In this document: positions 1 to 38,904 of the stretch, piece after piece
Layout: each line of letters opens with the position of its first letter
Position numbering within the stretch: the first letter of the stretch is position 1
DNA from: Zoogloea oleivorans
Lineage (GTDB): Bacteria > Pseudomonadota > Gammaproteobacteria > Burkholderiales > Rhodocyclaceae
DNA: 38,904 bases
Assembly: GCF_008107625.1 (NCBI RefSeq)
Contig: NZ_SDKK01000003.1
Location: 154,889-193,792, forward strand
Direction: 5' to 3'
Program-made: the position numbers and the translations under genes
The notes under the pieces: model-generated
Seen by the model: the letters and a program-made list of their open reading frames with translations, nothing else
What the model was told of the DNA's origin: nothing
Database searches by the model: none

Positions 1-550
1 CCCGCGGGCGGCGGGCCAGCAGGCGCCCGATGGCGCCGGCGGCACAGGCCATGGCACTGAAAATGGCAGCCGTCTGGGCGATGAAGACGAGGCCGAGGAC
101 GAGCATCTGCAGGCTGACGCTGCCCCGCGCCGGGCTGGCAAACTGGGGCAGGAAGGCCAGGAAGAACAGGGCCACCTTGGGATTCAGCGCGTTGGCGACA
201 AAGCCGCGGCGCAGGTCATGCAGCCAGGGCCGGGCCGGGGTGCCGGTGGGGGGCGCAAGCGTGCCGCCGCTCTTCAGGGCCTGGATGCCAAGCCACAGCA
301 GGTAGGCCGCACCGGCCAGCTTGATGGCCATGAAGAGCCCCGCCGAGGCGCGCACCAGCGCGGCAATGCCGAGGGTGGCCCAGGCGATGTGGGTCAGGCA
401 GCCGGCCGCACAGCCGAGGCCGAAAGCCAGGCCGGCCCGACGACCGCGGGCCAGGCTGTGGCCGATGACCATCAGGTTGTCGGGCCCCGGGGCGAGGGTG
501 ATCAGGACGGAGATGCCGAGAAAGGCGAGGAGGGTGTCGAGGCTGGGCAT
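1..550 (-). CDS. LysE/RhtB-family amino acid exporter (partial, C-terminus beyond window)
   Basis: This reads as an inner-membrane exporter of the LysE/RhtB family, which pumps out amino acids or related metabolites. From the ATG at 550 the protein starts MPSLDTLLAFLGISV and carries the family's N-terminal signature LAPGPDNLMVIGHSLARG. It continues with hydrophobic helices (GLGCAAGCLTHIAWATLG, MAIKLAGAAYLLWLGIQALKS) and the conserved GFVANALNPKVALFFLAFLPQF. About 183 codons are visible and full-length relatives have roughly 205-210, so only the last helix is missing. The gene runs off the left edge in frame. The substrate cannot be read from sequence. It is divergent from nothing recognisable and lies 62 nt beyond the stop of the chemoreceptor gene on the same strand. 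Confidence 0.9.
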   Translation of the reverse strand, partial: MPSLDTLLAFLGISVLITLAPGPDNLMVIGHSLARGRRAGLAFGLGCAAGCLTHIAWATLGIAALVRASAGLFMAIKLAGAAYLLWLGIQALKSGGTLAPPTGTPARPWLHDLRRGFVANALNPKVALFFLAFLPQFASPARGSVSLQMLVLGLVFIAQTAAIFSAMACAAGAIGRLLARRPR

Positions 551-612
551 GGCGCCCGATTCTGGGCGGCCGGGGCGGGGGAGTCAATCGACGCCCGCCC
601 GGATGTGACGGG

Positions 613-1746
613 TCAGTGCAGGTGGCCGCCTTCCGTGTGACACAGCACCGATGGGTCGCGCATGGCCGTTTCCCCCATTTTCTGGAGGCCGTCGAGGACC
701 CGCATGGAGGCCCGTTCCATGGTGTCGAGGTTCTTGAGCACGCTGCTCATGTCGCCGTTGGCCCTGGCTTCGATCACGGCGGCGCCGGCCCGATGCACTT
801 CCACGTGGGGCGGCTCGATCTCCCGGTAGCCGGACAGCTGGCTGAAGCAGGCCCGGCCTTCGCCCTCGTAATACCACTTGCCGAGGCGGCAGGCGGTGTG
901 GGTGGAGACTTCCGAGGGCTTGGTGTCGAGGATGCCGAACACGGCCAGGTAGATGCGGAACTTGAAGACGATGTGGTCGATCTTGGCCACTTCGACAAAG
1001 CTCTTCATGGCGCTGCCGGCGATGACGCCTTCCATGTTGGCCGACAGGGTCATCAGGCGCTTCATGTCCTCGGTGGCGCGCTGGCCCCGTTCGCTGAACT
1101 GGCCGGCTGCCTGGGCGAGGCTTTCCATGCTGTTGCGGGCGCGGGTCGAGTCTTCGCGAATGCTGCTGACGAGGGCTGAAATATCCCGGGTGGCGGTGGA
1201 GGTGCGTTCGGCGAGCTTGCGTACTTCGTCGGCGACCACGGCGAAGCCGCGGCCGGCTTCACCCGCGCGCGCGGCTTCGATGGCGGCATTGAGGGCGAGC
1301 AGGTTGGTCTGGTCGGCCACGTCGTGAATGAGGTTGACGATGGCGCTGATTTCGTCGGCACGCTGGGCCAGCGTGTCCACTTCGCGGGCCGAGTTCGCCG
1401 ATTCGGAGGCCAGTCGCTGCAGGTTCTCGGCGATCTCGGTGGTGGCCTTGCCGCTCACATGCGAGACATGGGCGGCTTCGACGGCCATCTGTTTCTCGTC
1501 CTTGAGGAGGTTGGCCATTTCGGCCAGGCTGCCCTGGGCGCCGGTGAGCGAGTTGCCGAATTCGGCCATGTTCCGCACGACGGCAAGAAGGTCGTCACAA
1601 TGGCGTTCTTTTTCCGAGTGGCTGTTGCGCAGGCTGTCGGCTTCGCTGCGCAGGGCGGCGAGTTCGTTGTCAAGGGCGGCTTGGCGTTGGGTCGAGGCGC
1701 GCAGGTCGGCCTCGAGTTGCTCGAATTTTGCTCGGTTGATCCACAT
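613..1746 (-). CDS. Soluble methyl-accepting chemotaxis protein with C-terminal CZB zinc-binding domain
   Basis: A 377-residue cytoplasmic chemoreceptor. No membrane segment is present. The N-terminus (about 5-60) is a predicted coiled coil. The signalling hairpin spans about 85-225 and includes the near-invariant tip [20 protein letters not shown] (148-167) followed by [15 protein letters not shown], which binds CheA/CheW in known receptors. The C-terminal part (about 250-360) matches the CZB domain. Its expected zinc ligands are visible as H258 (DHIVFK), C286 ([10 protein letters not shown]), H314 and H318 (PHVEVH), with spacing close to that of DgcZ and TlpD. The family senses zinc or oxidants such as HOCl. 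The last residues (CHTEGGHLH) add a further Cys/His cluster. No pentapeptide tether for CheR is seen. No chemotaxis operon is nearby, so it is an orphan receptor. Confidence 0.93.
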
Positions 1747-1904
1747 GGGCTGTTCTTTCTCCCGGCTCGTGCCGGCTTCTTGTTCGCGGGTTCAGGGCGG
1801 GCGACTGCTGTTGTAAGACCGGTCTCTTCCTCCTTCACGGCAGGAGGGACCTAAAACTTTATGAATACGCATAATCCTGCGTGATTTTTTTGCCGGAGCC
1901 TTCC

Positions 1905-2540
1905 ATGCACGATACCGCTTCGCGACTGCCTGCCCTGCTTGTGGGGCTGGTTGGTCTGGCCTTGCTGGCCTCTGCCATTGCACCCTACGACCGGGCTACC
2001 TGGTGGATGGAGGTGGCGCCGGTGTTGATCGTTGCGCCCGTCTTGTTCGCCACGCACCAGCGCTTTCCGCTGACGGCACTGCTGCAGGTGCTGATTGCCG
2101 CACATGCGCTGGTACTCATCGTCGGCGGCGCCTGGACCTACGCGCGCGTGCCGTTCGGCTTCTGGCTGCAGGATGTGCTGTCCCTCGAGCGCAACCCCTA
2201 CGACCGCATCGGCCATTTCATGCAGGGTTGCGTGCCGGCCATTGCGGCCCGGGAAATCCTGCTGCGCCTGCGCGTGGTGCGCGGGCGAGGCTGGTTGTTA
2301 TTCCTGGTCAGTGGCGTGTGCCTGGCGATTTCCGCCGTGTATGAACTCATCGAGTGGCGGGCGGCGGTGATGCTGGGGCAGGGCGCGGATGCCTTCCTCG
2401 GCACCCAGGGTGATCCGTGGGATACCCAGAGCGACATGGCGATGGCGCTGATCGGCGCACTGGCCGGGCAGATCCTGCTGGGTGGCTGGCATGACCGGCA
2501 GCTCGCCCGGATTGGCGGCGGGCTGCGCCGGTCGTGGTAA
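1905..2540 (+). CDS. DUF2238 (YjdF-like) integral membrane protein
   Basis: A 211-residue, largely hydrophobic protein of the DUF2238 family (E. coli YjdF), whose function is unknown. About six membrane helices are apparent. The family signature is present as YDRIGHFMQG near residue 100, then SAVYELIEWRAAV and, after it, GDPWDTQSDMAMALIG, where the acidic and histidine residues face conserved loops. An in-frame GTG lies 24 nt upstream, but the ATG at 1905 has GGAG six bases before it and gives a cleaner membrane N-terminus, so I chose it. The gene stands alone, divergent from the chemoreceptor gene and convergent with apaG. Confidence 0.85.
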   Translation: MHDTASRLPALLVGLVGLALLASAIAPYDRATWWMEVAPVLIVAPVLFATHQRFPLTALLQVLIAAHALVLIVGGAWTYARVPFGFWLQDVLSLERNPYDRIGHFMQGCVPAIAAREILLRLRVVRGRGWLLFLVSGVCLAISAVYELIEWRAAVMLGQGADAFLGTQGDPWDTQSDMAMALIGALAGQILLGGWHDRQLARIGGGLRRSW

Positions 2541-2551
2541 TTCGCGTCTGC

Positions 2552-2938
2552 TCAGTGCAGGGTGCGCGGCATGGCCAGCGTGAATTCCGGAACCATCGCG
2601 TCAAAGCGGGTGCCGTCTTCGGCCACCATCTGGTAGCTGCCTTTCATGGTGCCTACCGGCGTGGCGATGGTGCAGCCGCTGGTGTATTCGAACTGTTCGC
2701 CGGGGCGCAGTACCGGCTGCTGGCCGATCACGCCCTCGCCGCGCACTTCCTGCACGGCACCTTCGGCGTCGGTGATGACCCAGTGGCGGCTGAGCAGTTG
2801 GGCGGCGACCTTGCCGGTGTTGCGCACGGTGATGTGATAGGCGAACACGTAGCGGTCCGCGTCCACGTCGGACTGCTCATCGATGAACTGGGAAACGGCC
2901 TTGATCTCGATGCTTTCCGGTTCGGTGGGACTTGTCAT
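2552..2938 (-). CDS. apaG: ApaG protein
   Basis: A 128-residue protein matching ApaG, a small fibronectin type III-like beta-sandwich. Conserved features include the long stretch around YVFAYHITVRNTG, LLSRHWVITDAEG, VRGEGVIGQQPVLRPGE, FEYTSGC and GSYQMVAEDGTRFD. The length equals that of the family. ApaG mutants in enteric bacteria affect cobalt resistance and magnesium efflux, and related domains occur in F-box proteins, but the biochemical role is not settled. The gene is divergent from rpe across a 161-bp gap that holds an inverted repeat. In many relatives apaG also lies near rpe or rsmA, which fits this position. Confidence 0.96.
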   Translation of the reverse strand: MTSPTEPESIEIKAVSQFIDEQSDVDADRYVFAYHITVRNTGKVAAQLLSRHWVITDAEGAVQEVRGEGVIGQQPVLRPGEQFEYTSGCTIATPVGTMKGSYQMVAEDGTRFDAMVPEFTLAMPRTLH

Positions 2939-3033
2939 TGTGGTGGGCGATTCGGATGGAGAAGTCCTATTGAAGCTGAATTGCCGCGTCGCCGCAACCG
3001 CGATGGTTCTGGTGATTGGGGCTTCCGCCCCGT

Positions 3034-3090
3034 TGGCGGAGAAGGAGGCGGGCAGGTAGACTGTCCGGCTTCCCGCGTCTCCCTCCGCCA
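3034..3090 (+). promoter_or_regulatory. Long imperfect inverted repeat in the rpe leader
   Basis: The arms TGGCGGAG (3034-3041) and CTCCGCCA (3083-3090) are exact complements. An inner pair GCGGG (3048-3052) and CCCGC (3072-3076) lies between them, so roughly 19 bases can pair imperfectly around a loop of about 19. The 3' arm ends next to AGGA, the likely ribosome binding site of rpe (ATG at 3100). A role in translation or transcription control is inference only. Confidence 0.4.
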
Positions 3091-3099
3091 GGATTCCCC

Positions 3100-3789
3100 A
3101 TGACCTTCCGCATCGCCCCCAGCATTTTGTCCGCCAACTTCGCCAAGCTCGGCGAGGAAGTCGCCAACGTGATCGCCTCCGGCGCCGACTGGATCCACTT
3201 CGACGTGATGGACAACCATTACGTGCCCAACCTGACCATCGGCCCGCTGGTCTGCGAGGCGATCCGCCCGTGCACCACGGCGCCGATCGACGTGCATCTG
3301 ATGGTCAAGCCGGTCGATCGCATCGTCCCCGACTTCGCCAAGGCTGGCGCCAACATCATCACTTTCCACCCGGAAGCCTCCGAGCATATCGACCGCACCC
3401 TCGGCCTGATCCGCGACAGCGGCTGCCAGGCCGGCCTGGTGTTCAATCCGGCCACGCCGCTGATGTGGATGGATCACGTCATGGACAAGCTCGACGTGGT
3501 GTTGCTGATGAGCGTCAACCCGGGCTTCGGGGGGCAGTCCTTCATTCCCGGTACCCTCGACAAGCTGCGTGAGGCACGGGCGAAGATTGATGCCTACGAA
3601 CAGAAGAGCGGCCGCCGGATCCTGCTCGAAGTGGACGGCGGGGTGAAGGCGGACAACATCGCCGAGATCGCCCGCGCCGGTGCCGATACCTTCGTGGCCG
3701 GCTCGGCTGTCTTCGGGGCTGGCAAGGACAGCGATCCGCAGCGCTACAACTCGGTGATCGGCAAGCTGCGCGACGCGTTGGCCGCTTAA
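3100..3789 (+). CDS. rpe: Ribulose-phosphate 3-epimerase
   Basis: This cytosolic TIM-barrel enzyme interconverts ribulose 5-phosphate and xylulose 5-phosphate in the pentose phosphate (and, where present, Calvin) pathway. The 229-residue product shows the expected motifs: [15 protein letters not shown] at the N-terminus, [14 protein letters not shown] with the metal-binding His and Asp, [34 protein letters not shown] and the phosphate-binding [12 protein letters not shown]. The ATG at 3100 is preceded by AGGA and begins directly with the conserved strand, so the longer frame upstream is not coding. In many betaproteobacteria rpe is followed by gph and trpE. Here two unrelated genes separate rpe from gph. 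Confidence 0.98.
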
Positions 3790-3806
3790 GCCTCGCCAGG
3801 TGTTCT

Positions 3807-4748
3807 TCAGGCCGTGCTCCGCCGTCTGGCGGAGGGCGGCACGCCCAGCGTTCTGATAAAGGCCCGGCGCATTCGCTCCGGGTCACCAAAGCCGCAGGTC
3901 CGGGCCACTTCCTGCACCGATCCGCAGCCGCTCTCCAGCGCCGCGGTGGCGGCCTCGACCCGCAGGCGCTCCACCGCACGGGCCGGCGTGACGCCCATCT
4001 CTTCGCTGAAGCAGCGCGAAAAATGGCGCGCACTCATGCATGCCCATCCGGCCAGTTCGTCGACATCCAGCCGGTCCTGCAGGTGGCTGCGGACGTAATC
4101 CAGTAGCGTGTCGAAGCGACTGCCGGCCCGCTGCATTTCAGCCATTTCGGAGAACTGCGACTGGCCGCCGGGGCGCCGGTAATACACCACGAGTTGGCGG
4201 GCCACCTGGCGCGCCACCGCTTCGCCCAGATCCTCGGTGATCAGGGCCAGCGCGAGGTCAATGCCGGCGCTGATTCCGGCCGAGGTCCACACCTTGCCGT
4301 CGCGGGTGAAGATCCGGTCCTCCTCCAGCTTCACCTCCGGAAAGCGTTGGGCGAAATCCCGTGAGCGCCGCCAGTGGGTGGTTGCCCGCCGGCCCTCGAG
4401 CAGGCCGGCGCTGGCCAGCAGGTAGGCGCCGGAGCAGACACTGGCGATACGTCGCCGGGCCTCGCTGCTGTTGCCGACGAAATCGACGGTGACTGCGCAG
4501 CCGCTTGCCGCATCGACGCCGTCGCCACCGGCGACGATGAGGGTGTCGATGTCGTCTGCCGGATCGAAGGCCCGGGCGAGCAACATGGCGCCGCAGGAGC
4601 TGCTCACCGGGCCGGCCTCGCGGGCAATCACCGCCAGCCGGTAGCTGCCCGGCACAAAGGCGCTGGCGGCCTCGAAGGCACTCAGGGGGCCGGCAGCGTC
4701 AAGAATCTGGAAGCCGGGATAGACGAGGAGGGCGATGTCACGTGTCAT
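3807..4748 (-). CDS. GlxA-family transcriptional regulator (DJ-1/PfpI domain plus AraC-type HTH)
   Basis: A 313-residue regulator with two domains. Residues about 4-165 form a DJ-1/PfpI (class I glutamine amidotransferase-like) fold with the nucleophile elbow ASVCSGAYLLASAG (C105) followed by RRATTHW. Residues about 210-310 form an AraC-type DNA-binding domain with two helix-turn-helix units, including ACMSARHFSRCFSEEMGVTPAR and a second helix around EVARTCGFGDPERMRRAF. Family members activate catabolic genes for amines and amino acids, and the N-terminal domain is thought to bind a small ligand. It is divergent from the MFS transporter gene with 85 bp between them, so control of that transporter is a reasonable inference. 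Both genes interrupt the usual rpe-gph adjacency. Confidence 0.93.
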   Translation of the reverse strand: MTRDIALLVYPGFQILDAAGPLSAFEAASAFVPGSYRLAVIAREAGPVSSSCGAMLLARAFDPADDIDTLIVAGGDGVDAASGCAVTVDFVGNSSEARRRIASVCSGAYLLASAGLLEGRRATTHWRRSRDFAQRFPEVKLEEDRIFTRDGKVWTSAGISAGIDLALALITEDLGEAVARQVARQLVVYYRRPGGQSQFSEMAEMQRAGSRFDTLLDYVRSHLQDRLDVDELAGWACMSARHFSRCFSEEMGVTPARAVERLRVEAATAALESGCGSVQEVARTCGFGDPERMRRAFIRTLGVPPSARRRSTA

Positions 4749-4833
4749 GGCATGAATGGTGGCTTATGCGTCATTTACGCCATCACTGTAGCCGGCGACC
4801 ATGGGCAGGTCAAAATGCTTGTGGAGCCTGTTC

Positions 4834-6009
4834 ATGAATCGCAACGTTGTTTTGCTGGCTTTGAGCCAGGCGCTGATGATGACGGTGATCAGCCTCGTGC
4901 TGTCCTCGTCTGCCCTGGTGGGGATCAGCCTTTCCGTGTCTGCAGGTCTCGCCACCGTGCCGCTGGCCGCCCAGTACCTGGCGACGATGTTGTCGCTGCA
5001 TGTGCTCTCCAGTCTGATGGCCCGCTTCGGGCGCCGGCCGGTGTTCATTGGCGGAGCGCTGGTCGGCGCCGCCGGCTTGGCCCTGGCGGTGATCGGCATC
5101 CTGCTGGGCAGTTTCGTGGTCTTTGCGCTGGCCGGCCTCGGGGTCGGTGTGCTGGGGGCGGCGGGGCAGTTCTACCGTTTTGCTGCTGTCGATGCGGTGC
5201 CGCCGGAGCAGAAGGGACAGGCCATTTCCCTGACCCTCACCGGCGGAGTGCTGGCGGCCTTTCTCGGTCCCTTCATCGCCCGCAATACCCGTGATTGGTT
5301 GGGAACGCCCTTTCTTGGCAGCTTTCTGGTGCTGGTCGGCGTGGCGCTGCTTGCGGCCTTGCTGGCCTTCTTTCTGCGCTTGCCGTCGCCGCTGCCGGCT
5401 GCCGTGCTGCGGCAGCCCCGTCCGCTGCGGGAGATCGCCCGCCAGGGGCGCTTTCGGCTGGCACTGGCCGGCGGCGTGGTGGGCTACGCGATAATGAACC
5501 TGCTGATGACCGCCACACCGCTGGCGATGATGTGCGCGCGGCTCGATTTCGCCGCCACGGCGACGGTGATTCAGTGGCATCTGGTGGCGATGTTCGCTCC
5601 GTCCTTTCTCACCGGCAGCCTGATCCGTCGTCTCGGGGTGATGCAGGTGATGCTGCTGGGTGGTGCGCTGACCCTCGCCGCCATTGGCGTGGCACTGAGC
5701 GGCGACGAACTGCGCCACTTCGGTATCGCGCTGGCACTGGTCGGCATCGGCTGGAACTTCATGTACGTGGGGGCGACCACGCTGCTCACCGAGACCTACC
5801 GGGAGGAAGAGAAAGCGCGGGTCCAGGCCGGCAACGACGGGCTGGTGTTCCTGGGGGTGACCGTTGCGACCCTGTCGGCGGGGCCGCTGGTGGATGGACT
5901 GGGCTGGGAGTGGGTCAATGCAGCGGCGGTGCTGCCGGTTCTGCTGGTGATGGCCGGCGTGCTGATTGCTCTGCGCCGGACCCGCCCGGTGCTGGCGTCT
6001 TCGGCTTGA
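4834..6009 (+). CDS. MFS transporter
   Basis: A 391-residue inner-membrane protein with about 12 hydrophobic helices, consistent with a proton-driven major facilitator transporter. The loop between helices 2 and 3 carries LMARFGRRPVFIGG, matching the MFS motif A pattern (GRRP...). The central loop is basic (LRQPRPLREIARQGRFR), and a motif A-like LIRRLGVMQVMLLGG appears in the second half. An upstream in-frame ATG at 4801 exists, but the ATG at 4834 has GGAG seven bases before it and is preferred. The substrate is unknown. It is divergently arranged with the GlxA-type regulator, which probably controls it. Confidence 0.9.
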   Translation: MNRNVVLLALSQALMMTVISLVLSSSALVGISLSVSAGLATVPLAAQYLATMLSLHVLSSLMARFGRRPVFIGGALVGAAGLALAVIGILLGSFVVFALAGLGVGVLGAAGQFYRFAAVDAVPPEQKGQAISLTLTGGVLAAFLGPFIARNTRDWLGTPFLGSFLVLVGVALLAALLAFFLRLPSPLPAAVLRQPRPLREIARQGRFRLALAGGVVGYAIMNLLMTATPLAMMCARLDFAATATVIQWHLVAMFAPSFLTGSLIRRLGVMQVMLLGGALTLAAIGVALSGDELRHFGIALALVGIGWNFMYVGATTLLTETYREEEKARVQAGNDGLVFLGVTVATLSAGPLVDGLGWEWVNAAAVLPVLLVMAGVLIALRRTRPVLASSA

Positions 6010-6072
6010 TCTCCCGTATGCTGCGCGTCCCTGCTGCGACGCAGCAGTCCTGATCCGCAAGCGAGAGTGAAA

Positions 6073-6759
6073 ATGTCCGATTTCCACTATGTGAAGGCGG
6101 TGCTGTTCGACCTCGACGGCACCCTGCTCGATTCCATCCCCGACCTGTCGGAAGCCTGCAACCGCATGATGCTGGAGCTGGGACGCACGCCCTACGACAT
6201 CGAGGTGGTACGCACTTTTGTCGGCAAGGGCATGGTCAACCTGGTGCGCCGCTGCCTGGCCGGCAGCGGTTCGGCGACGGAGGTGGAAGTCGACGCGGCG
6301 GTGAACATCTTTCGCCGTCATTACGCGGTGGTGAATGGCCAGTGGACGACGCTCTATGCGGGTGTCGTGCCGGCCCTCGAAGCCCTGCGCCAGCGGGGTA
6401 TCGCCATGGCCTGCGTGACCAACAAGCCGGCCGCCTTCACCGCACCCCTGCTCGAACGCATGGGCATCGCCGGCTTTTTTGGCGCCACCGTCAGTGGCGA
6501 CACCCTGGCCGAGAAAAAGCCGCACCCGGCGCCGTTGCTGCACGCCTGCCGGCTGCTCGGCTTCGAGGTGGCCGATGCGCTGATGATCGGCGACTCGGCC
6601 AACGACGCCGAAGCCGCCCGCGCTGCCGGCATGCCGGTGCTGCTGGTGACTTACGGCTACAGCGAAGGCGTGCCGGTGGACAGCATCGAATGCGACGGGC
6701 TACTATCGAGCCTCGTCGATGCGCTACCGCGCTTCCACGCTTCCCCATCTCCGGTTTAA
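6073..6759 (+). CDS. gph: Phosphoglycolate phosphatase (HAD superfamily)
   Basis: A 228-residue HAD hydrolase that dephosphorylates 2-phosphoglycolate, formed by DNA 3'-end repair and, in autotrophs, by Rubisco oxygenation. Motif I is VLFDLDGTLLDS near the N-terminus. Motif II is ACVTNKPAAFT. Motif III holds the lysine in EKKPHPAPLL. Motif IV is MIGDSANDAEAARAAG. The cap sits between motifs I and II. The ATG at 6073 gives MSDFHYVKAVLFDLDGT; an in-frame GTG six bases upstream is possible but less likely. Its place just ahead of trpE is the conserved betaproteobacterial order. Confidence 0.96.
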   Translation: MSDFHYVKAVLFDLDGTLLDSIPDLSEACNRMMLELGRTPYDIEVVRTFVGKGMVNLVRRCLAGSGSATEVEVDAAVNIFRRHYAVVNGQWTTLYAGVVPALEALRQRGIAMACVTNKPAAFTAPLLERMGIAGFFGATVSGDTLAEKKPHPAPLLHACRLLGFEVADALMIGDSANDAEAARAAGMPVLLVTYGYSEGVPVDSIECDGLLSSLVDALPRFHASPSPV

Positions 6760-6767
6760 CCATCATC

Positions 6768-6863
6768 GTGACTCGCAAGCACATGATCATCGCAGAGGAG
6801 TTCCCAGCCGTCCGTATCCCCAGCATTGGCGGATCCGGCGGCCGGTCATGGCTGCTCGCCTGA
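6768..6863 (+). other. Possible short leader ORF upstream of trpE
   Basis: A 31-codon open frame (GTG at 6768, or 26 codons from the ATG at 6783) ends with Arg-Ser-Trp-Leu-Leu-Ala and stop, 74 bp before trpE. It has one tryptophan codon near its end. No clear ribosome binding site precedes either start. It could be a trp leader peptide gene or a chance frame. A single Trp codon is weak compared with known attenuators. Confidence 0.2.
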
Positions 6864-6878
6864 GCCAGCCCTGAACTG

Positions 6879-6899
6879 ATCACGAGCGAGCCTCGTGAT
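6879..6899 (+). promoter_or_regulatory. Perfect hairpin in the trpE leader
   Basis: ATCACGAG (6879-6886) and CTCGTGAT (6892-6899) are exact complements with a 5-nt loop. The repeat lies 15 nt after the stop of the short open frame at 6768-6863 and 38 nt ahead of the trpE start. No T-tract follows, so it is not a plain intrinsic terminator. It could be an operator or an RNA control element. Confidence 0.4.
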
Positions 6900-6937
6900 A
6901 CCCTCGCGAAAAAGCATCATGTCCTTCCGGAGTCTCC

Positions 6938-8410
6938 ATGACCGAAGCAGAATTCAACGCCCTGGCCGACCAGGGCTATAACCGCATTCCGGTTACGCTC
7001 GAAACCTTTGCGGATCTCGACACCCCTCTTTCCGTTTACCTGAAGCTGGCCAACGCGCCCAACACCTACCTGCTCGAATCCGTGCAGGGCGGCGAGCGTT
7101 TCGGCCGCTACTCGATCATCGGCCTGGCCGCCTCCACGCGCATCGAAGTGCATGGCCGCTCGGTGCTGCTGCTGACCAACGACCGCCTGGTCGAACGCCG
7201 CGACTATGGCGATCCGCTCAATTACGTCGCCGAGTTCATGGACCGCATCAAGGTGCCGCCGCGCGACCACCTGCCGCGCTTTGCCGGTGGCCTGGTGGGC
7301 TGCTTCGGCTACGACACGGTGCGCTACATCGAGCCGCGCCTGGCCAGGACCGAGAAGAAGGACGAACTCGGCACGCCGGACATCCTGCTGCTGCTGTCCG
7401 AAGAAATCGCCATCGTCGACAACCTGTCCGGCAAGCTCACCCTGGTGGTGTATGCCGAGCCGGAAGTCCCCAACGCCTACCCGCGTGCGGTGCGGCGCCT
7501 GAAGGAGCTGATCGGCAAGCTGCGCGAGCCGGTCAATGTGCCGACTGAGCACCGTGCCGCGCCGGCCGAGGCGGTTTCGAGCTTTGGCGAGGAAGCCTTC
7601 AAGGCTGCCGTGCAGAAGGCCAAGGACTACATCGTCGAGGGCGACATCATGCAGGTGGTGCTCAGCCAGCGCATGAGCAAGCCCTTTGGTGCCAGCCCGT
7701 TGGCCCTGTACCGGGCGATCCGCAGCCTCAATCCCTCGCCCTACATGTTCTATTTCAACTTCGAGGAATTCCAGGTGGTGGGCGCGTCCCCCGAGATCCT
7801 GGTGCGCCTCGAAGACAAGGACGTCACCGTGCGGCCCATCGCCGGCACCCGCAAGCGCGGCGCCACCCACGAGGAAGATCTGGCGCTCGAAAAGGAACTG
7901 CTGGCCGACGAGAAGGAGCGCGCCGAGCACACCCAGCTCCTCGACCTGGGCCGCAACGACTGTGGCCGCGTGGCGCAGACCGGTTCGGTGCGCGTCACCG
8001 AGCAATTTACCGTGGAGCGTTACTCCCACGTGATGCACATCGTCTCCAACGTGGAAGGCAAGCTGAAGGACGACCTCAACGCGCTGGCCGTACTGCGTGC
8101 CACCTTCCCGGCGGGCACGGTGTCCGGCGCGCCCAAGCTGCGGGCGATGGAAATCATCGACGAGCTGGAGCCCACCAAGCGCGGCATCTACGCCGGCTCG
8201 GTGGGCTACATCGGCTTCCATGGCGACATGGACCTGGCCATCGCCATCCGCACCGCTGTTGTGAAGGACGGGCAGATCCACGTGCAGGCCGGCGCCGGCA
8301 TCGTTGCCGACTCCGACCCGCAATCCGAATGGCTTGAAACCCAGAGCAAGGCCCGCGCCATGCTCCGTGCCGCCGAGATCGCCGAAGCCGGACTCGACAC
8401 CGCCCTGTGA
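6938..8410 (+). CDS. trpE: Anthranilate synthase component I
   Basis: The 490-residue large subunit of anthranilate synthase converts chorismate plus ammonia (from TrpG) to anthranilate, the committed step of tryptophan synthesis. The N-terminal part holds the feedback site region with [19 protein letters not shown], near the LLES motif that binds tryptophan in known enzymes. The C-terminal chorismate-binding domain shows [80 protein letters not shown] and [14 protein letters not shown]. The ATG at 6938 has GGAG five bases upstream. It heads a plus-strand cluster trpE-trpG-trpD-trpC, with a 109-nt gap before trpG. Confidence 0.98.
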
Positions 8411-8519
8411 GCGCGTCTGCGCCGCAGCCGGCGCACGCCACGACAAGACCCGTTATCGCGCCCGCCGTCCCCATGCTGGTTCCGACGGCCGGCCGCACAC
8501 CCGGAAAGGATGCACAGCC

Positions 8520-9095
8520 ATGCTGCTGATGATCGACAACTACGACAGCTTCACCTACAACCTCGTCCAGTATTTCGGCGAGCTGGGGGCCGACGTGAAG
8601 GTGTATCGCAACGACGAAATCACCGTCGAGCAGATCGCCCTCATGAAGCCCGACCAGATCGTCGTTTCGCCGGGGCCCTGCTCGCCGACCGAAGCCGGCA
8701 TCTCGGTGGCCGCCATCCAGGCCTTCGCCGGCAAGATCCCGCTGTTAGGTGTGTGCCTCGGCCACCAGAGCATCGGTGCGGCCTTCGGCGGCAAGATCAT
8801 CCACGCCAAGAAACTCATGCACGGCAAGGTTTCGCCGGTGCATCACCTGGACAAGGGCGTCTTTCAGGGCCTGCCCAATCCGCTGACCTGCACCCGCTAC
8901 CATTCGCTGGCCATCGAGCGCGAAAGCCTGCCCGACTGCCTGGAAGTGACCGCCTGGACCGACGATGGCGAAATCATGGGCGTGCGCCACAAGACCCTTG
9001 CGGTGGAGGGCGTGCAGTTCCACCCGGAGTCGATCCTGACTGAGCGCGGCCACGACCTGCTGCGCAACTTCCTTGAACAATCCAAGCATGTCTGA
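8520..9095 (+). CDS. trpG: Anthranilate synthase component II (glutamine amidotransferase)
   Basis: A 191-residue class I glutamine amidotransferase that supplies ammonia to TrpE. The start [19 protein letters not shown] is typical. The oxyanion motif SPGPCSP is followed by the nucleophile in [12 protein letters not shown] (C79), and the triad is completed by H168 and E170 in QFHPES. The ATG at 8520 follows GGAAAGGA nine bases upstream. The same family can serve as PabA for folate synthesis; the position between trpE and trpD makes TrpG its main role, and dual use is possible because no separate pabA is seen here. Confidence 0.97.
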
Positions 9096-9108
9096 GGGGA
9101 ACATCGCC

Positions 9109-10137
9109 ATGACCATCACCGCCCAGGAAGCCCTGCAGCGCACCATCGACCACCGGGAGATCTTCTACGACGAGATGCTCTCGCTGATGCGCCAGATCAT
9201 GGCCGGCGAAGTTTCGCCGGTGATGACCGCCGCCATCCTCACCGGCCTGCGCGTCAAGAAGGAAACCATCGGCGAGATCAGCGCCGCGGCCACGGTGATG
9301 CGCGAGCTGTCCACCAAGGTGGTGGTGCCGGCCGATTCCAACTTCCTGGACGTGGTGGGCACCGGCGGTGACGGTTCCCACACCTTCAACATCTCCACCG
9401 CGACCATCTTTGTGGCCGCGGCTGCCGGGGCCAAGGTGGCCAAGCACGGCGGCCGCAGTGTTTCGAGCAAGTCCGGCAGCGCCGACGTGCTGGAGGCGCT
9501 GGGCGTCAATCTGAACCTCTTGCCCGTGCAGGTGGCCGAGTGCATTACCGAAACCGGCATCGGCTTCATGTTCGCCCCCAACCACCACAGCGCCATGAAG
9601 AACGTGGCCCCGGTGCGCCGCGAGATGGGCGTGCGCACGATCTTCAACATCCTCGGCCCGCTGACCAACCCGGCTGGCGCGCCGAACACCCTGCTCGGCG
9701 TGTTCCACCCGGATTTGGTCGGCATCTGCGTGCGCGTCATGCAGCGCCTGGGCGCCGAGCACGTGCTGGTGGTGTACGGCCGCGACAGCATGGACGAAGT
9801 GTCCCTCGGCGCCTCCACGCTGGTCGGCGAGCTGAAGGACGGGGTGGTCTCCGAATACGAGATCCACCCGGAAGATTTCGGCCTGACCATGATGTCCAAC
9901 CGCCACCTCAAGGTGGCCGACGCCGACGAGTCGAAGGCCATGCTTCTCGGCGTGCTCGACAACAAGCCCGGTGCGGCCCGCGAGATCGTGGCCCTCAATG
10001 CCGGCACAGCGCTGTACACCGCCAACGTGGTCGATTCCATCGGCGCCGGCATCGTCCGTGCCCGCGAAGCGATGGCTTCCGGTGCCGCCCGCGCCAAGCT
10101 GGAGGCCTTCGTGGCCGCCACCCGCAAGTTCGCCTGA
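9109..10137 (+). CDS. trpD: Anthranilate phosphoribosyltransferase
   Basis: A 342-residue enzyme that transfers phosphoribose from PRPP to anthranilate, the second step of the tryptophan branch. An N-terminal helical domain ([33 protein letters not shown]) is followed by the PRPP-binding motif [18 protein letters not shown], then [21 protein letters not shown] and [24 protein letters not shown]. Metal-binding acidic residues appear in [13 protein letters not shown]. The ATG at 9109 has GAGGGGA upstream and lies 13 nt after the trpG stop. An earlier in-frame ATG inside trpG has no such support. Confidence 0.98.
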
Positions 10138-10144
10138 GAGAGCC

Positions 10145-10933
10145 ATGTCCGACATCCTCAACAAGATCCTCGCCGTCAAGCGCGAGGAAGTGGCCGCCGC
10201 CCGGGCTGCCGTCTCCGATTCCGTCGTGCGTGAACGCGCTGCTGCCCAGCCGCCGGCGCGGGATTTCACCGGTGCGATCCGCGCCAAAATTGCCGCTGGC
10301 CAGGCCGCGGTGATTTCCGAAATCAAGAAGGCCAGCCCCTCCAAAGGCGTGATCCGCGCCGATTTCCGGCCGGCCGACATCGCCGCCTCCTACGAGAAGG
10401 CCGGCGCCGCGTGCCTGTCGGTGCTGACCGACAAACAGTTCTTCCAGGGCGCCCCGGAATACCTGCAGGCCGCCCGCGCCGCCTGCAGCCTGCCGGCCCT
10501 GCGCAAGGATTTTCTGGTGGACAGCTACCAGGTGTACGAAGCCCGCGCGATGGGCGCCGACGCGATCCTGCTGATCGCCGCGGCCCTGAGCCTGGCCGAG
10601 ATGCAGGAGATGGAGGCCATCGCCGACAGCCTTGGCCTGGGCGTGCTGGTGGAGGTGCACAACGGCGCCGAGCTTGAACTGGCCCTGCAGCTGCGCACGC
10701 CGCTGGTGGGCGTCAATAACCGCAACCTGCGCACCTTTGAAGTCAGCCTGCAAACCACCCTCGAGCTGCTGCCGCGCATTCCCGCAGAGCGCATCGTCGT
10801 GACCGAGTCGGGCATCCTCGCGCCGGCCGACGTGGCCCTGATGCGCAGTAACAACGTGAACGCCTTCCTGGTCGGCGAAGCCTTCATGCGCGCCGACGAT
10901 CCGGGCGCCGGACTGGCCAGCCTGTTCGGCTGA
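10145..10933 (+). CDS. trpC: Indole-3-glycerol phosphate synthase
   Basis: A 262-residue TIM-barrel enzyme that closes the ring of CdRP to indole-3-glycerol phosphate. The N-terminus [20 protein letters not shown] is typical. Catalytic motifs are visible: [78 protein letters not shown] and [12 protein letters not shown]. It is monofunctional, with no fused TrpF domain. The start lies 7 nt after trpD. The remaining genes trpF, trpB and trpA are not in the window, so the pathway is split over at least two loci, as usual in betaproteobacteria. Confidence 0.98.
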
Positions 10934-10936
10934 TCA

Positions 10937-13900
10937 ATGAGCGAGGCGCCGGACTCCCCGGCTGCAGGACCTGAGGGCACGCCCGAGCAGGCTTCGGCGC
11001 CCCGGCCACGCCGCCTGGGTGAGGGTTGGGCGGGGCGCTGGCTGCGTCGCGCGCTGGCCGGCGTCATCGCGCTGCTTGCCGTTGTGGTGCTGGTGGTCGG
11101 CTGGCTGGGGGTCACCGACTCCGGCCTGCGGGCGGTGATGGATCTGGCCGCACGGCTCAGCGGCGGCACCGTCACCGTCGAGCGGGCCGAGGGCTACCTG
11201 CTGGGCCAGCTCAAGATTGGCGCCCTGCACGTGCGCACCCCGACGCTGCACGTGGACATCCTCAATCTGCTCATCGACTGGCGCCCCGGCGCCTTGATGA
11301 GCGGCGCCCTCGAGGTCTCCGCGCTGCGTGCATCGGAAGTGGCCGTCGCAACGCTGCCGAGCACCGAACCGTCCACGCTGCCGGCCAGCCTCGCGCTGCC
11401 CCGCGCAGTGCGCATCGACCACTTTCAGCTGGATCGCCTGCTGGTCGGCAAGCTGGTGGATGCGCAGCCGGCGCCGCCGGACATGGAGTTCACGGCTCTC
11501 GCCGGGGCGCTGGATTCTGATGGTCGCCATCATCGCCTGCGCGGCCTCAAGCTCATTGGGCCCTTCGGCCAGCTGGCCGCCGATGGTGAAATCGACGGTC
11601 AGCGGCCTTTTCCCCTCAACGCCAGGGCCAGCCTGTCGACGCGTCAGGCCGGTGAAGCCTACGAGGTGCAGGCGAGTGCCGCCGGTGATCTGGAAAACCT
11701 GCGTCTCCTTGCCAAGGCCAGTGGCGCCGGCATGAACGGTGATGCCAGCATCGTTGCCACGCCCTTCGCGGTGTTGCCGCTGCGTTCGGCAAAGCTCACG
11801 GTACGTGACGTGGACCCGAGCCGCTTCCACGCTTCGGCGCCCAGCGCCCGGCTCGACATCGACGCCGATCTGGTGCCGTCTACCGGCAAGGCGGCAGGTG
11901 CCGGTGAGCCACTGGCCGTGGCCGACTGGGTCGTCAGCGGTCCGCTGAACATCGTCAATCACCAGCCCGGCAGCTACGACAGTGGCGCGCTGCCGCTCGA
12001 ATCCCTGGCTGCCAGCCTGCGCTGGGCAGGGGGCGAACTGGTGGCGACGGACGTAGACCTGCGCGTGCCGGGCAAGGGGCGCGCTACCGGCAAGATCCAC
12101 TGGCGGGCCGAGGCGGGCACGGAAACCGCGGGTTTCGGCAAGGTCGATGCCGAGCTGCGTATCGTCGGGCTGGACGCTAAACGGCTGGACCGGCGTGCCG
12201 TCGCCACCCGCATCGACGGCCAGATCAGCGCGCAGGCCGACGCCGACGCCCAGACCCTTTCTGCCGATCTGCGCGACCCGCAACTGGCCCTGCGCCTGAA
12301 GGCCCGTCACGCTGCCGGCATCGTCACCGTCGATGAAGTGCTGGCCACCGCCCGGGCCGCCCGCCTGGAGGCTTCGGGCAAGCTCGCGCTGAATGGCGAT
12401 GGCCGCTTTGAGGCGCACGGCATCTTGAACCATTTCGATCCCCGCGCCTTCGTCGCGACAGCGCCGCCCGCGGATCTCAGCGCTCGTTTCAGCGCGACCG
12501 GCCAGCGCACGCCGCAGCTCGCCGGCAAGCTGCAATTCGCGCTGGCACCAAGCACGCTGGAGGGCAAGGCCCTGGCCGGCAAGGGGGATCTGGCTCTCGA
12601 TGGCACGCGTCTCGTCGATGTCGATCTGGCCCTCGATCTGGCCGGCAACCGGTTGTCTGCCAAAGGGCGCTACGGCAAGCCCGGCGATGCCCTCGACCTG
12701 CATCTGGACGCACCGGCTCTGGCGGCCCTGGGCCACGGCCTGGGCGGGCGCATCAAGGCCGACGGGGTGCTGCGCGGCAGTCCCGGACAGCCAGCGGGTG
12801 AATTTGAATTGCTGGGCGAAAAGCTCAGTGTGGCCGGCATCCGCATCGACGGGGTGAACGGCCGCGGCCGTCTGGCCGAGGGGCGCAACGGGGCGATTTC
12901 GGTGGCGCTCGGCCTGGCCGGGCTGCGCAAGGGGAAGGATGTGGAGGCCATGCTGCAGCGGGCCAGTTTTGTTTTCGAGGGTACCCGGGCGGCCAACACG
13001 ATGCGTCTGGAAGTCTTCGGTCCGGCCCAGGCATCGGCTGTGCTGAGTCTCGCGGGGGCCCTTTCCGACGGACCGCGCTGGGAGGGGCGGCTGGACAGCC
13101 TGGCGGTGCGCGGCGACTACCCGTTTACGCTGCAGGCGCCGGCGCCGCTGCTGCTGTCCGCCGATATCGTTCGGCTCGGTCTGGCCGAACTGCGCGGGGG
13201 CTTTGGTGGCCGTTACCGTTTCGAAGAAACCCGCTGGCAGGCCCGCCATCTGGTGGCCCGCGGCAGTGTCACCGGGGTGCTGGTGGGGGTGGACCTTGAC
13301 CCGACCACCCGGGCGGTGAGATCCCGCGGCGACTCCCTGCAGATGGGCGGTGAGTGGGACGTGGATGTGGCTGAGCAGGTGAATGGCACGGTGCGTCTCC
13401 AGCGGGAGAAGGGTGACCTGGTGCTGCAGGGGGATTCGCCGGTGAAGCTGGGGCTGGACGAGCTGCAGCTCACCCTGTCGGCGGTGGCGAATCGGCTGGC
13501 CTTCGGCTTCAGTGCCCACGGCAGCACGCTGGGCCGTGCCGCCGGGGCGGGCACTGCGCTGGCCGAGCGCACCGCCGATGGGGTTGTGCGGTTGGTGCCG
13601 GATGCGCCGCTGCTCGGTTCGGCGCAGATCGATATTCCGTCGATTGCCTGGGCCGGCCCGCTGGCCGACCAGAACCTGAAGACCGATGGCAGCCTGAAGG
13701 GCGAGTTCACGCTGGCGGGTACGCCGGCCCATCCGGAGGCCGCCGGGCGCATCCGGGGCGACAGGCTCAGCTTTGTGATGGCCGACCAGGGCCTGCATCT
13801 GTCCGGCGGCACGCTGGTGGCGGATTTCAACCGGGATCGCCTGAACCTGGAGGAATTCAGTTTCGTCTCGCCCAACCGGGTCCGGCCGCGGGAGAGCCGC

Positions 13901-15001
13901 ATCGACGTGGCCCGCCTGACCAAGGCGCCGGGCACCCTCAAGGCGCGTGGCGAGGTGCAACTGGCCAGCGGCGAAGGGCGCTTCACCTTTACCGCCGAGC
14001 GTCTGCCGCTGTTGCAGCGGGCCGACCAGTGGCTGGTGCTGAGTGGCGAGGGCGAGGTGCTGAGTGGCTGGAATTCGGCCAATCTCAAGGGGCGCCTGGT
14101 GGCCGATGCGGGGTTCGTGGAACTCTCCCGTACGCCGGCACCCAGCCTCGGTGACGATGTGGAGGTGCTCGATCCACGCCATAACGGCAAGGCCCCGGTC
14201 AGCCCCTTCCTGACTTCCGTCGATCTGTCCATCAGCCTTGGCGATGCCCTCTACGTGAAGGCCCTCGGCCTGGATACCCGCCTGGCCGGTGACCTGCGCC
14301 TGCAGTCCGGGCCCGGCAAGCCCCTCAACGCAGCCGGCGTGATCACCGCCCAGGGGGGCATCTTCGAGGGCTACGGTCAGAAGCTCTCCATCGAGCGGGG
14401 CATCGTCACCTTCAACGGGCCGGTTGCCAATCCGGGCCTCAACGTGGTGGCCCTGCGCAAGGGCCTGTCGGTGGAGGCGGGCGTCGGCATCACGGGCACT
14501 GCGCGTCGGCCGCTGGTGCGCTTGGTCTCCGAACCCAATGTGCCCGATCCGGAGAAGCTCGGCTGGATCGTTCTGGGCCGTCCGCCCGACCAGGGTTCCG
14601 GTGGCGAAATGGCATTGCTGCTGCCTGCTGCCCAGGCCTTGCTGGGCGGCTCCGGTGGCGGCATTTCAGCAAGTCTGGCCGGTGCCCTGGGGTTCGACGA
14701 GGTTTCCTTTGGTTCCAGCGTGGATTCCCGCAGCCGGGTGCAGACCAGCAGCGTGGCCAGCGGCAGCGTCACCGGCACGGCGTCGAGCGCTTCGTCGAGC
14801 AACGTGGATTCCGTGCCCGGCCAGGTGATCACCATCGGCAAGCGCCTGTCGAGTCGGGCGTTGCTGTCCTTCGAGCAGAGTATCTCCGGGACGTCGAGCA
14901 TCGTGAAACTCACCTACCAGCTCACCCGGCGCATTTCGGTGATCGGCCGGGCCGGCAGCGAGAACGCGGTCGACATGCTGTTCTCACTGTCCTTCAAGTA
15001 G
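10937..15001 (+). CDS. tamB: TamB-like translocation/assembly protein (DUF490)
   Basis: A 1354-residue AsmA-type bridge protein. One membrane helix lies near the N-terminus (about 38-57), after a basic stretch, so the rest is periplasmic. The opening SGLRAVMDLAARLSGGTVTVERAEG and the following LHVRTPTLHVDILNLLIDWRPGAL are typical of TamB. The long middle is repetitive beta-strand (groove) sequence, and the last ~350 residues match the DUF490 C-terminal domain, ending in a strand-like FSLSFK. TamB works with the outer-membrane protein TamA and is implicated in moving phospholipids to the outer membrane. TamA is normally encoded next door, but the gene before this one is trpC, only 3 nt away, so it must lie elsewhere or be replaced. 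Possible translational coupling to trpC. Confidence 0.93.
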   Translation: MSEAPDSPAAGPEGTPEQASAPRPRRLGEGWAGRWLRRALAGVIALLAVVVLVVGWLGVTDSGLRAVMDLAARLSGGTVTVERAEGYLLGQLKIGALHVRTPTLHVDILNLLIDWRPGALMSGALEVSALRASEVAVATLPSTEPSTLPASLALPRAVRIDHFQLDRLLVGKLVDAQPAPPDMEFTALAGALDSDGRHHRLRGLKLIGPFGQLAADGEIDGQRPFPLNARASLSTRQAGEAYEVQASAAGDLENLRLLAKASGAGMNGDASIVATPFAVLPLRSAKLTVRDVDPSRFHASAPSARLDIDADLVPSTGKAAGAGEPLAVADWVVSGPLNIVNHQPGSYDSGALPLESLAASLRWAGGELVATDVDLRVPGKGRATGKIHWRAEAGTETAGFGKVDAELRIVGLDAKRLDRRAVATRIDGQISAQADADAQTLSADLRDPQLALRLKARHAAGIVTVDEVLATARAARLEASGKLALNGDGRFEAHGILNHFDPRAFVATAPPADLSARFSATGQRTPQLAGKLQFALAPSTLEGKALAGKGDLALDGTRLVDVDLALDLAGNRLSAKGRYGKPGDALDLHLDAPALAALGHGLGGRIKADGVLRGSPGQPAGEFELLGEKLSVAGIRIDGVNGRGRLAEGRNGAISVALGLAGLRKGKDVEAMLQRASFVFEGTRAANTMRLEVFGPAQASAVLSLAGALSDGPRWEGRLDSLAVRGDYPFTLQAPAPLLLSADIVRLGLAELRGGFGGRYRFEETRWQARHLVARGSVTGVLVGVDLDPTTRAVRSRGDSLQMGGEWDVDVAEQVNGTVRLQREKGDLVLQGDSPVKLGLDELQLTLSAVANRLAFGFSAHGSTLGRAAGAGTALAERTADGVVRLVPDAPLLGSAQIDIPSIAWAGPLADQNLKTDGSLKGEFTLAGTPAHPEAAGRIRGDRLSFVMADQGLHLSGGTLVADFNRDRLNLEEFSFVSPNRVRPRESRIDVARLTKAPGTLKARGEVQLASGEGRFTFTAERLPLLQRADQWLVLSGEGEVLSGWNSANLKGRLVADAGFVELSRTPAPSLGDDVEVLDPRHNGKAPVSPFLTSVDLSISLGDALYVKALGLDTRLAGDLRLQSGPGKPLNAAGVITAQGGIFEGYGQKLSIERGIVTFNGPVANPGLNVVALRKGLSVEAGVGITGTARRPLVRLVSEPNVPDPEKLGWIVLGRPPDQGSGGEMALLLPAAQALLGGSGGGISASLAGALGFDEVSFGSSVDSRSRVQTSSVASGSVTGTASSASSSNVDSVPGQVITIGKRLSSRALLSFEQSISGTSSIVKLTYQLTRRISVIGRAGSENAVDMLFSLSFK

Positions 15002-15074
15002 CTCCCTTGATGCCGGTCATGGACGCCGGCAGCAGGGTTGGGCCAGATACGGGCTTCCCGTCAGGAGTCTGCCC

Positions 15075-15842
15075 GTGCCCGAAAACCTCCATCCCCGCGC
15101 CATTCCCGTCGCCGCCGTCTTTACTGCCGTGGCGGAAGGCTGGCGCAACCTGCGTAGCTGCCTGTTGCCGGCGATGGCCTACGCCGCGGTGTTTGCGCTG
15201 ATCGGCCTGCTGATCTTTGCCTTGCTTCTGCACTTTTCCGTGGCAGCGATGATTCTGCCCTTTGCCGGTGGTTTTCTGCTGGTGGGGCCGGCGGTGCTGG
15301 CCGGTTTCTTCGGCCTGCGGCGGGCGCTGGTGGCCGGCCGCAGGCCGGGCGCGCAGGATGTGTTCCAGGCTTTCCGCCAGGCGCCGCGCGGGCTGGTGGT
15401 GGTGTCCCTGGTGTGTGTGCTGCTGTTGCTGATCTGGCTGACCGATGCGGCAACGGTCTATAGCTTCATGATCGGCGGGGCCGGGCAGGACGCTTTGCTG
15501 CCGCCGGGGACGTTCCGTTTCCACTTCTTCACCAGCCTGATGGGGGCGGTGCTGGCCCTGATTGTGTTCTGTGTTTCGGCCTTTTCGGTGCCGCTGCTGT
15601 TCGACCGGCGGGCCACGCTGGTTGGTGCGGTGGCGGCCAGCGTGCGTGCCGTGTTCACCAACATCCCGGCCTTGCTGGTGTGGGCGCTGATCCTGGCGCT
15701 GGGGGTGATGGCGACGATCCTGTGCCCGCCGCTGCTGGTAGTGTCCCTGCCGTGTCTCGCCTTCGCCAGCGATCTGCTCTATCTTGAAATCTTTCCGCCG
15801 GAAGGTGGTCTGCTCCAGACCGACCCCCAACAAGAGAGATGA
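15075..15842 (+). CDS. DUF2189 / BPSS1780-type membrane protein
   Basis: A 255-residue membrane protein of unknown function with about six hydrophobic segments. It resembles the DUF2189 (BPSS1780-like) family, with the recurrent AVAEGWRNLRSCLLPAMAYA and a glycine-rich GPAVLAGFFGLRRALVAGRRP loop. The start is a GTG at 15075 with AGGAG eight bases upstream. It ends at 15842, one base before the ATG of msrA, so the two are very likely cotranscribed. The C-terminal tail is polar (EIFPPEGGLLQTDPQQER). Confidence 0.78.
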   Translation: MPENLHPRAIPVAAVFTAVAEGWRNLRSCLLPAMAYAAVFALIGLLIFALLLHFSVAAMILPFAGGFLLVGPAVLAGFFGLRRALVAGRRPGAQDVFQAFRQAPRGLVVVSLVCVLLLLIWLTDAATVYSFMIGGAGQDALLPPGTFRFHFFTSLMGAVLALIVFCVSAFSVPLLFDRRATLVGAVAASVRAVFTNIPALLVWALILALGVMATILCPPLLVVSLPCLAFASDLLYLEIFPPEGGLLQTDPQQER

Positions 15843-15843
15843 C

Positions 15844-16398
15844 ATGACACAGAACAATACGGGACGCGAAGTGGCCATTCTGGCCGGTGGCTGCTTCTGG
15901 TGCCTGGAGGCGGTGTATCTGGGTGCCGAGGGCGTGCTGTCGGTGACTTCCGGCTACCTCGGTGGTCACGAGGACGCGCCGACCTATCAGCGCGTGTGCG
16001 ACGGTGACACCGGCCACGCCGAAGCCGTGCGCATCGAGTTCGATCCGGCGCTGATCGGCTTTGGCGATCTGCTCGATGTCTTTTTCGCGATCCACGACCC
16101 GACGACCCTCAACCGCCAGGGCAACGACATCGGCACCCAGTACCGCTCGGCCATCTTCGCGCTGAGCCCGGAGCAGGACGCCATTGCCCGCGCGAAGATT
16201 GCCGAGCTGGAACGGGACGCCGTCTTTCCCGGGCCGATCGTCACCGAAGTCGTGCCGGCGCCGCATTTCTGGCCGGCCGAGGTCTATCACCACAATTACT
16301 TTGCCCGGAATCAGGCGCAGCCCTATTGCGCGTATGTGGTGGCGCCCAAGGTGGCCAAGTTTCGTAGCAAGTTCGCCAAGCGGGTGAAGGCGACTTGA
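15844..16398 (+). CDS. msrA: Peptide-methionine (S)-S-oxide reductase
   Basis: A 184-residue enzyme that reduces the S-epimer of methionine sulfoxide, free or in proteins, with thioredoxin as reductant. The catalytic motif GGCFWCLE gives C17 as the nucleophile, followed by GVLSVTSGYLGGHEDAPTYQRVCDGDTGHAEAV and HDPTTLNRQGNDIGTQYRSAIF, all characteristic. A second Cys in the motif (C20) and one at about 50 could serve in recycling, and another sits in PYCAYVV near the C-terminus. No MsrB domain is fused. The start follows AGAGAG and lies one base after the previous stop. Confidence 0.98.
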   Translation: MTQNNTGREVAILAGGCFWCLEAVYLGAEGVLSVTSGYLGGHEDAPTYQRVCDGDTGHAEAVRIEFDPALIGFGDLLDVFFAIHDPTTLNRQGNDIGTQYRSAIFALSPEQDAIARAKIAELERDAVFPGPIVTEVVPAPHFWPAEVYHHNYFARNQAQPYCAYVVAPKVAKFRSKFAKRVKAT

Positions 16399-16433
16399 AA
16401 TAGAATCCGGCAGTCTTTAACAAGGAGCATTCC

Positions 16434-16778
16434 ATGACCCAAACCACCACGGCGAGCGGCCTCGTCATTGAAGAACTGGAAGTTGGCACTGGCGCTGAAG
16501 CCACCGCCGGGCAGCAGGTCAAGGTGCATTACACCGGCTGGCTCACCGACGGCAAAAAGTTTGATTCGAGCAAGGACCGCAACGACCCGTTCGTTTTCGG
16601 CCTCGGCGCCCGTCAGGTGATCGCCGGTTGGGACGAAGGCGTGCAGGGCATGAAGGTGGGTGGCAAGCGCAAGCTGACCATTCCGGCCAACCTCGGCTAC
16701 GGCGCCCGCGGTGCCGGCGGCGTGATCCCCCCGAACGCCACGCTGGTGTTCGAAGTGGAGCTGCTGGGTGTGAAGTAA
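16434..16778 (+). CDS. FKBP-type peptidyl-prolyl cis-trans isomerase
   Basis: A 114-residue single-domain FKBP without signal peptide or extra domain, so probably cytoplasmic. Conserved active-site stretches are [67 protein letters not shown] and [16 protein letters not shown]. The start has AAGGAG upstream. It speeds up proline isomerisation in protein folding; specific clients are unknown. It lies 35 nt after msrA, with TAGAAT in the gap that could serve as its own -10 element, and ends just before a strong intrinsic terminator. Confidence 0.97.
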
Positions 16779-16803
16779 TCCGGCAACGGATTGCTGCATG
16801 AAG

Positions 16804-16830
16804 AAGGGCGCTCTCGGGCGCCCTTTTGTT
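16804..16830 (+). terminator. Intrinsic terminator after the FKBP gene
   Basis: AAGGGCGC (16804-16811) pairs with GCGCCCTT (16818-16825) around a 6-nt loop and is followed by TTGTTTTG. It ends the plus-strand block 15075-16778 and, read from the other side, could also stop recQ, whose stop codon is at 16839. Confidence 0.85.
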
Positions 16831-16838
16831 TTGCTGTT

Positions 16839-18656
<1,818 letters not shown>

Positions 18657-18657
18657 A

Positions 18658-18694
18658 GGGGCAGGATTTTACCCTGCCCCGGGCCGCGGGTCAG
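18658..18694 (-). promoter_or_regulatory. Candidate recQ promoter overlapping an 8-bp perfect hairpin
   Basis: Read on the minus strand, CTGACC (18694-18689) and TAAAAT (18671-18666) are separated by 17 bases, a reasonable sigma-70 match. The -10 lies in the loop of a hairpin whose arms GGGGCAGG and CCTGCCCC are exact complements (18658-18665 with 18673-18680). The predicted transcript would begin only a few bases before the recQ ATG. The hairpin lacks a T-tract, so I do not call it a terminator. Confidence 0.4.
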
Positions 18695-19671
18695 AACAGC
18701 TTGGAAAGATGGGGCACCAGACCATCCTGATTGACGAAAGTCAGCTCGTACATGCTGGTGAGCCCGGCCGCCTGCTCGTCGGTGAGGCCGGTGACGCACA
18801 GGATGAACTGGCTGCGGTCGATGCCCAGGCGCCTGCGCAGGGTGAGGTATTTGTCGATGTCCTGGCGGAATTCGCCGGTCTTGCATTCGATACACACGGG
18901 CGTGTCGCCATCGACAAGAAAGAACACGTCCAGCTCGTGGAGATCCTCGTTGGGGAAGACCACCGACAGGTTGCGGGTGCACGAAAACTCGCGCCCTTTC
19001 TCGCCGAACAGGGCGAGCAGTTTCATGAATGCGTACCACTCCAGCCATTCGCCGGCGAAGAAGCTGCGTACGGCGGGAACCGACTGGATGGTGGCGCGGC
19101 CGATTTTTTCCTGCTTCTGGTAGAAGTACTTGGCGAGGAAGGAATAGTCGTAAAGCTGCTTGCAGAAGGCGTTGATGGCCTGGCCGTCCTTCTGGCTGTG
19201 CTTGGACAGGTTGAGGCTGAAGTTGGGCACATCCTTCGACTGGCCCCAGCGGATCTTGTCCACCACGTCGCGGAGAAGGGCGTAGTTGTCGCCCAGCTCC
19301 ACCGCGACATCGTCGAAGAAACCGGTGGTGTCCACCGCCTTCGGATTGGTGCGCACCTGTACCTGGCGGCGCTGGAACCACTGCAGGATGTGCGTGTGCT
19401 GGGCGTCGCTGGCGAGGTGGGCCGTGTTGTGGATGTCAAAACCGGTCGCTGACGGCGTGGCCGTAGCGGTGTCCGTGGCCGGGATTTGCGCGCGCAAACG
19501 GACGGTTTCCTCCTGCAGCGCAAAGTACTGTTGCAGTACCTTGCGTACGAAAAGCACCGTGTCGTAGACCTGCACCTCGTTGCCGCAGTTGGGGCAAGCT
19601 ATGGATTTACCGGCGTGCTCGCCCAAGGCTTCGGCCACATGGCCGCACTTGTTGCAACGAAGAATCGCCAT
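18691..19671 (-). CDS. Zinc-ribbon protein with DUF1887-like PD-(D/E)xK nuclease domain
   Basis: A 326-residue protein not known to me by name. The N-terminus is a zinc ribbon with C6, C9, C26 and C29 (CNKCG ... CPNCG). A helical middle section (about 35-195) includes a putative coiled coil at 40-62 and an Ala/Thr-rich linker. The C-terminal part looks like a restriction-endonuclease fold: a helix with acidic residues (GEWLEWYAFMKL, E209/E211), D248 in HELDVFF, then E262 and K264 in IECKTGEFRQDIDKYLTLRRRLG. The order E...D...ExK and the phrase ELDV...IECKTG resemble the nuclease half of DUF1887 (Card1/Can2) proteins, but no CARF domain is present. It may cut nucleic acid; the target is unknown. 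It lies upstream of recQ on the same strand. Confidence 0.75.
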   Translation of the reverse strand: MAILRCNKCGHVAEALGEHAGKSIACPNCGNEVQVYDTVLFVRKVLQQYFALQEETVRLRAQIPATDTATATPSATGFDIHNTAHLASDAQHTHILQWFQRRQVQVRTNPKAVDTTGFFDDVAVELGDNYALLRDVVDKIRWGQSKDVPNFSLNLSKHSQKDGQAINAFCKQLYDYSFLAKYFYQKQEKIGRATIQSVPAVRSFFAGEWLEWYAFMKLLALFGEKGREFSCTRNLSVVFPNEDLHELDVFFLVDGDTPVCIECKTGEFRQDIDKYLTLRRRLGIDRSQFILCVTGLTDEQAAGLTSMYELTFVNQDGLVPHLSKLF

Positions 19672-19743
19672 GAGATATTTTTTTGGAATAGGGTGGCACG
19701 ATTATGCCCATCCCTTCCCGTTCTGGCGATTCCCCCGCTCCGG

Positions 19744-20007
19744 CTAAGTGGTGACGTGATGTTCGGCGATGTAGTGCTTGAGCACCGCTTTGAGCAGTGA
19801 GATACGCTCGGTGTCGCCTTTTTCGCGGGCGTGCTGAATGTCGTCGACGATCATGCGGCGGATGCGTTTTTCGCCTTCGGGGGTGTGGCACAGGTAGCAG
19901 CCCATTTCGACGGCAACCATTTCGGGAATATGTTCGTGTTCGGCAATGGCGAGGATTTCGTCTTCGGACAGGTCGGACAGTTCGATGCAGTCTTGTAGCG
20001 TCAGCAT
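19744..20007 (-). CDS. Small conserved-looking protein of unknown function (87 aa)
   Basis: An 87-residue, acidic protein starting MLTLQDCIELSDLSEDEILAI. It is predicted all-helical, with the phrase IAEHEHIPEMVAVEMGCYLC in the middle and a basic/acidic helix (GEKRIRRMIVDDIQHAREKGD) after it. Three cysteines occur (two as CYLC). The ATG at 20007 has GAGGGA upstream, so the longer frame to 20088 is not needed. I recall similar small proteins in other betaproteobacteria but cannot name a family. It precedes the nuclease-like gene on the same strand with a 72-bp gap that holds CATAAT, a possible separate -10 element. Confidence 0.7.
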   Translation of the reverse strand: MLTLQDCIELSDLSEDEILAIAEHEHIPEMVAVEMGCYLCHTPEGEKRIRRMIVDDIQHAREKGDTERISLLKAVLKHYIAEHHVTT

Positions 20008-20091
20008 GGTGTTTCCCTCCTCGTTATCATCCTTCTGTTTGGACCTATTTGGCGCCTTTTGCAAAGCAGAAATATTGATGAGGCGCAAGGG

Positions 20092-20119
20092 TTGTTTGCT
20101 TGCCGTTGGCGGATAAAAT
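20092..20119 (+). promoter_or_regulatory. Candidate sigma-70 promoter of the MBL-fold gene
   Basis: TTGTTT (20092-20097) and TAAAAT (20114-20119) are 16 bases apart, placing the start of transcription about 20 bases before the ATG at 20145. The match is good but untested. Confidence 0.5.
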
Positions 20120-20144
20120 CACGACCTTTTTCAAGGAGATGGCC

Positions 20145-21095
20145 ATGCAGGGGTTGAAGGGATTTGGGCACGGCATCTACGCTGTGGATTCCGCTTATAC
20201 GGGGCCGGATGTGGCGGCGATCCACCTGATCGAGCAGGACGGACGGGCGGCGCTGGTGGATACCGGCAACAACGATGCGCTGGTGCATGTGGAGCAGGCC
20301 CTGGCCGAAACCGGGCTGTCGCCGGAGGCCGTGGATTACGTGCTGCTGACCCACATTCACCTTGATCACGCGGGGGGCGCCGGGGCGTTCATGGCGGCTT
20401 TCCCCAACGCGAAGCTGGTGGTGCATTCCCGCGGCGCACGGCACATGGCCGAGCCGTCGAAGCTGTTCGCCGGGGTTTCTGCCGTGTATGGCGCCGAGCG
20501 GGCGAAGGAACTCTACGGCGAGCTGATTCCGGTCGCCCCGGAACGCATCATCGAGGCCACCGAGGGGCTGGAGCTGAATCTGGCCGGGCGGGTGATTCGC
20601 GTGCTCGACACGCCGGGCCACGCCCGCCATCACGTGTGTTACTTCGACACCGTCAGCCGCAGCTTCTTCACCGGTGACACGTTTGGCCTGTCATACCGGG
20701 CGCTGGATGTGAATGGCCGGCCGAGCATCTTTCCGACCACCACGCCGGTGCAGTTCGAGCCGGAGGCGATGCACGCGTCCATCGCCCGCATGGAGGCCGA
20801 GCAGCCGGCGGCCATGTACCTGACCCACTACGCGCAGGTGACCGATGTGCCGCGTCTGGCGGCCGACCTGCATCGTCTGATCGATGCTCACGTGGCGATT
20901 GCCGAGCGTCACGCCAATGCCGGCGCCGAGCGCAAGGCCTTGATCGAGGCGGATGTGTGGGAGCTGGTCGGAGAAGAAGCCCAACGCCAGGGCTGGACCC
21001 TGCCGGAAGCCGACTGGCGCAAGCTGCTGGCCCTGGACGTGGAACTCAACGCCCAGGGGCTGGATGTGTGGCTGGGAGCCCGCGCGAAAGACTGA
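20145..21095 (+). CDS. MBL-fold metallo-hydrolase
   Basis: A 316-residue soluble protein of the metallo-beta-lactamase fold. The metal motif is LLTHIHLDHAGGAGAF (H70, H72, D74, H75), with further ligands expected in TPGHARHHVCYF and FFTGDTFGLSY. The C-terminal third (about 220-316) is helical and lacks a known domain. Such proteins are often hydrolases of thioesters, lactones or other small esters; nothing here fixes the substrate. It is not an RNase Z or glyoxalase II by motif. The ATG at 20145 follows AAGGAG at six bases; the ATG six bases earlier overlaps that site. It stands alone and converges on glnE. Confidence 0.9.
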   Translation: MQGLKGFGHGIYAVDSAYTGPDVAAIHLIEQDGRAALVDTGNNDALVHVEQALAETGLSPEAVDYVLLTHIHLDHAGGAGAFMAAFPNAKLVVHSRGARHMAEPSKLFAGVSAVYGAERAKELYGELIPVAPERIIEATEGLELNLAGRVIRVLDTPGHARHHVCYFDTVSRSFFTGDTFGLSYRALDVNGRPSIFPTTTPVQFEPEAMHASIARMEAEQPAAMYLTHYAQVTDVPRLAADLHRLIDAHVAIAERHANAGAERKALIEADVWELVGEEAQRQGWTLPEADWRKLLALDVELNAQGLDVWLGARAKD

Positions 21096-21101
21096 ACTGA
21101 T

Positions 21102-21173
21102 CCTGTAGGTCGGACTTCAGTCCGACAACACGCGTTCAACCAGGCGCTGTCGGACTGAAGTCCGACCTACAGG
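21102..21173. repeat. REP-like perfect 26-bp inverted repeat
   Basis: Two arms of 26 bp, 21102-21127 and 21148-21173, are exact reverse complements with a 20-bp spacer. Each arm contains GTCGGACTTCAGTCCGAC, which is itself a hairpin with 8-bp arms. The element fills the gap between the convergent MBL and glnE genes and could act as a bidirectional terminator. The same core recurs at 31634-31793. Confidence 0.9.
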
Positions 21174-21190
21174 GCGACCCACGGATGCGT

Positions 21191-23884
21191 TCAGGCCAGC
21201 GTGTCGCTGAATACCAGGTTCCACAGCACCCGCACGCAGGCGGCGCGTGCGCTCACCTGTTCCCGGTCGATTCGCGACACCTGGTTGTTGAGACGCAGGC
21301 CGTGTTGCAGACGGCGATATTCCCGGTAGGTGTCGGCCACTTCGGCAGCCTGGTCGACCGGAATCAGCCCTAGCTCACCGGCCATCCCGAGCAAGGCAAT
21401 GTTGCCCAGGTTGCCGGTGAGGCGGGCGTGCTGGTGGGCGTAACCAAGCACCAGGTACTGGACGATGAACTCCACGTCGATCAGTCCGCCCCGGTCGTGC
21501 TTGAGATCGAAGAGCCCTTCGGTCTTGTTGGGATGGGCGTCCACCATGCGCTGACGCATGGCCAGCACTTCTTCGCGCAGCTTGGCCAGGTCGCGCTGCT
21601 GGCGCAGCACTTCGATGCGGATGGCCTCGAACTTGCGGCCGATGTCCCGGTCACCGGCGCAGAAGCGGGCGCGGGTCAGGGCCTGGTGCTCCCACACCCA
21701 GGCGTTTTCCAGCTGGTACTGGCGGAAAGCCTCCAGCGACACCACCATCAGGCCCGAATCGCCATTGGGGCGCAGGCGCAGGTCGGTGTCGAAGAGCTGG
21801 CCGGCGGCGGTCTGGGCGGATAACCAGGTGTTGGTGCGCTGGCCGAGGCGGGTGTAGATCTCGGCGGCCTCGGGCGCGTCGTCGTCATGCACGAAAACCA
21901 TGTCGAGGTCGGACGCGTAGCCGAGTTCCTTGCCGCCCAGCTTGCCGTAGGCCAGCACCGCGAACTTCGGTTCGTCGCGGTGACGGTTCTTGATCTTGCG
22001 CCAGCACATGGTGACGGTCAGGTCCACGATGATGTCGGCCAGGGCCGACAGGAAGTCGGCGTGGCGTTCGACGGTCAGATGGCCGGCGATGTCCTTGGTG
22101 AGCAGCCGGAAGACCTGCGCGTGGTGCTGTTCGCGCATCAGGTCCATCTGGCGTTCCATGTCGGGCTCGGCTTCTTCGAGCTGCTTGGAAAGCTCTGCGC
22201 GGAAGGCGTCGAGATCGAGCTCTTCTTCGAGGATGCGCGGGTCGAGGGCTTCGTCGAGGAGAATCGGGTGGAGGTTGAGGAACTGGGCGGCCCACGCCGA
22301 GGCGCTGACCAGTTCGGCCACCTTGTGCAGGGTTTGCGGGTATTGCTGGAGCAGGGCCAGATACGAGCCGCGCCGGCTGATGGCGTCGAGCATGTCGAGC
22401 AGGCGCTCGAAGGTGGCGTTGGGATCGGCGGTTTCGGCAGCGGCCTCGATGACCCGCGGGATCAGCGGATCGAAGCGCAGCTTGATGGACGGCGGGATCT
22501 GCTGGTAGCGGTTGCCGTTACGCACGGCGGCCAGGCGGCGGGCGGCGGCGGGCGGGTCGAGGTAACCGAGGCGCTCAAACTCGGCGCTGCACAGGTCCTC
22601 GTCGCTGGCGCTGGCCCACAGGTTGTCGAGGTCGTGGCCCTTTTCGGTGGGGTCGCCAAAGACGCTGTCGAAATGCCGGCCCACCGTTCCCCGGTGCGTG
22701 TCCAGCTCCACCAGCATGGCCTCGTAGCTGGCAAAGCCCATGGCTTGGGCGATGATCGCCTGGTCGGCCGGGGTGCCCGGCAGGTTGTGGGTCTGGGCAT
22801 CGTCCAGGTATTGCAGGCGATGTTCCAGGTTGCGCAGGAAGGTGTAGGCGACGACCAGCTTGCGTTCGGCCTCCGGCGTGATGATGGCGCGCTCGGCGAG
22901 CTTGCCGAGCACCTTGAGGGTCGGCTTGATCTGCAGGGCGGTGTCGCGCCCGCCGCGGATCAGCTGGAAGACCTGGGCCAGGAATTCGATCTCGCGGATG
23001 CCGCCGGGGCCGAGCTTGACGTTGTCGGCCATGTCCTTGCGGGCCACTTCGCGGCGGATCTGGGCGTGCAGGTCGCGCATGGCGTTGATGGCGCCGAAGT
23101 CGAGGTACTTGCGGAAGATGAAGGGGCGGGCGATGGCACTCAGTTCGGCGCCGCGGATGCCGGTCATTACGCGGGCCTTGATCCAGGCGTAGCGTTCCCA
23201 CTCGCGGCCCTGGGTGATGAAGTAGTTTTCGAGCATGTCGAAGCTCGCCACCAGCGGGCCTGAATCGCCGTTGGGGCGCAGGCGCATGTCCACCCGGAAG
23301 ACCTGCCCGTCGCCGGTGATGTCGTTGAGGGCCTGGATGACGCCCTTGCCGAGCTTGGTGAAGAACTCGAAGTTGTCGATGATTCGCGGCCCGGCGGTGC
23401 TGCCGTCTTCCGGGTACACAAAGATCAGGTCGATGTCCGACGACACGTTGAGCTCGCGCCCGCCGAGCTTGCCCATGCCGATGATGATGAATTCCTGCTC
23501 GCGCCCGTCGGCCGAAACCGGCTGGCCGTGGCGGGCCACCAGTTGCTCGCGCAGGATGTCGTGGGCCGTTTCGACCGCGATGTCGGCCAGCAGGCTCATC
23601 GTTTCGGTGACTTCGGTCAGATCGGCCAGGCCCGCGATGTCGCGTACCAGCGCATGGCAGATCACCCACGCCCGCAACTTGCGCAGCACCGGCTTGAGGT
23701 TGTTGTCGTCGACCTTCTCGTCGCGCAGGTAGTCGCGCAGGGCGGTGGCGTCGAGGGGCGTGTCGATGCTCTTGACCAACTGCGCGGCGAGCCACGGACG
23801 GCTGTCGAGCTGACGGCGCAAAAAGCGGGAGCAGGCGAGGGCGTCCTCGATGGGCTGGGGCAGGGCAGTGGGCTGTTCGGACAT
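21191..23884 (-). CDS. glnE: Bifunctional glutamine synthetase adenylyltransferase/adenylyl-removing enzyme
   Basis: An 897-residue enzyme that adenylylates and deadenylylates glutamine synthetase according to PII (GlnB) and glutamine status. Two nucleotidyltransferase domains are visible. The N-terminal one (deadenylylation) has GMGKLGGRELNVSSDIDLIF with D150 and D152. The C-terminal one (adenylylation) has AYGKLGGKELGYASDLDMVF at roughly 640-660. Each is followed by the family's conserved VDMRLRPNGDSGPLV and TDLRLRPNGDSGLMV. The helical C-terminus contains HDRGGLIDVEFIVQYL. Length is slightly short of the ~945 of E. coli but both domains are complete. It is divergent from yhdP across 171 bp, which holds a 13-bp palindrome GATGCGTCGCATC at 23972-23984. 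Confidence 0.98.
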   Translation of the reverse strand: MSEQPTALPQPIEDALACSRFLRRQLDSRPWLAAQLVKSIDTPLDATALRDYLRDEKVDDNNLKPVLRKLRAWVICHALVRDIAGLADLTEVTETMSLLADIAVETAHDILREQLVARHGQPVSADGREQEFIIIGMGKLGGRELNVSSDIDLIFVYPEDGSTAGPRIIDNFEFFTKLGKGVIQALNDITGDGQVFRVDMRLRPNGDSGPLVASFDMLENYFITQGREWERYAWIKARVMTGIRGAELSAIARPFIFRKYLDFGAINAMRDLHAQIRREVARKDMADNVKLGPGGIREIEFLAQVFQLIRGGRDTALQIKPTLKVLGKLAERAIITPEAERKLVVAYTFLRNLEHRLQYLDDAQTHNLPGTPADQAIIAQAMGFASYEAMLVELDTHRGTVGRHFDSVFGDPTEKGHDLDNLWASASDEDLCSAEFERLGYLDPPAAARRLAAVRNGNRYQQIPPSIKLRFDPLIPRVIEAAAETADPNATFERLLDMLDAISRRGSYLALLQQYPQTLHKVAELVSASAWAAQFLNLHPILLDEALDPRILEEELDLDAFRAELSKQLEEAEPDMERQMDLMREQHHAQVFRLLTKDIAGHLTVERHADFLSALADIIVDLTVTMCWRKIKNRHRDEPKFAVLAYGKLGGKELGYASDLDMVFVHDDDAPEAAEIYTRLGQRTNTWLSAQTAAGQLFDTDLRLRPNGDSGLMVVSLEAFRQYQLENAWVWEHQALTRARFCAGDRDIGRKFEAIRIEVLRQQRDLAKLREEVLAMRQRMVDAHPNKTEGLFDLKHDRGGLIDVEFIVQYLVLGYAHQHARLTGNLGNIALLGMAGELGLIPVDQAAEVADTYREYRRLQHGLRLNNQVSRIDREQVSARAACVRVLWNLVFSDTLA

Positions 23885-24055
23885 GGGGAAGGGCGATTGG
23901 TAGAATACGGAATTGTCTATGTTCGCCCTCCGTTATGTCTGCCGGACTGATTTTCGTCAAGCCTGATGCCCGATGCGTCGCATCCCGGCTGTATGTCCGG
24001 CCACCGCCTGCTGTCGTCCCGATGAGGCCCGCCGCGGCCGGCGGCCGTTTGCTGC

Positions 24056-27000
24056 GTGGCTGAGGGGCGCCTGTCCTTTCTCCATCTGCCCCGCCTGTGT
24101 CTGCGCAAGCTGGCGTGGCTGGGCCTGATCGCCTATTTCGTGGGCGGGCTGGTCTTCGTCGGCGTGCGCCATCTGGTGCTGCCGGGCGTACCGGCGTATC
24201 GCAGCGAAGTGGCCCAGTTGCTGTCGCGCTCGATCGGTCTGCCGGTCGACATCAAAAGCCTGTCTGCCGACTGGACCGGTCTGCATCCGCGCCTGCAACT
24301 GGGCGGACTGAGCATCAAGGATGCTGCCGGTGAAGAGGCCATGACCCTCGACCGGGTGGATGCCGAGGTGGCCTGGTCGTCGCTGCTGTTGCTGCGCCTG
24401 CGCCTGCACCGGCTGGAAATCGATTCGCCGGAACTGTCCATCCGGCGCCAGGCCGACGGCCAGATCTTCGTTGCCGGCCTGAAGGTCAACACCGGCGGCG
24501 AGCGTGGCGGCTTTGCCGAATGGCTGCTCGACCAGCGCCAGATCGTCATTCGCAACGCCCGCCTCGAATGGAGCGACGCCCTGCGCCAGGCCGACACGCT
24601 GGTGCTCGACAAGCTCGATTTCCGCCTCGAAAACTCCGGTGCCCATCACCGCTTCGGCCTGCGTGCGCAGCCGCCGGTCAAGCTCGCGGCGACCCTCGAT
24701 GTGCGTGGTGACCTGCGCGGCCGCGATCCGGCCCGCCTCGACGAATGGCGTGGCGAGTTCTACGCCGGGCTCGACTATGCCGACCTCGGCGCCTGGCGTC
24801 AGTGGGTCGACTATCCCCTCGCCGCCGACGGTGCCGGCGGCCTGCGGGCGTGGCTGGAGTTTGCCGGGGGACGGATCAGCGGCATCACCGCCGACTTCGC
24901 CCTGCGCGATGCGCGGGCGCGGCTGGCCACCGGGCTGGACGATATTCCGTTGGCCAGTGCGGCGGGGCGCCTGCGTTACCGCGAGGAAAACGGCGTCATC
25001 GAAGCCAGTGGCAAGCGGCTGAGCCTGCAGGCCCGCGACGGCATGACGGTGGCGCCCACCGATTTCTTCCTGCGTCTGCAGGAAAAGCGCGGCAGCACGC
25101 CGGCCCAGGGGGAATTCATCGCCAACCAGCTCGACCTGGGGGCCCTGTCGCGGCTGGCCGGGCGCCTGCCGCTGGACGAAACCTTCCGCAAGCGCCTTGC
25201 CGAGCTGGGCCCCGTCGGCAGCGTGGCGCCCCTCAACGTGAAATGGAGCGGCGAGGCCGGGCAGCTCGCCACCTACGAGGTGGATGCGCGCTTCATCCGT
25301 CTGGGCATCGAACCGCTGGGCGCATGGCCGGGCTTCTCGGGTTTGTCCGGGCGCATCGAGGGCACCGAGCGGGGCGGGCGCTTCACGCTGTCGGGGCAGG
25401 ATGCCTCCATCGCGCTGCCGCAGATCTTCGCCGAACCGCGCCTGGCCCTGGCCGAACTGGCGGCGGAGGGTTCCTGGAGTCATCCCGAAGGTGTGCTCGA
25501 AGTGAGCCTCGCCAGCGTCAACTTTGCCAACCGCGACGCCCGCGGCACCGCGTCCGGACGCTATCGGGCCAGCCCCGACACGCCCGGTGACATCGATCTG
25601 CAGGCGCGCCTGTCGGAAGCCGACGGCACCGCCGTGTGGCGCTACATGCCCAGCGTGGTGAACAAGGCTGCCCGCGACTGGCTGCAGACCAGTCTGACCG
25701 GTGGCCGGGCCATGGACACGCGCCTGACCCTCAAGGGCAACCTGGCCCGCTTTCCGTTCCGCAATCCCCGCGACGGTACCTTCCGGGTGACCGCCAAAGT
25801 GGCCGACGGCCAGCTCGACTACGCGCCCGGCTGGCCGAAGATCGAAGGTGTTTCCGGCGAGCTGATCTTCGAGGGCGCCGGCATGACCGTGAAGGCCCGT
25901 CGGGGCCGCATCTTCGGCGTGGACCTGAAGGACGTCACCGCCGTGCTGCCGGATTTCGAGACCGACGACGTGCTCACCATTCGCGGCACCGCCCTCGGTC
26001 CGACGCAGGACTTCCTGCGCTTCATCACCGACAGTCCGGTGGCCGACATGATCAACCGCTTCACCGACCCCTTCCGCGCCGAGGGCAAGGGCAGCCTCGA
26101 TCTGCAACTCGTGCTGCCGCTGCACAAGCTGACCGAGTCGAAGGTGCGCGGCGACTTCCAGTTTGCACACAACCAGCTCCAGTTCGACCCGGCGATGCCG
26201 GTGCTCACCGAGGCCAGCGGGCGGGTCGGCTTTACCGAAAGCCTGCTCACCGTCAAAAACGGCACCGCCCGCATCTTTGGCGATCCGGTCAGCGTGACCG
26301 GCGGCAGTCGCCCGGACGGCAGCGTGCTCCTCAATGCGCAGGGCACGCTCAGCGTCCTCGCCCTGCGCCGGGAACTCGACTTGCCGCTGCTCGATCACCT
26401 GTCGGGCAGTGCGCCATGGAAGGGCACCATCGCCGTGCAGAAACGCGGTGGCGTCGAGTTCGTGCTCGACAGCAACCTGCAGGGCGTCGTGTCGAGTCTG
26501 CCCGATCCCCTCAACAAGTCGGCGGCGGCCATCCTGCCTTTCCGCTTCGAGATGCTGGCCGCCGCTGCTGCCAATGGTGCCCCCCCCGGCGACACCCTCA
26601 AGCTGGCGGCCGGATCATTCTTTCAGGCCCAGTTCCAGCGTCGCCATGAAGCCGGCCGGACGCTTGTCGTGCGCGGCGGCATGGCCCTCAACGAACCGGT
26701 TCGGCTGGCCGACAAGGGCGTGCTGGTGGTCGCCACTGCCGACAAGCTGGATGCCGACGCGTGGCGCAAGGCCCTGGCCGGTACCAGCCCCGGCGTCGAG
26801 GCCGACAAGGCCGCGGGCGACAGCGACAGTGCCTTCCCCTTGTCCGGGCTGAATCTGCGTGCCGGCGAGCTGCGCATGCTCGGTCAGCGGCTCAACGATG
26901 TGAGTCTGCGTGCGGTGATGGAAGAGGGCGGTTGGCAGGCCCGCCTCACCAGCAAGGAAGCGACCGGCGACTTTGTGTGGCGCGAGCAGGGCCGCGGCCG

Positions 27001-27931
27001 TCTGCAGGCGCGCTTCAAGCAACTGGCGCTGGGCACGGCCGGCAAGGATGACAAGGACGGCAGCGACAGCCCCCGGCCCGACGAAGAACGCCTGTCCGAG
27101 TTGCCCGGCCTCGACATCAGCGCCGACAGTTTCGTGCTCCGTGGCCATTCCCTCGGCAAGCTCGACCTGAAGGCCGTTAACCGGGGCGAGATGTGGCGGC
27201 TGGAGAATTTCAGCATCGCCAACCCGGACGGCACCTTGACCGGCAACGGCGTGTGGCGGCCGGGAGCCCGGGAGGAAACCCGGCTCAACTTCAAGCTCGA
27301 TGTGGTCAGCGTGGAAAAGATGCTCACCCGCCTCGGCTACCCGGAAGCGGTGCGGCGCGGCAAGGCGGTGATGGAGGGGGACGTGGTCTGGCACGGCAGC
27401 CCCATCGCGCTGCACATGCCGACGCTGGGTGGCAAGATGCATGTGGACGTGGAGAGCGGACAGTTCACCCAGCTCGATCCGGGCGTCGGCCGCCTGCTCG
27501 GGGTGCTCAACCTGCAGGCCCTGCCGCGGCGCATCACGCTGGATTTTCGCGACGTGTTTTCCCAAGGATTCGCCTTCGACCGCATTTCCGGTAGCATCCA
27601 GATGAATAACGGTTTGCTGCGTACCGACGACCTTGAGCTTTTCGGGCCGGCCGCGCGGGTCTTCATGAATGGGGAGGCCGACGCGGTGCGGGAAACCCAG
27701 AACCTGCGGGTCAAGGTCCAGCCGACCCTGTCCGAGTCGATTGCGGTGGGTTCGGCCATTGCGACCACCGGCGCGATCAACCCGGCCCTTGGCCTGGCCG
27801 CCTACCTGGTGCAAAAAGCCTTGCGCGACCCCGTGGAAAAGCTGTTCAGTTTCGAATATGCCGTGACCGGCGCCTGGTCCGACCCCAAGGTCGAGAAGCT
27901 GGCATCCCGGCCACCGCTTGCACCCCAATAG
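24056..27931 (+). CDS. yhdP: YhdP-family AsmA-like phospholipid transport protein
   Basis: A 1291-residue inner-membrane-anchored periplasmic protein of the YhdP (DUF3971/AsmA-like) family. A single helix (LAWLGLIAYFVGGLVFVGV) lies near the N-terminus, followed by the typical LVLPGVPAYRSEVAQLLSRSIG and ADWTGLHPRLQLGGL. The remainder is repetitive beta-strand sequence, and the end has FDRISGSIQMNNGLL and the hydrophobic GLAAYLVQKALRDPVEKLF. In enteric bacteria YhdP, TamB and YdbH carry phospholipids to the outer membrane. TamB is also in this window. The start is a GTG at 24056 without a clear ribosome binding site; the next upstream in-frame stop is close (24023), so the N-terminus cannot be much longer. 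Confidence 0.94.
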   Translation: MAEGRLSFLHLPRLCLRKLAWLGLIAYFVGGLVFVGVRHLVLPGVPAYRSEVAQLLSRSIGLPVDIKSLSADWTGLHPRLQLGGLSIKDAAGEEAMTLDRVDAEVAWSSLLLLRLRLHRLEIDSPELSIRRQADGQIFVAGLKVNTGGERGGFAEWLLDQRQIVIRNARLEWSDALRQADTLVLDKLDFRLENSGAHHRFGLRAQPPVKLAATLDVRGDLRGRDPARLDEWRGEFYAGLDYADLGAWRQWVDYPLAADGAGGLRAWLEFAGGRISGITADFALRDARARLATGLDDIPLASAAGRLRYREENGVIEASGKRLSLQARDGMTVAPTDFFLRLQEKRGSTPAQGEFIANQLDLGALSRLAGRLPLDETFRKRLAELGPVGSVAPLNVKWSGEAGQLATYEVDARFIRLGIEPLGAWPGFSGLSGRIEGTERGGRFTLSGQDASIALPQIFAEPRLALAELAAEGSWSHPEGVLEVSLASVNFANRDARGTASGRYRASPDTPGDIDLQARLSEADGTAVWRYMPSVVNKAARDWLQTSLTGGRAMDTRLTLKGNLARFPFRNPRDGTFRVTAKVADGQLDYAPGWPKIEGVSGELIFEGAGMTVKARRGRIFGVDLKDVTAVLPDFETDDVLTIRGTALGPTQDFLRFITDSPVADMINRFTDPFRAEGKGSLDLQLVLPLHKLTESKVRGDFQFAHNQLQFDPAMPVLTEASGRVGFTESLLTVKNGTARIFGDPVSVTGGSRPDGSVLLNAQGTLSVLALRRELDLPLLDHLSGSAPWKGTIAVQKRGGVEFVLDSNLQGVVSSLPDPLNKSAAAILPFRFEMLAAAAANGAPPGDTLKLAAGSFFQAQFQRRHEAGRTLVVRGGMALNEPVRLADKGVLVVATADKLDADAWRKALAGTSPGVEADKAAGDSDSAFPLSGLNLRAGELRMLGQRLNDVSLRAVMEEGGWQARLTSKEATGDFVWREQGRGRLQARFKQLALGTAGKDDKDGSDSPRPDEERLSELPGLDISADSFVLRGHSLGKLDLKAVNRGEMWRLENFSIANPDGTLTGNGVWRPGAREETRLNFKLDVVSVEKMLTRLGYPEAVRRGKAVMEGDVVWHGSPIALHMPTLGGKMHVDVESGQFTQLDPGVGRLLGVLNLQALPRRITLDFRDVFSQGFAFDRISGSIQMNNGLLRTDDLELFGPAARVFMNGEADAVRETQNLRVKVQPTLSESIAVGSAIATTGAINPALGLAAYLVQKALRDPVEKLFSFEYAVTGAWSDPKVEKLASRPPLAPQ

Positions 27932-27953
27932 CCACGTCAGCGAGGACCTATCC

Positions 27954-28769
27954 ATGACAAGCAATCCGGTCTGCCGCATCGCCGCCGTACAAATGGTTTC
28001 CGGCCCCGACGTGGACGCCAACCTGAAAGACGCTGACCGCCTGATCGGCGAAGCCGCCGCCGCGGGCGCCCGTCTGGTGGTGCTGCCCGAATACTTTCCG
28101 CTCATCAGCGGCGATGAAACCGCCAAGATCCGCATCCGCGAAGAAGAGGGCCACGGCCCGATCCAGAGTTTCCTGAAGGATGCCGCGCGTCGCCACAAGG
28201 TATGGCTGATCGGCGGTTCCTGTCCGATGGAGGCCGACGTCCCGGACAAGGTCAAGAATTCCACCCTGGTCTTCGACGACGAAGGCCGCCGTGTGGCCCG
28301 CTACGACAAGATCCATCTCTTCGGTTTCCAGAAGGGCGACGAGTACTACGACGAATCCGCCACCATTGAGGCCGGCAACGAAGTGGTCAGCTTCGAGGCG
28401 CCCTGCGGGCAGGTCGGTTTGTCGATCTGCTACGACCTGCGCTTTCCCGAACTCTTCCGGGCCATGGGCGAGACCGACCTGATCGTCCTGCCGGCCGCCT
28501 TCACCTACACCACCGGCCGCGCCCACTGGGAAATCCTGCTGCGCGCGCGGGCCATCGAGAACCAGTGTTACGTGCTTGCCAGCGCCCAGGGCGGCGTGCA
28601 TCCCAATGGCCGGCGCACCTGGGGCGACAGCCTCATCATCGACCCGTGGGGCGACGTCCTCGCCCGTCTGCCCGAAGGCCCCGGCGTGGTCGTTGCCGAC
28701 CTGGACCCGGCGCGCATCGCCGAAGTCCGCGCCAGCCTGCCGGCCCTCAAGCACCGCAAACTCAGCTAA
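27954..28769 (+). CDS. Nitrilase-superfamily carbon-nitrogen hydrolase
   Basis: A 271-residue cytosolic amidohydrolase of the nitrilase superfamily. The catalytic triad is visible as E46 (LVVLPEYFP), K119 ([10 protein letters not shown]) and C159 ([13 protein letters not shown]). The sequence resembles the Nit1/Nit2 and YafV-like branch; in that group deaminated glutathione amidase and omega-amidase activities are known, so metabolite repair is plausible. The ATG at 27954 has GAGGA seven bases upstream. The start is 22 nt after yhdP and the gene precedes tldD, an order seen widely in beta- and gammaproteobacteria. Confidence 0.95.
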
Positions 28770-28798
28770 CCGAGCGAATACCCATTCCCCCAGAGACC

Positions 28799-30256
28799 AT
28801 GAGCAAGAATCCTGCACCCAATCCCCTGAAGCTCGCCAGCAAGCTGCTCCTGAAGCCCTACGACCTGGATTTCGAGGATCTGGACAAGGTCTTCGGCAAG
28901 CTCTTCCGCCACAAGCTCGACTACGCCGACCTGTACTTCCAGTACCACCGCTCCGAGGCCTGGAGCCTCGAAGAAGGCATCGTCAAGTCGGGCAGCTTCA
29001 ACATCGAGCAGGGCGTCGGCGTGCGCGCCATCACCGGCGAGAAGACCGCCTTCGCCTACTCCGACGACATCAGCCTGAAGGCCCTCAAGGACGCCGCCGA
29101 CGCGACCCGTGCGATTGCCGACAGCGGGCGCCGCAAGGCCCACAAGATCGAGGCCGTCAAGAAGCCGCCGCTGGCCCTGTACCGGGGTGACAACCCGCAC
29201 GATTCGCTGGACGACGTCACCAAGGTCAAGCTCCTCGAACGCCTCGAAGCCATGGCCCGCGCCGAAGACCCGCGCGTCAAGGAAGTCATGGCCAGCCTCG
29301 TCGGCACCTGGGAAGTCATCATGGTGGCGCGCAGCGACGGCCACCTGGCGGCCGACGTGCGGCCGCTGGTGCGCGTCTCGGTGTCGGTGATCATGGAAGA
29401 GAACGGCCACCGGGAGCAGGGCTCCAGCGGGGGGGGCGGGCGTTACGACTACGGCTACTTCACCGACGAAGTGCTCACCGGCTTTGCCAAGGCGGCGGTG
29501 CATCAGGCGCGCGTCAACCTGCACGCCAGCCCGGCGCCGGCCGGCAGCATGACGGTGGTGCTCGGCAACGGCTGGCCCGGCATCCTGCTGCACGAAGCCA
29601 TCGGCCACGGCCTTGAAGGCGACTTCAACCGCAAGGAAAGCTCGGCCTTCTGCGGCCGCATCGGCCAGCAGGTGGCCGCCAAGGGCGTTACCGTGGTGGA
29701 CGACGGCACGCTGCCGGATCGCCGCGGCTCGCTGACCATCGACGACGAAGGCAACCCCACCCAGCGCACCGTGCTGATCGAGGACGGCATCCTCGTCGGC
29801 TACATGCAGGACACGCTGAATGCCCGCCTGATGGGCGTCAAGCCCACCGGCAACGGCCGTCGCGAATCCTTCGCCCACCTGCCGCTGCCGCGCATGACCA
29901 ACACCATCATGCTGGCCGGCCAGCACGAACCCGCCGAAATCATCGCCTCGGTGAAGAATGGCCTGTACGCCGCCAACTTCGGTGGCGGCCAGGTGGACAT
30001 CACCTCCGGCAAGTTCGTGTTCTCGACCTCTGAGTGCTACCTGATCGAAGACGGCAAGGTGACCCGCCCGGTGAAGGGTGCCACCCTGATCGGCAACGGC
30101 CCCGACTGCCTGACCCGCGTGTCGATGATCGGCAACGATCTGGCCCTCGACCCGGGTGTCGGCACCTGCGGCAAGGACGGCCAGAGCGTGCCGGTTGGCG
30201 TCGGTCAGCCCACCCTGCGCATCGACGGCCTGACCGTCGGCGGAACGGGAGGCTGA
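28799..30256 (+). CDS. tldD: Metalloprotease TldD
   Basis: A 485-residue cytosolic protease subunit. TldD pairs with TldE (PmbA) to degrade unfolded peptides, mature microcin B17 and cleave the CcdA antitoxin. The metal motif is [11 protein letters not shown] (H265, E266, H270), preceded by the glycine-rich GWPGILL. Other conserved parts are [49 protein letters not shown] and [27 protein letters not shown]. The ATG at 28799 follows AGAGA. The partner gene pmbA is not in the window, as is common. Confidence 0.97.
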
Positions 30257-30259
30257 GCC

Positions 30260-31060
30260 ATGGATCGCCGCACCTTCCTCAGCCTTGCCGGCGTGTGTTG
30301 TCTGCCGGCCACGCACCTGTGGGCGGCGCCCGCCGCCGCAGGCCTGTCCCTGCCGTCGGCCATCAACAAGGCCGGGCGTCAGCGCATGCTTTCCCTGCGC
30401 ATGGCCAAGGCCTGGCTGATGCTGGTGCTGGGCGTGCTGCCCGACAAGGCCAAGCCCCTGCTGACCCAGTCGATCAGCCTGTTCGAACAGCAACTCGGCG
30501 AACTCAAGTCCTTTGCCCCCAGCGATGAGGTGCGGGCGGCCTTCCAGCAACTGGAGCAGGAATGGTCCCGCTTCCGGCCGCTGCTGGCCGACTTGCGCAG
30601 CGACCCCAAGGCCGTGTGGACCGTCAGCGAGGCAGCGTTGACGGCCGCCCAGAAGCTCACCCAGGCTTACGAGAAGGCGGCCGGTACGGCGCTGGGCCGT
30701 CTGGTGAATGTTTCCGGGCGTCAGCGCATGTTGTCCCAGCGCATGGCCAAGGCCTATTTCTTCCGCCAGATGGGCGTCAATGTCACGCAGGCCGGCGAGA
30801 TGCTCGATGCCGCGGTGAAGGAGTTCGCCAAGGCCCACGAAGAACTCAAGGTCGCCCCCCAGAACTCCGCCCACATCAAGGAAGAGCTGGCCCTGGTCGA
30901 GCAGCAGTGGTTCTTCTTCCAGAACGCCCTGGGGATGCGCGATGCCGGCGAGCAGAAGCGTGCCGCCACCAACGTGGCCACCACCAGCGAACGCATTCTT
31001 GAACAGATGAACGAAGTGGTCGGCCTCTACGAGAAATCGGCGCGGGATGTCGAATACTGA
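30260..31060 (+). CDS. Exported protein with two PilJ/NarX-like sensor boxes
   Basis: A 266-residue protein with a twin-arginine style signal (DRRTFLSLAGVCCLPATHLWA, cleavage near AAPA at about 22-26). The mature part is helical and carries two copies of a motif: residues 38-50 (AGRQRMLSLRMAK) and 152-164 (SGRQRMLSQRMAK). The motif resembles the type IV pili methyl-accepting/PilJ N-terminal domain and the P-box of NarX and NarQ, which bind nitrate or nitrite. No membrane anchor, HAMP or output domain follows, so it is probably a free periplasmic protein. The start lies 3 nt after tldD, with GGGAGG upstream. The ligand is unknown; the relation to nitrate is inference from motif alone. Confidence 0.82.
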   Translation: MDRRTFLSLAGVCCLPATHLWAAPAAAGLSLPSAINKAGRQRMLSLRMAKAWLMLVLGVLPDKAKPLLTQSISLFEQQLGELKSFAPSDEVRAAFQQLEQEWSRFRPLLADLRSDPKAVWTVSEAALTAAQKLTQAYEKAAGTALGRLVNVSGRQRMLSQRMAKAYFFRQMGVNVTQAGEMLDAAVKEFAKAHEELKVAPQNSAHIKEELALVEQQWFFFQNALGMRDAGEQKRAATNVATTSERILEQMNEVVGLYEKSARDVEY

Positions 31061-31079
31061 TCGGGCGGGGACGCTCTTC

Positions 31080-31619
31080 GTGAGCCGTCGTTTCTGGCTG
31101 TTTCCGGTGCTGGGCGCGGGCGCGCTGCTGATGGCCGCCTGTGCCACGCCGGTTTCCTCGCCGCAGGCCATCCAGCGCCTCGACCCCGCCGACCTGGCCC
31201 GCATCGACGCCGCCCGACCCGGGCGTCCGTTGAGCCTTGACGAGATCGTGCAGCAATCGCGCTTTGTGCCGCCGCCGATTCTCATCGAAACCCTGCGCAG
31301 CACCGGCACCCACCATGCCCTGACGCCCTCCCAGGCCATTCGCCTGCGTCAGCAAGGTGTTGCGCCGGAAGTGCTGGATGCGCTTGCCGACGCCCACCAG
31401 CGCTGGGTGCAGGATCAGGCCACCGCCGAGAAGGTGCGCCGCGACACCGAACAGGCCGCCGCCCTCGACAGGGCGCGCGCCGAAGTCGAACGTGCCCGTC
31501 GCGCCGCCTATCCGCCGGTTTATGCACCCTATGGCGATCCCTTCTACGGCTACCCCTTCGGCTACCCCGGCCGCCCCCGCTTCGGCGGCATCGGCTGGGG
31601 CATCCAGATCCGCCGCTAA
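31080..31619 (+). CDS. Putative lipoprotein of unknown function
   Basis: A 179-residue protein starting at a GTG (31080) with GGGGA about eight bases before it, giving MSRRFWLFPVLGAGALLMAAC. The LLMAAC stretch is a lipobox, so the mature protein would be anchored by lipid at that cysteine. The mature part has a predicted helical region (TPSQAIRLRQQGVAPEVLDALADAHQRW), a charged alpha-helix rich in Ala/Glu/Arg, and a Tyr/Pro/Gly-rich tail (PVYAPYGDPFYGYPFGYP). An in-frame ATG at 31047 inside the preceding gene would give a longer start without a better signal. No family is recognised. It lies 19 nt after the PilJ-box gene. Confidence 0.8.
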   Translation: MSRRFWLFPVLGAGALLMAACATPVSSPQAIQRLDPADLARIDAARPGRPLSLDEIVQQSRFVPPPILIETLRSTGTHHALTPSQAIRLRQQGVAPEVLDALADAHQRWVQDQATAEKVRRDTEQAAALDRARAEVERARRAAYPPVYAPYGDPFYGYPFGYPGRPRFGGIGWGIQIRR

Positions 31620-31633
31620 CCCCCCCACCAGCC

Positions 31634-31793
31634 CCCTGTGGGTCGGACTTCAGTCCGACAACGCCCCACCACAAGCCCCTGTGGGTCGGACTTCAGTCCG
31701 ACAACGCCCCACCACCAGCCCTTGTGGGTCGGACTTCAGTCCGACAACGCGCGTTCCGCCCGCTGAGTCGGACTGAAGTCCGACCCACAGGGG
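31634..31793. repeat. Cluster of four REP-like palindromes (three direct, one inverted)
   Basis: Three direct copies of a unit with core GTCGGACTTCAGTCCGAC end at 31660, 31703 and 31746, an exact 43-bp period. A fourth, inverted copy spans about 31767-31793. Each core is a hairpin, and the inverted copy can pair with any of the direct ones. The copies differ from the 21102 element mainly in CTGTGGG versus CTGTAGG next to the core. They lie between the lipoprotein gene and the kinase gene. Confidence 0.92.
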
Positions 31794-31822
31794 GGCGTTG
31801 ACGATTCAGCCCCTGCCGCAGT

Positions 31823-31852
31823 TTGAATCGGCTTTCTTTACGCCATTTTTAT
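31823..31852 (+). promoter_or_regulatory. Candidate promoter of the kinase-kdpE-kup cluster
   Basis: TTGAAT (31823-31828) and TTTTAT (31847-31852) are 18 bases apart, downstream of the REP cluster. A transcript from here would start near 31859, just before the ATG at 31876 and downstream of an alternative TTG start at 31798. The match is modest. Confidence 0.35.
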
Positions 31853-31875
31853 GTGGGCAGTGCAACACTCTGCGC

Positions 31876-33417
31876 ATGCCTGCCCTGATTCCGTTTGCTG
31901 CCCGTGAGCCGATCTCCGAAGGTCGCCGTTACGCCCTGGCGTTGCTGGCCTGCGTGGCGGCACTGGCGGTGGCGCTGCCGCTGCGCGAGGTGCTCGACCT
32001 GGCCAACACGGTGATGCTCTTCCTGCTGGCCGTGGTGCTGGTGGCCAGCCGGCTCGGCCGCGGGCCGGCGGTGATCGCCTCGCTGGGCAGCGTGGCCCTG
32101 TTCGACTTCTTCTTCGTGCCGCCGCGCTTCTCGTTTGAAGTGAGCCATGGCCAGTATCTGGTGACCTTCGCCGTGATGCTGGCGGTGTCCCTGATCGTTG
32201 GCCAGCTGACCGCCGGCCTGCGCAGCCAGGCGCGTGACGCCGAGCGCCGGGAGCAAGCCACGCGGGCCTTGTATGACCTGGCCAAAGTGCTGGCGGGGGC
32301 GATGTCGCCGGCTCAGGTCGAACTGGCGGTGCGGGCGTTCATGGCCACCCATCTGGGCGCCCGCCTGTGGCTGCTGCTGCCGGCGCCGGACGACACCCTG
32401 ACACCGGTGACACTGGCTGCCGGGCCGCTTGCCGCGCTGGATCTGCAAATGGCCCGCATGGCTGTCGACGGCGGGCTGGCCGTTGAATCCGGCGCCACCG
32501 ACGCGCCCGGCTTTCGCCGCCACTTTCTGCCCCTGAGCGGATCGACCCGGGGACGAAGTGTGCTGGTGGCGTCGATGCCGGACAGTGCCAGCGGCGATCT
32601 GCCCTTGCTGGAGGCCCTGGCCTCGCTGGTCGCCACGGCGGTCGAACGCCTGTATTTCGTGGATGCAGCCCAGTCGGCGCAGCTTGAAGCCGAATCGGAA
32701 CGCCTGCGCAGCGCCATCCTGTCTGCCCTCTCCCATGATGTGCGCACCCCGCTGACGGCCCTTTACGGGCTGGCGGATTCCCTTGTGCTGACCCGTCCGC
32801 CGCTGCCCGCCGACGCGCAGGAGACGGCCGAGGCCATCCGTGACCAGGCCCTGCGCATGAACGGCATGGTCGGCAATCTCCTCGACATGGCCCGCCTGCA
32901 GGCCGGGCGGGTGAGCCTGCGCAAGGAATGGCAGCCCCTCGAAGAAGTGGTCGGGGCCAGCCTGCAACTGCTCGGCCGCGCCATGGACGGGCATCCGGTG
33001 CAGGTCAGCGGGCTGGGCGAGTTGCCGCTGGTTCACTTTGACGCGGTTTTGCTGGAGCGGGTCTTCTGCAACCTCTTCGAGAACGCCGCCAAGTACGCCC
33101 CGCCGGATACGCCGATTCTGCTGGCCGCGCAGGCGGGCAGCGAGTTTGTCGACGTGCAGGTGACGAGCGGCGGGCCCGGCTTTCCAGCGGACAGCCTGAG
33201 CCGGGTGTTCGATCTGTTCGAGCGTGGTGCGGTCGAGGCCCCCGTGGTGGGCATGGGCGTGGGGCTGGCGATCTGCCGGAGCATCATCGAGGCCCACGGT
33301 GGCACCATCCGCGCCTTCAATCCGCCCGGCGGCGGGGGCAGCGTGGCCTTCACGCTGCCCCTCGGAACACCGCCGGCCATCGAGCCCGAACCCCCTGAGC
33401 CGGAGGGTGGCCCATGA
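31876..33417 (+). CDS. KdpD-like sensor histidine kinase lacking the N-terminal KdpD/USP domains
   Basis: A 513-residue membrane kinase equal to the C-terminal half of KdpD. It starts with a DUF4118 four-helix membrane unit (RYALALLACVAALAVALPL ... SVALFDFFFVPPRFSFEV), then a GAF-like region (about 140-270), a HisKA domain with the phosphoacceptor H287 in LSALSHDVRTPLTALYGLADS, and a HATPase domain with N-box FCNLFENAAKYAPP and G2 box GMGVGLAICRSIIEAHGG. The G1 box reads VTSGGPGFP: the usual Asp of DxGxG is Ser431. The ~400-residue N-terminal sensor and USP domains of classic KdpD are absent. The gene overlaps kdpE by 4 nt and kup follows, so the pair probably senses potassium or osmotic state and controls kup. 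The start at 31876 lacks a clear ribosome binding site. Confidence 0.9.
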   Translation: MPALIPFAAREPISEGRRYALALLACVAALAVALPLREVLDLANTVMLFLLAVVLVASRLGRGPAVIASLGSVALFDFFFVPPRFSFEVSHGQYLVTFAVMLAVSLIVGQLTAGLRSQARDAERREQATRALYDLAKVLAGAMSPAQVELAVRAFMATHLGARLWLLLPAPDDTLTPVTLAAGPLAALDLQMARMAVDGGLAVESGATDAPGFRRHFLPLSGSTRGRSVLVASMPDSASGDLPLLEALASLVATAVERLYFVDAAQSAQLEAESERLRSAILSALSHDVRTPLTALYGLADSLVLTRPPLPADAQETAEAIRDQALRMNGMVGNLLDMARLQAGRVSLRKEWQPLEEVVGASLQLLGRAMDGHPVQVSGLGELPLVHFDAVLLERVFCNLFENAAKYAPPDTPILLAAQAGSEFVDVQVTSGGPGFPADSLSRVFDLFERGAVEAPVVGMGVGLAICRSIIEAHGGTIRAFNPPGGGGSVAFTLPLGTPPAIEPEPPEPEGGP

Positions 33418-34097
33418 CGGCCCCACAGATTCTCGTTGTCGAGGACGAACGCCAGATCCGGCGCTTTGTGCGCACTGCGCTCGAAGGCGAGGGCTGCCGT
33501 GTGGCCGAAGCCGAAACCCGCGGCCAGGCATTGATCGACGCGGGCAACTGCCAGCCCGACCTGGTGATTCTCGACCTGGGCCTGCCGGACGGCGACGGGA
33601 CGCAGTTCATCCGTGACTTTCGGGTCTGGTCCACGGCGCCGGTGCTGGTGCTGTCGGCCCGTTCCACCGAGCACGACAAGATCGGCGTGCTCGATGCGGG
33701 CGCCGACGACTACCTCACCAAACCCTTCTCGGTGGGCGAACTGCTGGCCCGCGTGCGGGCCCTGCTGCGCCGCCGCGTCAAGCCCGACGGCGAGGCGGCA
33801 CAACTGCGCTTTGGCGACGTGGACGTGGATTTCTCGCGCCGTCAGGTGAGCCGCCGTGGCGAGCCGGTCAAGCTCACACCCATTGAATACCGCCTGCTGG
33901 GCGTGCTGATCGCCAACGCCGGCAAGGTCATGACCCATCGCCAGCTATTGCGCGAAGTGTGGGGCCCGGCCTACAGCGACAGTAGTCATTACCTGCGCAT
34001 CTACGTCGGCCATTTGCGCCACAAGCTCGAGGACGACCCGGCGCAGCCGCGCCACTTCCTCACCGAAACCGGCGTCGGCTACCGCTTCCAGATCTGA
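33414..34097 (+). CDS. kdpE: KdpE-like response regulator
   Basis: A 227-residue OmpR-class regulator. The receiver domain has the acidic pair in VVEDERQ, the phosphoacceptor D54 in LVILDLGLPDGDG, the Ser in VLSARSTEHDKI and the Lys in YLTKPFSVGELLARV. The DNA-binding domain (about 130-225) ends in HYLRIYVGHLRHKLEDDPAQPRHFLTETGVGYRF, the typical winged helix of KdpE. Its ATGA overlap with the kinase gene shows translational coupling. The kdpFABC ATPase genes that KdpE normally controls are not here; kup starts 27 nt downstream. Confidence 0.95.
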   Translation: MTAPQILVVEDERQIRRFVRTALEGEGCRVAEAETRGQALIDAGNCQPDLVILDLGLPDGDGTQFIRDFRVWSTAPVLVLSARSTEHDKIGVLDAGADDYLTKPFSVGELLARVRALLRRRVKPDGEAAQLRFGDVDVDFSRRQVSRRGEPVKLTPIEYRLLGVLIANAGKVMTHRQLLREVWGPAYSDSSHYLRIYVGHLRHKLEDDPAQPRHFLTETGVGYRFQI

Positions 34098-34124
34098 ACG
34101 AGCGCAGTACTCACGGAGTTTTCC

Positions 34125-36002
34125 ATGCACCCGTCTGCAACAAACCACTCGAAGTCCGGCACCGCCGGTCTGGCCCTGGCGGCGCTCGGTGTCGTCTATG
34201 GCGACATCGGCACCAGTCCGCTGTATGCCTTCAAGGAAGCCTTCATCGGCTCCCACGGCCTTGATCCGACGGACATGAATGTGCTGGCCACCCTGTCGGC
34301 CTTCTTCTGGGCCGTGCTGGTAATCATCTCCCTCAAGTACGTGTGGGTGGTGCTGCGCTTCGACAACGAAGGGGAGGGCGGCGTGCTGGCGCTCACCGCC
34401 CTGGCCCACCGGGTATCGCGCAGCCCGCGCTGGGGCTTGCTGGCCATTGGCGGGGGCATCTTTGCCGCCGCCCTGTTCTACGGTGACGCGATCATCACCC
34501 CGGCCATCTCGGTGCTGTCGGCGGTGGAGGGCATCAGCGTCGCCACACCGCACCTTGAGCACTTTGTGGTGCCGGTGACGGTGGGCATTCTGGTGGCCCT
34601 GTTCATGATCCAGAAGCACGGCACCGGCTACGTAGGGCGTTTCTTCGGGCCGGTCACGGTGATCTGGTTCCTGACCCTGGCGGCCATGGGCGTCGCCAGC
34701 ATCATGCAGACACCGGAAGTGCTGCGCGCCATCGACCCGCGCTACGCCATCGACTTTGCCAGTGCCCGGCCCCATGCCACTTTCATCCTGCTGTCGGCGG
34801 TGTTCCTGGCGCTGACCGGGGGCGAGGCGCTGTATGCCGATATGGGCCACTTTGGCGCCAAGCCGGTGCGGCTGGCCTGGTACGGGCTGGTGTGGCCGGC
34901 GCTGATGCTCAACTACTTCGGCCAGGGGGCGCTGGTGATGCGTTCGCCGGTAGCCATTCAGAACCCGTTTTACCTGCTGGCCCCCGACTGGTTCCTGATA
35001 CCGCTGGTGGGCCTGGCCACGCTGGCCACGGTGATTGCCTCGCAAGCCACCATCACCGGCGCCTATTCCATGACCTTGCAGGCCACCCGCCTTGGCTACC
35101 TGCCACGCCTGCGCATCCTGCACACCTCCGACACCGAACGCGGGCAGATCTACATTCCCAGCGTCAACTGGCTGATGCTGGTGGCGGTGATCGTGCTGGT
35201 GCTGCAGTTCCGCTCGTCGGCGGCGCTGGCGGCGGCCTACGGCATCGCCGTGTCGGGCACCATGATCATCACCACGCTGCTCACCGTCTTCATCCTGCTG
35301 ATGAGCGAAGGACGCGTGCGCTATGGCCTGCTGGCGGCGCTGGCGGTGTTTGGCGTGCTGGAGGCGCTGTTCTTCAGCTCCAATCTCACCAAGCTCGGTG
35401 AAGGCGGCTGGATGCCGATGGCGCTGGGCGCCTTCATCTTCCTGATGCTCACCACCTGGAAGGAAGGCAGCCGCCTGCTGGCGCAGCAGCGCTGCCGCAT
35501 CGACGTACCGCTGGCCGGCTTCATCAAGGGCCCGCTGCCCGACGTGCCGCGGGTTTTTGGCACCGCGGTGTATCTCACCTCCGAGCCCTCGCTGGTGCCC
35601 AGTGCGCTGTTCCACAACCTCAAGCACTACAAGGTGATGCACGAGTGCACCGTCTTTTTGCATGTGGTGAATGAAGACATCCCGCACATCGACAACGCCG
35701 AGCGGGTCACCGTGACCCTGCTCGCCGACGGCATCTACAACGTGGATGCGCGCTTCGGCTTTCGCGAGGAACCGGACGTGCCCGCCGCCCTCGCGCTGGC
35801 GGCCAAGTACGGCCTCGAACTCGAACCGATGACCACCACTTACTTTGTTGCGCGCTCCAGCATCGTCGATGGCCCCGGCCAGATGCCCCGTTGGCGCTGC
35901 AACCTGTTCGGCTGGATGATGCGCCAGTCGGAAGGGGCCGCCACCTACTTCAAGCTGCCCGCCAACCAGGTGGTGGAGCTGGGCACGCAAGTCATGCTGT
36001 AG
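34125..36002 (+). CDS. kup: Potassium transporter Kup
   Basis: A 625-residue inner-membrane K+/H+ symporter (E. coli Kup has 622). The signature LGVVYGDIGTSPLYAFKEAF lies at the N-terminus, followed by about 12 helices, including GIFAAALFYGDAIITPAISVLSAVEGI and LALTGGEALYADMGHFG. The C-terminal ~175 residues are soluble, with DVPRVFGTAVYLTSEPSLVPSALFHNLKHYKVMHE as in the family. The start follows GGAG. It lies 27 nt after kdpE and probably belongs to the same transcript. Confidence 0.98.
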   Translation: MHPSATNHSKSGTAGLALAALGVVYGDIGTSPLYAFKEAFIGSHGLDPTDMNVLATLSAFFWAVLVIISLKYVWVVLRFDNEGEGGVLALTALAHRVSRSPRWGLLAIGGGIFAAALFYGDAIITPAISVLSAVEGISVATPHLEHFVVPVTVGILVALFMIQKHGTGYVGRFFGPVTVIWFLTLAAMGVASIMQTPEVLRAIDPRYAIDFASARPHATFILLSAVFLALTGGEALYADMGHFGAKPVRLAWYGLVWPALMLNYFGQGALVMRSPVAIQNPFYLLAPDWFLIPLVGLATLATVIASQATITGAYSMTLQATRLGYLPRLRILHTSDTERGQIYIPSVNWLMLVAVIVLVLQFRSSAALAAAYGIAVSGTMIITTLLTVFILLMSEGRVRYGLLAALAVFGVLEALFFSSNLTKLGEGGWMPMALGAFIFLMLTTWKEGSRLLAQQRCRIDVPLAGFIKGPLPDVPRVFGTAVYLTSEPSLVPSALFHNLKHYKVMHECTVFLHVVNEDIPHIDNAERVTVTLLADGIYNVDARFGFREEPDVPAALALAAKYGLELEPMTTTYFVARSSIVDGPGQMPRWRCNLFGWMMRQSEGAATYFKLPANQVVELGTQVML

Positions 36003-36076
36003 GCCGCGCATGGCTTCCTGACGTGTGCATGGGCTAGAATCATCGACTCACCATAAAGCAGCCGACAGGATTCACC

Positions 36077-37159
36077 ATGCACGCCTCCTCAAAAGTCCAT
36101 ATCGACGATGTCCGGATCAAGGAGATCAAGGAACTGGCCCCGCCGATCCACATGCTGCGGGAATTTCCCGCCACCCCCAAGGCGGCGGAAACGGCGTTCG
36201 AGGCGCGTGCTGGCATCCACCGCATCCTGTTTGGTGCCGACGACCGTCTGCTGGTGGTGATTGGACCCTGTTCCATCCACGATACAGCCGCGGCCATGGA
36301 ATATGCCCGCCGCCTCAAGGCCGAGGCCGACCGCCTCAAGAACGACCTGCTGGTGGTGATGCGCGTGTATTTCGAGAAGCCCCGCACCACGGTGGGCTGG
36401 AAGGGCCTCATCAACGACCCGCTGATGGACGGCAGCTTCCGCATCAACGAAGGCCTGCGCATCGCCCGCAAGCTGCTGTCGGACGTGAATGAACTCGGTC
36501 TGCCCGCCGGCACCGAATTCCTCGACATGATCACCCCGCAATACATCGCCGACCTGATCTCGTGGGGCGCCATTGGGGCCCGCACCACCGAAAGCCAGGT
36601 GCACCGCGAGCTGGCCTCCGGCCTGTCGAGCCCGGTGGGCTTCAAGAACGGCACCGACGGCAACATCCGCATCGCCGTCGACGCCATCAAGGCCGCCCAG
36701 TCGCCGCACCACTTTTTGTCGGTCACCAAGGCTGGGCACTCGGCCATTGTGAGCACCACCGGCAATGAAGACTGTCACCTCATCCTGCGCGGCGGCAAGG
36801 GCCCCAACTACGACGCGGCCAGCGTCGACGCCGCCAGCAAGGAACTGGCCGCCTCCGGCCTGCAGGGCAAGCTGATGATCGACTTCTCGCACGCCAACAG
36901 CAGCAAGCAGCACAAGCTGCAGGTCAATGTGGCCCACGACGTGGCTGGCCAGATGGCCAACGGCGAAGACCGCATCATTGGCGTGATGGTCGAATCCCAC
37001 CTCAAGGAAGGCCGTCAGGACTTGAAGCCCGGCGTTGAACTGGAATACGGCAAGAGCATCACCGACGCGTGCATCGGCTGGGAAGACAGCCTCACCGTGC
37101 TCGACGTGCTGGCCGAAGCCGTGCGTCAGCGCCGCGTCAAGCGGGCCGCCGGCGAGTAA
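36077..37159 (+). CDS. aroG: 3-deoxy-7-phosphoheptulonate (DAHP) synthase, class I
   Basis: A 360-residue enzyme joining phosphoenolpyruvate and erythrose 4-phosphate, the entry step of the shikimate pathway. It has the AroG/F/H architecture: an N-terminal extension (DVRIKEIKELAPPIHMLREFPATPKAAETAFEARAGIHRIL), then VIGPCSIHDTAAAMEYARRL, MRVYFEKPRTTVGWKGLINDP, GARTTESQVHRELASGLSSPVGFKNGTDG, ILRGGKGPNYDAASV, and MIDFSHANSSKQHKLQ. Residues in the N-terminal part set feedback by Phe, Tyr or Trp in relatives; which one applies here I cannot tell. It provides chorismate for the trpEGDC branch in this window. A TAGAAT at 36035-36040 may be its -10 element. Confidence 0.96.
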   Translation: MHASSKVHIDDVRIKEIKELAPPIHMLREFPATPKAAETAFEARAGIHRILFGADDRLLVVIGPCSIHDTAAAMEYARRLKAEADRLKNDLLVVMRVYFEKPRTTVGWKGLINDPLMDGSFRINEGLRIARKLLSDVNELGLPAGTEFLDMITPQYIADLISWGAIGARTTESQVHRELASGLSSPVGFKNGTDGNIRIAVDAIKAAQSPHHFLSVTKAGHSAIVSTTGNEDCHLILRGGKGPNYDAASVDAASKELAASGLQGKLMIDFSHANSSKQHKLQVNVAHDVAGQMANGEDRIIGVMVESHLKEGRQDLKPGVELEYGKSITDACIGWEDSLTVLDVLAEAVRQRRVKRAAGE

Positions 37160-37191
37160 GGCAACACGCCGCGCAACGCGGCACGACGTAA

Positions 37192-37223
37192 AAATGGGGA
37201 AGCTGACTGCAGCTTCCCCATTT
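37192..37223. terminator. Bidirectional intrinsic terminator between aroG and fpr
   Basis: A perfect 14-bp inverted repeat, 37192-37205 with 37210-37223, has a 4-nt loop (ACTG). The arms contain GGGGAAGCTG and CAGCTTCCCC and are bounded by A- and T-rich ends, so it works as a terminator in both directions between convergent genes. Confidence 0.92.
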
Positions 37224-37243
37224 GCATTTCAGGCGCTGCCCGC

Positions 37244-38020
37244 TTACTTCTCGATAAAGGCGTGCTCGATCACGTAGTCAGCCGGATCACCGATGCGCTT
37301 CGACATGCGGAAGCCGCGTGCGTCCAGCATGGCACGGCTGTCCTTCAGCATCGGCGCACTGCCGCAGATCATCGCGCGGTCCACCGCCGGATCAAGCGGC
37401 GGCAGGCCGATGTCTTCAAAGAGTTTGCCGCTCTCCACCAGATCGGTGAGGCGGCCCTGGTTGCGGAAGGGCTCGCGGGTCACGGTGGGGTAATAGATCA
37501 GCTTCTGCGAAATCGACTCACCGAGGAACTCGTGCTGCGGCAGCTCATGGGTGATGTAGTGCGAATAGGCCAGCTCGCTCACCTGACGCACGCCGTGCAC
37601 CAGAATCACCTTGTCGAAGCGGTCATACACATCCAGGTCGCGGATGATGCTCATGAACGCCGCCATGCCCGTGCCGGTGGAGAACAGATACAGGTGGCGG
37701 CCGGGCAGCAGATCCGACAGCAGCAGCGTGCCGGTGGGTTTACGCGACACCAGTAAGTCATCACCCGGCTTCAAGTGCTGCAGGCGCGAGGTGAGCGGGC
37801 CGTCCTGCACCTTGATGCTGAAGAACTCCAGGCTCTCCTCGTAGTTGGCGCTGGCAATCGAATACGCGCGCATCAGCGGCCGGCCATCCACCTCCAGCCC
37901 GATCATCACAAACTGGCCGTTCTCAAAGCGGATCGACCGATCACGCGTGGTGGTGAAAGAGAAGAGGGTGTCGTTCCAGTGATGAACACTGAGGACTTTT
38001 TCGGTGATGTGGGCGGCCAT
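37244..38020 (-). CDS. fpr: Ferredoxin--NADP+ reductase
   Basis: A 258-residue flavoprotein of the Fpr (bacterial FNR) family, moving electrons between NADPH and ferredoxin or flavodoxin. The FAD-binding motif is RAYSIASANYEE, followed by SIKVQDGPLTSRLQHLKPGD; the NADP site starts at LFSTGTGMAAFMSIIRD, and MICGSAPMLKDSRAML lies near the end. The C-terminus HAFIEK is typical of the subclass. I chose the ATG at 38020 (MAAHITEKV) because it matches the family start; another in-frame ATG at 38053 has GAGGA very close to it and would add 11 residues. It converges on aroG. Confidence 0.94.
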   Translation of the reverse strand: MAAHITEKVLSVHHWNDTLFSFTTTRDRSIRFENGQFVMIGLEVDGRPLMRAYSIASANYEESLEFFSIKVQDGPLTSRLQHLKPGDDLLVSRKPTGTLLLSDLLPGRHLYLFSTGTGMAAFMSIIRDLDVYDRFDKVILVHGVRQVSELAYSHYITHELPQHEFLGESISQKLIYYPTVTREPFRNQGRLTDLVESGKLFEDIGLPPLDPAVDRAMICGSAPMLKDSRAMLDARGFRMSKRIGDPADYVIEHAFIEK

Positions 38021-38145
38021 GGGGAAGAATGTGGCTGACAGAAAGGCCGCCATTATCCTCGTCTCGCCTTGAATTTACAGCGGAAAATTCTTGTCGACGC
38101 CTGATTGAAATCAAGTTGTGGGCTGAAGGTCGTGCTCGCAAGGTT

Positions 38146-38355
38146 CCGGTTGCCATTACGCCCCACCAGATTGGCAATGTGACCGATCAAATTGCCAATC
38201 GGACGCACCAAAGAAGCAATGTGACGGGCCAGATTGCCAATCTGACCGGGCAACTTGTCAATCTGGCCAGTCCGATCACCAATCTGGTGCATCACATTGC
38301 CAATTCGACAGACCAGATTGGCAATCTGTCGCACCCGAATGCCTTCCGAACAAAA
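38146..38355. repeat. Array of 21-bp palindromic repeats
   Basis: Eight head-to-tail units of exactly 21 bp run from 38167 to 38334, with degenerate copies at each end (38146-38166 and from 38335). Positions 1 (C), 9-12 (CAAT) and 15 (G) are the same in all eight. The centre ATTG-S-CAAT is a palindrome; units at 38230 and 38314 hold the perfect 15-mer form CAGATTG-N-CAATCTG. Other arms pair between units, for example 38228-38237 with 38259-38268 (10 bp). Positions 3, 8 and 18-21 vary. Both strands are open and would encode heptads, but the base changes do not favour third codon positions. Function unknown. The region 38054-38145 before it shows no gene. Confidence 0.9.
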
Positions 38356-38384
38356 AAGCCGTTTCATGCCAATGTCACGTTTTA

Positions 38385-38413
38385 TTGACGGTTTTTATAT
38401 GATGTGAAAATAT
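38385..38413 (+). promoter_or_regulatory. Candidate promoter of the 124-residue protein gene
   Basis: TTGACG (38385-38390) and AAATAT (38408-38413) are 17 bases apart in an AT-rich stretch between the repeat array and the gene at 38464. TATGAT also occurs at 38398 but at a poor distance. Untested. Confidence 0.4.
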
Positions 38414-38463
38414 TCTGCCGTGGGCCTCCACATCCGAAACCAACCAACGCCCTTGGAGAAGTC

Positions 38464-38838
38464 ATGGCAAACACACAACGCTCCCGCGTCTCCCCGCAAG
38501 TCCTGCAAGCCGACATCGAAGCCTTCATGGCCCTTACCGCCATCCCCGGCTATGCACCCGCCAACCCCGACTTCGCCTTCAGCAGCATCGCGAAGCTCCA
38601 CGAAAACCTGCAAGCCCTCCTCGCCACCGAATTCCACGCCCAAAACACCCTCGCCGCCGCCCGCGACGCCGCCCAGGCCGCCCAATGGCAATTCCACGAC
38701 GCCATCCTCGGCGTGAAGAACCAGGTGAAAGCCCAGTACGGCGAAAACTCCGACCAGCTTGCCGCGTTGGGCTTGAAGAAGAAGTCCGACAGAAAGGCCC
38801 CGACGAAATCGGGCAAGGCGGCGGCGACGGAGGACTAG
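38464..38838 (+). CDS. Protein of unknown function downstream of the repeat array
   Basis: A 124-residue soluble protein. The N-terminal half is helical (VSPQVLQADIEAFMALTAI, then a segment with YAPANPDFAFSSIAKLHENLQ). An Ala-rich helix follows (NTLAAARDAAQAAQWQFHDAILGVKNQVKAQ), then YGENSDQLAALGLKKKSDRK and a basic Lys-rich tail. The ending (YG-(D/E)-x-S-x-x-L-x-x-LGLKKKS) resembles small proteins I recall from Chlorobi and other phyla, but no function is known to me. The ATG at 38464 has GGAGA upstream; an in-frame ATG at 38404 has no such site. It lies 130 bp downstream of the 21-bp repeat array. No other gene follows before the window ends. Confidence 0.75.
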   Translation: MANTQRSRVSPQVLQADIEAFMALTAIPGYAPANPDFAFSSIAKLHENLQALLATEFHAQNTLAAARDAAQAAQWQFHDAILGVKNQVKAQYGENSDQLAALGLKKKSDRKAPTKSGKAAATED

Positions 38839-38904
38839 GCGAGCGGTTCCCGGTTTGAGCTGTTGGGGCGACGGTGATCGCCCACACACCATGCAAAAGG
38901 CCCA

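Follow-up and report, generated by a model that had tools for sequence, protein, structure and literature searches.

Arrays of 21-bp palindromic units upstream of a small ORFan gene family in Zoogloea: apparently a two-part module not described before

In the genome of Zoogloea oleivorans an array of 21-bp palindromic units stands upstream of a small ORFan gene, and together they look like a two-part module of which the literature searched, at the level of titles and abstracts, gives no description. The module recurs in floc-forming bacteria with its array linked to the gene, keeps a 21-bp period and a tendency towards dyad symmetry, carries units that are specific to each locus, and lies beside variable, often defence-rich DNA. 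The spacing of the units is conserved and their sequence is not. The window referred to below is the whole stretch of DNA analysed, 38,904 nucleotides in length, and the features of interest in it are the following.

37244..38053, minus strand: ferredoxin-NADP reductase-like gene, divergent, flanking the array opposite the ORFan gene; outside the module, given for context
38146..38166, no strand: degenerate first unit, CATT replacing CAAT
38167..38334, no strand: eight canonical 21-bp units, each a 15-bp imperfect palindrome plus a 6-bp linker
38335..38355, no strand: degenerate last unit
38385..38414, plus strand: weak sigma-70-like promoter between array and gene, TTGACG-18-AATATT, 9/12, a quality of match for which chance alone gives about 0.4
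38464..38838, plus strand: small ORFan gene of 124 aa from a family with multiple copies in the genus; it forms the module's downstream half

The window array is genuine. Eight abutting 21-bp units fill 38167-38334 with C1, CAAT at 9-12 and G15 present in 8/8, as the first-pass annotation had described them, and the unit sequence is CAGATTGSCAATCTG. Lag-21 identity over 38146-38355 is 111/189 (0.587), while across 2000 dinucleotide shuffles the highest value for any lag from 10 to 40 averaged 0.324 and never exceeded 0.40; TRF independently found period 21 at 38165-38265. The dyad score is 0.74, and permuting the columns of the units lowers it to 0.48±0.05 (p=0.005, the floor of 200 permutations). 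Two perfect 15-mers had been reported and were located, as CAGATTG-S-CAATCTG, at 38230 and 38314, the claimed pairing of CGACAGA (38306-38312) with TCTGTCG (38325-38331) is exact, and the CACCA/TGGTG pair is present in 38277-38289, which reads CACCAATCTGGTG. A further pair of arms had to be shifted by one base, since 38228-38237 is not complementary to 38259-38268 and the true partner is 38227-38236. The earlier view that the palindromes follow one another at a pitch of two helical turns is supported, and its rejection of a CRISPR array holds, as neighbouring 21-bp units touch, their palindromes parted by 6-bp linkers only, and unique spacers between near-identical repeats are absent. Elsewhere in the window, at 31620-31750, lies a 3-copy 43-bp tandem repeat with the inner palindrome GTCGGACTTCAGTCCGAC, REP-like by eye.

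Such arrays were also found in related genomes, a recurrence on which the first-pass annotation had staked its proposal. The 62 arrays examined have about 5 to 22 units and lie mostly 100-600 bp 5′ of the start codon. The window unit occurs at three places in its own genome, where a whole copy of the array stands at G000:C35 (84%) and a decayed piece at G000:C99, and a DNA search of the genus returned the window array from this genome alone (1/23). The ORFan family gave 63 matches in 15 of the 23 genomes of the genus Zoogloea and none in 37 searched genomes of other genera. Wider matches (72 loci) came from Zoogloea, Candidatus Accumulibacter and bins labelled Nitrosomonas, Acidobacteria, Ignavibacteria and Planctomycetota, labels which may be wrong. 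It is the core pattern together with the analysis of period upstream of the gene family that reaches beyond the DNA search and thereby shows the generality of the arrays; the core pattern also gave one match or a handful in 51 of 397 genomes, and the genomes examined were those with dense matches. Among 297 genomes from the phylum of an Acidobacteria-labelled bin seven matched, mostly weakly and including the bin itself, and the plasmids, phages and viral contigs searched yielded no match. Some arrays stand without the gene, and two of these (G007:C67 and G003:C49) lie between convergent genes. It may be added that the gene-less arrays L118 (G003:C49) and L123 (G015:C96) have a period of 20 bp, not 21.

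Upstream of the gene, lag 21 outscored every other lag between 10 and 40 in 48 of 61 regions, among them those of 45 of the 54 full-length genes, and phased repeats upstream of a small gene are the arrangement looked for in an autoregulator. Downstream of the gene lag 21 came top in 4/62, and in the background, 900-bp tiles from the first 37 kb of the window, in 5/42. The same lag was top at 23 of 28 judgeable loci outside the genus set (12 genomes). Nine of the 54 full-length genes are without a 21-bp signal, the top lag being 20 in two of the nine.

The units of other loci read differently, for instance CTACATTCAATGTAG at G012:C2 and GCACGATCAACGTGC at both G021:C32 and G019:C32. Unit similarity reached 0.586 in 15 orthologue pairs versus 0.362 in 60 same-genome paralogue pairs and 0.373 in 628 other pairs, the column-shuffled baseline being 0.361±0.027. 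Because the units of orthologues are alike and those of same-genome paralogues no more so than by chance, what is conserved is the spacing and not the sequence. A marked exception is a TTGSCAA core found both at the window gene and, with another subfamily of the protein, in G009, G007 and G003. Array distance correlates with protein distance (Spearman 0.237, and 0.186 when close pairs are removed; both p=0.002), although such co-descent would also be expected from simple inheritance. When the body of the ORFan protein is allowed for, its variable tail is no clear guide to the array (partial p=0.057), a result no more than suggestive of array recognition through this tail. Dyad symmetry was significant (p<0.05) in 30 of the 62 arrays, with about 3 expected, and not significant in 32, the orthologues among the 62 being non-independent. 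In 44 of 59 gene-linked arrays C outnumbers G; this strand asymmetry was set aside since the flanks share it.

The first-pass annotation had considered a structured RNA besides a scaffold for protein binding. That the array is transcribed and acts as such an RNA now appears very improbable, despite the strong folding of the window array (z −4.6 and −5.4 on the two strands against dinucleotide shuffles) and an average advantage of the real unit order in 38 arrays whose units were cut without regard to phase (mean z −0.76 and −0.60). Such a cut splits palindromes, however, and cuts in the linkers remove the order effect (mean z −0.16±0.25 and −0.19±0.29 in 24 arrays, 3 and 2 of them below −2; G003:C64, G018:C46 and G000:C14 remain under −2 on at least one strand). 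Of 40 shuffled unit orders of the window array, 39 on the sense strand and all 40 on the antisense strand fold no worse than the native order, so that the long-range pairing is a by-product of palindromic units. Nor did the covariation check lend support: mismatched pairs in 29 dyad-significant arrays comprise 85 G-T and 159 A-C versus 85 and 163 from column composition, hence no G-T excess, and Watson-Crick pairs are in weak excess (1166 versus 1142±11). In addition, the promoter-like site lies 3′ of the array, and no Rfam match attained the gathering score, 37000-38904 giving sub-threshold matches only. Even harder to credit is that the array codes, on either strand, for a heptad-repeat protein. 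This would account for a unit of seven codons, for the ORFs that cross the window array on both strands and for the at least one open sense frame in 52/62 arrays. However, the 33 differences between the window array and G000:C35 fall 13/11/9 at codon positions 1/2/3, without third-position bias, and the explanation of the period by a conserved coding frame, which the first-pass annotation had named as a refutation of its proposal, fails. In-frame stops occur in the G000:C99 copy and in the consensus units of other loci, and viral contigs, phages and plasmids hold no protein relative.

Searches of Pfam, NCBIfam, PHROGs, PADLOC and the PDB turned up no convincing relative of the ORFan family; comparison with PDB sequences gave no relative at E <0.28, and a structure search with Foldseek gave a best E of 5.5 and no known DNA-binding fold. 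A PADLOC scan of 46 members did not mark the ORFan as a known anti-phage defence protein, five models matching one member apiece with a best E of 0.0022. In the AlphaFold model (mean pLDDT 82.6, pTM 0.53) the protein consists of two helices, one short and one long, and a basic tail that is disordered. T-run hairpins, terminator-like by eye, are found 3′ of several gene copies. An intergenic motif, TCGGCCA...CGG, recurs 3′ of many gene copies (L302, L304, L306, L309, L311, L318).

The most plausible, though still tentative, explanation for these observations is that the array consists of phased dimer sites upstream of a promoter, to which a cognate protein, perhaps that encoded by the ORFan gene, would bind cooperatively; the multi-site protein scaffold proposed in the first-pass annotation would thus still be the best reading of the sequences. 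That a homodimeric protein recognises the units as its DNA sites is inferred, as are the binding, the partner and the effect. The array would serve as a cis-element in the order array, promoter, small ORFan gene. A pitch of 21 bp (2 × 10.5) would bring all sites to one face of the DNA, so that dimers could sit next to one another and form a nucleoprotein patch ahead of the promoter, by which expression of the gene would be set. A single genome-wide regulator is excluded, since the palindromes of same-genome paralogues are unrelated and those of orthologues are common to them; as no such regulator can read all arrays, a cognate protein made by the module is the likeliest partner. Each module would then make its own, and the ORFan product, with its long helix and basic tail, would be the simplest candidate. 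A period that is conserved free of sequence and goes with one ORFan family, in bins from several phyla, suggests pairs of protein and DNA that co-evolve. The reading is supported by the upstream-specific lag 21, the dyad excess, the unit similarity limited to orthologues, the array-protein correlation, the promoter-like site 3′ of the array, the lack of an RNA signal, and the predicted helical ORFan with its disordered basic tail. Against it stand the ORFan's lack of a known DNA-binding fold, the failure of its variable tail to foretell the array clearly, the 32/62 arrays without a significant dyad, the 9/54 genes without the period, and the arrays that have a 20-bp spacing or no gene; an operator between convergent genes, as at G007:C67 and G003:C49, makes little sense.

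Two serious rivals must be weighed. An ancestral 21-bp array beside the gene may have behaved as a neutral minisatellite, in which slippage or unequal exchange copies whole units while the sequence drifts. Turnover of this kind yields conserved spacing without conserved sequence and a variable number of units, and would fit the absence of the array at some genes. We consider it somewhat unlikely, for dyad symmetry is kept in 30/62 arrays despite the changing sequence, the 21-bp pitch is maintained across bins of several phyla with few arrays at 20 bp, and the arrays stand upstream of the gene and not downstream. Fixed geometry with free sequence would also suit a recombination or integration site used in the exchange of cargo genes and read, as integron attC is, by the shape of a hairpin and not by its sequence. 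Cores are inverted inside an array (L024, L154), collinearity breaks near the small gene, inserts are flanked by direct duplications, and gene-less copies of an array occur elsewhere. Yet the breaks fall mostly at the 3′ end of the gene, on the far side from the array, no recombinase gene caught the eye beside the modules, and within-unit compensation is weak (about 2 s.d.); such a site seems rather improbable to us.

Related loci are collinear up to near the stop codon of the gene and carry differing genes beyond it; at several loci these are defence genes, Cas9, Gabija and Thoeris among them. The module may act as a regulator of the defence genes, move together with them or mark a site that is permissive. 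One may also speculate, as a long shot, that it is an integrase-free platform for the capture of defence genes, in which the 3′ end of the gene would be the exchange boundary and the ORFan-bound array, fixed in geometry though not in sequence, would form a complex to recruit or align incoming cargo; each paralogue would then be an address of its own, and cargo would be sorted among several islands per genome. In Zoogloea the module offers a handle on defence loci, and since Cas9, Gabija, Thoeris and others sit there, unlabelled genes just behind it are candidates for new defence systems. Unannotated cargo genes with similar N-termini were seen 3′ of the small gene at L308:4701-6947 (Z. ramigera) and L209:2787-3356 (Accumulibacter adjunctus), and are a candidate for a so far unrecognised defence protein. 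Several other observations concern the surroundings of the module. At L282:3849-4143 and 7880-8174 stand two copies (98.3%) of the terminal 295 bp of an enoyl-CoA hydratase-like gene, flanking a module-bearing segment. Y1 (REP-associated) transposase-like genes were recognised by eye near two modules (L287:3569-4102, L297:4052-4585). PEP-CTERM-like tails, also by eye, are present on proteins adjoining arrays in two genomes (L050:3491-3841, L119:1293-2138).

StbA with stbDR of plasmid R388, omega with its heptads, ParR with parC, and KfrA are small DNA-binding proteins that regulate their own genes through iterated sites upstream. The Zoogloea module resembles these in having a small gene with phased repeated sites just upstream. 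It differs in being chromosomal, in occurring several times per genome with a putative site sequence of its own each time, in an ORFan without a known DNA-binding domain and in the defence genes adjoining it. Lrp-type wrapping regulators likewise use 15-bp palindromic sites phased with the helix, but there one regulator reads one consensus, whereas the array consensus here differs from locus to locus. REP/BIME elements are also clustered short extragenic palindromes; according to PMC2817692 they number more than 100 copies in a genome, compared with three places in the present one, and were rejected as an identity for the array, which is moreover strictly tandem at 21 bp and tied to one gene family. 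Finally, PMC10121019 describes integration hotspots of defence islands where different defence systems occupy one conserved locus in related genomes. The loci described here share this variety of defence systems at a conserved locus and are distinguished from those hotspots by their border, a recurring ORFan-plus-array module.
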